NCBI RefSeq assembly: GCF_900312815.1
Contig: NZ_OMPE01000009.1
Span: 1,178,001-1,242,000 of the forward strand
DNA: 64,000 nucleotides
Reading direction: 5' to 3'
DNA from: Aquimarina sp. AU474
Lineage (GTDB): Bacteria; Bacteroidota; Bacteroidia; Flavobacteriales; Flavobacteriaceae
The stretch's first letter is position 1. Each line of letters starts with the position of its first letter. The position numbers and the translations under genes are program-made. This document shows, one piece after another, positions 1 to 64,000 of the stretch. The notes under the pieces are model-generated. The model was not told the origin of the DNA and did not search any database. It saw only the letters and a program-made list of their open reading frames with translations.

Positions 1-71
1 GCGAAGTTGCAGAGATTCAGGTTCCTAATGGTGTCATGAATTTTGACATTATAGAGATCACAAGAGAATAA
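1..71 (+). CDS. greA: Transcription elongation factor GreA, C-terminal end only
   Basis: An open frame (codons in phase with base 3) enters from the left edge and stops with TAA at 69-71. The 22 visible residues end VPNGVMNFDIIEITRE, which fits the last beta strands of the GreA/GreB C-terminal domain. GreA rescues backtracked RNA polymerase by stimulating transcript cleavage. A HIT-family gene directly downstream is a common arrangement in flavobacteria and supports the call. Only the tail is in the window, so the identification rests on a short stretch plus context. Confidence 0.7.
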   Translation, partial: EVAEIQVPNGVMNFDIIEITRE

Positions 72-91
72 AAATAAATTTTAGTAATGTT

Positions 92-125
92 AAAACCCTT
101 TTTTAATTGTAAAAAAGGGTTTTTT
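92..125 (+). terminator. Rho-independent terminator after greA
   Basis: A perfect 13-bp inverted repeat (92-104 with 111-123, loop of 6) has an AAAACCC/GGGTTTT core and runs into a T tract. It lies 20 bases after the greA stop and ends greA transcription before the HIT gene. Confidence 0.85.
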
Positions 126-189
126 CTGGTTTAGACTTACAAATAAATAGATTATATTTCGAATTCATAAACCGACTAAAATTTTATTA

Positions 190-579
190 ATGCCTACCCT
201 ATTCACTAAAATTATTAATGGTGAAATTCCGTCTTTTAAAATAGCCGAAGACGAGAATTTCTTTGCTTTTTTAGACATTAGTCCTAATGCAAAAGGACAC
301 ACATTATGTATTCCTAAAAAGGAAGAAGACAAAATATTTGATCTAGAAGAAGATGAATATCTTGATCTAATGCGATTTTCACGTAAAGTAGCAAAAGCAC
401 TTGAAAAAACGGTGTCATGCAAACGTATTGGAATTGCAGTAGTTGGATTAGAAGTACCACATGTACATGTGCATCTTATTCCATTAAACGAAATGGAAGA
501 AATGACTTTTAAAAACAAAATCTCTATGTCGAATTCAGAATTTGAAACATTAGCGTCTCAAATCCGATCGAATTTATAA
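190..579 (+). CDS. HIT family protein (histidine triad nucleotide hydrolase)
   Basis: A 129-residue protein, the usual length for a single-domain HIT (Hint/PKCI-like) enzyme. The active-site triad HVHVHLIP is at residues 91-98, preceded by the conserved segment AFLDISPNAKGHTL (about 26-39). Family members are cytoplasmic dimers that hydrolyse nucleotide phosphoramidates such as AMP-lysine; the physiological substrate here cannot be told. It has its own transcription start after the greA terminator and is followed six bases after its stop by a thioesterase gene, so the two are probably co-transcribed. Confidence 0.93.
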   Translation: MPTLFTKIINGEIPSFKIAEDENFFAFLDISPNAKGHTLCIPKKEEDKIFDLEEDEYLDLMRFSRKVAKALEKTVSCKRIGIAVVGLEVPHVHVHLIPLNEMEEMTFKNKISMSNSEFETLASQIRSNL

Positions 580-585
580 TGTATA

Positions 586-996
586 ATGCAGGAAACAGAT
601 TTTAAATTATCCTTAAAACTTCGGATTGATTGGAGTGAAATGGATACATATCAACATGTGAATAACGTAAATTTCATGAAATACATGCAAAGTGCGAGGG
701 TTCAATTTTGGGATGTAACTGGATTAGCAAAATTATATGAGGAAACAAAAAAAGGACCGATGTTAGTTTCGACTAAATGCGATTTTAAACACCCGCTATT
801 TTTCCCTGGTAATGTTATTATTAAAACAAAAGTAGAATTTATAAAAAATTCAAGTTTTGGATTATATCATAAACTCTATAATGATGAAGGAGTGTTGTGT
901 GCCGAAGGCCATGATGTAGCAGTTTGTTTTGATTTTAATATAGATAAAACTTTTAAAATCACCGAAGAACTTAGGAAGGTAATGTTACAGTATTGA
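586..996 (+). CDS. Acyl-CoA thioesterase, 4HBT hotdog family
   Basis: A 136-residue single hotdog-fold domain. Residues 15-28 (DWSEMDTYQHVNNV) carry the family signature D-x3-H-V-N-N with the presumed catalytic Asp20 and His24. Enzymes of this type (YbgC/FadM-like) hydrolyse acyl-CoA or acyl-ACP thioesters in the cytoplasm. The ATG at 586 sits just after the HIT stop codon, so translational coupling is plausible. The substrate is not predictable from sequence. It ends four bases before the stop of the oppositely oriented zinc-ribbon gene. Confidence 0.88.
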   Translation: MQETDFKLSLKLRIDWSEMDTYQHVNNVNFMKYMQSARVQFWDVTGLAKLYEETKKGPMLVSTKCDFKHPLFFPGNVIIKTKVEFIKNSSFGLYHKLYNDEGVLCAEGHDVAVCFDFNIDKTFKITEELRKVMLQY

Positions 997-1000
997 TATA

Positions 1001-1363
1001 CTAACCTAAGCCTAATACATCTGGATAGTATAGGTGTATATATACCAAGACTATCATTGCCAATAGTACAAAGGATAATAGAAAAAACAATCCAGTAAAT
1101 TTTATTGAAGAAGGTTTAGAAGAGATGGTTTTTTTATGATATTCGTATACTCGTTCTATGTCTTTTGTCCATTGTCCAGCAAAAATCTGAGTTTCGCATT
1201 TACCACAATGAATGCTTTCGATGACATTTTTGTTTGTTTTAATTAGTAGTTTTGATTTCAACTTTTCCTGTTTGAAAGAAAGAGTCATTCCATCAGTAGA
1301 GTAACATTCTGGACAGTTATTGGTGAGCGTCGCTTCTTTTAGAATAATATATTCTGTTTTCAC
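1001..1363 (-). CDS. Zinc-ribbon protein with C-terminal membrane anchor
   Basis: A 120-residue protein with two CxxC knuckles (Cys17/Cys20 in CPEC and Cys53/Cys56 in CGKC) that can bind one zinc ion. A polar linker and one hydrophobic segment at about 90-110 follow, with a short tail ending LGLG. The ribbon would face the cytoplasm and the tail would anchor it. I recognise no specific family; small tail-anchored zinc ribbons of this type are widespread and uncharacterised in flavobacteria. It lies downstream of the histidine kinase gene, 44 bases away on the same strand, and may share its transcript. Confidence 0.7.
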   Translation of the reverse strand: MKTEYIILKEATLTNNCPECYSTDGMTLSFKQEKLKSKLLIKTNKNVIESIHCGKCETQIFAGQWTKDIERVYEYHKKTISSKPSSIKFTGLFFLLSFVLLAMIVLVYIHLYYPDVLGLG

Positions 1364-1407
1364 ATTGATTGGATTTGGAACTATATAACGCGCCCAAAAG
1401 GAGATTG

Positions 1408-2595
1408 TTATACTTTAGTTCCAATTTTGAGAAGAGTAATCTGAAAAGTGGTCCCTTTGCCAATATCCGATCTAAGCACCTTTATTCTTCCAGAATGATA
1501 CTCTTCTATTATCCTTTTGGCAAGGGATAGCCCTAAGCCCCAACCCCGGCTTTTGGATGTATAACCGGGCTCAAATATTTTAGTGAATTTACTTTTAGGG
1601 ATACCTTTACCCGTATCTTTTATTCTTATAAAAACACGTTTAGCATCTTCGGTAAGATCTATTTTAAGGTCTCCTTTCCCACGCATTGCGTCTATAGCAT
1701 TTTTAACAAGGTTTTCGATAGTCCAGCTATATAATTGAGAGTTTAAAGAAACGTAAATTGGATTTTGTGGCAAGTCTAGTGAGAAATGGATTAACTTAGA
1801 GCTTCTAGACTGTAAATATGTATATGCGTTTCGAGTTTCTTCATTGATATCCACCTCTTCAAGATTAGGAATAGACCCTATTTTAGAAAACCGTTCGGTG
1901 ATTACTTTCAATCTTGAAATATCTTTTTCAATTTCAACAATATACTCAGGATTTACATTCTCAACCTTCAAAATTTCATTCCACCCTACTAGTGATGATA
2001 ATGGTGTACCTATCTGATGAGCTGTTTCTTTTGCCATACCTGCCCATAGTTTGTTTTGTTCACTAGCTTTAGAAGTTGTAAAAAAGAAATAAATTACCCC
2101 GATCAATAAAAACAAGATTAAAGCTATGGCAATAGGATAATATTTAAGTTTGTTTAAAACATCAGAATGGCCGTAGTATATATATTGCACCGTGTCTTTC
2201 AAATCTAATTCGATAGGATCGTTTTCTGATTTTATTTTTTTAAGATAAGATTTAAGTTTTGATTCATTATTAATTACATTTTCAGATAGGTTTTGAAAAT
2301 AACTGGGATCAGGTTTACCTATGGTGTCTCGTATAAAATCTCCTTTAGAATCTGTAATAATGATGGGTATAGATTGATTAGTACCACCAATTAAAAGTAC
2401 CAAATCAAGATAATCATCAGATTGCTCACTATTAAAAGCTTTTTGTGATTGAGCCCAAATTTCAATCTTAGTACGTTCATCGTCCTTAAATCGTTGTAAG
2501 AATAATGATGTATTCCATAGCACTAGGATAGTGATCACCATAACGGCTATGATAATGAAATAGCTTGAAAAATTACGCTCGTCTGAGAAATTCAT
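1408..2595 (-). CDS. Orphan membrane sensor histidine kinase
   Basis: A 395-residue kinase. A transmembrane helix (12-34), a periplasmic domain of about 115 residues and a second helix (about 153-173) precede a HisKA-like dimerisation domain with phospho-acceptor His193 in AKETAHQIGTPLSSL. The ATPase domain has the N box (ENLVKNAIDAM, 294-304), G1 (DTGKGIP, 327-333) and G2 (GWGLGLSLAK, 351-360). The variant H box HQIGTP is typical of a Bacteroidota kinase subgroup. No response regulator is adjacent, so its partner and signal are unknown. Confidence 0.92.
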   Translation of the reverse strand: MNFSDERNFSSYFIIIAVMVITILVLWNTSLFLQRFKDDERTKIEIWAQSQKAFNSEQSDDYLDLVLLIGGTNQSIPIIITDSKGDFIRDTIGKPDPSYFQNLSENVINNESKLKSYLKKIKSENDPIELDLKDTVQYIYYGHSDVLNKLKYYPIAIALILFLLIGVIYFFFTTSKASEQNKLWAGMAKETAHQIGTPLSSLVGWNEILKVENVNPEYIVEIEKDISRLKVITERFSKIGSIPNLEEVDINEETRNAYTYLQSRSSKLIHFSLDLPQNPIYVSLNSQLYSWTIENLVKNAIDAMRGKGDLKIDLTEDAKRVFIRIKDTGKGIPKSKFTKIFEPGYTSKSRGWGLGLSLAKRIIEEYHSGRIKVLRSDIGKGTTFQITLLKIGTKV

Positions 2596-2704
2596 ATAGA
2601 CTTGTTAACTAAATCCTAAATATAAACGTTTTTAAACAATATTATTGTTTATATATAGAATACTAAAACGTATTGTTATTCTAATTAAGAGGTAAAACTT
2701 TACT

Positions 2705-2712
2705 TATCTTTG
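2705..2712 (+). promoter_or_regulatory. -7 promoter element (TATCTTTG) for the flavin reductase gene
   Basis: Exact match to the Bacteroidota -7 consensus TAnnTTTG, ending 18 bases before the ATG at 2731. No good -33 TTG is found at the usual spacing, so only the -7 part is supported. Confidence 0.55.
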
Positions 2713-2730
2713 TTCAAGATAAAATAAAAT

Positions 2731-3603
2731 ATGATTACAATTGATCCTTCGGTAGTCACTACCGGAAAATTACATGGTTTTATGCTTGGAGCAATAGGTC
2801 CAAGGCCGATTGCATTTGCAAGTACAGTTGATGAAAATGGTAATCCAAATTTATCACCGTTTAGTTTTTTTAATGTATTTAGTGCTAATCCACCTATTCT
2901 TATTTTTTCTCCTGCGAGAAGGGTAAGAGATAATACGAGTAAACATACACTAGAAAATGCAGATGTAACCAAAGAAGTAGTCATAAACATTGTTAATTAT
3001 GATATTGTACAGCAGATGTCATTATCCAGCACAGAATATGCTAAGGAAGTAAATGAGTTTGTAAAAGCAGGATTAAGTATGAAACCCTCAGAAAGGGTTA
3101 CACCTTATCGTGTGGCAGAATCACCAGTGCAGTTTGAATGTAAAGTAAATGAAATTATACCTATGGGAGATCAAGGTGGAGCAGGTAATCTTATTATTTG
3201 TGAAGTTTTGTTGATGCATATTGATGAGAAAATCCTTGATGAAAATGGAAAAATTGATCAACATAAAATTGATCAGGTTGCCCGAATGGGTGGTAATTGG
3301 TATACAAGAGCAAATTTGGGAATGTTTGAAGTGCCTAAACCCCTAAGCACAATTGGTATGGGTATTGATGAATTGCCAGAAGAAATAAGGAATAGCAATG
3401 TTTTTACAGGTAATGATCTCGGTAAACTAGCTAATATTGAGAGTATACCAGAAAAAGAGGAAGCCTTAACATTTGTTAATAACAAAGAGGATATTAAGCT
3501 TAAAATTCAACAGGCTAACCAGATAGAAATTCATAAATTTGCGAAGCAATATCTAGATCGGGATGATATGGATACTGCTTGGAACATATTAGCAGCAAAA
3601 TAA
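2731..3603 (+). CDS. Flavin reductase family protein (FMN-binding split barrel)
   Basis: A 290-residue protein. Residues about 10-200 form a flavin reductase-like split barrel: GAIGPRPIAFASTVDENG at 21-38, then NLSPFSFFNVFSANPP, the flavin-contacting region of the DIM6/NTAB group. About 90 extra C-terminal residues contain a predicted helical region. Members reduce or bind FMN and often serve flavin-dependent oxygenases; no oxygenase is adjacent. The gene is followed 13 bases later by the DUF3127 gene, so the two probably form one transcript ending at the terminator near 4042. Confidence 0.88.
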   Translation: MITIDPSVVTTGKLHGFMLGAIGPRPIAFASTVDENGNPNLSPFSFFNVFSANPPILIFSPARRVRDNTSKHTLENADVTKEVVINIVNYDIVQQMSLSSTEYAKEVNEFVKAGLSMKPSERVTPYRVAESPVQFECKVNEIIPMGDQGGAGNLIICEVLLMHIDEKILDENGKIDQHKIDQVARMGGNWYTRANLGMFEVPKPLSTIGMGIDELPEEIRNSNVFTGNDLGKLANIESIPEKEEALTFVNNKEDIKLKIQQANQIEIHKFAKQYLDRDDMDTAWNILAAK

Positions 3604-3616
3604 TAATACATTAAAG

Positions 3617-4003
3617 ATGGAAGTACAAGGTAAAGTAAAGATGATTGGTGAGACTCAAACCTTTGGTAGCAATGGTTTTAGAAAGAGAGAAGTAGTGGTG
3701 ACTACAGAAGAACAATATCCACAACATATATTAGTAGAATTTATCCAAGACAAATGTGATCTTTTAAACTCTTTTCAGGTAGGTCATGATGTAAAAATTA
3801 GTATTAATTTACGTGGTCGTGAATGGGTAAACCCTCAAGGAGAAACAAAATATTTTAACTCTATCCAAGGATGGAGAATAGAAAGTTTACAAGCCGCAGC
3901 GGCAGGTGCACCTCCTTCTGCTATTCCTCCAGTACCGCCAGCAGATGCATTCGAACCTGCAAGTGATTTGTCTGAGGAGGATCATGACGATCTTCCATTT
4001 TAA
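3617..4003 (+). CDS. DUF3127 protein (OB-fold, possible single-strand DNA binder)
   Basis: A 128-residue protein. The first 95 residues match the DUF3127 pattern (start MEVQGKVKMIGETQTFGSNG; internal LRGREWVNPQGE and SIQGWRIE), a Bacteroidota family with an OB-like fold. The tail (about 100-128) is rich in Ala and Pro and ends in the acidic EEDHDDLPF, which closely resembles the acidic tip of single-stranded-DNA-binding proteins that recruits repair partners. A DNA-binding role is therefore attractive but inferred. Confidence 0.8.
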   Translation: MEVQGKVKMIGETQTFGSNGFRKREVVVTTEEQYPQHILVEFIQDKCDLLNSFQVGHDVKISINLRGREWVNPQGETKYFNSIQGWRIESLQAAAAGAPPSAIPPVPPADAFEPASDLSEEDHDDLPF

Positions 4004-4041
4004 GGAGCAGAAGAATATAAAAGATTAGTATAGATAGAAGC

Positions 4042-4073
4042 AAAAAGTCCGATATTTCAATATCGGACTTTTC
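4042..4073 (+). terminator. Rho-independent terminator after DUF3127
   Basis: A perfect 12-bp stem (4043-4054 with 4061-4072) with a GTCCGATA core and six-base loop TTTCAA; the right arm ends in TTTT. It closes the flavin reductase-DUF3127 unit. The rest of the spacer up to 4226 shows no further structure. Confidence 0.85.
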
Positions 4074-4226
4074 ATATTGTGGTTTAGGTTAACCTTTTAA
4101 TAAAACTCAAAAAAGCAATGATGAACAAAATTTATCTTAAAAGGTCCTAACAAATATTGTGAATTTTTTGGTCAATTCAAACAACTGATTGATATTTAAC
4201 GTTGTATATACCTATATAATTATATT

Positions 4227-4865
4227 TTGTTTATTCTTACAGAATCCATAGTGTTTCCACCTACCGATTATACTGATGATGATGGGTTATTGGCATTGGG
4301 AGGAGATCTTTCGATAGATAGATTACTAACAGCATATCGCAATGGTATTTTTCCTTGGTACAGTGATGGGCAACCTATTTTGTGGTTTTGCCCAGATCCA
4401 AGAATGGTTTTGTTTCCAGATGAGCTTAAAGTTAGTAAGAGTATGAAACAAATTATTCGAAAAAAACAATTTACAGCTACTTTTAATACAGATTTTAAGC
4501 AGGTTATTCAAAACTGTGCAGATGTTAAGCGTTCCGATCAAGAAGGAACATGGATAACTAATGCAATGCAGGATGCATATAAAAAATTGTTTGATTTAGG
4601 ATATGTAATCTCTGTCGAAGTTTGGGAAAATTCGAACCTTGTTGGGGGATTATACGGGGTATGGTTAGAAGATAAAAAAGTGTTTTGCGGAGAAAGTATG
4701 TTTTCTAAAGTTAGTAATGCCTCAAAATATGGGTTTATTACTTTAGTGGATTGGCTGAAACAAAAAGAGGTGAAAATTATAGATTGTCAAGTGCATACGA
4801 ATCATTTGGCTAGTTTGGGTGCAAAAGAAATTGGAAGAGAAGAATTTTTAAAATTTTTGAAGTAA
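4227..4865 (+). CDS. aat: Leucyl/phenylalanyl-tRNA-protein transferase
   Basis: A 212-residue enzyme of the N-degron pathway. It moves Leu or Phe from aminoacyl-tRNA to proteins with N-terminal Arg or Lys, marking them for ClpS/ClpAP-type degradation. Family signatures are clear: GLLALGGDLS (20-29), YRNGIFPWY (37-45), WFCPDPR (53-59) and GGLYGVWL further on. The start is taken as TTG at 4227 because the normal N-terminal strand before FPP needs these residues and no ATG is available in frame nearby. It is a single-gene unit followed by upp. Confidence 0.93.
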   Translation: MFILTESIVFPPTDYTDDDGLLALGGDLSIDRLLTAYRNGIFPWYSDGQPILWFCPDPRMVLFPDELKVSKSMKQIIRKKQFTATFNTDFKQVIQNCADVKRSDQEGTWITNAMQDAYKKLFDLGYVISVEVWENSNLVGGLYGVWLEDKKVFCGESMFSKVSNASKYGFITLVDWLKQKEVKIIDCQVHTNHLASLGAKEIGREEFLKFLK

Positions 4866-4910
4866 ATTCATTTAACGCTAATTTTTTGGTGTTTTTAAAA
4901 TACAACTACT

Positions 4911-5564
4911 ATGATTATTCATGACTTGGAGTTAGAAAATTCTGTTTTAAATCAATTCGTTTTAGAATTAAGGGATGTCGATTTACAGCGAGATACTTTG
5001 CGATTTAGAAAAAATATAGAACGTATAGGTGAGATTTTGGGTTATGAATTAAGTAAAGTATTAGATTATCAAAGCAAAACCGCACAAACCCCATTGGGTA
5101 GTAAAACTATTTTGGTTCCCGAAAATGATATTGTTTTGTGTGCTATACTAAGAGCAGGGTTGCCACTACACCAAGGTCTTTTAAATTACTTTGATAAAGC
5201 CGAAAATGCGTTTATATCTGCTTATAGACAACATGAAAATGATCAAGATGATTTTGAAGTGATTGTGAAGTATTTGGCTTCTCCGTCGTTGCAAGGTAAA
5301 ACCTTAATTTTAATTGATCCTATGCTTGCTACTGGTAAAACATTGGAGAATACTTTCAAAGCTATGAAGGCACATGGCGTACCTAAACATATTCATATTG
5401 TATCTGTAATTGGGTCGAATCAAGGAGTAGCCTATGCGCAAACTATATTTCCTGAAAATACTCACCTTTGGATAGCGGCTATCGACGAAAAATTAAACTC
5501 TAAAAGCTATATTATTCCAGGTCTAGGTGATGCAGGAGATTTAGCATATGGAGTGAAATTATAA
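4911..5564 (+). CDS. upp: Uracil phosphoribosyltransferase
   Basis: A 217-residue enzyme that makes UMP from uracil and PRPP in pyrimidine salvage. The PRPP-binding loop is IDPMLATGKT (135-144), the uracil-pocket motif GLGDAGDLAYG is near the C-terminus, and AILRAGLPL (78-86) is typical of the family. Length is normal. It ends three bases before the convergent tag stop codon with no terminator between them. Confidence 0.95.
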   Translation: MIIHDLELENSVLNQFVLELRDVDLQRDTLRFRKNIERIGEILGYELSKVLDYQSKTAQTPLGSKTILVPENDIVLCAILRAGLPLHQGLLNYFDKAENAFISAYRQHENDQDDFEVIVKYLASPSLQGKTLILIDPMLATGKTLENTFKAMKAHGVPKHIHIVSVIGSNQGVAYAQTIFPENTHLWIAAIDEKLNSKSYIIPGLGDAGDLAYGVKL

Positions 5565-5567
5565 GAT

Positions 5568-6131
5568 TTATACTTCATTGTATCTAAAGCAATCTATTAC
5601 ATGATCATTGACCATTCCAATAGCTTGCATAAATGCATACATCACAGTAGAACCTACAAATTTAAATCCTCTTTTTTTGAGGTCTTTACTAATTGTATCT
5701 GAGATCTCTGTTGTGGCTGGGCAATCTTTATGATGTTTATAGTTATTTTGGATCGGTTTCCCATGTACAAATCCCCAAATATAATTGTCAAAACTCCCAA
5801 ATTCTTTTTGGATTTTTATGAAGTTTTGTGCATTTGATATAGCCGAATTTATTTTTAATTTATTCCGAATAATACCAGCATTTTGTAATAGTTCTTCTTT
5901 TTTTGCTTCGTCATACGTAGCAATGATGTTGTAGTCAAAATTATCAAACGCTACTTTAAAATTTTCCCGCTTCCTTAAAATAGTAATCCAACTTAGTCCG
6001 GCTTGAAATGTTTCTAGAATCAAAAATTCGAATAGCAATTGTTCATCATGCAATGGTGTACCCCATTCGGTATCGTGATAAGATTCGTATAATGTATCTC
6101 CAATGCACCAACCACATCTATGTTTTGTCAT
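5568..6131 (-). CDS. tag: DNA-3-methyladenine glycosylase I
   Basis: A 187-residue base-excision repair enzyme that removes 3-methyladenine. The zinc-snap ligands of the Tag family are all in place: Cys6 and His19 at the N-terminus, His177 and Cys181 near the C-terminus. LETFQAGLSW (39-48) holds the catalytic-site Glu and Trp. Length matches the family. A second alkylation-related protein, an alkyltransferase-like protein, lies at 54502-54843. Confidence 0.96.
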   Translation of the reverse strand: MTKHRCGWCIGDTLYESYHDTEWGTPLHDEQLLFEFLILETFQAGLSWITILRKRENFKVAFDNFDYNIIATYDEAKKEELLQNAGIIRNKLKINSAISNAQNFIKIQKEFGSFDNYIWGFVHGKPIQNNYKHHKDCPATTEISDTISKDLKKRGFKFVGSTVMYAFMQAIGMVNDHVIDCFRYNEV

Positions 6132-6237
6132 GATCTAAGTTTTAAGGTATAAATATATTACTTTCGCAAAGAAACATATCGTTTGTAAGTTTTAAAGATA
6201 ATAAACGTCCTATATCATAACATTTAGGAAAAGATTT

Positions 6238-6849
6238 ATGGAAACAATGACCACCAAAATAAACGAATTAATAGAAAACGGAATTGCAGATTCTTATACA
6301 TATCAAGAATATAAAAAACTGGTAAGTGATTTACTGGTAGAGAGTAAGTCTACAGGGAATGAACAATCTGAAGCGTTGACCAATTATAGTATGTTGAACG
6401 ATCGTAGAATGAAACGATTGGATAAAACTATTAAAATTGATGATGCTGTAAAAGAAGCTTTTTCTGCTTCAAGAACTAATGTAACTTGGGTAGTGCTAAC
6501 TGAAGGATGGTGTGGCGATGCTGCTCAATCATTGCCAGTTATTAATAAATTGGCTGAGTTAAACGAAGGTATAGATTTAAAAATTGTATCTAGGGATAAT
6601 CATGATGAGTTAATGAGTAATTTTTTAACAAACGGAGGGAAATCAATACCGAAATTAATTGCTTACGATTCTCAGAATAAAAAAGTGATAAATACATGGG
6701 GACCAAGACCATCTGTGGCAACCAAAATGGTTAACGATTATAAGGCTCAGCATGGTGGCTTAGATCCACAATTCAAAGAAGATTTACAGATTTGGTATAA
6801 TAAAAATAAAGGAGTAAACGTTGCAGAGGATTTATTAAAACTAATCTAA
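6238..6849 (+). CDS. Thioredoxin-fold protein with a single active-site cysteine
   Basis: A 203-residue cytoplasmic protein. A helical N-terminal part (1-75) precedes a thioredoxin-like domain with TEGWCGDAAQSLP (88-100) and the cis-Pro loop KSIPKLI. This fits the Thioredoxin_9-type group, whose members have WCGDA in place of WCGPC. Cys92 is the only cysteine in the protein, so a normal intramolecular dithiol cycle is impossible; it may act in monothiol chemistry, glutathionylation-like exchange or simple binding. It is a single gene convergent with the TonB-like gene. Confidence 0.85.
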   Translation: METMTTKINELIENGIADSYTYQEYKKLVSDLLVESKSTGNEQSEALTNYSMLNDRRMKRLDKTIKIDDAVKEAFSASRTNVTWVVLTEGWCGDAAQSLPVINKLAELNEGIDLKIVSRDNHDELMSNFLTNGGKSIPKLIAYDSQNKKVINTWGPRPSVATKMVNDYKAQHGGLDPQFKEDLQIWYNKNKGVNVAEDLLKLI

Positions 6850-6863
6850 TAATAACAGTTTAG

Positions 6864-7553
6864 TTAATTTGAGTAATTAAAGTAGTACGTAATAGATCCT
6901 TCTTGTTTTTCTTGATCAGATCGAGAAAACAAAGCTTGTCTTGCATAGTCCATTGCATTATCAAATAAGCATTCGTTACGAGTGGTAGATCTTTTTTTAT
7001 CTACTTTAGTATCTATTACGTATCCATTTGGATTTACTTCTATTTTTACAACCACCTTACCGCTACCATTACATGTATAAACTGGATTAGGTAGATCAAT
7101 AGATTTTCTGTTTTTTAAATTGTAAGTAAGAGAACTATTTCGATTATTACTTTCTTTTCCTTCTGGTTCTACATCTTCTTTTTTAGGATCTTCACCTTTT
7201 ATCTTTTCTTCTATTGGGACTTCACCTTCGCTTGTTTGTGTTTCTTCGTCTTGCGAGATTTGTTCAGTTTCCATTAACGATTTGATTCGTTCTTCTATTT
7301 CGTCATGATCTTCAAAGTCTTCATTATATGCAGAATGTGTTCTTTTCGAGGCAATTAAATCACGAGCTTCTTCGGGTTGAGCTTCTTCTTCAGGTTGTTC
7401 TTCTTCGGCAAGAAATTCTTCGGGAATCTCCATAAGTATTTCAGATTGCTCTTTTTGTTTCTTAATCATATTAATATTGTACAAACTAAGAACAACAATT
7501 CCCATCAACATTGATGTGATAATCAGGGCTTTATGCTTTTCTATAAATTCCAT
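6864..7553 (-). CDS. TonB-like energy transducer protein
   Basis: A 229-residue protein with one N-terminal transmembrane helix (8-25) and a very acidic Glu/Gln-rich periplasmic linker (about 38-125, many EE, PEE and QPEE units). The C-terminal domain (about 150-225) has GKVVVKIEVNPNGYVIDTKV, as in TonB/TolA C-terminal domains. The acidic linker differs from the usual Pro/Lys-rich TonB linker, so it may be a dedicated partner or not couple to receptors at all. It is last in the ftsX-to-truB leftward series. Confidence 0.75.
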   Translation of the reverse strand: MEFIEKHKALIITSMLMGIVVLSLYNINMIKKQKEQSEILMEIPEEFLAEEEQPEEEAQPEEARDLIASKRTHSAYNEDFEDHDEIEERIKSLMETEQISQDEETQTSEGEVPIEEKIKGEDPKKEDVEPEGKESNNRNSSLTYNLKNRKSIDLPNPVYTCNGSGKVVVKIEVNPNGYVIDTKVDKKRSTTRNECLFDNAMDYARQALFSRSDQEKQEGSITYYFNYSN

Positions 7554-7586
7554 AGGTATCTATAACTACTTTTATTAAACAATATT

Positions 7587-8294
7587 TTACGCAGTTTCGA
7601 TTTTTGTTGATAACTGATTTTCAAAAGATTGAATAGTAGTAGCATCTTCTACAGAAAATGTTCCTATTCGTGTTCTTTTAAGTGCAGTTAAGTGAGCCCC
7701 ACTTTTTAGTTTCTTACCAAAATCATGTGCTAATGATCGTATATATGTTCCTTTACTACAAACCACTCTAAAATCTATTTCAGGTATTGCTATCCTTGTG
7801 ATTTCAAATTCGTCTATGGTAATTTTTCGAGCATCTATTTTTACATCTTCACCTTCTCGAGCGTACTCATATAATCGTTTTCCATCCTTTTTTAAGGCTG
7901 AGAAAACGGGAGGATACTGTTCTATTTCTCCGATAAAATGAGATGTACTTTCTTTAATTAAACTTTCTGAAATATGATCGACCGGAAAGGTCTGATTTAT
8001 TTCGGTTTCAAGATCATAAGAAGGAGTAGTTGCTCCCAAAGTTATGGTTCCTGTATATTCTTTTGCCTGACCCTGAAATTCTTGAATACGTTTGGTAAAC
8101 TTACCTGTGCATATGATCAATAATCCAGATGCTAGAGGATCTAAGGTGCCAGCATGCCCCACTTTGATTTTTTTGATCTTAAAGTTTTTTCGAATTAGCC
8201 AACGTAGTTTGTTTACAACCTGGAAAGATGTCCATTGCAACGGCTTATCGATCAAAATAATTTGACCGTTTTTATAGTCTTGTTCGGTTAGCAT
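7587..8294 (-). CDS. truB: tRNA pseudouridine(55) synthase
   Basis: A 235-residue enzyme that isomerises U55 of the tRNA T-loop. The catalytic motif is GHAGTLDPLASGLL (46-59) with nucleophile Asp52, and GTYIRSLAHDFG is further downstream. It is shorter than E. coli TruB because the C-terminal PUA domain is absent, as is usual in Bacteroidota. It starts nine bases after the uppP stop and is evidently co-transcribed with it. Confidence 0.95.
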   Translation of the reverse strand: MLTEQDYKNGQIILIDKPLQWTSFQVVNKLRWLIRKNFKIKKIKVGHAGTLDPLASGLLIICTGKFTKRIQEFQGQAKEYTGTITLGATTPSYDLETEINQTFPVDHISESLIKESTSHFIGEIEQYPPVFSALKKDGKRLYEYAREGEDVKIDARKITIDEFEITRIAIPEIDFRVVCSKGTYIRSLAHDFGKKLKSGAHLTALKRTRIGTFSVEDATTIQSFENQLSTKIETA

Positions 8295-8303
8295 TATAGG
8301 GGC

Positions 8304-9098
8304 CTATTTAATAAAACCAAAACTGATGGCTAATACACCAACAAGAATACAATATACGGCAAAATAAGTTAATTTACTCTTTTTGACTAAAGAAATCATC
8401 CATGTACAGGCAAAAAGCCCAGAGATAAATGCAGCAACAAAGCCTAGTGCAATAGGAAGACTGTTTTCTGATGAAAAAGTAAGATCACCGCTTAGGACAT
8501 CTTTTGCTATCTTACCAAAAATTAAAGGAATAACCATAAGAAAAGAAAATCGAGCTGCTTTGGTTTTATCATTTCCTAATAAAACCGAAGTAGAGATTGT
8601 AGCACCACTTCTAGAAATTCCTGGTAACATGGCAATAGCCTGAGCGATACCAATTACTAAGGCGTTACTATTACTTACAGATTTGCGTGTACTCTTGGCC
8701 TTGTCAGCAAACCATAATAAGGCTGCTGTTATTAGTAACATGAATCCAACAAACATAATATTGCTCCCAAAAAGTTGTTCCAGGTATTCTTCAAAAAACA
8801 AACCTACTAATACTGCGGGAATCATAGAGATGATGATTTTTAAAGAAAAAAGAGTTTCTTCATTTTTTTTGAATTGTAATAATCCTTTAATGATGACCCA
8901 AATATCTTTTCTAAAAACAACAATAGTACTTAATGCCGTGGCAAAATGTAGTACAACAGTAAAAAGTAAGGATTCTTCGGGTATACTAGTGTCTCCTAAT
9001 ATTGCTTTTCCTAACTCGAGATGACCGCTTGAAGAAACGGGTAAAAACTCTGTGAGGCCTTGAATTATACCCAGAATGATTGCATCAAAAATTTCCAT
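8304..9098 (-). CDS. uppP: Undecaprenyl-diphosphatase (BacA/UppP)
   Basis: A 264-residue integral membrane enzyme that dephosphorylates undecaprenyl diphosphate to recycle the cell-wall lipid carrier; it can confer bacitracin tolerance. The two active-site motifs are visible: GLTEFLPVSSSGHLELG (14-30, with Glu17) and PGISRSGAT in the second half. About eight hydrophobic helices are present, as expected. It stands between DUF3098 and truB, an order common in flavobacteria. Confidence 0.95.
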   Translation of the reverse strand: MEIFDAIILGIIQGLTEFLPVSSSGHLELGKAILGDTSIPEESLLFTVVLHFATALSTIVVFRKDIWVIIKGLLQFKKNEETLFSLKIIISMIPAVLVGLFFEEYLEQLFGSNIMFVGFMLLITAALLWFADKAKSTRKSVSNSNALVIGIAQAIAMLPGISRSGATISTSVLLGNDKTKAARFSFLMVIPLIFGKIAKDVLSGDLTFSSENSLPIALGFVAAFISGLFACTWMISLVKKSKLTYFAVYCILVGVLAISFGFIK

Positions 9099-9163
9099 GT
9101 AAGCTTAAAATGTTTTCTTAAATTGGATACAAATATAGAATTACAAAAAGAGAAATAATCCAG

Positions 9164-9427
9164 TTACTCTTTTTTCTTGTTCGGATTTAATAAAATAGCA
9201 TAAATTTCAATTCCAAAACCAATTAAAACGATTGCAGGAGCTAATCTGATTCTTCTAAAGTTGTAGATTTCTGGATTAAAAACATTAGGATCATCACTCC
9301 CTCCACCGGCCATAAGAATAAAGCCAAGAGCGATAACTGCAATTCCTATTGCCATCATAATGTAATTCTTTTTCCTGAATACAAAATCGGGTTTAGGAGG
9401 CATATTTTTATTGGATTGTTTTTTCAT
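9164..9427 (-). CDS. DUF3098 small membrane protein
   Basis: An 87-residue protein with two transmembrane helices (22-41 and 62-81) joined by a short loop containing NPEIYNFRRIRLAP, the hallmark of DUF3098. The function is unknown; the family usually sits between ftsX and uppP, hinting at an envelope or division role. Its start overlaps the end of the upstream gene by 20 bases, suggesting coupled translation. Confidence 0.85.
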   Translation of the reverse strand: MKKQSNKNMPPKPDFVFRKKNYIMMAIGIAVIALGFILMAGGGSDDPNVFNPEIYNFRRIRLAPAIVLIGFGIEIYAILLNPNKKKE

Positions 9428-9815
9428 GCTTGTCGTTATTAATCTCGTTATAAATTACCTTGTTATTGATCATGATTTTTGAGACATGTCCCATATTACT
9501 ATCCCGGGTAAATATAGTCCATCTTTTGATAGGATACAAAGTAACGGTTTTGTTCAGGATATTAGATTGAATTTGTTCAATAGTTAATCCATATTCTAAT
9601 CCTCTATTAATATAATAGTAATGATTATCATTCTCTAATGTAATTACAATGTCAAAACCGGGTCCTTCTTTTATGTCAGTTACTGTACCCTTAATTTTCA
9701 TAACATCATTGGGTTGCACATTTCTTACAGGTCTAAAAGTTTGTACCATACTCCACATAAATACTAGAAAAAGTACAAAAACAATCGAAAACCATATTTT
9801 ACCAACTTTTTCCAT
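9408..9815 (-). CDS. Membrane-anchored hypothetical protein in the lgt-uppP run
   Basis: A 135-residue protein with one N-terminal transmembrane segment (7-25), then a periplasmic part rich in beta strands (GTVTDIKEGPGFDIVITLEN at about 43-62, then YYYINRGLEYGLT). The region from about 40 to 120 could be a small OB- or SH3-like domain, but I recognise no family. It starts one base after the lgt stop and overlaps the DUF3098 gene by 20 bases, so it is firmly embedded in the operon. Confidence 0.6.
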   Translation of the reverse strand: MEKVGKIWFSIVFVLFLVFMWSMVQTFRPVRNVQPNDVMKIKGTVTDIKEGPGFDIVITLENDNHYYYINRGLEYGLTIEQIQSNILNKTVTLYPIKRWTIFTRDSNMGHVSKIMINNKVIYNEINNDKHEKTIQ

Positions 9816-9816
9816 C

Positions 9817-10644
9817 TTAAATAGTGGTGATTTTAGGGTAAATTTTATGTAAGAATAGTAAAAGTATACCTATTAATATAAAAGGAATACTTAATATTTG
9901 CCCCATGTTTAAGGTCATTTGATCTTCAAAAGAAACTTGATTCTCTTTAAAGAACTCTATAAAAAATCGAGCTGTAAATAATAGTGATAATAATACACCA
10001 AGTACCATCCCTTTATTCTGGATAATATTAGTTTTTTTGTAGAGATACCATAATAAAGCAAGGATCAAGATATATGAAAAAGCTTCGTATAATTGAGTTG
10101 GATGTCTAGGGATCAGGTCATCTAGCATAAATATAACTCCAAAATCACTACCAGTAGGTTTTCCATAAATCTCAGAATTCATGAAGTTTCCAAAACGAAT
10201 AAAAGCTGCAGTGATTGGGGTTACAATCGCAATTCGATCTAAAACCCAAAACAAAGAGGTATTGTGTTTTCGAGAGTATATAATTATGGATAATATGGCT
10301 CCAATACTTCCACCGTGACTTGCTAAACCAGTATAGCCAGTAAAATGCCAACTCCCATCTGTGATTTTAAAAGGCAAAAATATCTCTAGAGGATGTTCAG
10401 AGAAATATTCAAAATCATAAAAAAGGCAATGTCCTAATCGCATGCCAGCAAATACTCCTACAAATAAATACGTAGAAAGCTTGTCAAGATTTTCAGTAGG
10501 AATACCTTCTGACTTATATATGTATTGAGCTAATTTGTATGATAAAATTAATCCTGTTACAAATAACAGCCCATAATATTTTAATGGGAACGTCCCAAAC
10601 AAGGTTATAATTTCGGGGTCAACATTCCATTCAATAGGTCCCAT
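9817..10644 (-). CDS. lgt: Prolipoprotein diacylglyceryl transferase
   Basis: A 275-residue inner-membrane enzyme that transfers diacylglycerol from phosphatidylglycerol to the lipobox Cys, the first step of lipoprotein maturation. Signature motifs: HGGSIGA (110-116), IRFGNFMNSEIYGKP (149-163, with Arg150 and Glu158) and RHPTQLYEA (180-188). About seven helices are present. It follows ftsX by nine bases. The organism depends on it for the lipoproteins seen here, such as those at 37922 and 39747. Confidence 0.96.
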   Translation of the reverse strand: MGPIEWNVDPEIITLFGTFPLKYYGLLFVTGLILSYKLAQYIYKSEGIPTENLDKLSTYLFVGVFAGMRLGHCLFYDFEYFSEHPLEIFLPFKITDGSWHFTGYTGLASHGGSIGAILSIIIYSRKHNTSLFWVLDRIAIVTPITAAFIRFGNFMNSEIYGKPTGSDFGVIFMLDDLIPRHPTQLYEAFSYILILALLWYLYKKTNIIQNKGMVLGVLLSLLFTARFFIEFFKENQVSFEDQMTLNMGQILSIPFILIGILLLFLHKIYPKITTI

Positions 10645-10653
10645 AAGAATAAA

Positions 10654-11532
10654 TTAATAGTATAATTCGTCGGTTCTTAGATTTAAGAATCGCTGCGTAG
10701 CAAAAAATGTACTAATCCAGGTAATGAGTACTCCAATTCCAAATACTCCCATAAAGAGTATAATAAGTAAGATTTTGTCATCCAATAAGGATAGTTCAGG
10801 AAAAGTCTTGTTTAGGTAATACAATACCACGGCAACTCCTATCAAAGCAACAATCGCTCCTATCATTCCTAAGCGTACACTTTTCCATACAAAAGGTTTG
10901 CGTATAAACCTTTTTGTAGCCCCCACCATTTGCATGGTTTTTATAATAAATCTTTTAGAATATACAGATAGCCGAATTGAGCTATTGATTAGTAATACCG
11001 CTATAAAAGTAAAAATGCCGCTGATAAGTAGTACCCAAAAACTAATTCGTTTAATATTATCATTTAATAATGATATTAATGGCTTGTCATAGATTACTTC
11101 ATCTACAAAATTCTTCTTGGTGATTGAGGTGGTGATGCCTTCAATTTTAACAGCATCCACAAAATCCGCTTTTAGATATACATCAATCGAGTTTTGCAGC
11201 GGATTATACCCTAAGAAGTCCATGAAATTTTCACCAATATCCTTACTGTGCTCTTCGGCAGCTTCGTCCTTTGAGATAAAAGTAGTGGATTTAGTGTATT
11301 CTGCCAGAGCCAGAGTTTTCTCGAGCTGTTTTATTTCAACATCTTTAGCGGTGTCTTTTAAATAGATAGTAAGTGCTATTTTTTCCTTAAAATGGTCAGC
11401 TACTTTTTTAGTGTTTAATACGAGTAACCCTAGTAATCCTAATAAAAATAACACCAACGAAATACTAATAACCACAGAAAAGTAAGAAGAAATTAGTCGT
11501 CGTTTTTGATATTTTTCGAAGGAAGAGCTCAT
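10654..11532 (-). CDS. ftsX: Cell division protein FtsX
   Basis: A 292-residue permease-like protein with FtsX topology: helix at 17-40, a periplasmic loop to about 165, then three more helices. FtsX with the ATPase FtsE controls peptidoglycan hydrolases at the septum. Conserved features include KEKIALTIYLKD at the start of the loop and a C-terminal FtsX domain. ftsE is not adjacent, which is normal for the phylum. It heads the leftward envelope operon, divergent from the ketopantoate-reductase gene. Confidence 0.9.
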   Translation of the reverse strand: MSSSFEKYQKRRLISSYFSVVISISLVLFLLGLLGLLVLNTKKVADHFKEKIALTIYLKDTAKDVEIKQLEKTLALAEYTKSTTFISKDEAAEEHSKDIGENFMDFLGYNPLQNSIDVYLKADFVDAVKIEGITTSITKKNFVDEVIYDKPLISLLNDNIKRISFWVLLISGIFTFIAVLLINSSIRLSVYSKRFIIKTMQMVGATKRFIRKPFVWKSVRLGMIGAIVALIGVAVVLYYLNKTFPELSLLDDKILLIILFMGVFGIGVLITWISTFFATQRFLNLRTDELYY

Positions 11533-11640
11533 AGGTAACCTGATTTTCGGGTAAAAATAATAAAGAATAGTTAATTAACTTTGGTTTATATACGAATAAC
11601 GTATACTTGAAAATATTCTTGTCTATAAAATAGTTTTAAT

Positions 11641-12573
11641 ATGCATATAGTTATTATTGGAGTTGGTGGAGTTGGCGGGTATTTTGGAGGGAAAATCTCA
11701 AATTCGGGGCAAAAAGTTAGTTTGATCGCTCGAGGAAAACATTTACAAGCCATTCAAAAAAATGGATTACATATTAAAAGTATTGATGGAGATTTTGTAG
11801 CGAATCCTTTTAAGGCTACGGATTCTATAGATGATGTAGAAAAAGCAGATCTTGTATTAATATGCACAAAGTCGTGGCAGGTTATTGAAGCAGCAAAATT
11901 AATCAAGCCTATATTACATAAGGATACTATTGTCATTCCGTTGCAGAATGGTGCAGATAATGCAGAAAAAATACTTTCGGTTTTGGATCATAAGCATGTA
12001 TTGGGTGGGTTGTGCAAAATTTATAGTAAAATAGAGGCTCCAGGTATTGTTTCTCATTTTGGACATCAACCCGAGATAGTTTTTGGGGAATTAGATAGTA
12101 GCGAAACGAGTAGATTGCACCTCGTTAAAAAAGTATTTGATGATGCTGGATTAAGCAGTGTTATTTCACAAGATATCAATGCAGATATTTGGAAAAAATT
12201 TATGTTCATTGCAACAGTAAGTGGCTTAGGGGCTTTGAGTAGAGCTACTATAGGAGAAATGTATCACAACGCAAGGCTTAATGAAATATTAAAGCAAACC
12301 GCACAAGAGATGTATAAGATAGCTATCGCTAAACAAGTGAATCTGCCAGAGAGTATTGTAGAGAATATTATGCATTTTATTGGCAAACAGCCTTATGATT
12401 CTACAGCATCAACACAACGAGACATTATGGAAGGTAGACCATCAGAGTTAGAAAACTTTAATGGTTTTATAGTTAAAGAAGGAGAGAGATTGGGGATTCT
12501 TACACCAGTAAATACATTTATTTATAGTTGTTTACAACCTGCAGAAGCCAAAGCAAGGTTAGCTAAAAACTAA
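11641..12573 (+). CDS. panE: 2-dehydropantoate 2-reductase family protein
   Basis: A 310-residue NADP-dependent dehydrogenase. The nucleotide-binding loop is GVGGVGGYFG (7-16), LQNGADN follows at 101-107, and the catalytic-Lys region is ADIWKKFMFI (181-190). True PanE enzymes usually have W-x-K-L-x-x-N here; the Asn is replaced by Ile190, so the substrate may not be ketopantoate. The C-terminal ApbA_C domain is complete. In the pantothenate pathway it would make pantoate for CoA; assignment to that step is tentative, while the family call is firm. Confidence 0.8.
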   Translation: MHIVIIGVGGVGGYFGGKISNSGQKVSLIARGKHLQAIQKNGLHIKSIDGDFVANPFKATDSIDDVEKADLVLICTKSWQVIEAAKLIKPILHKDTIVIPLQNGADNAEKILSVLDHKHVLGGLCKIYSKIEAPGIVSHFGHQPEIVFGELDSSETSRLHLVKKVFDDAGLSSVISQDINADIWKKFMFIATVSGLGALSRATIGEMYHNARLNEILKQTAQEMYKIAIAKQVNLPESIVENIMHFIGKQPYDSTASTQRDIMEGRPSELENFNGFIVKEGERLGILTPVNTFIYSCLQPAEAKARLAKN

Positions 12574-12606
12574 AACAAAAAAGCATAGTAAACTCGCATA
12601 AAATCG

Positions 12607-12614
12607 TAAATTTG
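12607..12614 (+). promoter_or_regulatory. -7 promoter element (TAAATTTG) for leuS
   Basis: Exact TAnnTTTG match, ending 19 bases before the leuS ATG. The -33 region is not convincing. Confidence 0.55.
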
Positions 12615-12633
12615 CGATCTTAATTTTAGATTA

Positions 12634-15447
12634 ATGAGTTACGATTTTAATACTATTGAAGCTAGGTGGCAGAAATATTGGGCAGAAAACGAAACGTTTA
12701 AAGCCGAAAATAACAGTGCAAAGCCAAAATATTATGTTTTGGATATGTTTCCTTACCCGTCTGGTGCAGGATTGCATGTGGGGCATCCGCTAGGATATAT
12801 TGCTAGTGATATTTATGCACGATATAAACGTCACAAAGGGTTCAATGTGTTACACCCTCAAGGGTATGATTCTTTTGGATTGCCAGCAGAACAATATGCA
12901 ATTCAAACCGGTCAACACCCAGCTCTTACTACCAAAGAAAATATAGCGAGGTATAGAGAGCAATTAGATAAAATAGGATTTTCGTTTGATTGGAGTCGTG
13001 AAGTAAGAACTAGTGATCCTACATTTTATAAGTGGACACAATGGATTTTTATAGAACTCTTTAATTCTTGGTATGATGATAATACCAATAAAGCTAGAAA
13101 AATAGAAGATCTTGAAGCTGTTTTTGAAGCAGAAGGAAATACAACTGTAGATGCGGTTTGTGATGAAGATGTATATGAATTTACGGCAGAGCAATGGAAT
13201 GGTTTTTCATCTAAAGAAAAACAAGAAATACTTCTTAAGTATAGATTAACTTATTTGGCCGAGACCGAAGTAAATTGGTGCCCTCAGTTAGGAACTGTAT
13301 TAGCCAATGATGAGATTGTAAATGGAGTGTCTGAACGAGGAGGTTATCCTGTGATTCGTAAAAAAATGACACAATGGAGCATGCGTATATCGGCTTATGC
13401 CCAGCGTTTGTTAGATGGGCTTAATACTATCGATTGGCCACAACCTCTTAAGGATTCTCAGATCAATTGGATAGGGAAATCAGTCGGGGCAAGTGTGACT
13501 TTTAATGTAAAAGATCATGATGAAATCATTGAAGTATTTACTACTAGGCCCGATACAATTTTTGGAGTAAGTTTTATGACTCTTGCTCCAGAGCATGATT
13601 TGGTGCAAAAGATAACTACTGCAGCACAAAAAGAAGAAGTCGAAGCCTATGTTGAAGCTACCGCTAAGCGTAGTGAACGTGAACGTATGGCTGATGTAAA
13701 AACCATTAGTGGTGTGTTTACAGGTGCTTATGCAGAACATCCTTTTACCAAAACCCCAGTACCTATATGGATAGGTGATTATGTATTAGCAGGATATGGG
13801 ACTGGAGCGGTTATGGCGGTGCCTTGTGGTGATCAAAGAGATTATGATTTTGCGAAACATTTCGAGATTGAGATTCCTAATATTTTTGAAGGCGTAGATA
13901 TTTCTGAAGAAGCATTTTCAGATAAAGAAAATACCATCATTACTAATTCGGATTTTTTAGATGGACTAAAATATAAGAAGGCGGTAAAAACTGCTATTTA
14001 CGAATTAGAAAAACTAGGACAAGGAGAAGGGAAAACCAATTATAGATTACGTGATGCTGTGTTTAGTAGACAACGATATTGGGGAGAGCCATTCCCGGTC
14101 TACTATATAGATGGTATGCCGCAGATGATTGATGCAAAATATCTACCTGTAGAATTGCCAGAAATTGAAAAATATTTACCAACAGAAACTGGAGAGTCGC
14201 CGTTAGGTCGAGCCGATGTATGGGCTTGGGATACAGTAAGCAATAAAGTGGTTTCTAATGCATTAATAGATGATATTAATGTATTTCCTTTAGAATTAAA
14301 TACAATGCCAGGATGGGCAGGAAGTTCATATTACTTTAATCGTTATATGGATCCGAATAATAATAATGAGGTGTTCTCAAAAGATGCAATCGATTATTGG
14401 AAAGAAGTTGATTTGTATATAGGAGGAAGTGAACATGCTACAGGTCACTTATTGTATGCTCGCTTTTGGCAGAAATTTTTATTTGATCAAGGATATGTAC
14501 CTGTTGATGAATTTGCTAAAAAGCTGATCAATCAAGGTATGATTTTGGGAACTAGCGCTATAATTTATAGGGTAAGCGGCACTAATGCCTATGTTACTAA
14601 AGATCTTAAGGATCAATATGAAACGGAGGAACTTAGAGTGGATGTGGGTTTGATTAATAGTTCTGATGAATTAAATTTAGAAGGATTAAAACAATGGCAG
14701 CCTCAATTTAGTGATGCCGAATTTATACTTGATTCAGGTAAATATATTGTTGGGCGCGAGGTAGAAAAGATGTCTAAACGATGGTTTAATGTAGTTAACC
14801 CTGATGATATTTGTAACAATTATGGTGCGGATACGCTTCGTTTATATGAAATGTTCCTTGGGCCATTAGAACAGTCTAAACCATGGAATACTGCAGGAAT
14901 AACCGGAGTGCATTCTTTTCTGAAAAAACTATGGAAGTTATATCATAATGGTGATGTGTTTGAAATTACTGATGTAGAGCCTACAAAAGATAATCTGAAG
15001 ACGTTGCATAAAACCATTAAAAAGGTAGAAGATGATATCGAGAATTTCTCGTTCAATACTTCGGTAAGTACTTTTATGATTGCTGTAAATGAATTAATTG
15101 CTCAAAAATGTAATTCGAAAGCGATTTTAGAGCCTTTATTAGTGTTAATATCTCCTTATGCACCTCATATAGCAGAAGAGCTTTGGCAAAAAATGGGGTA
15201 TGACATGTCTATCTCAACGGCTTCTTTTCCTTTATTTAATGAGAAACATTTGGTAGAGAGTACAAAGCAATATCCGATTTCGTTTAATGGTAAAATGCGT
15301 TTTACCTTAGAGCTGTCTCTAGATCTTAATAAAGACGAAATTGAGGCCGCGGTTATGGCTCATGAAAAAACGCAACAACAATTAGCTGGACGAGAACCTA
15401 AAAAGGTAATCGTAGTACCGGGTAAGATTGTAAATGTTGTTGGGTAG
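12634..15447 (+). CDS. leuS: Leucyl-tRNA synthetase
   Basis: A 937-residue class I synthetase. The ATP-binding motif appears as HVGH (48-51) within FPYPSGAGLHVGHPLG and the second motif as KMSKR (712-716). The CP1 editing domain (about 240-430) includes TTRPDTIFGVSF with the conserved Thr-rich and Asp residues for hydrolysing mischarged tRNA. An insertion at about 147-205 (Glu- and Lys-rich) lengthens the enzyme relative to E. coli (860 residues), as in other Bacteroidota. It is a single-gene unit. Confidence 0.97.
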   Translation: MSYDFNTIEARWQKYWAENETFKAENNSAKPKYYVLDMFPYPSGAGLHVGHPLGYIASDIYARYKRHKGFNVLHPQGYDSFGLPAEQYAIQTGQHPALTTKENIARYREQLDKIGFSFDWSREVRTSDPTFYKWTQWIFIELFNSWYDDNTNKARKIEDLEAVFEAEGNTTVDAVCDEDVYEFTAEQWNGFSSKEKQEILLKYRLTYLAETEVNWCPQLGTVLANDEIVNGVSERGGYPVIRKKMTQWSMRISAYAQRLLDGLNTIDWPQPLKDSQINWIGKSVGASVTFNVKDHDEIIEVFTTRPDTIFGVSFMTLAPEHDLVQKITTAAQKEEVEAYVEATAKRSERERMADVKTISGVFTGAYAEHPFTKTPVPIWIGDYVLAGYGTGAVMAVPCGDQRDYDFAKHFEIEIPNIFEGVDISEEAFSDKENTIITNSDFLDGLKYKKAVKTAIYELEKLGQGEGKTNYRLRDAVFSRQRYWGEPFPVYYIDGMPQMIDAKYLPVELPEIEKYLPTETGESPLGRADVWAWDTVSNKVVSNALIDDINVFPLELNTMPGWAGSSYYFNRYMDPNNNNEVFSKDAIDYWKEVDLYIGGSEHATGHLLYARFWQKFLFDQGYVPVDEFAKKLINQGMILGTSAIIYRVSGTNAYVTKDLKDQYETEELRVDVGLINSSDELNLEGLKQWQPQFSDAEFILDSGKYIVGREVEKMSKRWFNVVNPDDICNNYGADTLRLYEMFLGPLEQSKPWNTAGITGVHSFLKKLWKLYHNGDVFEITDVEPTKDNLKTLHKTIKKVEDDIENFSFNTSVSTFMIAVNELIAQKCNSKAILEPLLVLISPYAPHIAEELWQKMGYDMSISTASFPLFNEKHLVESTKQYPISFNGKMRFTLELSLDLNKDEIEAAVMAHEKTQQQLAGREPKKVIVVPGKIVNVVG

Positions 15448-15510
15448 TTTTTTGATATAGAATAGGAAGTTCTCTAGACCAAAAATAATTGTAATTTATA
15501 TGATATAAAT

Positions 15511-15771
15511 ATGATTAATTCGATAGAAATTCTAGGCCTAGTAGCGGCAGTATTAACAACTGCTGCGTTTTTACCTCAGGTATATAAAACTTGGAAAACG
15601 AAATCAACAGATAGCCTATCATTATCTATGTTGTTGATTTTTGTTTCTGGGGTCCTTTGTTGGCTGGTTTATGGGGTTTTGATCGGTAGTTTCCCTATTA
15701 TTTTGGCTAATTTTGTAACGGCGATATCTGGCTTCTTGTTGATATTTTTTAAATGTCGATATAAAAAGTAA
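15511..15771 (+). CDS. SemiSWEET sugar transporter
   Basis: An 86-residue triple-helix protein. It carries the PQ-loop motif FLPQVYKTWKTKSTDSLSL (20-38), with Trp51 and Asn67 at the positions that line the substrate pocket in characterised SemiSWEETs. Such half-transporters dimerise in the inner membrane and move mono- or disaccharides down a gradient. The gene stands alone between leuS and ald. Confidence 0.88.
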   Translation: MINSIEILGLVAAVLTTAAFLPQVYKTWKTKSTDSLSLSMLLIFVSGVLCWLVYGVLIGSFPIILANFVTAISGFLLIFFKCRYKK

Positions 15772-15905
15772 TTACCTGCTGTTATTCTTGCCTTTTTTTA
15801 ACAAATTATCTGAAAGTGTTACAAAATTATCAATAAAGTATTTTTGAGGTATGTTTTATTGCATTATTTCATAAAAACATTTATTTTCGACCAAAAATTA
15901 AGAAT

Positions 15906-17021
15906 ATGATAATTGGTGTTCCCAAGGAAATCAAAAATAATGAGAATAGAGTAGGTGTAACGCCTGCTGGGACTATGGAGCTCGTTAGACATGGTCATAC
16001 CGTTTTTATCCAACAAAATGCTGGTCTTCAAAGTGGGTTTAGCGATGATGAGTATATCAGTGTAGGAGGGAAAATTTTACCGACTATTGAGGAGGTATAT
16101 CAAACTGCGGAAATGATCATTAAGGTTAAAGAACCTATTGAACCAGAATATAAACTGATTAAAAAGGATCAGTTACTTTTTACATATTTTCATTTTGCCT
16201 CAAGTGAGGTGTTAACTGATGCTATGATTGATAGTGGATCTGTATGTATTTCATATGAAACTGTAGAGGATCCCGATCGTAGTTTGCCTTTGTTAACTCC
16301 AATGAGTGAGGTGGCAGGAAGAATGTCTATACAACAAGGAGCAAAGTATCTGGAAAAACCGTTAAAAGGAAGAGGGATTCTATTAGGAGGAGTGCCAGGT
16401 GTAGCTCCGGCTAAGGTTTTAATTCTTGGAGGAGGTGTTGTTGGTACTCAGGCGGCAAAAATGGCCGCAGGAATGGGTGCTGATGTTACTATATTAGATA
16501 TTAGTCCAAAAAGATTAAGATATCTTGATGATGTAATGCCGGCAAATATAAATACTGAGTATTCTAATGAACATACTATTCGTAAACATATAAAGACGTC
16601 TGATCTTATCGTTGGTGGAGTATTAATACCAGGTGCTAAGGCTCCAAAATTAATCACTCGTGATATGCTTAAAGACATGCGTCCAGGAACTGTGCTTGTA
16701 GATGTTGCTGTAGATCAGGGAGGTTGTTTTGAAACGACAAAACCTACGACTCATCAAGATCCGGTATATATTATCGATGATGTAGTGCATTATTCTGTAG
16801 CAAACATGCCAGGAGCAGTGCCATATACTTCAACTTTGGCATTAACTAATGTCACTTTGCCATATGCTGTGCAATTGGCGAACAAAGGATGGAAAAAGGC
16901 TTGTGCCGAAAATGAACCCTTAAAAAAAGGATTAAATGTTATTAATGGAGATGTAGTGTATCCAGCTATTTCAGAGGCTTTTGGCCTTCCATTAAATGAT
17001 GTAGATACGTATATAAAGTAG
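15906..17021 (+). CDS. ald: Alanine dehydrogenase
   Basis: A 371-residue NAD-dependent enzyme interconverting L-alanine and pyruvate plus ammonia. The active-site residues match characterised AlaDHs: Arg15, Lys75 (in IKVKEP) and His96 (in YFHFASSE). The NAD-binding Rossmann motif is GGGVVGTQAAKMAAGMGA, and MPGAVPYTST is near the C-terminus. It links amino-acid nitrogen to central carbon and ends at its own strong terminator. Confidence 0.96.
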   Translation: MIIGVPKEIKNNENRVGVTPAGTMELVRHGHTVFIQQNAGLQSGFSDDEYISVGGKILPTIEEVYQTAEMIIKVKEPIEPEYKLIKKDQLLFTYFHFASSEVLTDAMIDSGSVCISYETVEDPDRSLPLLTPMSEVAGRMSIQQGAKYLEKPLKGRGILLGGVPGVAPAKVLILGGGVVGTQAAKMAAGMGADVTILDISPKRLRYLDDVMPANINTEYSNEHTIRKHIKTSDLIVGGVLIPGAKAPKLITRDMLKDMRPGTVLVDVAVDQGGCFETTKPTTHQDPVYIIDDVVHYSVANMPGAVPYTSTLALTNVTLPYAVQLANKGWKKACAENEPLKKGLNVINGDVVYPAISEAFGLPLNDVDTYIK

Positions 17022-17060
17022 ACTCGACTTATTGGCTAACTCAAGTTTATTTAACTGAAG

Positions 17061-17085
17061 ACCTCGCTTTTATGGCGAGGTTTTT
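17061..17085 (+). terminator. Rho-independent terminator after ald
   Basis: A 7-bp GC-rich stem ACCTCGC/GCGAGGT (17061-17067 with 17075-17081), a seven-base loop and a T run, 39 bases after the ald stop. Confidence 0.85.
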
Positions 17086-17129
17086 GCTTTTAATATTGTA
17101 CATTTAACAAACACAAAAAGAATAAAGTT

Positions 17130-17822
17130 ATGATGGGATATTATATCATTGCGGGTATTATTTTTTTAGTAAGTTCATTTGTGAGTAATAGACTTAAAAG
17201 TAAATTTAAGAAATATTCCAATTTGCACTTACAAAATGGAATGAGTGGCGCAGAGATTGCAACAAAAATGTTACAGGATAATGGAATAAGTGATGTACAG
17301 GTAATTTCTACACCTGGTATGCTCACAGATCATTATAATCCTTTAAAAAAAACAGTGAATTTAAGTGAAGGAGTGTATGGTCAGCGCAATGCCGCGGCAG
17401 CTGCAGTTGCTGCACATGAGGTTGGGCATGCTGTACAACATGCTAAGGCTTATGGGTGGTTAACAATGCGGTCTAAGATTGTGCCGGCGGTTGGAATAGC
17501 CAGTAAACTTTCGAATATTGTAATTATGGGAGGATTGGTTTTGTCTGCTTCTGGGATGGTTTTCGGAAACACAGTTTTTCTTGCGGGAATCCTATTGTTT
17601 GCCGTGACTACGTTATTTGCATTTATTACGCTTCCAGTAGAATATGATGCTAGTAATAGGGCATTAGCGTGGCTAGAAAATGAGAATATGCTCACTAATC
17701 AAGAACATGCAGGAGCCAAAGATGCATTAAAATGGGCAGCACGAACTTATGTTGTGGCGGCTTTAGGTTCTTTAGCGACTTTACTATATTTTATTTCGAT
17801 ATTTTTAGGAAGAAGAGATTAA
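17130..17822 (+). CDS. Membrane zinc metallopeptidase (YugP-like)
   Basis: A 230-residue integral membrane protein of the Zn_peptidase_2 family. The zinc motif HEVGHAVQH is at 96-104, preceded by an Ala-rich segment; a third-ligand candidate lies in LPVEYDASNRAL in the second half. There are N-terminal (4-20) and three to four further hydrophobic helices. Substrates are unknown. The gene lies between the ald terminator and a shared hairpin and is probably monocistronic. Confidence 0.88.
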   Translation: MMGYYIIAGIIFLVSSFVSNRLKSKFKKYSNLHLQNGMSGAEIATKMLQDNGISDVQVISTPGMLTDHYNPLKKTVNLSEGVYGQRNAAAAAVAAHEVGHAVQHAKAYGWLTMRSKIVPAVGIASKLSNIVIMGGLVLSASGMVFGNTVFLAGILLFAVTTLFAFITLPVEYDASNRALAWLENENMLTNQEHAGAKDALKWAARTYVVAALGSLATLLYFISIFLGRRD

Positions 17823-17841
17823 GAAAAGAATAGTATGAAGT

Positions 17842-17880
17842 AGGTCTTAAGAGTATATGTGTATTCTTAAGACCTTTTTA
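17842..17880. terminator. Bidirectional terminator between zinc peptidase and Lrp-type regulator
   Basis: A perfect 11-bp stem AGGTCTTAAGA/TCTTAAGACCT (17842-17852 with 17865-17875) followed by TTTTT on the + strand. It serves the rightward peptidase gene clearly and may also stop the leftward gene. Confidence 0.8.
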
Positions 17881-18345
17881 TATCTTAATTTGTCTGTCGA
17901 TTTGTTGATCTAATGATATAAAGGTTTCGGTTCTTGATACGCCATCAATAGCTTGTATATTCTTATTCAACACGTTCATTAAGTGTTCGTTGTCTTTGCA
18001 GAGTATTTTAATGAAAATAGACCAGTTTCCTGTGGTATAATGGCATTCAATCACTTCTGGGATGTCTTTAAGTTGTTTTACAGCTTTAGGATTGCTAACG
18101 GCTTTATCAAGAAATACACCTACAAAAGCCATAGTTTTGTATCCAAGTATCTTAGGGTCAATAATAAACTTGGATCCAGCAATTAATCCCGAGGCTTCGA
18201 TTTTTCGTAATCTTTGATGAATGGCAGCACCAGAGATACCTACTTTTCTGGCGATCTCTAGAATTGGTATTCGAGCATCCTCCATAAAACTTCTAAGGAT
18301 TTCTTTATCAATACCGTCAATTTTTAAGTTGCTCTGGCCTTTCAT
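17878..18345 (-). CDS. Lrp/AsnC family transcriptional regulator
   Basis: A 155-residue protein: N-terminal winged helix-turn-helix (about 8-60, with ARKVGISGAAIHQRLRKIE) and a C-terminal RAM/AsnC ligand domain (about 68-145). Such proteins form octameric discs and sense amino acids. It lies 107 bases downstream of the saccharopine dehydrogenase gene on the same strand, which suggests lysine or another amino acid as effector, an inference from context only. Confidence 0.92.
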   Translation of the reverse strand: MKGQSNLKIDGIDKEILRSFMEDARIPILEIARKVGISGAAIHQRLRKIEASGLIAGSKFIIDPKILGYKTMAFVGVFLDKAVSNPKAVKQLKDIPEVIECHYTTGNWSIFIKILCKDNEHLMNVLNKNIQAIDGVSRTETFISLDQQIDRQIKI

Positions 18346-18452
18346 GCTTTAGATGGTTGCAATTAATAATCAAAAATACAACTAATGATTTGAAATTGAA
18401 ATATTAAAAGCTATTAAACTCGGCATTTCTAAACCGATATTTATGATTCTGG

Positions 18453-19823
18453 TTATCCTTTTACACCGTCTGGATTGTATCCAAGATAATCACGTTTCTT
18501 TTCGTTAAATACAATGCCATATTCTTTAAGTTCTTTGAGTATAGGCTCATAGATTTCTTTATGAATAGGGATTTGAACACCGGTAGACGTTATTTGTTTA
18601 TTAAGTATTTTAAGAGCAGCCATAGCTACAGGCAGTCCTACTGTTCTTGCCATTGCAGTATATGTTTGGTTTTCTCCTATGCTTACCATTTTAGCATCAA
18701 TCTGTTCACGAACACCATTAAGTTCATATCCGAATTTGTGGTACATAACGATCATATCCTTGTCTTCTTGATCTAATGTCCATTTGTCCATTAATATTTT
18801 TTGTAGGATTTGAGCAGGAGTGGCATTGGCGATACCTATTTTTTTATTAGGATTAAAAAGGTCAAGTTCTAATAGTTTATCCCACATAATATCATCTTGG
18901 TCAATTTTAAGATAGTGCCTAAGTTTGAGTTCTGCAGAATCTGTTGGGGAATACGCTAGAAAGGAATTGGTAAAATCTCGATAACTCATGTTTTCAGAAT
19001 TCTCCATTATATAATCATCGGCCGTCATTCCTAATTGTACAAAGGTGTTCCATGCCCTGGAGAATCCCACACGTCTTATCGTTCCTCTGTATAATGTTAA
19101 AATGTCTTCTAGACCATAAATACTTTGGTATTTTAGAGAGTTTCTATTGGCATAGGCCTCAAATCGACCGTAGTTTTCAACTTCAAGAAATTCGGTTCTT
19201 CTAAATAATTTATGATAGGGGATGTACTTATAAGCGCCTTCTTGTAAAAATTCGGCTGCTCCTCCTTGTCCTGCAATGACTACATTTCTAGGGTTCCATG
19301 TAAATTTATAATTCCATAAATTAGTATCGCTCTCTGGCGCTACTAATCCGCCTGTAAATGATTCGAATAGAATTATTTTACCTCCTTTATCTCTAATACG
19401 GTCAATAACTTGCATGGCACTCATATGATCGATTCCAGGGTCCACCCCTATTTCATTCATAAAAATGAGTCCTTTTTTACGTACTTCGCTGTCTAATTCT
19501 TGCATTTCTTTACTTACATACGAAGCAGTTACCATGCACTTACCAAATTGTAAACAATCTTTAGCGACTTCGATATGGAACCTTGCCGGAAGCATTGAAA
19601 CTACTATATCTGCATTTTGAATTGCTGCTTCACGAGAAGTTTTATCAAAAACATCTAATACTATTGCTTGTGTATTTGAATGGTTATTTGCTAGTTTAGA
19701 GGCACTTTCAAATGAAATGTCACCAATAACAATATGAAGGTTTTCAGAAATAGATTTGTCCTGAAAATATTTAATTAACACGGCGGTGGATTTACCCGCA
19801 CCAATGACTAGGATTTTTCGCAT
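18453..19823 (-). CDS. Saccharopine dehydrogenase family protein
   Basis: A 456-residue dehydrogenase. The N-terminal Rossmann motif is LVIGAGKSTAVLIKYF (5-20); the conserved NEIGVDPGIDHMSAM and FESFTGGLVAPES belong to the saccharopine reductase (glutamate-forming, LYS9-like) group. The enzyme would act in lysine breakdown through saccharopine, or in the reverse direction. Length is normal. The adjacent Lrp-type gene supports an amino-acid role. Confidence 0.9.
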   Translation of the reverse strand: MRKILVIGAGKSTAVLIKYFQDKSISENLHIVIGDISFESASKLANNHSNTQAIVLDVFDKTSREAAIQNADIVVSMLPARFHIEVAKDCLQFGKCMVTASYVSKEMQELDSEVRKKGLIFMNEIGVDPGIDHMSAMQVIDRIRDKGGKIILFESFTGGLVAPESDTNLWNYKFTWNPRNVVIAGQGGAAEFLQEGAYKYIPYHKLFRRTEFLEVENYGRFEAYANRNSLKYQSIYGLEDILTLYRGTIRRVGFSRAWNTFVQLGMTADDYIMENSENMSYRDFTNSFLAYSPTDSAELKLRHYLKIDQDDIMWDKLLELDLFNPNKKIGIANATPAQILQKILMDKWTLDQEDKDMIVMYHKFGYELNGVREQIDAKMVSIGENQTYTAMARTVGLPVAMAALKILNKQITSTGVQIPIHKEIYEPILKELKEYGIVFNEKKRDYLGYNPDGVKG

Positions 19824-19975
19824 ACCAGCTTATATTTTGATAACTTTGATACGAATGTAATAAATACCTTAAAAAATAGGTTCTCATTTTTGTTGTATTC
19901 ATTATGTTTCATGTAAAAATATGTTTAAAAACACAAATTCGTAGGCTCGAAAAGTCAAATGTTAATTAAATAAGA

Positions 19976-20359
19976 ATGAATAAAACAATTTTGATCACAG
20001 GTGCAGTTATGGCATTGATCGCAGTACTTTTAGGCGCTTTTGGTGCACATGGTTTAGAAAAACTTGTAGATACAGATAGTATTGCTTCGTTTACGACCGG
20101 GGTGAGATACCAAATGTATCATGCTATTGTATGTATAATTTTAGGGAATATGACCGTTTTAAGTTCGTCTTCTCAGAAACGAATCTTTTATCTTTTTATA
20201 GGGGGAATAACCCTTTTTTCGGGTTCGATATACCTTTTGGTGATAGATAGTGTTTTGGGAATTTCTTTGTCAAGTATTGGTTTTATTACACCTTTGGGAG
20301 GTTTTCTGTTAATTTTAGGATGGATTTTCTTTATTATTTCTCTGGTTAAGATTAAGTGA
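19976..20359 (+). CDS. DUF423 membrane protein (YgdD-like)
   Basis: A 127-residue protein with four hydrophobic helices. The N-terminal LLGAFGAHGLEKL and GVRYQMYHAI are diagnostic for DUF423. No biochemical function is established. It is divergent from saccharopine dehydrogenase and followed by the pckA promoter. Confidence 0.88.
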   Translation: MNKTILITGAVMALIAVLLGAFGAHGLEKLVDTDSIASFTTGVRYQMYHAIVCIILGNMTVLSSSSQKRIFYLFIGGITLFSGSIYLLVIDSVLGISLSSIGFITPLGGFLLILGWIFFIISLVKIK

Positions 20360-20363
20360 TTTT

Positions 20364-20398
20364 TTTGACCGTTGGTGTAATTATTATTTATAATTTTG
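20364..20398 (+). promoter_or_regulatory. Promoter of pckA
   Basis: An exact -7 match TAATTTTG (20391-20398) lies 30 bases before the ATG at 20429. Upstream are TTTG at 20364-20367 (spacer 23) and TTG at 20372-20374 (spacer 16); neither is at the ideal 19 or so. It decides the pckA start, because a longer reading frame from 20396 would begin inside this element. Confidence 0.6.
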
Positions 20399-20428
20399 CA
20401 CGTACATAACATACACAACATATTATTT

Positions 20429-22045
20429 ATGGAACCACTGTATCCAACTACGAAAACGTTTTCGTTAAAGCATTACGGTATTGAAAATGCTACAATGCGC
20501 TACCAATTATCTCCAGAAGATCTAGAGAATGAAGTAGTGCAAAAAGGCCAAGGGAAAATTACAAAATCAGGCGCATTAGCTATCAACACAGGTGAGTTTA
20601 CAGGTCGCTCTCCTATGGATCGCTTTATTGTTAAAGATCATATCACTAAAGATAAGATATGGTGGGGAGATATTAATATTCCCTTCGATTCAACCGCTTT
20701 TGATAAACTTTATGACAAGGTTACAAAATACCTTTCAGGAAAAGAGGTTTTTGTGCGCGATAGTTATGCTTGTGCAGATCCCGAGTATAGGTTAAATATT
20801 AGGGTTATCAATGAATATCCTTGGTCAAACATGTTTGCATATAACATGTTTTTAAGACCTACAAACGAAGAGTTGAAAAACTTTGATCCAGAATGGACTG
20901 TAATTAATGCACCAGGTTTTATGGCAGTGCCCAAAGAGGATGGCACGCGTCAGCATAATTTCGCCATTTTAAATTTTGATCGAAAGATAGCGCTTATTGG
21001 AGGTACTGGATATACAGGAGAAATTAAAAAAGGAATCTTTTCGGCCTTAAACTTTATTCTTCCGGTAGAACGTGATTGCTTCCCAATGCACTGTTCTGCA
21101 AATGTTGGAGAAGAAGGAGATACAGCTATATTTTTTGGACTTTCTGGAACAGGTAAAACTACTTTGTCAACAGATCCAAATCGCAAATTGATTGGAGATG
21201 ATGAACACGGTTGGACTAAAGAAAACAGTATATTCAATTTTGAAGGAGGATGCTATGCAAAGGTGATTGATTTATCTGCAGAAAAGGAACCTGAAATATA
21301 CGGAGCTATCAAAAAAGGAGCTATCCTTGAAAATGTAATTCTTAATGATGACAAAACTGTAGATTTTGTTGATACGTCTATCACCCAAAATACTAGAGTT
21401 AGTTATCCTATTCATCATATCGAAAATATTAAGGAGCCTTCTATAGGTAAGAATCCAAAAAATATTTTCTTTTTAACAGCAGATGCTTTTGGAGTAATGC
21501 CTCCAATCTCTAAATTGACACCAAGTCAAGCTGCATATCACTTTATGTCTGGATATACGGCAAAGGTAGCAGGTACAGAGGCTGGTGTTGTAGAGCCACA
21601 ACCATCCTTTTCTGCGTGTTTTGGTGCACCTTTTATGCCATTACACCCTGCAGAGTATGCGGAGATGTTGATTAAGAAAATGAAAGATACTGGTGTAAAC
21701 GTATGGTTGGTTAATACAGGTTGGACTGGCGGACCTTATGGAGTAGGAACGCGAATTAAATTGAAGTATACGAGAGCAATGATTCAGGCGGTATTAAACG
21801 GTGATTTAGGGTTGTATTCTTATGATAACTATCATATCCATTCTGTATTTGGTGTGGCGCAACCACGACAATGTCCTGGTGTGCCTGATAGTGTGTTAAG
21901 TCCTAGAACTACTTGGGATGATGATGAGGCATATTACTCAACAGCATTTAAATTAACTAATGCATTTAGAGAGAATTTCAAAAAATTTGAATCCTATGCA
22001 AACGAGGAAATCCGTAGAGGAGGACCGCAACGTTATGGATTCTAA
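20429..22045 (+). CDS. pckA: Phosphoenolpyruvate carboxykinase (ATP)
   Basis: A 538-residue gluconeogenic enzyme converting oxaloacetate and ATP to PEP, CO2 and ADP. The P-loop GLSGTGKTT is at 237-245, the metal-binding LIGDDEHGW follows, and NTGEFTGRSPMDRF (substrate region) is near the N-terminus. The start is set at 20429 (MEPLYPTTKTF); the in-frame upstream ATG at 20396 would add eleven residues that overlap the promoter and resemble nothing in the family. A strong terminator follows. Confidence 0.97.
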   Translation: MEPLYPTTKTFSLKHYGIENATMRYQLSPEDLENEVVQKGQGKITKSGALAINTGEFTGRSPMDRFIVKDHITKDKIWWGDINIPFDSTAFDKLYDKVTKYLSGKEVFVRDSYACADPEYRLNIRVINEYPWSNMFAYNMFLRPTNEELKNFDPEWTVINAPGFMAVPKEDGTRQHNFAILNFDRKIALIGGTGYTGEIKKGIFSALNFILPVERDCFPMHCSANVGEEGDTAIFFGLSGTGKTTLSTDPNRKLIGDDEHGWTKENSIFNFEGGCYAKVIDLSAEKEPEIYGAIKKGAILENVILNDDKTVDFVDTSITQNTRVSYPIHHIENIKEPSIGKNPKNIFFLTADAFGVMPPISKLTPSQAAYHFMSGYTAKVAGTEAGVVEPQPSFSACFGAPFMPLHPAEYAEMLIKKMKDTGVNVWLVNTGWTGGPYGVGTRIKLKYTRAMIQAVLNGDLGLYSYDNYHIHSVFGVAQPRQCPGVPDSVLSPRTTWDDDEAYYSTAFKLTNAFRENFKKFESYANEEIRRGGPQRYGF

Positions 22046-22064
22046 AATAGAATAAATTGCTAAT

Positions 22065-22099
22065 AAAAAAGTCCCGAAATTAATTTCGGGACTTTTTTT
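22065..22099. terminator. Bidirectional terminator between pckA and hemD
   Basis: A ten-bp stem GTCCCGAAAT/ATTTCGGGAC (22071-22080 with 22083-22092) flanked by A and T runs, so it works for both convergent genes. Confidence 0.88.
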
Positions 22100-22140
22100 A
22101 TATTATAAGTAATAAACGAGTGATCAAAAAATGAATTGCT

Positions 22141-22887
22141 CTACTTTTTGTTCGCTTCTTTTATGTATTTCTGAAGTGCCATTGTCATCGAAGGTGTTTC
22201 AGGAGTTGGTGCTTGTATGTTTACAACAAGATTGTGCTCCTCGGCAGCCTTTACTGTAGAATTTCCAAAAACGGCTATTCTTGTGTCATTTTGTTTAAAA
22301 TCTGGAAAATTCTCAAATAAAGATTTTATTCCTGAAGGACTAAAGAAAACCAATATATCATAAAACACATCTCTAAGATCTGAAAGATCACTCACGACAG
22401 TTTTATAAAAAACACCTTGTTTCCAATCAACTTTTAGGTTGTCTAATGTGCTCGGAATTTCAGGTTTTAATTTATCTGATGATGGTAATAAGAATTTTTC
22501 AGTCTTGTACTTTTTGATTAATGGAGATAACTCCTGAAAAGTACGTTTACCTACATAGATCTTTCTTTTACGATAGACCACATATTTTTGTAGATAATAA
22601 GCTACAGCCTCACTTTGACAAAAATACTTCAATGTATCAGGTACTTTGTAACGCATTTCTTCTGCGATTCTAAAAAAGTGATCGACAGAATTACGGCTAG
22701 TAAGAATAATTGCGGTGTACTGCGATAAATCCACTTTTTGTAACCTTACTTCCTTTGCGTCAACTCCTTCTACATGAATGAATGGGATAAAGTCAATTTT
22801 TACTTTTTCCCTTTCTTCTAGATCAAAATAAGGTGAATTTTCTACTTTAGGCTCCGGTTGAGAGACCAAAATTGTTTTCACTTTCAT
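22141..22887 (-). CDS. hemD: Uroporphyrinogen-III synthase
   Basis: A 248-residue protein of the HemD fold, which closes and isomerises hydroxymethylbilane to uroporphyrinogen III in haem synthesis. The family is weakly conserved; here ILTSRNSVDHFF, the DILVFFSPSGIKSLFE segment and AVFGNSTVKAAEE mark the two halves of the fold. The following pairing with a DUF4271 gene (29 bases upstream on the same strand) is typical of flavobacteria and strengthens the call. Confidence 0.88.
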   Translation of the reverse strand: MKVKTILVSQPEPKVENSPYFDLEEREKVKIDFIPFIHVEGVDAKEVRLQKVDLSQYTAIILTSRNSVDHFFRIAEEMRYKVPDTLKYFCQSEAVAYYLQKYVVYRKRKIYVGKRTFQELSPLIKKYKTEKFLLPSSDKLKPEIPSTLDNLKVDWKQGVFYKTVVSDLSDLRDVFYDILVFFSPSGIKSLFENFPDFKQNDTRIAVFGNSTVKAAEEHNLVVNIQAPTPETPSMTMALQKYIKEANKK

Positions 22888-22916
22888 ATATATTCTTTTC
22901 TTACGTTCCTACCTAT

Positions 22917-23597
22917 CTAACCTATGAGCTTATATAGTATAAAATAAGGCGCGATTTCAAGTGCGCAAAGATACAAAATAAAATAAAATATATGGTTTAA
23001 AATGATATTTTCATTTTTCTTATAAAAAGAAATAAGTATAATAATGTTTAGAATAATCAAGATAGCCAGTAGAATAATAAAAAGAATACCGGAAGGTTGT
23101 AGAGCGTATATAAATATAATATTTACCGGTAATAGGATGACTCCCATAAAATTACGATATGTAACTTTATAAAACAGATATTCGTCTATAACTGCATCAA
23201 TTGAGAAAATTGTTGCAATAATTTTTTCAATTAGTAATTTACATACTACAATTACAGTATAAATGATGGTGATTTTAAAATATAAATTGATATCAAAAGA
23301 AACTGTCTGCCATTCAAAAACGTCAAAACATAAGTATATAAAAAGAGACACCGACACGATCTGAAATAGTAGAAGGATGCTATTAAAAGATGTAGATAGT
23401 TTATTGGGTTTTTGATAAGCAATAATATATTTATTATTGCTAAAGAGGGTTATAAAATCGGCGAATCGAAGAGAATTTACTCCTTTTGCAATAACAAGTA
23501 AGCTTAAACAAGCCATTAATATAATGGTGAGCCAATTATTAGATACTATTTCTCTAGTTATAAATTCCATAAAAGTTGAGGGTAAAATTACAATCAA
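22917..23597 (-). CDS. DUF4271 membrane protein
   Basis: A 226-residue protein with about six transmembrane helices. The C-terminal part FYFILYLCALEIAPYFILYK is characteristic of DUF4271. Function unknown; it is co-transcribed with hemD. The 219 bases upstream (23598-23816) contain only a promoter for the rightward neighbour. Confidence 0.85.
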   Translation of the reverse strand: MIVILPSTFMEFITREIVSNNWLTIILMACLSLLVIAKGVNSLRFADFITLFSNNKYIIAYQKPNKLSTSFNSILLLFQIVSVSLFIYLCFDVFEWQTVSFDINLYFKITIIYTVIVVCKLLIEKIIATIFSIDAVIDEYLFYKVTYRNFMGVILLPVNIIFIYALQPSGILFIILLAILIILNIIILISFYKKNENIILNHIFYFILYLCALEIAPYFILYKLIG

Positions 23598-23791
23598 TTA
23601 ATGTATAAAAACAAAAAAAAACAACTGGTTAATGCAATTTGAGTATAATTATAAGTTAAAAGTCACTGTTTCTAATACATATTAGTCCTATTGATCTGTA
23701 GATATAAGAGAAAACTGAAGCAGAACTAAATGAAAAATATAAGAAGCTACCTTGATAACATTTCATTTTATAATAGGTATGATTATTTAGT

Positions 23792-23799
23792 TATATTTG
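23792..23799 (+). promoter_or_regulatory. -7 promoter element (TATATTTG) for the mannosyltransferase-dihydroorotase operon
   Basis: Exact TAnnTTTG match, ending 17 bases before the ATG at 23817. No clear -33 element. Confidence 0.55.
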
Positions 23800-23816
23800 C
23801 GTGAAAAATAGCCCAG

Positions 23817-24548
23817 ATGGTGGATGCCTTAGTCATAATCCCTACCTATAATGAGATTGAAAATGTAGAGCGTATTGTTAAGAATGTGTTTTCGCTACAA
23901 AGGGATTTTCATATTCTTATTGTAGATGATAATTCCCCTGATGGAACGGCTTCTGAAGTTGAGAAATTGCAGTTATTGTACCCCGAAAGTTTATTTTTAT
24001 TGAGTCGAGAAGATAAATTAGGCTTAGGTACGGCATATATTTCTGGTTTTAAATGGGGTCTAGAACGGTCTTATGAATATATGTTTGAGATGGATGCTGA
24101 TTTCTCTCATAATCCTAATGACCTTATTCGATTGTATAACGCTTGTGCAAAAGGAACATCCCATGTTGCGATTGGTTCAAGATATGTTACAGGGGTGAAT
24201 GTGGTTAATTGGCCAATGAGTAGAGTGTTGTTATCTTGGGGGGCTTCAAGGTATGTGCGTTTTATTACAGGAATGGATATTCATGACACAACCGCCGGAT
24301 TTATCTGTTATAAAAGAGAGGTATTAGAGAAAATCAACCTTGATAGAATTAAGTTTGTGGGCTACGCGTTTCAGATCGAGATGAAATTTAAGGCCCATTT
24401 GCTAAAGTTTAAAATAAAAGAAGTCCCGGTTATCTTTACAGATAGAACAAGAGGAAAGTCAAAAATGAGTAAAGGAATTATTTCTGAAGCTGTTTTTGGA
24501 GTAATAAAAATGAAATTTAAAAGCTTATTTAATCGTTACGAGATATGA
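23817..24548 (+). CDS. Polyprenol monophosphomannose synthase (GT2)
   Basis: A 243-residue GT-A glycosyltransferase like DPM1. Metal and nucleotide residues are in VDDNSPDGT (36-44) and EMDADFSHNP (91-100). It would transfer mannose from GDP-mannose to a polyprenyl phosphate at the cytoplasmic face of the inner membrane, feeding protein O-mannosylation or lipid glycosylation. It lacks the C-terminal membrane helices of larger relatives. Its stop overlaps the dihydroorotase start in ATGA. Confidence 0.9.
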   Translation: MVDALVIIPTYNEIENVERIVKNVFSLQRDFHILIVDDNSPDGTASEVEKLQLLYPESLFLLSREDKLGLGTAYISGFKWGLERSYEYMFEMDADFSHNPNDLIRLYNACAKGTSHVAIGSRYVTGVNVVNWPMSRVLLSWGASRYVRFITGMDIHDTTAGFICYKREVLEKINLDRIKFVGYAFQIEMKFKAHLLKFKIKEVPVIFTDRTRGKSKMSKGIISEAVFGVIKMKFKSLFNRYEI

Positions 24549-25891
24549 TCATGGATAGTGTGCTTATTAAAAATGCCAATATCGTTAATGAAGGGAAAAT
24601 TTTTAATGGAGATGTGTATATCGAGAATGGAATTTTTAAAGAAATTGCACCGCAGATAAGTGCAAAATCTCCTGATGTTCACATTTTTGATGCAGAAGGA
24701 AAATACCTTTTGCCTGGCGTGATAGACGATCAGGTACATTTTAGAGAACCCGGTTTAACTCATAAAGCAACAATTGCTACAGAATCTAGAGCAGCTTTAT
24801 CAGGAGGAATTACTTCTTTTATAGAAATGCCTAATACTGTACCACAGAGTACTACTGTAGAAAAATTAGAAGAAAAATTTGAAATAGCAGCAAAAACAAG
24901 CTATGCCAATTATTCTTTTATGTTTGGAGGAACGAATGATAATCTTGAAGAAATCTTAAAGGTAGATCCTAAAAAAGTAGCAGCGTTAAAGTTGTTTTTA
25001 GGATCTTCTACAGGAAATATGCTGGTCGATAATCCAGAAGTTTTAGAAAAAATATTTGCTTCTACTAATTTATTGATTGCTGTACATTGTGAAGATGAAC
25101 AAACTATAAGAGAAAATACTGCCAAATATGTTAAGGAATATGGGGATGATATTCCTTTAGAATTACACCCGGTAATTAGAAGTGAAGAAGCTTGTTACTT
25201 ATCATCTTCTAAAGCTGTCGAATTGGCAAAAAAGACAGGTGCTAGACTTCATGTTTTTCATTTATCTACTGCAAAAGAATTATCACTGTTCACAAATAAA
25301 ATTCCGTTAAAGGACAAAAAAATCACAGCCGAAGTATGTATTCACCATTTATGGTTCTCAGATAAGGATTATAAAGAAAAAGGAACCTTAATCAAGTGGA
25401 ATCCTGCTGTAAAAACAGCTGATGATAGAGATGCGTTGTTTAAAGCGTTATTAGAAGATAAATTAGATGTGATTGCTACGGATCATGCGCCACATACTGC
25501 AGAGGAAAAGGATAATGTGTATACCAAGGCTCCTTCGGGAGGGCCTTTGGTACAACATGCATTACCAGCCATGCTTGAGTTTTATCATCAAGATAAAATT
25601 AGTTTAGAGAAAATTGTAGAAAAAATGTGTCATAATCCAGCTATTTTATTTCAAATTGAAAAAAGAGGCTATATTAAAGAAGGATATTTTGCTGATGCTG
25701 TATTGGTAGATATTAATGCTCCTTGGACAGTAAATAAGGATAACATTGCTTATAAGTGCGGCTGGTCTCCTTTTGAAGGAACTACATTTAAATCTAGAAT
25801 TACCCATACCTTTGTTAACGGAAGTTTGGTGTATAAAAATTTTAAATTCTATGATGTGAAAAATGCACATAGACTAACCTTTACCAGATAA
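24545..25891 (+). CDS. pyrC: Dihydroorotase with a Gln in the first metal-binding His position
   Basis: A 448-residue amidohydrolase of the class I dihydroorotase type, cyclising carbamoyl-aspartate in pyrimidine synthesis. KLFLGSSTGNM carries the carboxylated Lys, and AVHCEDE, HVFHLST and ATDHAPH the other metal ligands. The usual D-x-H-x-H-R start of the site reads IDDQVHFREPG (60-70): Gln63 replaces the first His, so metal binding must differ or be partial. ATG at 24545 overlaps the upstream stop; a second ATG two codons on (24551) is equally possible. Confidence 0.88.
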   Translation: MIMDSVLIKNANIVNEGKIFNGDVYIENGIFKEIAPQISAKSPDVHIFDAEGKYLLPGVIDDQVHFREPGLTHKATIATESRAALSGGITSFIEMPNTVPQSTTVEKLEEKFEIAAKTSYANYSFMFGGTNDNLEEILKVDPKKVAALKLFLGSSTGNMLVDNPEVLEKIFASTNLLIAVHCEDEQTIRENTAKYVKEYGDDIPLELHPVIRSEEACYLSSSKAVELAKKTGARLHVFHLSTAKELSLFTNKIPLKDKKITAEVCIHHLWFSDKDYKEKGTLIKWNPAVKTADDRDALFKALLEDKLDVIATDHAPHTAEEKDNVYTKAPSGGPLVQHALPAMLEFYHQDKISLEKIVEKMCHNPAILFQIEKRGYIKEGYFADAVLVDINAPWTVNKDNIAYKCGWSPFEGTTFKSRITHTFVNGSLVYKNFKFYDVKNAHRLTFTR

Positions 25892-26418
25892 TGAGAGCTA
25901 TACTGTGCTGCGTTGTAATTTTGTTTTTCTTTTCATGTCAAAGCATTGAGAAGCCTACAAAACCAAAAGTAATGTTAGAAGAGGATTTGATGGTGGATAT
26001 TCTCACGGATATTGCTTTTATAAAAGCGGCCAAAATGTCGAGCAGAAAAGTTTTTGATGAAAAAGGAATTAATCCCGAGAACTATATTCTTAGAAAATAT
26101 GGGATAGATAGTATAGTTTTTGCAGAAAACAACGCGTGGTATTCGGGTCAATTAGAGGAGTACGCAAAAATGTTTACGAAAGTGAAAGCTAATATAGAGC
26201 AATCAAAAATAAAGTACGAGAAGTTAAAAAAGGAAGAAGATTCTATTAAGAAAATACAAGATTCTATTAAGAAAATAAAAGACACACTTAGTGATAAAGA
26301 AAAACTTTTAGAATTAGAGGAGTTAGAAGGTTCAAAAAGTGAAATTGAAAATGAGATGGAACTCGAAATAGAAAGAGCTAAGAGTAAAAGATTTAGAAAC
26401 CCTTCAGGAAAAGAGTAG
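25891..26418 (+). CDS. DUF4296 lipoprotein
   Basis: A 175-residue protein with a short signal ending LFFFSC, which makes Cys16 the probable lipidated residue. The DUF4296 region (about 28-95, with EEDLMVDILTDIAFIKAAK) is followed by a Lys/Glu-rich coiled coil (about 95-170) containing two near-identical units of DSIKKI. Likely an outer-membrane lipoprotein facing the periplasm. The start shares a base with the dihydroorotase stop, so translation is coupled. Its 3' end overlaps the convergent epimerase gene by 26 bases. Confidence 0.85.
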   Translation: MRAILCCVVILFFFSCQSIEKPTKPKVMLEEDLMVDILTDIAFIKAAKMSSRKVFDEKGINPENYILRKYGIDSIVFAENNAWYSGQLEEYAKMFTKVKANIEQSKIKYEKLKKEEDSIKKIQDSIKKIKDTLSDKEKLLELEELEGSKSEIENEMELEIERAKSKRFRNPSGKE

Positions 26419-27400
26419 CTGTTTCTTCAATAGCTTTTTCAATAGGATTAAATTCATAATTTAACTCGCTTTTGATTTTGTCATTAGTATAATATGAGTT
26501 AGAAAAAGCACTTCGTATCGAAGATTTAAATATGGACTGTTTGGTTCTAAATAAAACATGACTTATCCGTTGCACATAATAAGCAATTTTCATCATAAAA
26601 GGAGAAGCTTCTTTGGTAGGAGCTGGTTTTTTTAAACCTTTTGCAATCATACTAAAAGCACTTTGGTAATTTAAATTCTCTGCTACTAGGATATACCTTT
26701 CATTTGTACAATTACTATTCATAAGCATAAACATGGTATTAATCACATCGATTACACTCACAAACCCGGAAGTACCGGTAGTATAGTAATTCATGCCGGC
26801 ATAAATTCGTTTAAAAAGAAATCCGCTACCACCATCAAAAAAACCAGGACCAATAATAATACCTGGGTTTACAATCACGGCATCTAATCCTTCTTGCACA
26901 CCTCTCCAAACTTCCATCTCTGCACCATATTTGGTAATGGCATATACCGAATTAGGGATTTCAGGATTCCACTCTTCACTCTCGTCTATGTGTTTTCCTG
27001 TAATACTTTCTCCTAGAGTAGCAATAGAGCTTACATAGCACAATTTTTTTACATTATGAATAAGACATAAATTCACAATATTAGCGGTGCCTTCTATGTT
27101 TACCTTACGTAGTTTTTTGTAGTGAGCAGGGTTAAAACTAATTTTTGCAGCACAGTGATATACGTATGTTACTTGGTTAAAAGCAGCTGATAAGGATGGG
27201 ATATCATTTATATCGGCCTGTATCCAGTCGATATTGTCAAACAAATTATTGTCATGAGGGAAATAATAAGAAAACACTTTTTTGGCGTATGCTTTTTTTT
27301 GATCAGAACGATACAAAGCTCGTATAGGTTCTTTTTGCTGTACCAGTTTTACTAATAGATGTGTCCCGACTAATCCTGTTGCTCCTGTAACTAATATCAT
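26393..27400 (-). CDS. NAD-dependent epimerase/dehydratase family protein
   Basis: A 335-residue extended short-chain dehydrogenase. The dinucleotide motif is VTGATGLVGTHLL (4-16) and the catalytic Tyr-x3-Lys is in VYAITKYGAE. The relation is to the dihydroflavonol-reductase-like group; the substrate is unknown. A single gene between pyrimidine/lipoprotein genes and tyrS. Confidence 0.88.
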   Translation of the reverse strand: MILVTGATGLVGTHLLVKLVQQKEPIRALYRSDQKKAYAKKVFSYYFPHDNNLFDNIDWIQADINDIPSLSAAFNQVTYVYHCAAKISFNPAHYKKLRKVNIEGTANIVNLCLIHNVKKLCYVSSIATLGESITGKHIDESEEWNPEIPNSVYAITKYGAEMEVWRGVQEGLDAVIVNPGIIIGPGFFDGGSGFLFKRIYAGMNYYTTGTSGFVSVIDVINTMFMLMNSNCTNERYILVAENLNYQSAFSMIAKGLKKPAPTKEASPFMMKIAYYVQRISHVLFRTKQSIFKSSIRSAFSNSYYTNDKIKSELNYEFNPIEKAIEETATLFLKGF

Positions 27401-27477
27401 GGTGTGTATTATACGATACTAAAGTAAGGATATTTAGGATTCCTCTTATATTCATAGTGTAATATTATCCATATTTT

Positions 27478-27485
27478 TATCTTTG
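27478..27485 (+). promoter_or_regulatory. -7 promoter element (TATCTTTG) for tyrS
   Basis: Exact TAnnTTTG match, 26 bases before the tyrS ATG. No -33 element at the usual spacing. Confidence 0.55.
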
Positions 27486-27511
27486 TCGCTCTTAAAAAGA
27501 ATGATATAGAA

Positions 27512-28807
27512 ATGGCCAAGAATTTTATTGAAGAATTACAGTGGAGAGGGATGTTGCATGATGCAATGCCAGGAACCGAAGAATACCTTATGGAGCAAAT
27601 GAGATCGGCTTATGTAGGGTTTGATCCTACCGCCGATTCATTACATATTGGTAATTTGGTACCTATTATGTTATTGGCGCATTATCAAAGAGCTGGTCAT
27701 AAACCTTTTGCCTTGGTAGGAGGAGCTACTGGAATGATTGGTGATCCGTCAGGAAAATCGGCAGAGCGTAATCTTTTGGATGAAAAAACATTGCGCCATA
27801 ATCAAGAAGCTATAAAATCACAATTATCAAGATTTTTGGATTTTGAAAGTGATGCGCCTAATGCAGCGGTTTTGGTAAATAATTATGATTGGATGAAAGA
27901 ATTTTCATTTCTTGATTTTATTAGAGACGTGGGTAAACACATTACTGTAAACTATATGATGGCCAAAGATTCTGTAAAGAACAGAATTTCTTCAGAATCT
28001 TCAGAAGGTATGTCGTTTACAGAATTTACTTATCAATTGGTACAAGGATATGATTTTTTGCATCTGTATAGAGCACATGAGTGTACTTTACAAATGGGAG
28101 GAAGTGATCAGTGGGGTAATATTACTACAGGAACAGAGTTGATCAGAAGGATTGCAGGAGGAAAAGGATATGCACTTACCTGCCCATTAATTACAAAATC
28201 TGATGGTTCTAAGTTTGGAAAATCTGAAGGAGGAAATGTATGGTTAGATGCAAATAGAACCTCTTCGTATAAGTTTTACCAATACTGGTTAAATACTAGT
28301 GATGAAGATGCAGAAAAGTATATTAAGATTTTTACGTTCTTGACCAAAGATGAAATTGATACTCTCGTTGCAGAACATAAAGAAGCTCCGCATATGCGAA
28401 TCTTACAAAAGAAATTGGCTAATGAGGTTACGGTAATTGTTCATTCCAAAGAAGATTTAGACAATGCTATAAAAGCATCTAATATCCTTTTCGGGAAATC
28501 GACTTCGGCAGATTTAAAAGATTTGGATGAAGCTACTTTTTTAGATGTTTTTGACGGGGTGCCGCAAGCTGAGATTTCTAAAGAGACTATAAATACAGGT
28601 CTTGATATAATCGGAGCGCTTGCAGAACAAACGGGTTTCTTAAAATCTAATGGAGAAGCGAGAAGAGCATTAAAAGAAAATTCAATATCTGTAAACAAAG
28701 AAAAAGTAAATGATAGTTTTTCAATATCAGATAAAGATTTGATCAATGATCAATTTGTATTATTACAAAGAGGAAAGAAAAATTATTTTATTATTAGAGC
28801 AGTATAA
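27512..28807 (+). CDS. tyrS: Tyrosyl-tRNA synthetase
   Basis: A 431-residue class I synthetase. The ATP site appears as HIGN (45-48, in SLHIGNLVP) and KFGKS (234-238). The tyrosine pocket is in [10 protein letters not shown] (34-43) and [11 protein letters not shown]. The C-terminal S4 RNA-binding domain (about 360-425) is complete. Length is normal for the bacterial TyrRS type. Confidence 0.97.
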
Positions 28808-28821
28808 AAGTTGCTTAACAT

Positions 28822-28863
28822 AAAAAAACAAAGCCTACGTAGAAAGAATTCTAGTAGGCTTTG
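28822..28863 (-). terminator. Terminator of the first YHS gene
   Basis: Ten-bp stem CAAAGCCTAC/GTAGGCTTTG (28829-28838 with 28854-28863). Read on the - strand it runs into a T-rich tract (complement of 28822-28828), placing it 75 bases after the YHS stop. It may also slow transcription from tyrS. Confidence 0.7.
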
Positions 28864-28937
28864 TCAACTAACCAATCAATTATTGAAAAAAACTTAGCAA
28901 TTAATACAGTTCGACGTAACTGCATTAAAAGTATTTT

Positions 28938-29387
28938 CTATTTTTTTGCTTTTATTTTTTGCCAATTTACGTCTGCTTTTGTTTGCAATTTTTTAGCATC
29001 TTCTTCTATCCATTTATCCAAAGTATTAATGCCCCACGAATTATAAAATAGATATAATTTTCCGTCTCTTACTTCAAAAGTCTTAGGATTTATATCTACC
29101 TTTTCACTATTTACCGCTACTGCATATGCGCAGTATCCTCCATACTGTGGCACAAACTTTTCTGGGTTACTATTAAATTTTTTCAAGTTTGCTTGAGTTG
29201 CAAATTTATATTTTACGTTATCATGAGTTGCAGTAAACTTACTATCTCCTTTTACAGCCTTATTATTAAAGTATTCTGTTACGTCATACCCTTCTGCAAT
29301 AAAATTTTTGGCGGTATTATAATCTATTTGCTGTGCGCTTAATGTGAGGGCAAAAAACAGAAATAATATAGTGAGTTTACTTTTCAT
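28938..29387 (-). CDS. Secreted YHS-domain protein, copy 1
   Basis: A 149-residue protein with a signal peptide (1-18, cleavage likely after LSA before QQIDY). A YHS-like domain follows at about 32-95 (EGYDVTEYFNNKAVKGDSKF, then YGGYCAYAV). YHS domains have been proposed to bind metals. The C-terminal part includes KLYLFYNSWG. It is about three-quarters identical to the neighbouring copy at 29629-30078, with the same length, and the flanks match too, so the two arose by a local duplication. Function unknown. Confidence 0.85.
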   Translation of the reverse strand: MKSKLTILFLFFALTLSAQQIDYNTAKNFIAEGYDVTEYFNNKAVKGDSKFTATHDNVKYKFATQANLKKFNSNPEKFVPQYGGYCAYAVAVNSEKVDINPKTFEVRDGKLYLFYNSWGINTLDKWIEEDAKKLQTKADVNWQKIKAKK

Positions 29388-29540
29388 TTTATGAGTTATC
29401 TTATGGTCTCGTTTAGTAAGTCGTAAAAAAAATCTATCATTACAAAATTAACATAATTATAAGATATTTAAGTAGTTACATCCGTTTTGGGCACTGTATT
29501 TACATTTGTGATAAACCCTAAACAAGTTTTGTAAAGAATA

Positions 29541-29573
29541 AAACCTGCTAGATAATTATCTAAGCAGGCTTTA
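29541..29573 (-). terminator. Terminator of the second YHS gene
   Basis: An imperfect hairpin (29544-29569) with CCTGC..TAGATA pairing TATCTA..GCAGG and one bulge, followed on the - strand by a T-rich tract. It is in the position equivalent to the hairpin after copy 1. Confidence 0.6.
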
Positions 29574-29628
29574 TAAACTAACCAATCAATTAAAACTTAG
29601 CGGTCTATATCGTTATCGATGAATTCGA

Positions 29629-30078
29629 TTAATTTTTGAGTTTTATTTTTGCCCAATTTACGTCGGCCTTAGGTTTTAATTTTTCTGCGCCTTCTTCTTT
29701 CCATTTCTTGTGAGTATTGGTTCCCCAAGAATTATAGAATAGGTAGAGTTTGCCATTATTTATTTCAAAAGTCTCTGGGTCGATATCTACTTTATCGGCT
29801 TTTGTTGCTACAGCATAAGAACAGTATCCTCCGTATTGTGGCATAAATTTTTTTGGATTACTATTAAATTTTTCCAGATTTGCTTTGGTGGCAAATTTAT
29901 ATTTTACGTTGTTATGAGTTGCAGTAAATTTACTGTCTCCTTTTACTGCTTTATTGTTAAAATATTCGGTTACATCGTAGCCTTCTGCAACAAACCCTTT
30001 ATTAGTGTTGTAGTCTATTTGTTGTGCGTTTATATTAATAGCAAAAACAAAGAAAAGTGTGGTTATTAATGTTTTCAT
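29629..30078 (-). CDS. Secreted YHS-domain protein, copy 2
   Basis: A 149-residue paralogue of the gene at 28938. Signal peptide (1-18), YHS-like domain with EGYDVTEYFNNKAVKGDSKF and YGGYCSYAV, then KLYLFYNSWG. Differences concentrate in the signal peptide and surface-type Lys/Glu/Gln positions, as expected for duplicates kept under purifying selection. Both contain one Cys in the domain. It is transcribed on its own; the region upstream (30079-30223) shows only the block shared with copy 1. Confidence 0.85.
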   Translation of the reverse strand: MKTLITTLFFVFAININAQQIDYNTNKGFVAEGYDVTEYFNNKAVKGDSKFTATHNNVKYKFATKANLEKFNSNPKKFMPQYGGYCSYAVATKADKVDIDPETFEINNGKLYLFYNSWGTNTHKKWKEEGAEKLKPKADVNWAKIKLKN

Positions 30079-30223
30079 TTTACGATTATTTATGGTTCGG
30101 AGTTTAGATCGTAAAAAAATGAAATCATTACAGATGTAATGTAATTATGTTTTGATAATCAGTCGAAAACCTTGTTATTAGTATGCGCCAGGGATAATTA
30201 TTTTTTTGACTTTAACGTAAGGA

Positions 30224-30742
30224 TTACAATAGAAAATTCGAAGTTTCGGGATAAGGAACCAATGCGCTAATCAATAGACTAATACTGTCTTTTGCAATCA
30301 GTGTAATTGATAATAAAGTTGCTGTAACAACAATAGCTGTGGCAACATTGTTTCGTTGGATATCCTTAAACTCGTTCACCCCTTTTGTAAGTGCAGAAAA
30401 GAGTAAGAATACCGAGGTGTTAATGATCACTGCAAATCCAAACCCAATCAATAAGTATAATCCAGAATATTGTATGATTTTTCCAAATGTAATGTCATTT
30501 CCTGTAGACATGGATAAACGCACCATATTTGTAATAGAAGGTATAATTTCGCCCAGAATAATCCCAATAGAAAGAATAATACCAGCTGTAAAAACCGAGA
30601 ATGCCATATTGTTTTCTCCTAATGGAATGTTTTTAAAGAATACTTTTTGTAGTATTCTAAAAGAAATAAATAAGATCAATACAGAAACGACAATAGCCAA
30701 TGCTATTTCTATAAAAGCAAGAGTTAATAGTTTAGTTTGCAT
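30224..30742 (-). CDS. DUF350 membrane protein
   Basis: A 172-residue protein with four to five hydrophobic helices in two internal halves. Each half has the DUF350 pattern N-N-x-A followed by a helix (NNMAFSVFTAGIILSIGIIL at about 44-63, NNVATAIVVTATLLSITLIA in the second half). In other bacteria DUF350 proteins neighbour ATP-grasp ligases and peptidase-like genes; here it is last in an operon with a transglutaminase-like and a LuxE-like gene. It overlaps the upstream gene by 11 bases, so translation is coupled. Confidence 0.78.
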   Translation of the reverse strand: MQTKLLTLAFIEIALAIVVSVLILFISFRILQKVFFKNIPLGENNMAFSVFTAGIILSIGIILGEIIPSITNMVRLSMSTGNDITFGKIIQYSGLYLLIGFGFAVIINTSVFLLFSALTKGVNEFKDIQRNNVATAIVVTATLLSITLIAKDSISLLISALVPYPETSNFLL

Positions 30743-31772
30743 GATGTTGAGTATTAGTAAGCATGATATGCCAATGATTTATATTATTAAAACTACGAGG
30801 TAATGTCCCTATTGTAAAATGTTTATTTGTGGTTTCCCATACATAATATCGCTTTCCGTTATGAAGTTTATATGTGCCTTTTGCAGGGATTTCAAGTCCA
30901 AGGATAGAATGTTTGTAGTAATCACTGTTAAGAATAGCTACATTGTATCCAAAATGACTTAGTATAGCATATATGATAACAGTTCTGGTATCGCAATCTC
31001 CTTTAAGATTACCCATAAAACCTACAGGATTTTGAATGCCATAAGGGATACCGCCAATACAACAATCTGGACATCTTTCTAATATACTACGAATGGAGGG
31101 TTCATATTTCTCTGGAGATTCACAATGACTTTCAAAAACTAAAGCGTAAGGGATATCTTGTATAAAAGTTACTACCATATCGGCAAATTCAAATCTATTA
31201 AGAGTTTGAGAGGCTTGTATTTCTTCTAATTTTTTCAAGATAAGATCTAATCTCGGGGTGTCTGCAACGGCTAAGGATTGATATAAATTTCCCCATGAAA
31301 ATTTGCGATGTTTTGAGCGGTTATCAAAATACTCCTTTTTAGATATAGTGTAATCCTGTTCTCGCACAGAGAAATTTCCCTCAAAAGAATTTCCATAATT
31401 ATCTTTCCATTCTCTTTGTTGGCTAAGTAGTACAATAGAATCTCCTTTCTCAAAAATTGTTTCTCGATAAATATCTTCAGAAATATTAGACTTCACTTCA
31501 TTTTCTTGATAGGTAGGTAAGTTATTCAGTACAGCTTTAACACCTACCAAAGAAATAAGTAATAACAAACTGTAAAGAACATATTTCCAAGCATTTTTTT
31601 TGGTTTTTTTATGTTCAATTCTACCATAGATCATGGAGATAGATAAGAGTAAGAAACCAAAGGCTGTTAACGTAGAAATCATTAAGAGCGACTTCACAAA
31701 GCTGCTTAGCACTACTGATGTTAATACAATAGCCGAAAATTGAAAACAGCCTAATCCTTTATTTTTTGCCAT
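30732..31772 (-). CDS. Membrane-anchored transglutaminase-like protein
   Basis: A 346-residue protein. Three hydrophobic segments (about 11-30, 33-52, 64-83) anchor a large extracytoplasmic domain. A transglutaminase/papain-like site is suggested by LKGDCDTRTVIIYAIL (257-272, Cys260), His288 in DYYKHSILGL and Glu313 in YYVWETT, where an Asp is more usual. A CPDCC cluster (234-238) lies before the Cys motif. Such domains act as proteases, amidases or crosslinkers; which applies is unknown. It starts one base after the LuxE-like stop and overlaps DUF350. Confidence 0.75.
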   Translation of the reverse strand: MAKNKGLGCFQFSAIVLTSVVLSSFVKSLLMISTLTAFGFLLLSISMIYGRIEHKKTKKNAWKYVLYSLLLLISLVGVKAVLNNLPTYQENEVKSNISEDIYRETIFEKGDSIVLLSQQREWKDNYGNSFEGNFSVREQDYTISKKEYFDNRSKHRKFSWGNLYQSLAVADTPRLDLILKKLEEIQASQTLNRFEFADMVVTFIQDIPYALVFESHCESPEKYEPSIRSILERCPDCCIGGIPYGIQNPVGFMGNLKGDCDTRTVIIYAILSHFGYNVAILNSDYYKHSILGLEIPAKGTYKLHNGKRYYVWETTNKHFTIGTLPRSFNNINHWHIMLTNTQHHAN

Positions 31773-31773
31773 A

Positions 31774-32754
31774 TCATAAAGCCATTAAATTGCATCCTCG
31801 AATATCACTATGATCAAAACGACCTATAACTTGAAAGCTTCCGTCGTTTTGAATTTTTCCTAAGTCTTGAGTGGCAATAAATGAACAAGAGTTAATATTT
31901 GCTAAATCTATTATGTTGATTCCGCCTGTTTTACCAGTTTCAATACCAGAAAGTGGGTCTTCTGGGTTTCTAATAGAAACTTTCATCCATGGAGGGCAAT
32001 AAAATATACCCGCTCCTTGTGAGTATGCTTGTGACAACAACTCGGTCATGCCATATTCGCTATGGATTTTAGAAACTCCAAATCCATCAATTAGAATTTT
32101 ATGAAGTTCTTCTCGAATAATTTCTTTTCTTCTTCCTTTCATACCTCCGGTTTCCATAATGACTACATTGTCATTTAAGGTTATCGAATAGTTTTCAATA
32201 AGATCTAGTAAAGCAAAAGAAACACCTAGAAGAAGTATTTTTTTTTGTTCTGTGATTAATTTTTGAAGTGTGTGAACTAATTTTTCGATTTCATAAAGAT
32301 AAAATCCACTTTCGGATTGGGTGCTATCCTCAATCAATTTTTCAGCCATATACACTAGAGAGGAACCTTCTCTTTCTAGATAAGAAGGTAGTACAGCTAA
32401 TACAACATATTCTGAAATATCTCCGTAAAAATGAGCAAACCCTTTTCTAAAGCTTTTTTCATAAATACTAAGATCACTAACGTAGTGTTTACTAACCACA
32501 CTGCCTGTAGTACCGCTACTGGTGAAAATTTTCTGTGTTAATGAAGTAGTGCTGGTTATTTTTTCTTGTTTAAAAAATTGTATTGGAAGAAAAGGAATAT
32601 TGTGAACACAAGTAACCGATGCTTTTGTGATTCCTAAAAGGTTACAAAATCTCTGATACGTATTATTATTTATATATTGATGATGAAATACTTTTATTGC
32701 GGCTTGTTCAAAATCACTATTATTTTGAATAGAAAAAATAGTATCAACAAGCAT
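31774..32754 (-). CDS. LuxE/PaaK-like acyl-protein synthetase family protein
   Basis: A 326-residue AMP-forming adenylating enzyme. The nucleotide loop FTSSGTTGSV is at 77-86, ETGGMKGRRKEI is central, and SEYGMTELLSQAY matches the family's adenine-site motif. LuxE activates fatty acids for luciferase aldehyde supply, but no other lux genes are here. The type is common in flavobacteria, with unknown substrate. It heads a three-gene operon with a transglutaminase-like and a DUF350 protein. Confidence 0.85.
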   Translation of the reverse strand: MLVDTIFSIQNNSDFEQAAIKVFHHQYINNNTYQRFCNLLGITKASVTCVHNIPFLPIQFFKQEKITSTTSLTQKIFTSSGTTGSVVSKHYVSDLSIYEKSFRKGFAHFYGDISEYVVLAVLPSYLEREGSSLVYMAEKLIEDSTQSESGFYLYEIEKLVHTLQKLITEQKKILLLGVSFALLDLIENYSITLNDNVVIMETGGMKGRRKEIIREELHKILIDGFGVSKIHSEYGMTELLSQAYSQGAGIFYCPPWMKVSIRNPEDPLSGIETGKTGGINIIDLANINSCSFIATQDLGKIQNDGSFQVIGRFDHSDIRGCNLMAL

Positions 32755-32866
32755 AATGTGTATTCAACGATTTAGTGAAGAACAAAGGTATAAAAAAGGC
32801 GTTCCCTTTTGAATAATTTTCAAAAAGATATTACACACTAACTACGTAAGAATACGAAGTACTCTA

Positions 32867-33214
32867 TTATTCAATAATGAGTTTGAGAGTGTCTTGACTA
32901 TTGCCTTCTGTAATTTTAATTACGTAAACTCCAGGATTTAAATTACTGATATTTAACTCCTTACCTATCAAAACTTTGAACAATACTTGTTTGCCAAGAA
33001 CTGTAAAAATTTTAACTGTTTTGGTTAATTGTAAATCAGAGGTAATATATAGAATATCTCCAGTTGCAGGATTAGGAAAAACTCGTAATCCATCAATCTT
33101 TTGTAGGGCTTTTGTTTCTTGTCTTGGAGGTGTGTTTGGTTGTGCCTGCATTCCTGAAGTGAAAGACAAGCATATCAAACCGACAAATGTTAATAACAAG
33201 TAGATTTTTTTCAT
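32867..33214 (-). CDS. Minimal type IX secretion substrate (signal peptide plus sorting domain)
   Basis: A 115-residue protein: signal peptide (1-24, ending SGMQA), a 15-residue linker and a type A C-terminal sorting domain (about 40-115). The domain has FPNPATGDILYI, KIFTVLGKQV and LNISNLNPGVYVIKITEG, the three conserved blocks. The terminus ends KLIIE rather than the usual basic residue. There is essentially no cargo. It may be a remnant of a larger secreted protein or a true small surface protein. A single gene. Confidence 0.82.
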   Translation of the reverse strand: MKKIYLLLTFVGLICLSFTSGMQAQPNTPPRQETKALQKIDGLRVFPNPATGDILYITSDLQLTKTVKIFTVLGKQVLFKVLIGKELNISNLNPGVYVIKITEGNSQDTLKLIIE

Positions 33215-33348
33215 ACAAAATTATTTTGGGGCAATAAATATACAATATAAAAATTAAAAACCGAGTATATCATATGCACACTTTTATGTTAAAACCTAAT
33301 AAAAAGGCAACCCTGCCCGCAAATTACGGTTTTTACTTCGAATATAGT

Positions 33349-33379
33349 TTTGAAATTCAAAAATAATGCCGCATATTTG
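33349..33379 (+). promoter_or_regulatory. Promoter of the MATE exporter gene
   Basis: TTTG at 33349-33352 and CATATTTG at 33372-33379 (one mismatch to TAnnTTTG) are separated by exactly 19 bases, the Bacteroidota optimum. It predicts a leader of about 120 bases before the ATG. Confidence 0.6.
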
Positions 33380-33443
33380 TTCCATCATGAAGTTATAAAG
33401 AATTTATGTACATAATTGTGCAAATAGACACCCCGATTTTTAG

Positions 33444-33479
33444 AGGCTAAGGATTTCTTCCCTTGGCTCGTCTTTTTTT
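33444..33479 (+). promoter_or_regulatory. Terminator-like hairpin in the MATE leader (possible attenuator)
   Basis: A stem GGCTAAGG/CCTTGGCT (33445-33452 with 33461-33468, two G-T pairs), eight-base loop, then a T7 run, ending only 27 bases before the MATE ATG and downstream of the promoter at 33349. A terminator inside a leader suggests conditional read-through; not proven. Confidence 0.45.
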
Positions 33480-33506
33480 ATTTCTAATTTTTTATTTCTT
33501 AATATC

Positions 33507-34913
33507 ATGACTCAAAATAAACTCACGTTACAACGTTTATTCTCTTATTTTAAAACCGCCGTATCTGGCAAAGAACAGGAATTTACTTCTGGAAGCATTC
33601 GCAGGGCAATTTTTATGTTATCAGTACCTATGGTGCTAGAAATGATGATGGAATCTGTATTCTTTTTGGTAGATGCATATTTCGTGTCGAGTCTAGGTGC
33701 AGATGCCATTGCTACCGTTGGACTTACAGAATCAGTGCTCACCTTGGTCTATGCAATTGCTATAGGACTTAGTATGGGTGTTACTGCTATTGTGGCTCGT
33801 AGAATAGGAGAAAAAGATATTGCAGGAGCATCACAAACCGCAATACAATCTATATTATTGGGTATTGGTGTAGCGATTGTAATAAGTATTATAGGGATTA
33901 TTTTTCCTAAAGAAATTCTTGGTTTGATGGGAGCAGAACCAGAACTAATTGCTAATGGCTATGGATATACCCAGGTGTTATTAGGTGGCAATGTTACCAT
34001 TATGCTCTTGTTTTTAATCAATGCTGTTTTTCGGGGAGCTGGAGATGCTTCAGTTGCAATGAGAGTATTGATTTTTTCTAATGTGCTAAATATTATCCTG
34101 GATCCGATGTTTATCTTTGGATTTGGCCCAATCCCAGCTTTTGGAGTTCAAGGAGCTGCAATAGCTACCACTATCGGAAGAGGTAGTGCTGTAATTTTTC
34201 AGCTTTTGATTCTTTTTTATGGCTGGAGTAAGATCAAAGTAGCCTTCAGAGATGTTGTTTTTCGTGCAGGAATTATGATGAACTTAATCAAAGTTTCTTT
34301 AGGAGGGATTGGTCAATTTATTATAGGCACTTCTAGTTGGGTGTTTTTGATGCGTATTATGGCCGAATTTGGAAGTGAAGTATTAGCAGGATATACAATT
34401 GCCATACGAGTACTTATGTTTACGTTAATGCCTTCTTGGGGAATGAGTAATGCGGCTGCCACTTTAGTAGGGCAAAATTTAGGAGCTCAAAAACCGGAAC
34501 GAGCAGAACAATCTGTATGGAAAACAGGTAAGTACAATGCGCTTTTTATGTTGGTAGTATCTTTGTTTTATCTATTCTTTGCAGAAGCTATTATCAAAAT
34601 CTTTAGCGATGAAGCACAAGTTATAGAATATGGTGCGCTAAGTTTACGTGTAATCGCTGCAGGATATGTATTCTATGCCTACGGAATGGTAGTTATACAA
34701 TCTTTTAATGGCGCGGGAGATACTAAAACACCTACGGTTATTAATTTCTTTTGTTTTTGGGTGTTTCAATTACCATTTGCGTACTTGGCGGCTTTAGTTT
34801 TTAAATGGGGCGCCATGGGTGTCTTTTTGGCCATTACCTTTGCTGAAGTCTTAATCGCAGTAATTGGTATTATCTGGTTTAAAAAAGGAAAATGGAAGGC
34901 CGTAAAGGTTTAG
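33507..34913 (+). CDS. MATE family efflux transporter
   Basis: A 468-residue inner-membrane antiporter with twelve predicted helices in two homologous halves. Typical MATE segments include SVPMVLEMMMESVFFLVDAY near residue 40-60, GADAIATVGLTES and, in the second half, GWGMSNAAATLVGQNLGA-like sequence. MATE proteins export drugs or metabolites using Na+ or H+. An N-terminal extension of about 30 residues precedes the first helix. It is monocistronic, ending at the bidirectional terminator. Confidence 0.93.
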   Translation: MTQNKLTLQRLFSYFKTAVSGKEQEFTSGSIRRAIFMLSVPMVLEMMMESVFFLVDAYFVSSLGADAIATVGLTESVLTLVYAIAIGLSMGVTAIVARRIGEKDIAGASQTAIQSILLGIGVAIVISIIGIIFPKEILGLMGAEPELIANGYGYTQVLLGGNVTIMLLFLINAVFRGAGDASVAMRVLIFSNVLNIILDPMFIFGFGPIPAFGVQGAAIATTIGRGSAVIFQLLILFYGWSKIKVAFRDVVFRAGIMMNLIKVSLGGIGQFIIGTSSWVFLMRIMAEFGSEVLAGYTIAIRVLMFTLMPSWGMSNAAATLVGQNLGAQKPERAEQSVWKTGKYNALFMLVVSLFYLFFAEAIIKIFSDEAQVIEYGALSLRVIAAGYVFYAYGMVVIQSFNGAGDTKTPTVINFFCFWVFQLPFAYLAALVFKWGAMGVFLAITFAEVLIAVIGIIWFKKGKWKAVKV

Positions 34914-34935
34914 TAACATCACGTGTGATAAAATA

Positions 34936-34970
34936 AATAATAAGGCTACCAATTTTGGTAGCCTTATTTG
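34936..34970. terminator. Bidirectional terminator between MATE gene and TonB receptor 1
   Basis: A stem AATAAGGCTACCAA/TTGGTAGCCTTATT with A and T runs on both sides. It serves both convergent genes. Confidence 0.88.
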
Positions 34971-34996
34971 TTTGTAAGCTATAATGTTCTTTTACA

Positions 34997-37831
34997 TTAG
35001 AATTTATAAGTATAACTCAAAGAGATTTCCTGGCCAGGACTCCACTTTGAATATACACGATCTTCAGATCCGAAAGATTCGTATACACTTTCAATATCAT
35101 CGTCTAATAAGTTTGAAAATTTCAAGCTAACTGATGAATTCTTTTTTTCTCCAAAAGCTTTTCCAATAGTAAGATTGATGCTATGAAAAGGAAGCGTGAA
35201 TACATCTGGAATGTTACCATTACCTACAATTTGTAGTGTTCTTCCTTGCACATTGTAAAATGCACCACCTTGCCATCCATTATCTGGATTATTATAGTTA
35301 ATCCCAAAGTTAAGCAAGAAAGGCGATTGCCCTTGAAGAGTTCTACCATCTTCTAATTCTTCACCAACTCTAAGGTTATCCTCTCTAGCGTCTCTTTCAT
35401 CATCACTAAATTTTTGTTCAGATTCGATAAGAGAGAAGTTAGTAGTTACATTAAAATGCTCTAGTCCTGCAAAAGCCAAGTCTCTTCTAAACTCTATCTC
35501 AGCTCCGTATACAGTTGCATCACCAAGATTTAATGGTGTAAACTGACCTGTAGCTTCTCTGATAAAACTAAGCTCGATAGGATCATCAAAAGATTTATAA
35601 AATGCACTAACGGCAAAGAAGTTTGCACCTTCACCATAGATTTCATATCGTATATCAAAGTTATCGATATAGGTTGGTTGTACATTAATATTACCAATAA
35701 AGAAAGTATTAGATGTTGGATCAAAAATCTCTGCAATAGAAGCTTCTTTAAATGATGGTCTTGCCGTTGTTCTACTATATGATGCTCTTAATTTTTGATT
35801 TGCATCTTCGTTAAGATCATAAATCAAGTTTGCCGAAGGGAAAAAATCTGCTTCGTCAAGAATAGACTCTTCATTAAATTGAAGTCCACTTTGACTTTCT
35901 CCTGTGTATAATAAATCAAACTTTTCGAATCTAACTCCCAAGATAGCATTGAAGCGATCTGATAATTTAAACTCTTCAGAGATATACCCAGCTGCAATAG
36001 AAATCGTAGAATCGAATGTATCAGAGATGTTTGAGTCACGTCTTACAAAAGAACCTTGCCCTGTATTTGGGTTAAATATATTATCTGGATTAAGAACCTG
36101 ATTAGGGTCACCGCCTAAAATTTGCGTATTAAAACTTCCTGCAAACGGAGTCGAAAATTGATCTACAGAAAAATCACGTTGTTTATATGTATATGCAGGA
36201 CCAAACTTGGTTTTAGCATCTCTTCCAAATAATTTATGCTTTTTGGTAAGATCTAGTTTTCCTGCAGCATTAACTTCCTCAAGATCTCGCCATATTCTTC
36301 TAGGATCTCCACCTTCACTGGCGCTAATTGTAAATACAGTAGGGTCATTTTCACTAACAACAAAATTGGTTGTTCTTAAATCTTTATCATATACTCGGGA
36401 TAGTGTTGGTGAAACTTTCCACTCGATAAGCCAAGAGGCATCTTCGCTACTGTGTCTGCCAGAAAACAAAACGTTTGTGATAGATCGTTGTGTATAAATG
36501 AGGTTGTCTTGTTTGATTTGATTAGAATTAATAATCAGGTTTCGTTGATCAAACAAAGATGCTTCAGATTCTCCGTTCTGAATATGAAGAATATTAAACT
36601 TGTACTTAGATTTTTCGGTTTTATATGATAATCCGGCTAATCCACTAAGTAAAACATTATTAATACCAACTTCTCCCTGTTGACTTCTATCTACACCTAA
36701 TTCTAGAACAGAAGGATCCGAGTTTTTTCTAAACACTTGCCCTTCGATATACTCTTCGTAATAAGTAGTTTCGTTTCTGTATGATAAGGATGCCAATACC
36801 CCTAATCTGTTATCACCAACTTCAAATTGTTTACCAGCTGTAAATCCAAAATTATAATCAACAAAACTTTTTTCTCTTTCAGCAGCAAGTGTTCTGTCTA
36901 ATAAAAATGTGTTTTCTCTAGCAGTGTTACCATCTACTTGCGGTAATGGTAGTGTACCTGTTGTATTGTCTAGTGGGTTATCACGACTTCCGTCATCAAA
37001 CCCTAAGAAATCAGTGTCGCCACCTTGATAGTTTAAGTAGTTATCATCAAGATGCATAGAAGAATTATATGATGCTCCTACAGAAAGACTATATTCTTCT
37101 CGAGATGGTAAGTCTTTAGTAATAATGTCTACAACACCACCTGTGAAATCAGCAGGCTGATCTGCTGTAGCCGATTTAACCACTAAAATATTTTCTAAAA
37201 TGTTAGTAGGGAAAATGTCTAATTGTAATGTATTTCTGTCCGGATCCAATCCAGGAACATCAACACCATTTAATATCGATTTTGTGTAACGATCACCTAG
37301 TCCACGTACATATACAAATTTACCCCCTTGTACAGATACTCCAGGAACATTTTTTACAGCACTTGCAATGTTACTAGCTCCAGTAGTTTTTATACTCTCT
37401 ATAGATAATCCATCTAATAGTTTTACAGAATTTTTTTGAAGCGTTAATACAGCAGCTTTAGTGTTTTTTCTTACTGTAGTTGTAATTACTACATCTTCTA
37501 GAGCAGCGGCAGTTGCATTAATGGTAACGTTAAGATCCACAACATCGCCCGATGATTTTACTTCTACACCACTCACTTCTTTGGTTTCATAACCAACAAA
37601 AGAAAAAACGATGGTATATGTGCCTGGTTCAACATTGATCTCATATAAACCATCAAAGTCTGATGTAGACCCAATTGATGCGTCTTTTACAGAGATATTC
37701 GCAAAAGGTAACACGTCATTAGTTTCACCATCTATTACTTTACCCGTAATTTTTCCTTGTGCAAAAGTGGACATAGTCGCTCCAAGAATTAGGAGTGCAC
37801 ACAGCGTTTTTTTTATAAATGTTTTATACAT
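34997..37831 (-). CDS. TonB-dependent outer-membrane receptor 1 (phosphate locus)
   Basis: A 944-residue receptor. Signal peptide (1-24), carboxypeptidase-regulatory-like domain (about 27-112, with GKVIDGETNDVLPFANISVK), plug domain (about 130-245) with FVYVRGLGDRYTKSILNGVD and FTGGVVDIITKDLP, then a 22-strand-type barrel ending in LSYTYKF. No SusD partner is present; instead the gene follows a beta-helix lipoprotein gene by 90 bases. It is paralogous to receptor 2 at 41102. The ligand is unknown; phosphate-containing substrates are inferred only from the neighbouring pho genes. Confidence 0.92.
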   Translation of the reverse strand: MYKTFIKKTLCALLILGATMSTFAQGKITGKVIDGETNDVLPFANISVKDASIGSTSDFDGLYEINVEPGTYTIVFSFVGYETKEVSGVEVKSSGDVVDLNVTINATAAALEDVVITTTVRKNTKAAVLTLQKNSVKLLDGLSIESIKTTGASNIASAVKNVPGVSVQGGKFVYVRGLGDRYTKSILNGVDVPGLDPDRNTLQLDIFPTNILENILVVKSATADQPADFTGGVVDIITKDLPSREEYSLSVGASYNSSMHLDDNYLNYQGGDTDFLGFDDGSRDNPLDNTTGTLPLPQVDGNTARENTFLLDRTLAAEREKSFVDYNFGFTAGKQFEVGDNRLGVLASLSYRNETTYYEEYIEGQVFRKNSDPSVLELGVDRSQQGEVGINNVLLSGLAGLSYKTEKSKYKFNILHIQNGESEASLFDQRNLIINSNQIKQDNLIYTQRSITNVLFSGRHSSEDASWLIEWKVSPTLSRVYDKDLRTTNFVVSENDPTVFTISASEGGDPRRIWRDLEEVNAAGKLDLTKKHKLFGRDAKTKFGPAYTYKQRDFSVDQFSTPFAGSFNTQILGGDPNQVLNPDNIFNPNTGQGSFVRRDSNISDTFDSTISIAAGYISEEFKLSDRFNAILGVRFEKFDLLYTGESQSGLQFNEESILDEADFFPSANLIYDLNEDANQKLRASYSRTTARPSFKEASIAEIFDPTSNTFFIGNINVQPTYIDNFDIRYEIYGEGANFFAVSAFYKSFDDPIELSFIREATGQFTPLNLGDATVYGAEIEFRRDLAFAGLEHFNVTTNFSLIESEQKFSDDERDAREDNLRVGEELEDGRTLQGQSPFLLNFGINYNNPDNGWQGGAFYNVQGRTLQIVGNGNIPDVFTLPFHSINLTIGKAFGEKKNSSVSLKFSNLLDDDIESVYESFGSEDRVYSKWSPGQEISLSYTYKF

Positions 37832-37921
37832 TTTCCCTATTGATTTATTATAAGTATTGCTCGTTTCCTTTTAGAAACGAGCAATACCGTAGTACTAACT
37901 ATTTATGACTAAATTCAAATT

Positions 37922-39211
37922 TTAGAATCCTAAATTGGCTTTAGCGTTAGCAAATGTCCAGCTAAACTGAGCTGTATTTGCACCAACATTAGCAGAAGCA
38001 GCATCGGTAACAGCGGTTGTCCATGCATCAGCTCTTTCAGTAAATGTTGGCATTAAGATTATTGGGTTTTCAGGAACATCATTAGAGTCATCAGCATCAT
38101 CACAGTTTGAAGCACATCCTACTTTTTCTACAAAGATATCTTCTGCAGCAGCAACACCAGTTGGTAATACGATTTCCCAAGCAGTAAAAGTGATGTCACC
38201 ATCAAGGAAGTTTTGAGAAACACCATTGTTATCTAATTCTACATCTGCAGAATCAGTAAATCCTGTAACTAATACATTGCTGGTAGTTCCTGTAGCACCA
38301 CTTCTGTAATCTGCAACTTCACCAGAGTTAGATCCAAATAAAGTAACATTTTGCAATGTAAATGATCCAGTAGCAGATCCCTCAGGTCCGTCGATTTCAA
38401 GACCATGATCAGATATAGCACCTTGTACTACTACTACGTTATCGATAGTTCCAGAATATGCTTGATCAATATCGATAGCATCATCTCCTTGAGACCATAC
38501 TAATAGGTTAGAGGCGTTTACTGTACCACCAAAGAATTCAACGCCATCATCAACATTACCTACTACCTCGATAAATTCTATCGTAGTTCCTGTACCAACA
38601 CCACCAAGTGTTAATCCGTTAATTTCGTTACCTTCTCCAATTAATGCTCCACCATGACGAATAGAGATGTATCTGTAAGTACCAGAATCATCAGCTGGAT
38701 CAGATCCACCGTATAATCCATTAGTATCACTTGCAGGTATTCCTTCTATTTGAGCAGCATCTGCATCACCATTTAAAGAAACTGGAGCATTACCAAGAAC
38801 AATAAGTCCTCCCCAAAGTCCTCTTTGGTTCTCATCTAAGTTCGTTCCAGCGGTTTGTCCTAAAGCAATGTCATCTGCAATTGAAGTAAAGATGATAGGT
38901 GCCGTAGCAGTACCATTAGCTTCAAGTTTTGCTCCTCTTGCAATAATTAAAGTAGAAGCGTTTGCCCCTGTACCGCCTTCTGCTTTAAGGATAGTTCCAG
39001 CTTCAATAGTTAAAGTAGCACCATTTGTTACTGTAACACGACCATCTAGGGTGTATATGTTAGCTGCTGTTAAAGTTCTATTTTCAGTAATTTGGCCACT
39101 CAAAGTAGTGTTTTCTGCAGGTGGAGGGGTTGGTTCTGTGTCATCGTCGCTACCACAACCAGTAAATGCTAACATTGAAATTGCAAAACCTGCAATGATT
39201 AATTTTTTCAT
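37922..39211 (-). CDS. Surface beta-helix lipoprotein 1
   Basis: A 429-residue protein with a lipoprotein signal (lipobox AFTGC, Cys19) followed by GSDDD, an acidic stretch like the lipoprotein export signal that sends Bacteroidota lipoproteins to the cell surface. The rest shows right-handed beta-helix style repeats (GATLTIEAGTILKAEGG, DDGVEFFGGTVNASN, GDDAIDIDQAYSG). It shares these with the paralogue at 39747. Two cysteines near 370 (GCASNC) may form a loop. It probably works with receptor 1 as substrate-binding partner, an inference. Confidence 0.8.
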   Translation of the reverse strand: MKKLIIAGFAISMLAFTGCGSDDDTEPTPPPAENTTLSGQITENRTLTAANIYTLDGRVTVTNGATLTIEAGTILKAEGGTGANASTLIIARGAKLEANGTATAPIIFTSIADDIALGQTAGTNLDENQRGLWGGLIVLGNAPVSLNGDADAAQIEGIPASDTNGLYGGSDPADDSGTYRYISIRHGGALIGEGNEINGLTLGGVGTGTTIEFIEVVGNVDDGVEFFGGTVNASNLLVWSQGDDAIDIDQAYSGTIDNVVVVQGAISDHGLEIDGPEGSATGSFTLQNVTLFGSNSGEVADYRSGATGTTSNVLVTGFTDSADVELDNNGVSQNFLDGDITFTAWEIVLPTGVAAAEDIFVEKVGCASNCDDADDSNDVPENPIILMPTFTERADAWTTAVTDAASANVGANTAQFSWTFANAKANLGF

Positions 39212-39529
39212 AATTGATAATTTAAAGAATTAAGATTTTGTTCTTTTTTTGAGTTTAAAAACTTCTACAAATAAATACGGTTTTACAGTAATTGATTTTA
39301 TGCCACTATTATGGTTAGTTTAAGGCATTGTGATGTAGGAAAAAATGGTAGTAAGGTGAAATTTGTAAGGTTTTTCAGGGAATTTTGACTTTAAAATACA
39401 AATGCGAAAAGAGTGTAATATTTGTTGATTACTAAGCTCTTGAAGGGGTAAAAGCTTTGCGAAAAATGATGTTCTTTTTTTGATCTAATAGTATTTAAAA
39501 GTATTCAAAAGTCATTTTTATAAAACTTT

Positions 39530-39551
39530 AGCTTATTGTTACGAGAGTGTT
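39530..39551 (-). promoter_or_regulatory. Weak candidate Pho-type repeat pair upstream of lipoprotein 1
   Basis: On the - strand AACACTCTCGT and AACAATAAGCT stand directly head to tail at 11-bp spacing, 16 bases upstream of a -7-like GACTTTTG. Only two units, and far from the ATG, so the weakest of the set. Confidence 0.35.
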
Positions 39552-39687
39552 AAAATCAATAAATTAACAAAATATGGATTAACATAGGGGTAAAATGAAA
39601 TAGACAATGAGTCGTATTTGTGAAATGTTTTTTTGAGATTTTTCGTTTTTTTTGGGTAGATTAAAACCAAATTGAAATTTTACACAT

Positions 39688-39721
39688 AAAAAAAGCCTGG
39701 CAATTTGCCAGGCTTTTTTTT
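39688..39721. terminator. Terminator of the receptor 2-lipoprotein 2 operon
   Basis: A perfect stem AGCCTGGCA/TGCCAGGCT (39694-39702 with 39706-39714), three-base loop and flanking A7/T8 runs, 26 bases after the lipoprotein 2 stop on the - strand. Confidence 0.9.
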
Positions 39722-39746
39722 ATATTCAAAACTGTATGTTATTGCT

Positions 39747-41069
39747 TTACAAACGAGTCCAATCAGAAGTCCAAGAATCTCCACTTTGTAATGCACCAGC
39801 ATAGTTAGCAGCATCAAAAAATGAATTTAATGTAGATGGATCAAAATTGTCCACACCGTCTGTAGCAACTGTAAATTGGTACGTTCCTCTAAAACCTGTA
39901 ACTTCAAAATTAGCAGGGATAGCGCTACCGGCATTATTAAAAGGAGCACCAGATCCGTCTAAAGTGAAATTATTGAAAGTTGCAAAATCAGCAAGATCTA
40001 CTGTAGCTCCGCCGTGATCTAAATCGAAAGAATTAACGTTATCTATAATTGAGTTTCTAACAATTACTTCATTGTTGTTAAGGTTTAGAAGTGTTTGATC
40101 ATCATCAACTTCGATTCCTTTTCCAGGAAATGCTTTAATGATTGTATTGTATAAGCTTACTTTAGTACCTGCTCTAAATTCGATTCCTTTATTTTCGCCG
40201 TCACCATCTTCTGCACCAATTAAAGTGATATTAGATAATGTTGGGTTTGAGAAAGGAGCAGCATCAGGAGCAGATGATAAATTATCAGCTTCAATTCCTT
40301 TATCGCCAGCCGCAGATGTTTGTTGAGCGATCCAGAATTGGCCATTTCCTATCCAACCATCTGTCCAGTCAAAAGAATCATCACCAGCACCAGTTACAAC
40401 AGCATATTTTAAGTTTACCGTACCACCAAAGAATTCGATACCATCATCATTTCCATTAAAAGCTTGAATAAATTCTATTGTAGTTCCGTTACCTACACCA
40501 TATAAAGAAAGTCCATTGTATTCTGCATCATCGTTAATTTTCCCACCGGTATATTCTAAACGTACATAACGTAATATACCTGAATCATCTGCTGGGTTTG
40601 TACCACCGTATGTAAGGTTAGCTACTTCTGTAGTTGCAGTAGTCCCTCTATTAATAGGTGCTCTACCGGCTAATAATAATCCTCCCCAATCGCCAGCATT
40701 TGGAGTAGATTTGTTAGAAGTAAATACGATAGGTTGACTTGCTGTACCTTCTGCTAATATTCTTGCACCTTGCTCTATGGCTAGGTAAGAAAACACACCT
40801 CCAACATCACCGGCAATAATTCTTGTTCCAGGTTCTATAGTTAGTGTAATACCATCTACTACAGATACACCACCTCTTAATTCGTATACTTCGTCTGCAG
40901 TTAACGTTAGGTTTTCTGTGATTTGTCCTTCAAGAACTACGCTTCCACTATTGTCACCCCCACCAGGGTTTATGATTACATCTCCTATATTATCTTCTTG
41001 GATTGTACAAGCGCTAAATAGAATCGCCGCACCAAATAATATTCCGGCAAATAAATTTTTAGTTTTCAT
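39747..41069 (-). CDS. Beta-helix lipoprotein 2
   Basis: A 440-residue paralogue of the lipoprotein at 37922. Lipobox FSAC with Cys21, then TIQEDNIGD. Repeats of the beta-helix type include GITLTIEPGTRIIAG, NGTTIEFIQAFNGNDDGIEF and GAGDDSFDWTDGW. It lies 32 bases downstream of receptor 2 in the same operon, whereas in the other pair the lipoprotein comes first. The central NPADDSG and DDG-EFFGGTVN blocks are the best conserved between the two and may form the binding face. Confidence 0.8.
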   Translation of the reverse strand: MKTKNLFAGILFGAAILFSACTIQEDNIGDVIINPGGGDNSGSVVLEGQITENLTLTADEVYELRGGVSVVDGITLTIEPGTRIIAGDVGGVFSYLAIEQGARILAEGTASQPIVFTSNKSTPNAGDWGGLLLAGRAPINRGTTATTEVANLTYGGTNPADDSGILRYVRLEYTGGKINDDAEYNGLSLYGVGNGTTIEFIQAFNGNDDGIEFFGGTVNLKYAVVTGAGDDSFDWTDGWIGNGQFWIAQQTSAAGDKGIEADNLSSAPDAAPFSNPTLSNITLIGAEDGDGENKGIEFRAGTKVSLYNTIIKAFPGKGIEVDDDQTLLNLNNNEVIVRNSIIDNVNSFDLDHGGATVDLADFATFNNFTLDGSGAPFNNAGSAIPANFEVTGFRGTYQFTVATDGVDNFDPSTLNSFFDAANYAGALQSGDSWTSDWTRL

Positions 41070-41101
41070 CTTTTTATTTCTTATTAATGTGTTGTTCTTT
41101 T

Positions 41102-43909
41102 TTATAATTTAAGAGTTACCCCTAAGCTAAAATTGATACCATTATCAAATTTATAGGTTGTAAATTCTTGATTTAAATCTTCCTGATCTTGAAATCTTTC
41201 TATAGATGGATTTAATAAGTTTTTAGCTTTAAAACTGATTTCGATATGATCCCCTATTTCATCTTTGAAATTGAAGTTAAGTACGCCAAAACCTTTTTCG
41301 AAAATATCTCCAACTCCATTTCCACCGGCAGAGTATACGCGGTCTCCAAAAATGTTGAAATCTAGTGCTGTTGTGATATTATGCTTTTCGAACTTTTTGC
41401 CATATACCAAATCTGTATTTATTAAAAAAGGAGAAGCACCTTGTAATTGTCTTTCTATATTAGTGGGGGCGATATTAGAACCATTAAAAGTAGTAATGGT
41501 AGGGTCAATCTCTACCTGTGTGTACATGATAGTCGCATTAATCCCAAAATTTAAATTGTTCCATGTTGTTTCTTCTACCTTGAAAAGATTACCTAAGTTT
41601 TTACGGTATTCTAATTCTGCTCCAAAGATTACTACATTGTCAGAATTAACAAATGTGTTTACATTTGATGCTGAGGCTACAAATACCTTTTCGATTGGAT
41701 TTTCGATATACTTACCAAATAAAGTAGCAGCTACTAATTCTCCAGATTGCTCAGGGAAATACTCCCATTTAAGATCGATATTATAATTATCAGAATTTTT
41801 AAGAATAGGATTTCCTAAAGTAGATTCTGTAACATCTTCATCTAAGAAAGGAGCGACCTCTGTAAATTTTGGCAGAGTAACCGTCTTACTTGCTGCAAAA
41901 CGAAGATTAGATTTTTCATTTACCACATATTTTAAACTAATACTTGGTAAAATAAATGTTTCATCAATCTTTTGTGTTCTAAAAGGAGAAGTTTCAAGAT
42001 CTTGTTGTTCTCTATAGAATACATTTTGTTCAAACAGTTCTGTACGAAGACCACCATTAAAGGTTAATTTTTCTGTTAGTGCATATTGTAAATTAACGAA
42101 TCCTGCGATTGTTAATAAATCAGCTTCATAGAGTCTCGTTGTATTAAGGTTCTCTAAAACTACATAGTCTCCGTTTGAAAAATTGGTTTCATTTAATAAT
42201 GCATCAGGATTGTTAAAGTCTACATTAGTATTTCTAAACCCGTTAAGGTTGTAGTTTAATTGATTAGATTCAAAATCTCTGTCTTTGCCTCTCGCGGCAA
42301 CTCCAACAGTAAGTTTGTTTTTGAAATTATCATCTTCATCTTTTCCAAAGTTGATATCAAAATCTACTTTTCCAGAATAATCATTCTCGTTCAACTCTTG
42401 GTAGAAACGTTGATTGTTTGCTAAATCTGGACTTGTACGGTTTCCTAAAACCAAATTTCCATTTTGCAATTCTGTAAATACCAACTGGCGTCTATCTGGA
42501 ATTAATCCTTGAGCTTTATTATATGCTCCACCCCAATCTAATTTGTATTTACCATCTTTAAATTTGTGTTCACCTATTAACTGTTGAGTAAACAGGTTAT
42601 TTTGTTCGTAGGTACCTCTTCTTAAACGAATACCTACATCTGTATCTTCACTACTTACACCATCTGTAAATTCTCTTAATTCATCCTGAGTGTCATTTAC
42701 GAATAAAGTAGTAGCAAGTATTTTATTATTGCTATTCCAACGATATCCTAGGCTTCCTAATAAAGTAGTATTTGTGCTATATTGATAACGGTCAACATTT
42801 CTAAAGTTACCTAGACCAGTAATGCTTTCTCCTTGAGAGTTAAAAGCTGCTTGATTACCACCAAGGGCAGTTCTGTGATTTTGACTAAAAGATCCTGTTA
42901 CTAAAACGTCTAGTTTTTGATCTTCGGCAATGGTAAATGTTTTACCTCCGGCAACACTCATGCCACCATCAGGGCCATTAAATCTTTTTTCTGGATTAAA
43001 AGAAGTGTCAAATGGAAAATAATCAATATCAGTACTTACATAATTGTAATTAGGGATTTCTAAAAAGATAGGTACTCTTCTAGAGCCATCATCAATTCCC
43101 CAATCATCATACTGTCCGCCGTTAAGTAAGAAAAAATCGTTACTGATAGCTTTAGAATTTACTCCAGAATTAAAACTGAATTCTAAAAACCCTTTTCCTG
43201 GGCGGTCTTTGGTATCAATGTTTACACTGGCTCCTGCAAAATCTCCATAAATATCAGGAGAATAAGTTTTGTAAATACCCAAATTCTCAACAATATCTGT
43301 TGGGAAAATACCAAGATCAATAAGTTTTAACTTCGGATTTAAAGAAGGAATAGGTAGGCCATTTAAATATGCATTATTATAACGATCACCTAATCCACGA
43401 ACATAAAGCTTATCACTTTGTTTGGATATACCAGTTGCTTTTGTTAATCCAGTAGCTACATCGCTTACTCCCTTTTTAGAAAGTTCTTGCGCACCAATCT
43501 TCTGTTGAATAGTCACTGCATTTTTCTGTTCTAATAGGATAGCGACTTCAGATTCTTTTGTGGTAGTTGTTTTGATAATTACCTCATCCAAGGCAGCAGC
43601 ACTTGCACCAATAGATGCATTAACGGTTAGTGTTTCTCCTGTTGTAACGATAATCTCTTTGTCAAGAGTTTCGTATCCAATAAAGCTAAATTCTAATATG
43701 TGTACGCCAGGCTGTAAATTATCAATGGTGTATAAACCATCAAAGTCTGTTGTTGTTCCTTTTGTTGTTCCTTTGATTAATACATTAGCAAAAGGAAGAG
43801 GTTGGTTGTTAGATTCCTTGTCTAACAATTTTCCGGTAACCGAACCGGTCTCTTGCGCAAAGAGTATTCCTGCAAAAAATAGCGCAATCAGGGTAACAAT
43901 TTTTTTCAT
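41102..43909 (-). CDS. TonB-dependent outer-membrane receptor 2 (phosphate locus)
   Basis: A 935-residue receptor with signal peptide (1-18), carboxypeptidase-regulatory-like domain (about 22-105), plug (about 125-240, with KLYVRGLGDRYNNAYLNGLP and YGDFAGASVNIDTKDRPG) and a beta barrel ending in Leu-Lys-Leu. It shares the RGLGDRY plug signature and layout with receptor 1. Four 11-bp repeats precede it (43987-44032). First gene of an operon with lipoprotein 2. Transport of a phosphorus source is likely from context but not shown by the sequence. Confidence 0.92.
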   Translation of the reverse strand: MKKIVTLIALFFAGILFAQETGSVTGKLLDKESNNQPLPFANVLIKGTTKGTTTDFDGLYTIDNLQPGVHILEFSFIGYETLDKEIIVTTGETLTVNASIGASAAALDEVIIKTTTTKESEVAILLEQKNAVTIQQKIGAQELSKKGVSDVATGLTKATGISKQSDKLYVRGLGDRYNNAYLNGLPIPSLNPKLKLIDLGIFPTDIVENLGIYKTYSPDIYGDFAGASVNIDTKDRPGKGFLEFSFNSGVNSKAISNDFFLLNGGQYDDWGIDDGSRRVPIFLEIPNYNYVSTDIDYFPFDTSFNPEKRFNGPDGGMSVAGGKTFTIAEDQKLDVLVTGSFSQNHRTALGGNQAAFNSQGESITGLGNFRNVDRYQYSTNTTLLGSLGYRWNSNNKILATTLFVNDTQDELREFTDGVSSEDTDVGIRLRRGTYEQNNLFTQQLIGEHKFKDGKYKLDWGGAYNKAQGLIPDRRQLVFTELQNGNLVLGNRTSPDLANNQRFYQELNENDYSGKVDFDINFGKDEDDNFKNKLTVGVAARGKDRDFESNQLNYNLNGFRNTNVDFNNPDALLNETNFSNGDYVVLENLNTTRLYEADLLTIAGFVNLQYALTEKLTFNGGLRTELFEQNVFYREQQDLETSPFRTQKIDETFILPSISLKYVVNEKSNLRFAASKTVTLPKFTEVAPFLDEDVTESTLGNPILKNSDNYNIDLKWEYFPEQSGELVAATLFGKYIENPIEKVFVASASNVNTFVNSDNVVIFGAELEYRKNLGNLFKVEETTWNNLNFGINATIMYTQVEIDPTITTFNGSNIAPTNIERQLQGASPFLINTDLVYGKKFEKHNITTALDFNIFGDRVYSAGGNGVGDIFEKGFGVLNFNFKDEIGDHIEISFKAKNLLNPSIERFQDQEDLNQEFTTYKFDNGINFSLGVTLKL

Positions 43910-43986
43910 TTAACTTGTTCTGAAATTCTGGGCAAAGAACGTTACGGGGTGTTAAATGTGTGTTATTCAAAAATTAATTATGTATG

Positions 43987-44032
43987 ATTATAATGTTAGA
44001 TAATTGTTATCTACGTTTGTTTACAGAATGTT
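43987..44032 (-). promoter_or_regulatory. Candidate PhoB operator: four 11-bp repeats upstream of receptor 2
   Basis: Read on the - strand: AACATTCTGTA, AACAAACGTAG, two bases, AACAATTATCT, AACATTATAAT. The pairs are exactly 11 bp apart. The array ends 11 bases before a -7-like AATTTTTG, the geometry of an activator box replacing a -33 element. PhoB boxes in other bacteria are 11-bp direct repeats; the regulator assignment here is inferred. Confidence 0.6.
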
Positions 44033-44238
44033 TTCTTAACATTAAGGTTGTTTTACGCTTTCTGTAAATTGTTGGTATATAAGAGTTAGTTGTTGCTTAG
44101 ATGTTTTCTCAGAAAATTGGTTTTGTGTTAAGAAAATATTTTAAAGATAAACGGTGTAAATCCAATATTAAAGGTGTCTAATTGATAAAAGTCAAATAGG
44201 GGAATATAAATTATAATTTTTTTGAAATATTTGGGTAT

Positions 44239-44273
44239 AAAAAAACGTTTCAGATTTCTGAAACGTTTTTTTA
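44239..44273. terminator. Terminator of the MORN-repeat gene
   Basis: A long AT-flanked stem around ACGTTTCAGA/TCTGAAACGT, with A and T runs on both sides, 17 bases after the MORN gene stop on the - strand. Confidence 0.85.
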
Positions 44274-44289
44274 TATTATGTAAGATTGT

Positions 44290-44649
44290 TTAATTTTTGT
44301 AATTCACTACAACATTGTCTTTGTCCGACCAAGTAGTTACATCTGCAATCTGATTATCAGCATAATTTACTTCAGATAACTTATTGGCATTCCAAAAAAA
44401 CCATTTTCCAGTTTTTACACCATTGTTGTATTGTCCCATTGCGATTTTCTTTCCCGTGACATCATATGATTTCCATTCTCCATGAAGCTTACCTTCTTTA
44501 TTATAAAAACCTTGCTGCCTTACATTTCCATTCTCGTGAAAGAAAGTACCTTTAATTTGATCTCCTTGTTTTTCAAAAGTAGGTTTTACATCTTGTGCCA
44601 TTACAGTCGCAGAAAATAAAATGGCCATTGCTACTAATATCTTTTTCAT
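44290..44649 (-). CDS. Secreted MORN-repeat (YwqK-like) protein
   Basis: A 119-residue protein with a signal peptide (1-18, ending VMA before QDV). Three to four MORN_2-type repeats follow (NGNVRQQGFYNKEGKLHGEW, YNNGVKTGKWFFWN). The YwqK-type label antitoxin is a database habit with no support here. It is likely periplasmic or surface-bound; MORN_2 repeats commonly mediate protein or lipid contacts. An array of 11-bp repeats lies 67-110 bases upstream of its start, so it may belong to the phosphate regulon. Confidence 0.78.
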   Translation of the reverse strand: MKKILVAMAILFSATVMAQDVKPTFEKQGDQIKGTFFHENGNVRQQGFYNKEGKLHGEWKSYDVTGKKIAMGQYNNGVKTGKWFFWNANKLSEVNYADNQIADVTTWSDKDNVVVNYKN

Positions 44650-44715
44650 TTTTAACTATTTTAAATTTGTTAGGGCTGTCGACTTATAATATAAGTTTAA
44701 AAATACTACTTATTT

Positions 44716-44759
44716 TACATTTAAACAACATTTGCATAACATTAAATTAACATTGTGAA
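44716..44759. promoter_or_regulatory. Candidate PhoB operator: four 11-bp repeats in the MORN/ChrA divergent region
   Basis: On the + strand: TACATTTAAAC, AACATTTGCAT, AACATTAAATT, AACATTGTGAA, all in perfect 11-bp register. The cleanest array in the window. Orientation points to the ChrA-type gene, but the best -7 match there (TACTTTTG, 44868-44875) is 108 bases on, so which divergent gene it controls is open. Confidence 0.6.
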
Positions 44760-44867
44760 AATAATATACTGATTATAAGCATATTAAATAATATCAAATC
44801 GAGAAATAGATTTATAGGTTGATTAATTGAATTATATGTTTACACTTAAAATTTGTTGTTATATTCA

Positions 44868-44875
44868 TACTTTTG
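44868..44875 (+). promoter_or_regulatory. -7 promoter element (TACTTTTG) for the ChrA-type gene
   Basis: Exact TAnnTTTG match, 42 bases before the ATG at 44918; no good -33 element. Confidence 0.45.
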
Positions 44876-44917
44876 ATCATCGAGTTCGTTATATAATTCC
44901 AAAACATTATTATTTCA

Positions 44918-46048
44918 ATGAATAAAAAGAAAAGACTTATAGAAGTTGCTACTGTCTTCTTTAGGCTAGGTTGTGTTGCTTTTGGAGGTCCAGCTGCTCA
45001 TATCGCTATGATGGAAGATGAAGTTGTTCACAAAAAAAAATGGATGGATAGACAACATTTTTTGGACTTAATTGGAGCAACCAATTTGATTCCTGGGCCC
45101 AATTCTACTGAGATGACTATGCATTGTGGGCATGAACGAGCAGGAGTAGCTGGTTTGTTTGTTGCTGGTGCTTGTTTTGTTTTTCCGGCGGTTGTTATTA
45201 CCGGAATTTTAGCGTGGTTTTATACTTCATATGGGCAATTACCCGAAGTTGCACCTTTTATTATGGGTATTAAGCCTGCGGTATTGGCGATTATTGCATC
45301 GGCTATTTTAAAATTAGGAAAGAAGGCATTAAAGAGTTGGGAAATTGGCGCTATAGGTATTTTAACATTGGTAGCTAGTGTTTTGGGGGTAAATGAAGTT
45401 ATAGCATTATTAAGCGCGGGAGTTTTGGGCGTATTTTACTTTTACTCAAAGTCAGAATTAAATACTACTTCCAAATCAATTGCTCCTCTTTTTTTATTCA
45501 AATTTTCGACAGCTACTTTTGTTAAATTATCTTCCTTAAAGATATTTTGGACTTTTCTAAAAGTAGGTGCTATATTATATGGTAGTGGCTATGTGTTGTT
45601 TGCTTATCTGGATGCTGAGTTAGTCACTAAAGGATGGTTAACAAGACTAGAATTGATAGATGCTATTGCAGTGGGACAGTTCACGCCTGGCCCTGTATTA
45701 TCTACTGCAACCTTTATAGGATATCAATTAGGAGGATTATGGGGAGCTGTTGGGGCAACACTAGGCATCTTTCTTCCGTCTTTTCTATTCGTATTACTTT
45801 TGAATCCTTTAATTCCTAAAATGAGAAAATCCAGAGTATTGAGTTATTTTTTGGATTCAGTAAACATTGCTGCAGTTGCTATAATGTTGTCAGTTTTATA
45901 CGCAATGGGAATAGATACATTAGTTGACTGGAAATCAATCGTAATAGCATTATTAAGTACGTTCTTAATTTTCTTCATTAAAAAAGTAAATGCTATGTGG
46001 ATTGTGCTTGGAGGGGCAATTTTAGGATATTTGTTAAACTTGATATGA
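44918..46048 (+). CDS. chrA: ChrA-family (chromate-type) transporter
   Basis: A 376-residue inner-membrane protein with two CHR domains. The first contains AFGGPAAHIAMMEDEVV and GPNSTEMTMHCGHERAG, the second GQFTPGPVLSTATFIGYQLG. About ten helices. ChrA members export chromate, but many homologues are of unknown specificity. Its place in a phosphate locus and the 11-bp repeats upstream raise the possibility that it moves another oxyanion. It is followed by a structured 3' region ending at a terminator near 46214. Confidence 0.88.
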   Translation: MNKKKRLIEVATVFFRLGCVAFGGPAAHIAMMEDEVVHKKKWMDRQHFLDLIGATNLIPGPNSTEMTMHCGHERAGVAGLFVAGACFVFPAVVITGILAWFYTSYGQLPEVAPFIMGIKPAVLAIIASAILKLGKKALKSWEIGAIGILTLVASVLGVNEVIALLSAGVLGVFYFYSKSELNTTSKSIAPLFLFKFSTATFVKLSSLKIFWTFLKVGAILYGSGYVLFAYLDAELVTKGWLTRLELIDAIAVGQFTPGPVLSTATFIGYQLGGLWGAVGATLGIFLPSFLFVLLLNPLIPKMRKSRVLSYFLDSVNIAAVAIMLSVLYAMGIDTLVDWKSIVIALLSTFLIFFIKKVNAMWIVLGGAILGYLLNLI

Positions 46049-46088
46049 AGATATTTTTAACGATACCTTAAAGTTGTGATAACATAAA

Positions 46089-46180
46089 AACTCGCCAAAA
46101 AAAATACTTTTGACGAGTCGTAAGACATATTGTAATTTCAAAAAATCGTATTAGTTTTTGTCGACTTAGATTTTTGAAAT
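46089..46180 (+). other. Two hairpins between chrA and its terminator
   Basis: ACTCGcCAAAA pairs with TTTTGaCGAGT (46090-46117), and ATTTCAAAAAATC with GATTTTTGAAAT (46135-46147 with 46169-46180, 21-base loop). With the terminator at 46184-46214 they make three consecutive stem-loops downstream of chrA, a possible structured 3' UTR or small RNA. Confidence 0.35.
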
Positions 46181-46183
46181 ACA

Positions 46184-46214
46184 GGGCTGGTCATAAGTGA
46201 TCAGCCTTTTTTTT
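46184..46214 (+). terminator. Rho-independent terminator downstream of chrA
   Basis: A stem GGCTGGTCA/TGATCAGCC (46185-46193 with 46198-46206, one mismatch), TAAG loop and T8 run. It isolates the porin gene from chrA. Confidence 0.82.
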
Positions 46215-46265
46215 GCTATTGCATAAGTACTTAAAAAAAAGGGGATTTTAAAATAATCATTATAA

Positions 46266-46290
46266 AACATTAAGTTAACATTAACTTAAC
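46266..46290 (+). promoter_or_regulatory. Candidate PhoB operator: 11-bp repeats upstream of the porin
   Basis: AACATTAAGTT and AACATTAACTT are directly adjacent (46266-46276, 46277-46287) and a third unit begins AACAC. The array ends ten bases before GTTCTTTG (46301-46308), a degenerate -7 element, 45-69 bases from the ATG. Confidence 0.65.
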
Positions 46291-46334
46291 ACGGGTGTTG
46301 GTTCTTTGCAGCGACAAAAAACTAGTACGGAATT

Positions 46335-47534
46335 ATGAAATTAAAGATTACCCTAACAGCGTTAACTCTTTTTACGCTTTGCTTTGTAAATGCACAAGAA
46401 ATTACCGAAACTAAATTTGGAAAAGGAATTCTAAATGTTGTCGCTAAGGACAGTTCTTGGAGCATGAAATTTGCAACTAGAATGCAATTTCTTTCAACTA
46501 CGGGATGGGATATTAATGACGGAGATTATAGTAAGCCAGAAACGAATTTCTTGGTACGAAGAGCTCGTTTAAAGTTTAGTGGTTTTGCGTATAGTCCAAA
46601 ACTTAAATATAAAATAGAACTTGGTTTATCTAATAGAGATATCTCAGGAGCTTCGGAATTCACAAATGATGCCCCTCGATATATTCTTGATGCTGTTATC
46701 AAATGGAATTTTTATAAAAACTTTACGCTCTGGGCAGGACAAACAAAATTACCTGGTAACGTAGAACGTGTTATCTCCTCGGCAAATTTACAACTAGTAG
46801 ATCGTTCGAGATTAAACAGTAGATTTAATATTGATCGAGATCTTGGTGTACAGTTAAGACATCACTTTAAAATATCAGATAAATTTTTAGTGAGAGAAGC
46901 ATTTGCTATTTCTCAAGGTGAAGGAAGAAATATTACAACAGGTAATCTAGGAGGACATCAATATACAAGTAGAGTAGAATTACTACCTTTTGGAAAATTT
47001 CAGAGCAAAGGGGATTATAAAGGAGGAGATCTTAAAAGAGAGCAGACTCCTAAATTAATGCTTGCTGCCACGTATGATTTTAATGCAGATGCTGTTAAAA
47101 ATAGAAGTAACCAGGGATCATATATGGAGACCAGTACAGGTTTTTTCGAAACTAATATCTCAACAATATTTGTTGATGCTGTATTTAAGTACAAAGGTTT
47201 TTCTTTTATGGGAGAATTTGCCGATCGAGATGCAGATGAGGCAATAGCTGTAGAAGAAGATGGTACTCCAACAGGAGATATCGTACAGGTTGGTAATGCA
47301 TTAAATTTACAGGCTGGATATTTATTTAAAAGTAACTGGGAAGTAGCAGGACGTTATACTAATCTTAATTTTGATGCTGTTGTTGGTAGAGCTTTGGAAG
47401 AGCAATACACTCTTGGAGTTTCTAGATATGTGGCTGGGCATAATTTAAAAGTGCAGTCGGATATAAGTTATACTACAGAAGCTGGCGAAGGTAGTGGGTT
47501 AATGTACAGATTACAATTTGACATACATTTCTAA
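46335..47534 (+). CDS. Phosphate-selective porin O/P family protein
   Basis: A 399-residue outer-membrane barrel of the OprP/OprO family. Signal peptide (1-20, CFVNA before QE), then FLVRRARLKFSGFAYSPKLKYKIELGLS and FTLWAGQTKLPGNVERV, both typical of the family, and a C-terminal strand ending LQFDIHF. In Pseudomonas OprP is a starvation-induced phosphate channel. It is directly upstream of the Pit transporter gene (78 bases) and has its own operator-like repeats. Confidence 0.92.
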   Translation: MKLKITLTALTLFTLCFVNAQEITETKFGKGILNVVAKDSSWSMKFATRMQFLSTTGWDINDGDYSKPETNFLVRRARLKFSGFAYSPKLKYKIELGLSNRDISGASEFTNDAPRYILDAVIKWNFYKNFTLWAGQTKLPGNVERVISSANLQLVDRSRLNSRFNIDRDLGVQLRHHFKISDKFLVREAFAISQGEGRNITTGNLGGHQYTSRVELLPFGKFQSKGDYKGGDLKREQTPKLMLAATYDFNADAVKNRSNQGSYMETSTGFFETNISTIFVDAVFKYKGFSFMGEFADRDADEAIAVEEDGTPTGDIVQVGNALNLQAGYLFKSNWEVAGRYTNLNFDAVVGRALEEQYTLGVSRYVAGHNLKVQSDISYTTEAGEGSGLMYRLQFDIHF

Positions 47535-47549
47535 ACACTGTGTAAATAC

Positions 47550-47571
47550 ATAACAGTTTGATAACATTAAG
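47550..47571 (+). promoter_or_regulatory. Candidate PhoB operator: 11-bp repeats upstream of pit
   Basis: ATAACAGTTTG (47550-47560) and ATAACATTAAG (47561-47571) are exact tandem 11-mers sharing ATAACA. A -7-like AATATTTG (47587-47594) follows 15 bases later, then the ATG at 47613. Confidence 0.6.
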
Positions 47572-47612
47572 CTGAGAATTGATTATAATATTTGCACCTT
47601 AAATAAAAAGTA

Positions 47613-50000
47613 ATGGATAATATTTATTTATTAATGGTTGTTGCTCTTGCTGTACTGGCAATTGCCGACCTTATTGTAGGAGTTAGTAACGATGCCGTTA
47701 ATTTTTTGAACTCTGCAATTGGCTCTAAAGCTGTGTCTTTTAGAACAATTATGATTGTTGCTAGTATTGGTATTGCGGCTGGGGCCATTTTTTCTAGTGG
47801 ATTGATGGAGGTAGCACGGAAAGGGATATTTAATCCCGGAGAATTCTATTTTGATGAGATCATGATCATCTTTATGGCGGTAATGATTACCGATATACTC
47901 CTGCTCGACTTTTTTAATACACTTGGGATGCCAACATCAACAACAGTATCTATTGTGTTTAACCTTTTGGGAGCAGCCGTTTGTGTGGCATTAATCAAAA
48001 TTGGTGCAGATCAAGGACAAACTTTTGCAGATTTAGAGAACTATATAAATACTAAAACTGCTAAAAAAATCATCAGCGGTATTCTACTCTCGGTAGTTAT
48101 TGCATTTTCGGTTGGTGCTCTTGTGCAGTTTATTACTCGTTTATTATTATCTTATAATTTTGAAAAGAAAGCAAAATGGGTTGGTGCCTTGTTTGGAGGA
48201 ATTGCATTGACTGCATTATTGTATTTCATTTTTATGAAAGGGATCAAAGGAACCGCATATGCAAAAGCAATAGTTGATGTTGTATATAGTGGAGGTCCAG
48301 AAGGATTATTAACGGCGGCTAAAGATTATTTTGGTACTTCTTATGAAACAATAAAAGAGTTGGCCAAAGATCAAAAAGACTTGTTTAAGATTGATGGAGA
48401 AGCAGGTACGATTAAAATGACATTAAGAGGGTTTTTAGAAACCTATGTATTACCAATAGTAGGGGTTGGTTTTGTGTTTTGTTCACTACTATCGTATGTT
48501 ATAATTCACTTTTTTAAAGTAAATATTTACAAATTAATCATCATCATCGGTACTTTTGGATTGGCATTAGCTTTTTCAGGTAACGATTTGGTAAACTTTA
48601 TTGGTGTTCCAATTGCTGGTTGGCAATCCTATGAAGCTTGGATAGCTTCCGGAATACCTGCAGCAGAATTTGCGATGGACGGTTTGGCTAAAAAGAGTGA
48701 AACTCCGGTATTCTTGTTATTTGCAGCCGGTGCTATTATGGTGCTTACATTGTGGTTGTCTAAAAAAGCGAGATATGTCGCAGATACAGAGATTAACCTT
48801 TCTAGAGAAGGAGAAGCCAAAGAACGTTTCAAACCTAATTTTTTATCTAGAGGTGTTGTAAGAGGAACAGTATTGGCCTCGCAGGGACTTGCTGCTATTA
48901 CACCAAAGCAGACAATGGAATTTATAGAAAAACGTTTTACGAAACCAGTAATAGAATTACCAAAAGATAAGACCTATGAAATGCCAGCATTTGATATGGT
49001 AAGAGCTGCTGTAAACCTTGTTGTTGCTGGAATCCTTATTTCGATTGCGACTTCTATGGGATTACCTTTATCTACAACATATGTAACATTTATGGTAGCT
49101 ATGGGTACCTCATTAGCGGATAGAGCATGGGGAACAGAGAGTGCTGTGTATAGGGTAGCAGGAGTGTTAAATGTGATAGGCGGATGGTTTATGACCGCAA
49201 TCAGTGCATTTATCGCTGCAGGAACAGTAGCATTCTTGATTAACCTTGGTGGTGCTCCAATGATTGCTGTATTATTACTTGTTGCTGTATTGCTTCTTGC
49301 TAGAAATACAATAAGTTATAGAAAGAGAGTGAAAGCAGAGAAGGCAGAAGATAGCCTTAAAAATTCTGAAAGTAGTTCTGTACAAGGTGTGATTGAAGAA
49401 AGTGCAGATAATATTAAGTCTTTTGTAAATAGAGGAACTAAAATCTATACAAATACGATAGAAAGCTTAGTGAAATATGATTTGCCAGCTTTAAAGAAAA
49501 GTAAAAAAGGAATTGCTAAACTTGATGCAGAAGTTGAAGACCTAAGGGATAATATCTTTTATTTTATTAAAAACTTAGATGAGTCGAGTGTGGGTGCAAG
49601 TAATTTTTATATTAACATCTTAGGATATTTACAAGATATGTCTCAGTCATTAGAATATATTTCTAAAGCGAGTCATAAGCATGTGAATAATAACCACAAG
49701 AAACTTCGATTTAATCAAATTAAAGATTTGAAAGAAATTGAAGAGCAATTGACAGAGTTGTTTGGGCAAATTAAAAAAGCGTTTAATGATAGAGATTTTG
49801 ATCAGGTAGATGCTATTCTTAATGAAAAACAAGAATTGTTCAATAAAGTTAATGAGAAAATTGACAAGCAAGTTGCAAGGACCAGAACAGAAGAAAGCAG
49901 TCCTAAGAACACTACTTTATATTTTGGATTACTGTTAGAAACTAAAGATTTAATAACAGCAACCATGAATTTATTAGAAACATATAAAGATCATAAATAA
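47613..50000 (+). CDS. pit: Pit-type inorganic phosphate transporter with C-terminal PhoU-like domain
   Basis: A 795-residue protein, far longer than ordinary PitA (about 500). The two PHO4 signature loops are present: GVSNDAVNFLNSAIGSKA (23-40) and SGNDLVNFIGVPIAGW (322-337), with two sets of helices and a C-terminal set (GLPLSTTYVTFMVAMGTSL). From about 590 to 795 follows a soluble helical PhoU/DUF47-like region (SLVKYDLPALKKSKKGIAKL onward). In bacteria PhoU restrains phosphate transporters and signals to PhoR, so a built-in PhoU-like domain may do both. No separate phoU is in the window. Confidence 0.9.
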   Translation: MDNIYLLMVVALAVLAIADLIVGVSNDAVNFLNSAIGSKAVSFRTIMIVASIGIAAGAIFSSGLMEVARKGIFNPGEFYFDEIMIIFMAVMITDILLLDFFNTLGMPTSTTVSIVFNLLGAAVCVALIKIGADQGQTFADLENYINTKTAKKIISGILLSVVIAFSVGALVQFITRLLLSYNFEKKAKWVGALFGGIALTALLYFIFMKGIKGTAYAKAIVDVVYSGGPEGLLTAAKDYFGTSYETIKELAKDQKDLFKIDGEAGTIKMTLRGFLETYVLPIVGVGFVFCSLLSYVIIHFFKVNIYKLIIIIGTFGLALAFSGNDLVNFIGVPIAGWQSYEAWIASGIPAAEFAMDGLAKKSETPVFLLFAAGAIMVLTLWLSKKARYVADTEINLSREGEAKERFKPNFLSRGVVRGTVLASQGLAAITPKQTMEFIEKRFTKPVIELPKDKTYEMPAFDMVRAAVNLVVAGILISIATSMGLPLSTTYVTFMVAMGTSLADRAWGTESAVYRVAGVLNVIGGWFMTAISAFIAAGTVAFLINLGGAPMIAVLLLVAVLLLARNTISYRKRVKAEKAEDSLKNSESSSVQGVIEESADNIKSFVNRGTKIYTNTIESLVKYDLPALKKSKKGIAKLDAEVEDLRDNIFYFIKNLDESSVGASNFYINILGYLQDMSQSLEYISKASHKHVNNNHKKLRFNQIKDLKEIEEQLTELFGQIKKAFNDRDFDQVDAILNEKQELFNKVNEKIDKQVARTRTEESSPKNTTLYFGLLLETKDLITATMNLLETYKDHK

Positions 50001-50022
50001 CAGATCTTTTAAATAAGTTACT

Positions 50023-50055
50023 AAAGGCTGAATATTTTATATTCAGCCTTTTTGA
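50023..50055 (+). terminator. Rho-independent terminator after pit
   Basis: A stem AAAGGCTGAAT/ATTCAGCCTTT (50023-50033 with 50041-50051) and a T run, 23 bases after the pit stop. Confidence 0.88.
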
Positions 50056-50100
50056 TTCATATAATATCCTATAAATTAATAACTAAATAGTAAGGTTAAG

Positions 50101-50141
50101 TAAATGTTATGATCGAATGACTCTAATGTTAGTATATTGTT
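50101..50141 (-). promoter_or_regulatory. Candidate PhoB operator (reverse orientation) upstream of phoB
   Basis: Read on the - strand: AACAATATACT, AACATTAGAGT, an 11-bp step lacking the motif, then AACATTTA, all in 11-bp register. It is 75-116 bases before the phoB ATG, opposite in orientation to the gene, and 39 bases from TATATTTA (50181-50188, a one-mismatch -7). Autoregulation is possible. Confidence 0.45.
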
Positions 50142-50216
50142 ACTAAGCTCATATTAATATGGATACTTCGTATTATGTACTATATTTACCTTACTATTAT
50201 GTAATTCTAAAATAGA

Positions 50217-50900
50217 ATGAATAAAAAAGATATTACGATCCTATTAGTAGATGACGAGCCTGATATTTTGGAAATCGTTGGGTATAATCTTACAGCTGAA
50301 GGCTATCATGTTGTTACAGCAGAAAACGGAGTAGAAGCTGTAAAACTAGCCAAAAAGAAAAAACCACATTTAATCATCTTAGATGTAATGATGCCGGAAA
50401 TGGATGGTATCGAAGCTTGTGAGCAAATTCGAAAAATACCAGAACTACAAAATACGATTATTACCTTCTTAACAGCAAGAGGAGAAGATTACTCTCAGGT
50501 GGCTGGTTTTGATGCTGGAGCAGATGATTATATCACTAAACCTATTCGGCCTAAAGTTTTAGTAAGTAAAGTAAAAGCATTGCTGCGTAGATTGAAAGAA
50601 GATGACTCTTCAGATAGCGTTGTTAAAATTGGAAGCTTGGTAATCAATCGCGATGAGTATAAGATCATTAAAGACAAAAAAGAGATTGTTTTACCTAGAA
50701 AAGAGTTTGAATTATTATCTTTATTGGCCTCTAAACCAGGTAAAGTATTTAAAAGAGAAGATATCCTAGATAAGGTTTGGGGTAATGAAGTAATTGTGGG
50801 TGGTCGTACTATCGATGTTCATATTAGAAAGTTGAGAGAAAAGATCGGTGATAATAGCTTCAAAACTATCAAAGGAGTGGGGTATAAGTTTGTAGAGTAA
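50217..50900 (+). CDS. phoB: Response regulator, PhoB type
   Basis: A 227-residue OmpR/PhoB-family regulator. Receiver domain 1-120: acidic pocket VDDEPD (11-16), phospho-acceptor Asp56 in LIILDVMMPEMDG, switch region and Lys in DDYITKPIRPK. Winged-helix DNA-binding domain about 130-225 ends GVGYKFVE. It lies directly before the phoR-type kinase and after porin and pit, so a phosphate-starvation role is very likely. Such regulators bind 11-bp direct repeats as tandem dimers, as seen in front of several neighbours. Confidence 0.93.
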   Translation: MNKKDITILLVDDEPDILEIVGYNLTAEGYHVVTAENGVEAVKLAKKKKPHLIILDVMMPEMDGIEACEQIRKIPELQNTIITFLTARGEDYSQVAGFDAGADDYITKPIRPKVLVSKVKALLRRLKEDDSSDSVVKIGSLVINRDEYKIIKDKKEIVLPRKEFELLSLLASKPGKVFKREDILDKVWGNEVIVGGRTIDVHIRKLREKIGDNSFKTIKGVGYKFVE

Positions 50901-51980
50901 ATGGCAGAAAATTTTAAAAAGTCGTATAGGTTTGCATTCCTTTCGTCTTTATATATCACCATTATATTGACGCTCGTTATGAGCGTTTTTTTATATGCTC
51001 AATCAGTGATAAATCCAAAGTATATAATTGGTTTTGTATTGGTTTGTTATATAGTTAGCTTTAGTATTATTCAATACCGTGTAGAACGTTTTATTTATCG
51101 TAGAGTTCGTAAAATCTATGATGATATTGAAATGTTGGAAGCAGATGCTATTGAAGATACACCCGTAACTACAGATATGAGGACACTCATAAAAGAGGTA
51201 GAAAAATTTGCACAACAACGCAAAACAGAGATTGAAACCTTAAAAATCCGAGAGGATTATCGTAAAGAGTTTATGGGTAATGTTTCTCATGAACTCAAAA
51301 CACCTTTATTTACTGTGCAAGGATATATATTAACCCTGTTGGATGGTGCAATGGATGATCCAGCAATTCTTGACAAGTACCTTAATCGCGCAAATAAAGG
51401 TGTAGAACGATTGATTTATATCGTAAATGACCTTGATATGATTACTAAACTAGAGGTAGGTGATCTAAATCTTAATTATACAAATTTTGACATTGTAGAA
51501 CTGGTACAAAGCGTGTTCGATCTTTTTGAAATGAAAGCTGCTAAAAAGAATATCGCGCTTACTTTTGACATGAACTATTCTGAACCTATACTTGTTCATG
51601 CCGATAGAGAGCGAATACAACAAGTGTTGTCTAATTTGGTAGTTAATTCTATAAAATACGGAAAAGAAGATGGAACAACCGAGGTAAGTGTAGAAGATCT
51701 CATTCGTAATAAAGCGATTGTAAGGGTAACCGATAATGGAGAAGGTATTGCCCAAGCACATATCCCAAGATTGTTTGAGCGTTTTTATCGTGTCGATAAA
51801 AGTGGTTCTAGAAAAGAAGGAGGCTCTGGGCTCGGGTTAGCTATTGTTAAGCACATTATCGAAGCCCATCATGAACGTATTTATGTAGAAAGTGATTATC
51901 GTGTGGGTAGTGAGTTTTCATTTACTTTGGAAAAAGTGAAAAAGTTCCCCGTAGTCGATGTCAGTACTAAAACTACTTAA
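50901..51980 (+). CDS. phoR: Sensor histidine kinase, PhoR type
   Basis: A 359-residue kinase with two close N-terminal helices (12-33, 40-58) and no periplasmic domain, as in PhoR. The HisKA domain has His130 in FMGNVSHELKTPL; the ATPase domain has VVNSIKYG (N box), DNGEGIA (G1) and GGSGLGLAIVKH (G2). There is no recognisable PAS domain between. It starts immediately after the phoB stop. Its last 63 bases overlap the oppositely oriented glycosyltransferase gene. Confidence 0.93.
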   Translation: MAENFKKSYRFAFLSSLYITIILTLVMSVFLYAQSVINPKYIIGFVLVCYIVSFSIIQYRVERFIYRRVRKIYDDIEMLEADAIEDTPVTTDMRTLIKEVEKFAQQRKTEIETLKIREDYRKEFMGNVSHELKTPLFTVQGYILTLLDGAMDDPAILDKYLNRANKGVERLIYIVNDLDMITKLEVGDLNLNYTNFDIVELVQSVFDLFEMKAAKKNIALTFDMNYSEPILVHADRERIQQVLSNLVVNSIKYGKEDGTTEVSVEDLIRNKAIVRVTDNGEGIAQAHIPRLFERFYRVDKSGSRKEGGSGLGLAIVKHIIEAHHERIYVESDYRVGSEFSFTLEKVKKFPVVDVSTKTT

Positions 51981-52973
51981 CCCTTTATAGGTATTCATAT
52001 CACGCAATTTCTTTAGCGTAAAATCATTTTGATTACAGCTAGGTACTAATTTGTTAAGCGTTAGCCTTTCGGCGAGGTACTCTTGTTCAAATTGCCCAGG
52101 CGTAGGAATAAAAAAAGCTTTTTTCTTTAATTTAGCAAGATCCATTACAGTAGTATAGCCCGATCTAGAGATAATGAGATTGCTACTATTGATAGTGTTT
52201 TCTAAATCCTTACCCATTAAATAGTTGTGGATGGTAATATTGTTTTTCATGTATGTTTTTTGAGTCTCTTCGATAACACCTCTCACAAATACTATTTTTC
52301 GATCACTCTGTTCAAATTCTTGAAAAAGTTTTTGCTCTAGTAACGTGCGTTGAGGTTCTGGACCAGATAATAATACCATAATATCATATTTCTTTGGGAC
52401 AACCCGATATTCAAACCTACTTAACGGACCAAGATATGTTACAGGAACACTACTTTTTTTGGGATGACCTAATTCACCACTTAAATTAGGATCGTCAGCC
52501 ATATCTGGTACCCAACATAAATCAAATTTCTTAATATATTTATTGTGCACTTTTGTGCTAAATGATGTAGTTTTTCCGCTAAGAACTGTGAGTTGGTGTG
52601 TTATAAAGACCGAAGGGATACTTTTATGACGAACTCCCATCCTATTATCTGAAATAATACCACTAAATTTTTCTTCCTCGATAAACTTTTTAACAACTTT
52701 TTTTTCTGCACTAATGGCATGAGCTATTTTGGGACTATTAAGAAGCATCTTTAATTTAAAGTTACTTGCTTTTTTTGAGTATTCTATATTATACGACGGT
52801 AGTTCCTTGGTTTGTAACGTTGGAAATTCTTTTTTTAACAATGAAAGAGCTACGCCATCAGATGCAATTACAGGCTCTATCCCCTCATGCATAAGGGCAT
52901 TAATGATGGGTATACACCTCGTTGCATGGCCTAATCCCCAGTTAAGTGGAGCTACAAGTACTTTTTTATCCAA
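51918..52973 (-). CDS. GT-B glycosyltransferase (MurG/GT28-like)
   Basis: A 351-residue GT-B fold enzyme. N-terminal NWGLGHATRCIPIINAL (12-28) resembles the acceptor-side glycine loop of MurG-like enzymes; the C-terminal part has SRSGYTTVMDLAKL and IPTPGQFEQEYLAERL, matching the sugar-nucleotide-binding site. Acceptor and donor unknown. Its 3' end overlaps phoR by 63 bases tail to tail. Confidence 0.85.
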   Translation of the reverse strand: MDKKVLVAPLNWGLGHATRCIPIINALMHEGIEPVIASDGVALSLLKKEFPTLQTKELPSYNIEYSKKASNFKLKMLLNSPKIAHAISAEKKVVKKFIEEEKFSGIISDNRMGVRHKSIPSVFITHQLTVLSGKTTSFSTKVHNKYIKKFDLCWVPDMADDPNLSGELGHPKKSSVPVTYLGPLSRFEYRVVPKKYDIMVLLSGPEPQRTLLEQKLFQEFEQSDRKIVFVRGVIEETQKTYMKNNITIHNYLMGKDLENTINSSNLIISRSGYTTVMDLAKLKKKAFFIPTPGQFEQEYLAERLTLNKLVPSCNQNDFTLKKLRDMNTYKGLSSFSTDIDYGELFHFFQSK

Positions 52974-53193
52974 AACGCCTTTATTTTTATTAGTTAGAAC
53001 GACTGACTATTTCATTCGTAATAATAAAAGTAATCCTATTTCCTTATGAGTATATTTCCTTAATTTTACCAAAAAATTATTTTAAGTGAAATTTTACTTT
53101 CGAATGAAGAATTGTTAACAGTAACAAAAAGAGATTACTGTAACAGAATTGAAAGTTAGAAGACTAGTATATTAGATAGAAATAGAATAATAA

Positions 53194-53868
53194 GTGGGAA
53201 GTAAGAATAAATTAAAACGATTTAACGAGAACAAGACGTTTCAAAATGTTATAGAACCTACCCGGGAGGAATTGGTTCAAAATACATTAGAGTTAAAGGG
53301 CAATTGGAAAGAAAAGTTTTTTAAAAACCAAAACCCTATTGTTCTCGAATTGGGATGTGGTAAAGGCGAATACACTGTAGGTTTAGCACAGGAATATAAG
53401 GATAAAAATTTCATAGGAATTGATATTAAAGGAGCTCGGTTTTGGAGAGGTGCCAAAACTGCTATAGAAGAAAACATGAATAATGTTGGTTTTATTAGAA
53501 CCCAAATAGAATTAATCGAATATATTTTTGATGAAGGAGAGGTTGATGAGATATGGATTACTTTTCCTGATCCACAGATCAAATACAAGCGTACAAAACA
53601 CAGATTAACAAACCATGATTTTTTACAACGATATAAGAGGGTATTAAAACCAGAAGGTATTGTACATCTTAAAACAGATAGCGAATTTATGCATGGATAT
53701 ACCTTGGGACTACTACATGGAGAAGGACATGAGGTGTTATATGCCAATCATAATGTATATCATAATGAAGGGGCTCCAGAGGTTGTAACTTCGATACAAA
53801 CTTTTTATGAAAAACAATATTTAGAAAAAAATAAACCCATAACTTACATCCAGTTTAAAATCTCTTAA
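53194..53868 (+). CDS. trmB: tRNA (guanine-N7-)-methyltransferase
   Basis: A 224-residue SAM-dependent enzyme that makes m7G46 in tRNA. SAM motif LELGCGKGEY (51-60) and the family motif TFPDPQIKYKRTKHRL in the middle. The start is GTG at 53194, giving MGSKNKLKRF, the usual basic N-terminus. It is followed 13 bases later by the LysE gene. Confidence 0.95.
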   Translation: MGSKNKLKRFNENKTFQNVIEPTREELVQNTLELKGNWKEKFFKNQNPIVLELGCGKGEYTVGLAQEYKDKNFIGIDIKGARFWRGAKTAIEENMNNVGFIRTQIELIEYIFDEGEVDEIWITFPDPQIKYKRTKHRLTNHDFLQRYKRVLKPEGIVHLKTDSEFMHGYTLGLLHGEGHEVLYANHNVYHNEGAPEVVTSIQTFYEKQYLEKNKPITYIQFKIS

Positions 53869-53881
53869 TTGGCATCACAAT

Positions 53882-54511
53882 TTGGAAACTACCAAACTCT
53901 TTCTAGTCACTTTTTTTGCATCGTTGATCGGGGTAATTCCTCCGGGACTGGTTAATATGACTGTTGCTCGTACGTGTCTAGAACGAGGAAAAAAAAATGG
54001 AGTTTTAGTGGCCATTGGTGCTTCTGTCATCGTATTATTTCAGGCGCTTGTTGCGATACTTTTGGCGAAGTATATTTTTTTTAGCCCTTATGTTAAAAAT
54101 ATTTTATTACGTACTGGTGCGGTTATTTTTCTCTTGATGGCGATTTATTTTTTCGCAAAGGCAAAACAACGAAAAACAAAAATCAAAGTATATAGACATA
54201 ATAGTACAAGAAGTTTCTTTAAGGGCATGATGATGTCTGCACTTAATGTATTACCAATACCTTATTTTGTAGCTATAGCAGCGGGAATGAGTGTTAGTGG
54301 TAAAATCGCATACGATGCTACAAAAATTATAGCATTTGTGATCGCAGCGGGGTCAGGAACGTTTGTAACACTTTATTTTTATGTATTTTCATTTCTTAAA
54401 ATCGAGAAAAAAACAGCCTCAATTACGAAGTATTCTAATTATTTTATGGGAATATTAATGCTTATTTTGGTTATTATAACCTTAGCAAGAATCATATATA
54501 CATGGGAGTAA
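53882..54511 (+). CDS. LysE-type exporter
   Basis: A 209-residue, six-helix protein of the LysE/RhtB type: FFASLIGVIPPGLVNMTVARTC (11-32) has the family GxxPPGxxN motif. The TTG at 53882 is preferred since the next ATG would remove the first helix. Substrate (amino acid or other small metabolite) unknown. Its end overlaps the alkyltransferase-like gene by ten bases. Confidence 0.85.
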   Translation: METTKLFLVTFFASLIGVIPPGLVNMTVARTCLERGKKNGVLVAIGASVIVLFQALVAILLAKYIFFSPYVKNILLRTGAVIFLLMAIYFFAKAKQRKTKIKVYRHNSTRSFFKGMMMSALNVLPIPYFVAIAAGMSVSGKIAYDATKIIAFVIAAGSGTFVTLYFYVFSFLKIEKKTASITKYSNYFMGILMLILVIITLARIIYTWE

Positions 54512-54843
54512 AGAAAGAAAACGATAATTTTTTTGAGAGAGTATATGAAGTAGCAAAATTAATACCCTATGGTAGAGTGACCTCTTATGGCGCTATTGCG
54601 AAGAGTTTGGGAGCGGCTAGAAGTGCTCGTATGGTTGGTTGGGCAATGAATGCCTGTGGTGGTAGAGAAGATGTACCTGCTCATAGAGTAGTAAATAGGA
54701 AAGGAATCCTTAGCGGAAAGCATCATTTTCAGGGGACGAATTTAATGCAACAACTATTAGAAAGCGAAGGTGTTGAAGTAATAGATAATCAAATTATAGA
54801 TTTTGAAAAACTATTTTGGGATCCTATGAAAGAATTAGAATAA
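54502..54843 (+). CDS. Alkyltransferase-like protein (ATL)
   Basis: A 113-residue protein with the O6-alkylguanine-DNA alkyltransferase C-terminal fold. The active-site PCHRV motif reads PAHRV (59-63), so the alkyl-accepting Cys is Ala60. ATLs bind O6-alkylguanine and hand lesions to nucleotide excision repair instead of repairing them directly. Conserved YGRVTSYGAIA (23-33) and RMVGWAMN (43-50) match. It overlaps the LysE-type gene by ten bases. Confidence 0.9.
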   Translation: MGVKKENDNFFERVYEVAKLIPYGRVTSYGAIAKSLGAARSARMVGWAMNACGGREDVPAHRVVNRKGILSGKHHFQGTNLMQQLLESEGVEVIDNQIIDFEKLFWDPMKELE

Positions 54844-54897
54844 GTGACTTTTTAAATAGATAAGCTATCTTCATTAAGATCTATTGCAGACAATGCC

Positions 54898-55746
54898 TTA
54901 AAAAGATACACCAATTCCTGCGGAAAAAGTAGAAATATCCTGACTACCAATTTTTAAATGCTCATACCCACCAGTAAACTTATAACGATTAACATGATAG
55001 TTTAATAACGTATTAAATTTATTTACTGTTCTATTATTAATAAAAGTTTGATTAAAATTAGCTTCTAAACTCAAGGGTTTTGCAAAAAATAACTCTGCTC
55101 CTAGTCCATAGGTGAACCCCCATTCGTTTACTTGCCCATCTATGTAAGCGGCTCCTAATCCCCACCAAGCATTAAATCGCTCTGTTCGCACACGATGATA
55201 CTTCGCTAATGCAGTGTATATTGCTAAGGAGTTATTTCCAAAATTGGTATTTTCTTCCCATAATTGAAGGTAATCAATTTCTAGCCCAGCTCTTTGAAAA
55301 AATCTCATATCAAGATGTAAGTGATTTCCATATAATTTTCGATTTTCGGCTATGAATCTACTAGAAAAAGTAGCTCTAAACAATTGAGTGTTGTCATTCC
55401 AGTCATATGCATAATTCCCTGTATTCGAATTGAGATAAGGATATTTGGTAATGGAAGCATTACTGCCTCGATAATCCCTTTCAACAGGTGTTTCTACTAT
55501 CGTATAGTAACTGGCATATAAGAATATTTCGGCAAAGAAAATCCCAAATGTTTCTGCAAGAAAACTATCTTGATCATCATAAGAGTCAGAAGAACTGTAT
55601 GAGTCATATGATCGTGATCCAGAACGACGATTGTCTCGCTCTTCTTTATCGGCTAAACTATATTCTGCTTTTTCAAGTTTTCCTTGTGCTTGCGATAGCG
55701 TACAGAGTAAAATTAGTATTGCCAAAAAAAGGGTTGATCGTTTCAT
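54898..55746 (-). CDS. Outer-membrane beta-barrel-like hypothetical protein
   Basis: A 282-residue protein with a signal peptide (1-20, LSQA before QGK), a low-complexity Ser/Tyr/Asp-rich segment (about 40-62), a hydrophobic patch (about 65-82), and a C-terminal half with alternating strands (AWWGLGAAYIDGQV, WGFTYGLGAELFFAK, HVNRYKFTGGYEHLK) ending GIGVSF. That pattern suits an eight- to ten-strand barrel. No family recognised; divergent from mrp. Confidence 0.6.
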   Translation of the reverse strand: MKRSTLFLAILILLCTLSQAQGKLEKAEYSLADKEERDNRRSGSRSYDSYSSSDSYDDQDSFLAETFGIFFAEIFLYASYYTIVETPVERDYRGSNASITKYPYLNSNTGNYAYDWNDNTQLFRATFSSRFIAENRKLYGNHLHLDMRFFQRAGLEIDYLQLWEENTNFGNNSLAIYTALAKYHRVRTERFNAWWGLGAAYIDGQVNEWGFTYGLGAELFFAKPLSLEANFNQTFINNRTVNKFNTLLNYHVNRYKFTGGYEHLKIGSQDISTFSAGIGVSF

Positions 55747-55881
55747 AATTGTTTACAGTGAAAATTTAAAGTTGCTTACTCACACAAATTATACCAATTT
55801 AGAATACTATGTATATTATGAATGCCGATACAGCTATAAATCATTTCGATTTTCGAGCTTCATAATCTTAACTTTTCAACT

Positions 55882-55889
55882 TATCTTTG
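55882..55889 (+). promoter_or_regulatory. -7 promoter element (TATCTTTG) for mrp
   Basis: Exact TAnnTTTG match, 49 bases before the ATG at 55939; no clear -33 element. Confidence 0.5.
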
Positions 55890-55938
55890 CGATGCAGATA
55901 AATCTAAACAGATTTATTGTTAGAAAAGAAAAATACGA

Positions 55939-57081
55939 ATGAAGTTAGAAAAATCAGAAATACTTAAAGCGCTAGAAACAATTACAATTGCAGGAGAAGG
56001 GCAGAATATGGTAGAAAGTGGTGCTGTAACGAATGTAATCACTTTTGGAGATGAGGTTGTTGTGGATTTGGTATTGTCTACTCCAGCTTTACATATACGT
56101 AAACGAGCCGAAGTAGATGTGATGAAAGCTATTCATGAAAAGGTATATGAAAAAGCAAAAGTTAAAGTAAATATTAAAGTTGAAGCTCCGGCCGCTGCAC
56201 AACCTGAGAAAAATGAGATTAAAGGAAAACCAATTCCTGGGATTTCTAATATAATAGCAGTTGCATCTGGTAAAGGAGGAGTAGGTAAATCAACAGTTAC
56301 TTCAAATTTGGCGGTTACTCTTGCCAAAATGGGTTTCAAGGTAGGGTTGTTGGATGCAGATATCTATGGACCATCGGCTCCAATAATGTTTGATGTAGAA
56401 CGAGAACGACCTCTTTCTGTAAAAGTTGGGGATAAATCTAAGATGAAACCTGTTGAAAATTATGGGGTTAAAATATTATCGATAGGGTTTTTTACACAGC
56501 CAAATCAAGCAGTGGTTTGGAGAGGACCAATGGCGGCAAAAGCGTTAAACCAAATGATTTTTGATGCAGCTTGGGGAGAATTAGATTTTATGCTTTTGGA
56601 TTTACCACCAGGTACAGGAGATATTCATTTATCAATTATGCAATCGTTACCTATAACAGGTGCAGTTGTAGTAAGTACTCCTCAAAATGTAGCTTTGGCT
56701 GATGCTCGGAAAGGTGTAGCCATGTTTCAGCAGGAGAGTATCAATGTACCAGTTTTAGGGATTATTGAGAATATGGCTTATTTCACTCCTGATGAACTTC
56801 CTAACAATAAATATTATATCTTTGGAAAAGAGGGAGCTAAATTTCTTGCAGAAGATCTTGATGTTCCGTTCTTGGGGGAGATTCCATTAGTACAAAGTAT
56901 ACGAGAAGCAGGAGATGTTGGTCGACCAGCAGCCTTGCAAACAGCCACTCCTATAGAGAAGGCTTTTGAAGAAATAACAAAAAATGTGGTTCAGGAAGTT
57001 GTAGGAAGAAATGAAAACTTACCTCCTACTGAAGCGATCAAAATAACAACAATGGCAGGATGTTCTGCTGTAAAAAAATAG
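55939..57081 (+). CDS. Mrp/ApbC-type iron-sulfur carrier ATPase
   Basis: A 380-residue P-loop ATPase. N-terminal DUF59/MIP18-like domain (1-85), then the deviant Walker A GKGGVGKST (111-119), WRGPMAAKALNQM and LLDLPPGTGD. Mrp proteins carry and deliver Fe-S clusters in the cytoplasm. The CxxC expected after IENM(A/S)YF is absent (TPDELPNN follows instead), as in many Bacteroidota; a Cys near the C-terminus (AGCSAV) remains. Followed by a NifU-like gene three bases on, which fits the role. Confidence 0.92.
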   Translation: MKLEKSEILKALETITIAGEGQNMVESGAVTNVITFGDEVVVDLVLSTPALHIRKRAEVDVMKAIHEKVYEKAKVKVNIKVEAPAAAQPEKNEIKGKPIPGISNIIAVASGKGGVGKSTVTSNLAVTLAKMGFKVGLLDADIYGPSAPIMFDVERERPLSVKVGDKSKMKPVENYGVKILSIGFFTQPNQAVVWRGPMAAKALNQMIFDAAWGELDFMLLDLPPGTGDIHLSIMQSLPITGAVVVSTPQNVALADARKGVAMFQQESINVPVLGIIENMAYFTPDELPNNKYYIFGKEGAKFLAEDLDVPFLGEIPLVQSIREAGDVGRPAALQTATPIEKAFEEITKNVVQEVVGRNENLPPTEAIKITTMAGCSAVKK

Positions 57082-57084
57082 CAA

Positions 57085-57324
57085 ATGACTTCTGAAGAAT
57101 TAAGAGTAAATGTAGAAAAGGCACTAGATGAGATCCGACCTTTTTTGGAAAGTGATGGAGGTAATATTTCTTTGGTTTCTATTGAAGACGATAAGAGAGT
57201 TAAGGTTCAATTAGAAGGAGCTTGTGTGGGATGTAGTGTGAACCAGATGACATTAAAATCTGGGGTAGAAATGACCATCAAAAAATATGCTCCGCAGATT
57301 GAAGAAGTATTAAATATATCCTAA
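57085..57324 (+). CDS. NifU C-terminal domain (Nfu-type) protein
   Basis: A 79-residue single Nfu domain. ESDGGNISLVSI (22-33) and GACVGCSVNQMTLKSGVE (45-62), with cluster-binding Cys47 and Cys50, are diagnostic. It would assemble or transfer 4Fe-4S clusters with the Mrp ATPase upstream, separated by three bases. Terminator follows. Confidence 0.94.
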   Translation: MTSEELRVNVEKALDEIRPFLESDGGNISLVSIEDDKRVKVQLEGACVGCSVNQMTLKSGVEMTIKKYAPQIEEVLNIS

Positions 57325-57349
57325 ATTATAGGATACCGTTATATATGTG

Positions 57350-57396
57350 AACCTTATGAATAATAGTGAATATACCTATTGTTCATAAGGTTTTTT
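57350..57396 (+). terminator. Rho-independent terminator after the Nfu gene
   Basis: A long stem: AACCTTATGAA plus AATAG pair with CTATT and TTCATAAGGTT, followed by T6, 26 bases after the stop. Confidence 0.85.
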
Positions 57397-57443
57397 GATT
57401 CCAAAAAATGATTGTAACCAATCGTGTTTTCCTGATAATTACA

Positions 57444-58340
57444 TTATTCGGTAATAAATTCGGTTAGTTTTTCTGGTCCTTCTAGAGGGACCCTAATAAT
57501 TTTTAAAACCCCATCGTCGCTAGTAGCAATTTGCCATTTGATCAAGGTGATACTTCCATTTTCTATCTCCATTCCGGTAATTGATCTGGGGTGTACGCAA
57601 CTACCATCATTAAATAATGCTAATTCTCCAGCTTCAGGAAACCTAGGTCTATGTGTATGACCAATGATGGTAAACAAGTTTTTACGAGCAGCAATCCATT
57701 TTTTGATTCTTCGCTCTACTTTAATAGTTTCTTTATAATTTTTGGCAGGACTAGTGGGGTCTGCTATTCCTACTACTTGTAATGGCTTCCAGAGTACACG
57801 AACCAGGAACCTGTTAATACGCCAACCAATATAATTCATAAAATCGGCTTGGTGTCCATGAAGCATAAAAATTTCTTGAGTTGTATTTTGGTGCTTTAAA
57901 ACGATCGCTTCTTGGTATTGTATGCCAGGAAAAAGCGGAACTTCTTTATCAGTTTTTTGATCAAAATAAAAACTTAAGTGTTTTTTTACATATTTTGGAT
58001 CACGATAGACCATATCATGATTGCCCCAAATCATTTCTAACCTATTTTCTTGATAAAATAGCTGAAGTAATTCATATACATTTTTATGCGCTCTAAAAAT
58101 AGTATCGAAACTAAGATTTTCCCATAACTCATCTCCATCTCCCAACTCACAGTATGTGAATCCTTGACTATAATAATGTTTTAAGGCATGAAAATAAATA
58201 TTTCTATTATTCGCAAAATCATCAGCAAAACTATTATCTCCTCGATGGCAATCACTAAATAATATGAACTTAGAATCATCATCAAAAGGAATAACTTTGG
58301 CATTTTTGTAAGCGCGATCCAAACGAGATTGAGAAGACAT
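57444..58340 (-). CDS. Calcineurin-like metallophosphoesterase
   Basis: A 298-residue protein with all five metal motifs: SDCHRGD (29-35), GDGDELWE (67-74), WGNHD (105-109), HGHQ (161-164) and GHTHRP (227-232). Substrate unknown; it is not clearly LpxH. Lies leftward of a small membrane protein and DUF3667 gene. Confidence 0.9.
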   Translation of the reverse strand: MSSQSRLDRAYKNAKVIPFDDDSKFILFSDCHRGDNSFADDFANNRNIYFHALKHYYSQGFTYCELGDGDELWENLSFDTIFRAHKNVYELLQLFYQENRLEMIWGNHDMVYRDPKYVKKHLSFYFDQKTDKEVPLFPGIQYQEAIVLKHQNTTQEIFMLHGHQADFMNYIGWRINRFLVRVLWKPLQVVGIADPTSPAKNYKETIKVERRIKKWIAARKNLFTIIGHTHRPRFPEAGELALFNDGSCVHPRSITGMEIENGSITLIKWQIATSDDGVLKIIRVPLEGPEKLTEFITE

Positions 58341-58425
58341 ATCTAAGTTTTTAGTAAATATAAAAATTCCACTTGTTTATATGGGGATATGACTTCTTTA
58401 AAACAGAAGTAAGAAATTGATATCA

Positions 58426-58608
58426 TTAAACGTTAATAAATTTAAAGACCTCATAAACCAAAATAGCTGGCCAAACAATAGCTTTAAGAAACCCTAAGAC
58501 TCCCATCCAGAAACCGGTAGCATGAGTAATATAATAAATTACTGCGCCCACAAACCCAAGACCATAAACTGTATTTGATGAAGCTCTTTTTTGTACTTTT
58601 TCATTCAT
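58426..58608 (-). CDS. Small membrane protein of unknown function
   Basis: A 60-residue protein with basic N-terminus (MNEKVQKRASS) and two short hydrophobic helices (about 15-30 and 36-57) joined by THATGFWMGVLG. The size and layout recur in flavobacteria, so I accept it as a gene; function unknown. Confidence 0.65.
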   Translation of the reverse strand: MNEKVQKRASSNTVYGLGFVGAVIYYITHATGFWMGVLGFLKAIVWPAILVYEVFKFINV

Positions 58609-58775
58609 TGCTGCTCTATTAAGAAAATGATTATAATATTGTTAGCTACGTATATCTACTCTATAATTTATTTAGAGATTTAATGTTTTCGAATGGATTT
58701 TCACTTCTTATAAAAGTACTAATTTGCTCATTACAAACCTCTATTGAAAATTTGAAATTTCATAAAAATTCATGC

Positions 58776-59825
58776 TTAATACAACATAATAGAAACCATT
58801 ATTATTCCAGAAAAAGCCATTGGGACTATAAATATGGTATATATAAAGATGATGGTACTAGATTTTAAAAACGAAGCTATCCAACTGCTCTTATAAAAAT
58901 TCCTAAAAGCCAACATCAGATAAACTACAAAAGATAGAAAAACCAAAACTTCAATCCATGTTGGGATTTCGACTACCGCATTTGCCAAAATTAAAAAACA
59001 AAATGTGGTAAAAAGAAATGTAAAAAAATAAAAGCTAAATACCATATGATGTGCAAACGTACCTCGATACCAATAAAACAATTTTAATAAAAAGGCAAAT
59101 AATGGTAACATCAAGAACATAGTGATCGGAATAGTATCGTATAACGTTTTTAAAATACCTCCGCCTTGTCGTTCATAGAATTTTAGGATTTGCATATAAA
59201 ATTTTCGAGTAATCGCCCCGGCATCTTCCTTTAAACCCATTGCTTTTAATTTTTCGGCTTGTGTGGCATTAATGGTGATTAAAGAATCTAGAAGATCTCT
59301 TTTAAAACTAAAGTCAACACTGGGTCCGTTTTGCGTGGCAGATATAACAGAATCTATCGTTTTAAGGTCTTTATCCGACATTCTGGTAAAAACTTGATTG
59401 TCTTTAAGTGTTTTTTTTGCCAATTCTAAGGCCATAGAATCTTTTTGAGCTTGTAACGAATCGACAACCCTTTCTTTGCTAAATCCTTTTTTTAATGTTT
59501 GTGTAAACTTATTATCGGCTTTTCTTATACTAAACGAGAACATAAAAAAGAAAACCACTGAAATAAATAGATAGAATTGTGCTGGATGTAGATACGAGAG
59601 ACGTTTACCGTCAACAAAACGTCGAGCCAAAACACCAGGTTTGGTCATTAAAGGAATAAAACTTCTAAAAAAACGTGCATCTATAGAAAAATAATTACCA
59701 ATGGTATTACTAAACAATACCCCAAAAGTAAGATTGTCTGCCGCTTCTTGACCACAATAAGGACAATAATCAAAAGATTCATCAAAAGACTTTTCACAGT
59801 TTTTGCATTTATTGATTGATGACAT
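58776..59825 (-). CDS. DUF3667 zinc-ribbon membrane protein
   Basis: A 349-residue protein. Zinc ribbon at the N-terminus (Cys7, Cys10, Cys21, Cys24 in CKNC and CPYC), then a DUF3667 region with FFRSFIPLMTKPGVLARRF and GKRLSYLHPAQFYLF, a soluble helical loop (about 110-215) and four to five helices in the second half. Function unknown. Confidence 0.88.
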   Translation of the reverse strand: MSSINKCKNCEKSFDESFDYCPYCGQEAADNLTFGVLFSNTIGNYFSIDARFFRSFIPLMTKPGVLARRFVDGKRLSYLHPAQFYLFISVVFFFMFSFSIRKADNKFTQTLKKGFSKERVVDSLQAQKDSMALELAKKTLKDNQVFTRMSDKDLKTIDSVISATQNGPSVDFSFKRDLLDSLITINATQAEKLKAMGLKEDAGAITRKFYMQILKFYERQGGGILKTLYDTIPITMFLMLPLFAFLLKLFYWYRGTFAHHMVFSFYFFTFLFTTFCFLILANAVVEIPTWIEVLVFLSFVVYLMLAFRNFYKSSWIASFLKSSTIIFIYTIFIVPMAFSGIIMVSIMLY

Positions 59826-59883
59826 GTAAGAGGATTTGTCTAAAAATACAAAAACAATTTACAATTATAATAAAGAGAAGTAT

Positions 59884-60153
59884 TTAGTGCAAAATTTTAA
59901 AATCGTCAAAAGACAAAACATCTCCTTCTTTTGCGTTAACATGACTTACTTTAGCAAATTTTGGTCCTACTTTACACCAATCTAATAGATGTTGGAGCTG
60001 TATGTCATTTCCCTCTGCCTCTATATAAACATCACCATTAGCTTGGTTTTTTACAAACCCCTTAATATTCAGTTCCAAGGCTTTTTCTAGAGTGCTCTTT
60101 CTATACCAGACTCCTTGTACGGTACCGGTAACGATAATGTTATAATGTTTCAT
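59884..60153 (-). CDS. acyP: Acylphosphatase
   Basis: An 89-residue enzyme hydrolysing acyl phosphates such as carbamoyl phosphate and 1,3-bisphosphoglycerate. Motif TVQGVWYRKST (11-21) with Arg18, and GFVKNQANGDVYIEAEG with Asn36. It lies six bases after the sterol-desaturase-family stop, on the same strand. Confidence 0.94.
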   Translation of the reverse strand: MKHYNIIVTGTVQGVWYRKSTLEKALELNIKGFVKNQANGDVYIEAEGNDIQLQHLLDWCKVGPKFAKVSHVNAKEGDVLSFDDFKILH

Positions 60154-60159
60154 TGTTTA

Positions 60160-61032
60160 TTATTTTGATTTTTTGAAACCATGGATTAATTGCCCTAAAA
60201 ACGTCTTTGGTATTTTTTCATCCCCAGGAAAACCAATTTCAATAGCACCACTATCTTCAGGTATATAATTAGTTTTAAAGATATAATCCCAGAGGCTTAA
60301 GCTAATTCCAAAATTTACACCATACCGACCTTTAGGTAGCTTATAAGAATGATGGTATAAATGCATTACAGGGTTGTTTAATATATATTTTAAAGGTCCC
60401 CAGGTAATTTTAATATTGGCATGATTGAAATGACCAATAGTGATTGCAATAAAATGTACAATATAGGCCTGTTCGGGTTCGAAACCGCCTAGTATCATTA
60501 CCCCAATGGTTTTTAGGGGTTTGTAAAAAATATTTTCCATCCAATGATATCTTAAATGGGCAGCAAACCCCATTTCTTTTACCGAATGATGTATCTTATG
60601 AAATCTCCATAAAAAAGAATATTTATGCAATAAAACATGAGTAAGCCATTGCACAAAATCTAGTATGATAAAAAACACTAACAATTGTATCACTATAGGT
60701 AATCCAGAAATATTAATAAGAGTAAGGCTTTTTGAAGTAATGCCAATATCCAAAAAAACTAGACTTAATAACCTATAAAACCCACTTATCGCAATAGCGA
60801 AAATGAAAAAATTAAAATACATATAAAGTGCATCTGTCCAAAAATCTTTTCTAAACGTAGATTGATTTTTACGCCAAGGAAAAGCTATTTCTAATATCCA
60901 TATCACTAATGATATTAGAGTAAGTCCCCAAAAATAATTCGTATACCAAGGCACTTCAAATACGATAGATTGCCAGGCCCAATTTAATGTATTGAGAAAG
61001 GCATCTATAAATGTATTCATGTATTTTTCCAT
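60160..61032 (-). CDS. Sterol desaturase/fatty acid hydroxylase family protein
   Basis: A 290-residue membrane di-iron protein. His clusters: THVLLH (131-136), HKIHH (145-149), HFNHAN (201-206) and HLYHH (224-228), the expected eight-His set. About five hydrophobic segments. Members hydroxylate or desaturate lipids; target unknown (hopanoid, carotenoid or fatty acyl chain). Upstream of the acylphosphatase gene. Confidence 0.9.
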   Translation of the reverse strand: MEKYMNTFIDAFLNTLNWAWQSIVFEVPWYTNYFWGLTLISLVIWILEIAFPWRKNQSTFRKDFWTDALYMYFNFFIFAIAISGFYRLLSLVFLDIGITSKSLTLINISGLPIVIQLLVFFIILDFVQWLTHVLLHKYSFLWRFHKIHHSVKEMGFAAHLRYHWMENIFYKPLKTIGVMILGGFEPEQAYIVHFIAITIGHFNHANIKITWGPLKYILNNPVMHLYHHSYKLPKGRYGVNFGISLSLWDYIFKTNYIPEDSGAIEIGFPGDEKIPKTFLGQLIHGFKKSK

Positions 61033-61203
61033 AGCTAGTTTTGAATTATAAATTTAAGGCTTTCTATATCTACTTTAAGAACGAATGTAATAGGATGTGT
61101 TTATGAACAATAATCTTAAGTTATGATAGATTTTGGCCAGGTGATAAAAGATATATGTTTAACCTGGAACAAAACGATGATTAAAAATAAACATGCTTTA
61201 TAA

Positions 61204-61617
61204 TTAGTGAGGTAGTTTATCTTTTAAAATACCATATAAAAAAGTGCCTAAAACAGAAGAAATAAGTACAATTAGAATTGGAATATAACCAGCTCCTAAT
61301 AAAACAAACATTGGTCCGGGACAAGCACCGGCCAATGCCCAGCCTAACCCAAAAAGAATCCCTCCAAGCATATACCTTGTAAAACTTTTTTCTTTAGGGG
61401 TAATCATAATTGTCTCACCATAAAAGGATTTTATTTTTTTACTTTTTATGTATTGCAGTATAAGAATACCTAATCCAACCGCAGAACCAATAATTCCATA
61501 CATATGAAAAGAAGCGAATTGAAACATCTCATAGATCCTGAACCAGGACGCCGCTTCAGATTTAAATAAAACGATTCCGAAAAAAACACCAATAACCAAA
61601 TATATAACTGAACGCAT
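61204..61617 (-). CDS. YeeE/YedE-family transporter, second half (DUF6691-like)
   Basis: A 137-residue membrane protein with four helices. GILFGLGWALAGACPGPMFVLLGAGY is the conserved Cys-containing loop of this family. It starts two bases after the other half (61620), so the two probably form one transporter. Family members carry thiosulfate in some bacteria. Confidence 0.88.
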   Translation of the reverse strand: MRSVIYLVIGVFFGIVLFKSEAASWFRIYEMFQFASFHMYGIIGSAVGLGILILQYIKSKKIKSFYGETIMITPKEKSFTRYMLGGILFGLGWALAGACPGPMFVLLGAGYIPILIVLISSVLGTFLYGILKDKLPH

Positions 61618-61619
61618 GC

Positions 61620-62180
61620 TTAAAATATTAAAGGAAAAATAATATGAATCATTAATAAACCACCTATAAAAAAGCCGATCACTGCTATGAGCGATGGTAT
61701 TTGCAGGTTACTTAAACCAGAAATTGCATGACCAGAAGTACAACCGCCTGCATACCTTGCACCAAAACCAACGAATATTCCTCCTATGATTAGTAAGAAC
61801 ATACTTTTAGAAGTGTTAAAAACATCATTAGAATATAACAATTCTGGTATATATGCTTTGCCTGCACTAGTAAATCCTTTGGATTGAAGATCAATAATAA
61901 CATCAGGATTTATTGCTACAGATGTATCAATAGATAAAAAAGTACTTGCAATATACCCCCCGATAACGACACCTAATAAAACAATTAGGTTCCAACGTTG
62001 AGCTTTCCAATCAAATTTAAAAAAGTTTGAAGCTTTCCCTGCTCCGCAAATTGTACAAATTGTTTTAAGATTAGAGGACATCCCAAATCTTTTGCCAACC
62101 ATAAGCAATAAAAACATAACTAGGGCCATTAATGGTCCAGAGACATACCAGGGCCAAGGATCATAAATCCATTTCATCAA
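61620..62180 (-). CDS. YeeE/YedE-family transporter, first half
   Basis: A 186-residue membrane protein. GARYAGGCTSGHAISGLSNL is the conserved Cys loop; four to five helices. With the gene at 61204 it makes a split YeeE/YedE pair. Downstream of the MBL-rhodanese enzyme, it suits import of thiosulfate or another reduced sulfur compound, an inference from context. Confidence 0.88.
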   Translation of the reverse strand: MMKWIYDPWPWYVSGPLMALVMFLLLMVGKRFGMSSNLKTICTICGAGKASNFFKFDWKAQRWNLIVLLGVVIGGYIASTFLSIDTSVAINPDVIIDLQSKGFTSAGKAYIPELLYSNDVFNTSKSMFLLIIGGIFVGFGARYAGGCTSGHAISGLSNLQIPSLIAVIGFFIGGLLMIHIIFPLIF

Positions 62181-62250
62181 TATTTATTTTGAAACAAAGA
62201 AATTAAAACCAAGAATGCCCTTCAGTAACATATGTTACATTAAACTAATT

Positions 62251-63663
62251 TTATTTTAGTGTTGTAGGGCAAACATAATCTGTAGTTTCAATGCCTACTT
62301 CTTTAATATCTTTAAAACCACCGGCAATATCTACTAGGTTATGAATCCCTCGGCTCTTTAAAATCGAGGCGGCTATAACAGATCGATATCCTCCAGCACA
62401 ATGCACATAAAACGTTTTGTTGTTAGGAAATTCTGTTAGATATTCGTTTAGATAATCTAAAGGAGTGTTATGTGCTTTATCTACATGTTCAGCTGTGAAC
62501 TCACTTTCCTTACGCACATCAAAAACAGGGATTTCACCTGTGTTAAGTATGTCTCTGAATTTAGAGGCAGAAATAGATGGTAAAGTGTCAAACTCCTTAT
62601 CAGCTTCTTTCCATGCTTCAAAACCATTTTCTAAATATCCGATCGTATTATCAAATCCAACACGAGATAAGCGAGTAATAGTTTCTTCGATACGCCCTTC
62701 TGGAGCGACTAGTAAAATAGGTTGTTGTATATCGGCGATTAAGGCACCTACCCATGGAGCAAACCCTCCATCAATACCAATAAATATAGACCTGGGGATA
62801 TGACCCTTTACATAATCGTTTTGATGTCTTACATCAAGAACTAGAGCCCCTGTTTCATTGGCCAAGGCTTCAAAATCATTAGGAGAAAAGGGTTTTGCTC
62901 CTTGTTTAATAACTTCGTCAATATCCTTATATCCTTCCTTGTTCATTTTTACATTAAGAGGAAAATATAAAGGAGGTGGCAATAATCCATCTGTAACCTC
63001 TTTTATAAATTCTTCTTTTGTCATGTCGGCCCGAAGTGCATAATTCATTTTCTTTTGATTACCCAATGTGTCTACGGTCTCTTTCATCATATTTTTACCA
63101 CATGCAGAACCTGCTCCGTGCGCAGGATACACAATTACATCATCAGCTAATGGCATAATTTTATTACGCAAACTCTCGAACAAGGTTCCTGCAAGATCTT
63201 CTTGAGAAAGATGTGCTGCTTTTTGCGCCAAATCTGGACGCCCTACATCTCCAAGAAATAATGTGTCACCACTAAAAATAGCATGATCTTTACCATCCTT
63301 ATCTTTCAATAAATAGGTTGTGCTTTCCATGGTATGACCAGGAGTGTGTAATGTTTTTATAGTAATATCTCCAAGTTTAAATTCTTGATTGTCCTTAGCA
63401 ATAATTACTTTAAAAGTAGGATTAGCCATAGGACCATAAATAATATCGGCACCCGTTTCTTTGGCTAAAGTTAGGTGACCGCTTACGAAATCTGCATGAA
63501 AATGAGTCTCGAAGATGTACTTTATTTTTGCGTTATCTTCATTAGCTTTTTCAATATATGGTTGCACTTCTCTCAAAGGATCAATAATGGCTACTTCACC
63601 CTTACTTTCAATATAATATGCACCTTGAGCTAGGCATCCTGTGTATATTTGTTCTATTTTCAT
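62251..63663 (-). CDS. MBL-fold persulfide dioxygenase fused to two rhodanese domains
   Basis: A 470-residue enzyme. The MBL domain (1-240) has ETHFHADFVSGH (52-63), TPGHTMEST and FSGDTLFLGDVGRPDL, a persulfide-dioxygenase (ETHE1)-type site. The first rhodanese (about 260-360) lacks the active Cys (VAPEGRIE); the second (about 375-465) keeps it: Cys422 in HCAGGYR. The layout matches CstB/Blh-type enzymes that detoxify sulfide-derived persulfides to sulfite or thiosulfate. Starts a module with sulfur permeases. Confidence 0.9.
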   Translation of the reverse strand: MKIEQIYTGCLAQGAYYIESKGEVAIIDPLREVQPYIEKANEDNAKIKYIFETHFHADFVSGHLTLAKETGADIIYGPMANPTFKVIIAKDNQEFKLGDITIKTLHTPGHTMESTTYLLKDKDGKDHAIFSGDTLFLGDVGRPDLAQKAAHLSQEDLAGTLFESLRNKIMPLADDVIVYPAHGAGSACGKNMMKETVDTLGNQKKMNYALRADMTKEEFIKEVTDGLLPPPLYFPLNVKMNKEGYKDIDEVIKQGAKPFSPNDFEALANETGALVLDVRHQNDYVKGHIPRSIFIGIDGGFAPWVGALIADIQQPILLVAPEGRIEETITRLSRVGFDNTIGYLENGFEAWKEADKEFDTLPSISASKFRDILNTGEIPVFDVRKESEFTAEHVDKAHNTPLDYLNEYLTEFPNNKTFYVHCAGGYRSVIAASILKSRGIHNLVDIAGGFKDIKEVGIETTDYVCPTTLK

Positions 63664-63782
63664 GTGTTCTATTCTTTAAGTATTTTCTAAGCAGCAATAG
63701 AAATACTATTCGTTTATTATTTATTTGTCAAAAATAAGGCAATTATTATTTGAATTCGGTAACAATGGTTACAAAGCTTGGA

Positions 63783-64000
63783 TTAATATAATTCTTTAAG
63801 AATTATAAAAAGACCCATCCCCAAAACAAACCATCCAAATCCTTTTTCGAGCTTCTTACCCTCAATAAAGTTAGTTAGATATGTTCCTATAAAAATTCCA
63901 ATTATTGATATTGCTGCGAAGATCAATAAAAAATTCCATTCTATGTGCATGATTTGCATATCACCAATAAAACCAACCAAGGATTTTATAGCAATAATTA
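63783..64000 (-). CDS. TauE/SafE (TSUP) permease, C-terminal end
   Basis: An open frame enters from the right edge; the visible 72 residues include IIAIKSLVGFIGDMQIMH, two hydrophobic helices and a terminus ending ILKELY, typical of the TSUP family that exports sulfite or imports sulfonate-linked anions. The translated stretch from 63980 starts at a TTG that is simply internal; the gene begins outside the window. Confidence 0.85.
   Translation of the reverse strand, partial: IIAIKSLVGFIGDMQIMHIEWNFLLIFAAISIIGIFIGTYLTNFIEGKKLEKGFGWFVLGMGLFIILKELY

What the first reader, a model, noticed from the sequence alone, without database searches (positions are those of the whole stretch)
43987..47571. 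Tandem 11-bp AACAtt repeats upstream of several pho-locus transcripts: candidate flavobacterial PhoB box
In-register direct 11-mers AACATT(n)5 occur at 43987-44032, 44716-44759, 46266-46290 and 47550-47571 (and less clearly at 39530-39551 and 50101-50141). For the porin, receptor 2, pit and lipoprotein 1 they end 10, 11, 15 and 16 bases before a degraded -7 element whose first T is missing. That geometry fits an activator replacing the -33 site, as PhoB does elsewhere (established for E. coli, where the repeat is also 11 bp but the sequence differs). A quick look at other long spacers in the window (4004, 15772, 23598, 33215) did not find such arrays.
Basis: partly seen in the sequence, partly recalled or inferred. 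Interest (0 to 1): 0.8.

Follow-up and report, generated by a model that had tools for sequence, protein, structure and literature searches.

The report
Flavobacterial phosphate box and porin-pairing RNA
The repeats look like the switch that turns on phosphate-uptake genes in this bacterium and its relatives, and one such switch sits before a predicted small RNA, absent from the RNA-family library searched, whose loop matches the start of the phosphate-porin message.

Summary
A 22-bp matrix trained on 59 other genera puts its eight best window sites at or beside the reported arrays. The 11-bp repeats (consensus TTAACATTNNN) recur upstream of porin, pit, a MORN-like gene, a TonB receptor and phoB in relatives: held-out receptors 20 of 22, other ORFs 3 of 238, in one register to the -7 element. 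The published Riemerella PhoP motif, TTTAACA (PMC9603813), agrees. A PhoB box is very likely; binding is untested. The 39530 array is weak, and PhoX genes mostly lack the box (3 of 30).

Its loop pairs with the porin mRNA leader; native pairs beat all 10,000 permutations. A covariance model built without the window finds it here at E=3.8e-11 and within 3 kb upstream of pit in 28 of 34 genomes not fetched before. Likely role: PhoB-driven control, probably repression, of the phosphate porin. Transcription and effect are inferred.

The parts
50217..50900 (+). phoB-like response regulator gene (presumed binder of the boxes)
   Evidence: Response_reg + Trans_reg_C; best NCBIfam model PhoB TIGR02154, 217.2 bits, below its cut-off of 296.2
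50901..51980 (+). phoR-like histidine kinase gene
   Evidence: best models PnpS and PhoR, below cut-off
50089..50143 (-). Pho-box array upstream of phoB, reversed relative to the gene
   Evidence: matrix scores 20.7 and 18.4; a reversed site >=9 also in 16 of 30 phoB upstreams of another genus
43989..44010 (-). Pho box of the TonB-dependent receptor gene 41102-43909 (further 11-bp half-sites seem to continue towards its -7)
   Evidence: score 16.9; at 76-81 bp from ATG in 15 of 20 boxed relatives; -7 GTTCTTTGC, TTTG at 43936
44714..44757 (+). four-repeat Pho-box array, reversed relative to the 119-aa MORN-like gene 44290-44649 (-)
   Evidence: scores up to 25.3; a site scoring >8 in 39 of 39 MORN-like upstreams of relatives, which were in training; reverse half-sites at period 11
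46057..46089 (+). degenerate Pho-box array in front of the candidate small RNA (TTAACGAT, TTAAAGTT, ATAACATA)
   Evidence: lies at offsets 8, 19 and 30 of the family register (offset 19 scores below 3 in the window); sRNA promoters of relatives, not in training, have best offsets 19, 30, 8 and 30, 19, 8; matrix score itself weak
46105..46112 (+). -7 element TACTTTTG of the small RNA
   Evidence: matches TAnnTTTG (consensus recalled); position
46115..46213 (+). candidate small RNA (5' end inferred), three hairpins
   Evidence: covariance model built without window or its genus mate: E=3.8e-11 at 46111-46213; folding z -4.46
46149..46163 (+). pairing region TATTAGTTTTTGTCG in the loop part of hairpin 2 (outer stem 46135-46140 / 46175-46180)
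46185..46213 (+). intrinsic terminator of the small RNA
   Evidence: terminator stem of relatives has both-sided changes at 6 of 7 pairs
46264..46293 (+). Pho box of the porin, three half-sites
   Evidence: scores 23.3 and 18.9; register 19/30, third half-site TTAACACG weaker
46300..46309 (+). porin -7 region GGTTCTTTGC
   Evidence: similar in relatives
46311..46327 (+). porin mRNA leader complementary to the small RNA (one bulged A and one G-U here)
   Evidence: duplex -21.6 kcal/mol
46335..47534 (+). phosphate-selective porin O/P-type gene
   Evidence: PF07396, E=7.3e-13
47550..47571 (+). Pho box of pit
   Evidence: score 13.3; register 19/30, TTTG at 47591
47613..50000 (+). pit phosphate transporter gene
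   Evidence: PF01384, E=2.1e-27

Best explanation
The arrays are PhoB-binding boxes: tandem 11-bp half-sites (TTAACATTNNN) held in one register to a -7 element, so that phosphorylated PhoB takes the place of a -33 element and switches on the porin, pit, receptor and MORN-like genes and phoB itself during phosphate shortage. One further, weaker box drives a roughly 100-nt small RNA encoded just upstream of the porin on its strand (between the MORN-like gene and the porin in many relatives; here chrA lies between). The RNA shows a U-rich sequence in a hairpin loop that pairs with the first 15 or so bases of the porin mRNA, close to its start codon, and most likely lowers porin translation, giving an incoherent feed-forward loop. 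Shown: the repeats, their register, conservation and specificity; the RNA's terminator, predicted structure and conservation; the co-varying pairing. Inferred: PhoB binding, induction at low phosphate, transcription start sites, that the RNA is made, and that it represses rather than protects.
For: Matrix from loci of 59 other genera finds the window arrays against 0.47 expected sites. Receptors not in training 20 of 22 against 3 of 238 other ORFs. Autocorrelation of all four promoter sets peaks at lag 11, and forward half-sites fall at the same offsets from TTTG. At the F. johnsoniae phoBR locus the receptor Fjoh_0545 (tabulated FC 8.02), lipoprotein Fjoh_0546 (9.91) and PhoB (3.06) rise at phosphate depletion (PMC8115612, section with Table 1). 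Riemerella PhoP DAP-seq motif TTTAACA (PMC9603813, passages). Small RNA: model hit in window E=3.8e-11, not in training; of 81 hits of 50 bits or more 71 lie within 3 kb upstream of the best Pit match on its strand, and of 34 other genomes not fetched before 28 do, 1 lies further off and 5 on another contig; pairing native -20.3 against swapped -18.2 kcal/mol, 0 of 10,000 permutations as good; porin leaders 44 of 44 tested with z<-3; 90 exact seed-gap-leader stretches in a collection of 84,980 species, all 90 titles being genera that I place by recall in Flavobacteriaceae or records called Flavobacteriaceae, Flavobacteriales, Bacteroidia or Bacteroidetes bacterium, 89 of the 90 with a box before the leader.
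Against: No binding, TSS or expression data for this organism. PhoX-family upstreams have a box in only 3 of 30 loci. PhoB falls below the curated cut-off of the PhoB models. F. johnsoniae OprP was not induced (FC -1.3, FDR 0.245); whether that strain has the RNA was not tested, and of the genomes of a large genus that I guess to be Flavobacterium (g112) 13 listed ones have no model hit and 2 only weak ones. The window's sRNA box scores weakly. Genomes G105 and G013 keep the RNA without a porin beside it and without a leader match elsewhere, so porin control cannot be the whole story there. The core of the pairing (leader columns 5-12) was largely fixed by the search anchors, and the permutation does not remove relatedness. 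101 of 199 family genomes gave no model hit at E<=1e-3.
Confidence: 0.72

Rival explanations
1. The boxes are PhoB boxes, but the inverted repeat around the terminator is a DNA-level or single-transcript element (regulator site, or a hairpin of read-through mRNA), not a small RNA acting on porin mRNA. (Rivals 1 and 2 share the box reading with the best explanation.)
For: The two complementary stretches lie on one strand some 100-125 bp apart, so a read-through transcript could fold back. No expression data.
Against: A conserved promoter register before, and a terminator stem with both-sided changes between, the two stretches; folding z of -3.5 to -5.3 in five RNAs; some pairs are G-U; in G105 and G013 the seed and terminator persist without the partner.
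Confidence: 0.15
2. The small RNA activates or stabilises porin mRNA by covering its 5' end, making a coherent loop.
For: Pairing covers the inferred first bases of the message, where end protection is possible.
Against: The paired stretch reaches to within a few bases of the start codon, where 30S loading would be blocked (inference).
Confidence: 0.2
3. The repeats bind another OmpR-family regulator with TTAA-type 11-bp direct repeats, not PhoB.
For: The Riemerella authors note that their PhoP motif resembles E. coli ArcA's; PhoX genes mostly lack it.
Against: Arrays cluster at phosphate genes and at phoB itself; the phoB product is the regulator encoded at the locus.
Confidence: 0.07
4. The repeats are chance in AT-rich DNA.
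For: At up to two mismatches the genome-wide pattern search is mostly noise (29 places against 20 for the control).
Confidence: 0.01

Closest known systems
Pho boxes of E. coli PhoB (CTGTCAT) and B. subtilis PhoP
   Same: Two or more 11-nt direct repeats with 7 well-conserved and 4 less-conserved bases (PMC4415409, passages); E. coli TGTCA against TGTTA of the reverse reading here; TTAACA-like core of Bacillus (recalled).
   Different: Base sequence TTAACATTNNN; both orientations used at one locus, the forward ones in one register to a -7 element.
Riemerella anatipestifer PhoP motif (DAP-seq)
   Same: Most conserved bases TTTAACA; binding upstream of its own operon (PMC9603813, passages).
   Different: Compared by its authors with ArcA's motif and not, in the passages seen, described as an 11-bp array at porin and pit; only 50 of 764 candidate genes changed in the mutant.
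Porin-controlling antisense sRNAs of enterobacteria (MicF type; recalled)
   Same: Small RNA pairing near the start of a porin mRNA, co-regulated by an OmpR-family system.
   Different: Encoded next to its target on the same strand, apparently dedicated mainly to one leader, behind a Pho box, in bacteria said to lack Hfq (recalled).
Rfp18 and other sRNAs of Flavobacterium psychrophilum
   Same: Structured, conserved flavobacterial sRNA (PMC9723704, passages).
   Different: Rfp18 is tied to metalloprotease mRNAs; the terms PhoB and porin do not occur in that paper's main text; sequences were not compared.

Membership tests
PhoB/PhoP-type Pho box | tandem direct repeats with 11-bp period | tested here: met
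   autocorrelation peak at lag 11 in all four promoter sets
PhoB/PhoP-type Pho box | fixed position next to the core promoter | tested here: met
   half-sites at offsets 19, 30, 41 with TTTG at 60 for porin, 19 and 30 for pit; promoters are inferred, not mapped
PhoB/PhoP-type Pho box | found before phosphate genes, rare elsewhere | tested here: met
   but PhoX 3 of 30
PhoB/PhoP-type Pho box | bound by PhoB; induced at low phosphate | not testable with these tools
   published support from other species only:
PhoB (TIGR02154 equivalog) | score above the curated cut-off | tested here: not met
   217.2 against 296.2 bits, yet the best-scoring of 102 families matched
OmpR/PhoB-type response regulator | receiver plus winged-helix C-terminal domain | tested here: met
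   PF00072 and PF00486 above cut-off
Intergenic base-pairing sRNA | own promoter and intrinsic terminator | tested here: met
   by sequence and conservation only
Intergenic base-pairing sRNA | co-varying pairing with a target mRNA | tested here: met
Intergenic base-pairing sRNA | discrete transcript with an effect in trans | not testable with these tools
   no RNA data
Any Rfam 15 family | score at gathering threshold | tested here: not met
   window: 0 matches at gathering; five relatives: no match with E<=1 over the RNA

The most novel reading that the evidence does not exclude
A phosphate-regulon small RNA widespread in Flavobacteriaceae, with no Rfam 15 match, is switched on by PhoB together with its neighbour, the phosphate porin, and pairs with the porin's first bases in an incoherent feed-forward loop; because some genomes keep it after losing the porin, and some receptor leaders also match it, it is a regulator with further targets.
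Probability: 0.55. Interest if true: 0.85.

Novelty: new variant of a known kind. Interest (0 to 1): 0.74.

Why it matters
It gives a usable operator code for phosphate control in a large bacterial family, so regulons can be read from genomes. It also adds a predicted regulatory RNA with one clear target in a group where, as far as I know, few sRNA-target pairs are established, with natural compensatory pairs that make a direct genetic test possible.

Tried and rejected
Genome-wide pattern at up to two mismatches: mostly noise; the one-mismatch places L003, L004, L005 and L008 lie near what by eye look like a small lipoprotein-like ORF, an OmpA-like gene, rpiB and rpoD and were not taken as pho sites. 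PhoX as an independent test: box in 3 of 30 upstreams, mostly against the reading; one of the 30 (L141) was misplaced because its stretch is cut by a contig end. My first PhoX, phoB and other-family Pit scans left minus-strand loci unturned; they were repeated turned and only those counts are used. Other exact matches of the leader 14-mer in 149 genomes: 20 stretches holding such matches were read; 3 belong to porin/sRNA loci, 17 are isolated, none of these with a Pho box, several inside ORFs. A near match to the leader in the own genome lies inside an ORF of the other strand. Other leaders at the locus: 3 of 23 receptor leaders and 1 of 31 MORN leaders (the window's own) pair with z<-3; pit 0 of 47, lip440-type 0 of 19, unk429-type 0 of 12, TBDR1-type 0 of 6, chrA 0 of 5, phoB 0 of 4, phoR 0 of 2. 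Rfam: nothing. Plasmids: no match. A count of 29 of 30 fresh genomes included the window's own genome and left out hits on other contigs; one search replaces it. Literature: searches for a Bacteroidetes Pho box or a PhoB-linked flavobacterial sRNA (some lists capped, for example 12 of 163) listed no paper that I recognised as describing this RNA or an 11-bp AACATT box at porin and pit; only open-licence papers are held, and I read one section of one paper and passages of five papers.
Full report
CHECK. I fetched the Pit neighbourhood of 60 other genomes, 59 of other genera and one of the same genus, chosen from the 196 of 199 family genomes with a Pit match. Gene order receptor, lipoprotein, MORN-like ORF (opposite strand), porin, pit is common. 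Starts were assigned for 52 porins, 64 pits, 41 MORN-like ORFs and 4 phoB genes, window included. A 22-bp matrix was trained on 151 upstreams without the window and its genus mate; 143 of 151 gave a site scoring above 6. Scanning all 64 kb on both strands, the top eight sites are 44736, 46264, 50089(-), 46275, 50122(-), 43989(-), 44725 and 47550, scores 25.3 to 13.3. Markov resamplings give 0.47 sites >=13 per 64 kb, though one of 60 reached 21.8. The 39530 array scores 6.6 at best.

SPECIFICITY. In the 60 loci (817 kb) 260 of 267 sites >=13 lie within 250 bp upstream of the pho-locus genes, which make up 59 kb; this includes training sequences. The test outside training is the receptor: 20 of 22 have a forward box >=9, 15 of these 76-81 bp from the ATG. 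Less marked are lip440-type ORFs (7 of 21), TBDR1-type receptors (3 of 8), unk429-type ORFs (8 of 13) and phoB (2 of 3). Controls: 3 of 238 other ORF upstreams, 7 of 2908 random windows, chrA 0 of 4. In another genus (g112) the phoB upstream has a box in 16 of 30, each with a reversed site, one with a forward site too. In another family of the order 7 of 12 readable Pit upstreams have it (16 of 60 genomes had a Pit match). PhoX-family upstreams have it in 3 of 30, so many phosphatase genes may be controlled otherwise, for instance through the sigma factors that rise in F. johnsoniae (inference).

GEOMETRY. With promoters anchored on TTTG, all four sets (porin 48, sRNA 41, pit 51, MORN 27) show an autocorrelation maximum at lag 11. 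A half-site matrix puts the best forward offsets at 30, 41, 19 for porin and 19, 30 for pit; for the sRNA promoters, never in training, at 19, 30 and 8 (33 promoters), and again 30, 19, 8 in 60 promoters. The MORN-like and phoB boxes are reversed. So one regulator appears to work in both orientations, or the orientations differ in effect; this is open.

THE SMALL RNA. Between the MORN-like gene and the porin, relatives carry a conserved block: Pho box, -7, GTCTTAAGAC hairpin, U-rich stretch, terminator. Of 31 such intergenic regions 2 (L045, L066) lack the U-rich seed. In the window chrA sits between the MORN-like gene and the block. Porin leaders (GCGACAAAAACTAATA) are complementary to the U-rich stretch. 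Of 52 porin loci 45 have both elements, 6 lack both by the starts assigned and 1 (L082) lacks only the RNA within 900 nt; one of the six (L052) has a start right behind its box that may be misassigned. Leader columns 4-18 pair in 36 to 45 of 45; flanking columns in 7 to 26 of 45. Columns 5-12 were largely fixed by the anchors. Native duplexes average -20.3 kcal/mol, swapped -18.2; none of 10,000 permutations reached the native mean. Relatedness of genomes is not removed by that test, but L089, L077, L070 and L096 show changes on both sides. The terminator stem has both-sided changes at 6 of its 7 pairs. Five RNAs folded with z -3.5 to -5.3.

DISTRIBUTION. The covariance model (39 sequences, without window and genus mate) hits 98 of 199 family genomes at E<=1e-3, many of the weakest probably chance, with the window at E=3.8e-11. 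In an order-wide draw of 196 genomes the strong hits are in the window's family; other families give E>=6.9e-6. Of 81 hits of 50 bits or more (80 genomes), 76 share contig and strand with the best Pit match and 71 lie within 3 kb upstream. Of 34 other genomes not fetched before, 28 have it within 3 kb, 1 (G052) further off and 5 on another contig than the best Pit. An exact seed-gap-leader pattern hit 90 stretches in a collection of 84,980 species (two are from one contig). All 90 titles are genera that I place by recall in Flavobacteriaceae or records called Flavobacteriaceae, Flavobacteriales, Bacteroidia or Bacteroidetes bacterium. Of the 90, 89 have a Pho box before the leader, 84 an ORF start within 45 nt and 76 a T-run between; 81 are not identical to the earlier loci, 80 of these with a box.

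TARGETS. Porin leaders pair with z<-3 in 44 of 44 tested. Receptor leaders do so in 3 of 23, MORN in 1 of 31 (the window's own), and pit in 0 of 47. In L064 a porin-like protein of 402 aa that the window's porin did not find by tblastn sits under the same promoter and leader. In G105 (L054) and G013 (L088) no porin lies between RNA and pit, the RNA remains, and no leader-like match is found elsewhere at up to three mismatches.

MECHANISM. Low phosphate, PhoR, PhoB phosphate, binding to the boxes, and transcription of porin, pit, receptor, MORN-like gene, phoB and the RNA; the RNA then pairs with porin mRNA. The sRNA box is more degenerate, so it may respond later or at stronger starvation, trimming porin output (inference). 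Published data for F. johnsoniae show the receptor and lipoprotein of its phoBR locus strongly induced and OprP not; whether that strain has the RNA was not tested.

KNOWN. Pho boxes as 11-nt repeats are known, and a PhoP motif with TTTAACA is published for Riemerella. Bacteroides fragilis PhoB binds the pstC promoter by EMSA, without a stated box sequence in the passages seen. The box is therefore a well-defined new member of a known kind. The RNA has no Rfam 15 match and is in no paper that I recognised among those my searches listed; it is the more novel part.

Noticed in passing
window 44918-46048: A chromate-transporter gene (chrA) sits between the MORN-like gene and the small RNA in the window and its genus mate L039, splitting an intergenic region that is short in many other genera.
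   Followed up: partly
L054 (6880-6990) and L088 (6681-6785): Small RNA kept although no porin lies between it and pit; no leader match elsewhere in those genomes.
   Followed up: partly
L064, 5966 onward: A different porin-like protein of 402 aa under the same Pho box, leader and small RNA: coding part exchanged with control kept.
   Followed up: partly
L063, L078, L079, receptor leaders: Receptor mRNA leaders GATAAAAACTAATA or similar are also complementary to the small RNA, with a G-U pair.
   Followed up: partly
L174 (G122): Second porin-type leader with Pho box and its own small RNA in one genome.
   Followed up: partly
L173 (G106): Complementarity between small RNA and porin leader extends over about 30 bases, including the -7 region; near a contig end, perhaps repeat conversion or assembly.
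   Followed up: no
L005, 1500-1530: One-mismatch AACATT triple repeat upstream of an rpiB-like gene elsewhere in the genome.
   Followed up: no
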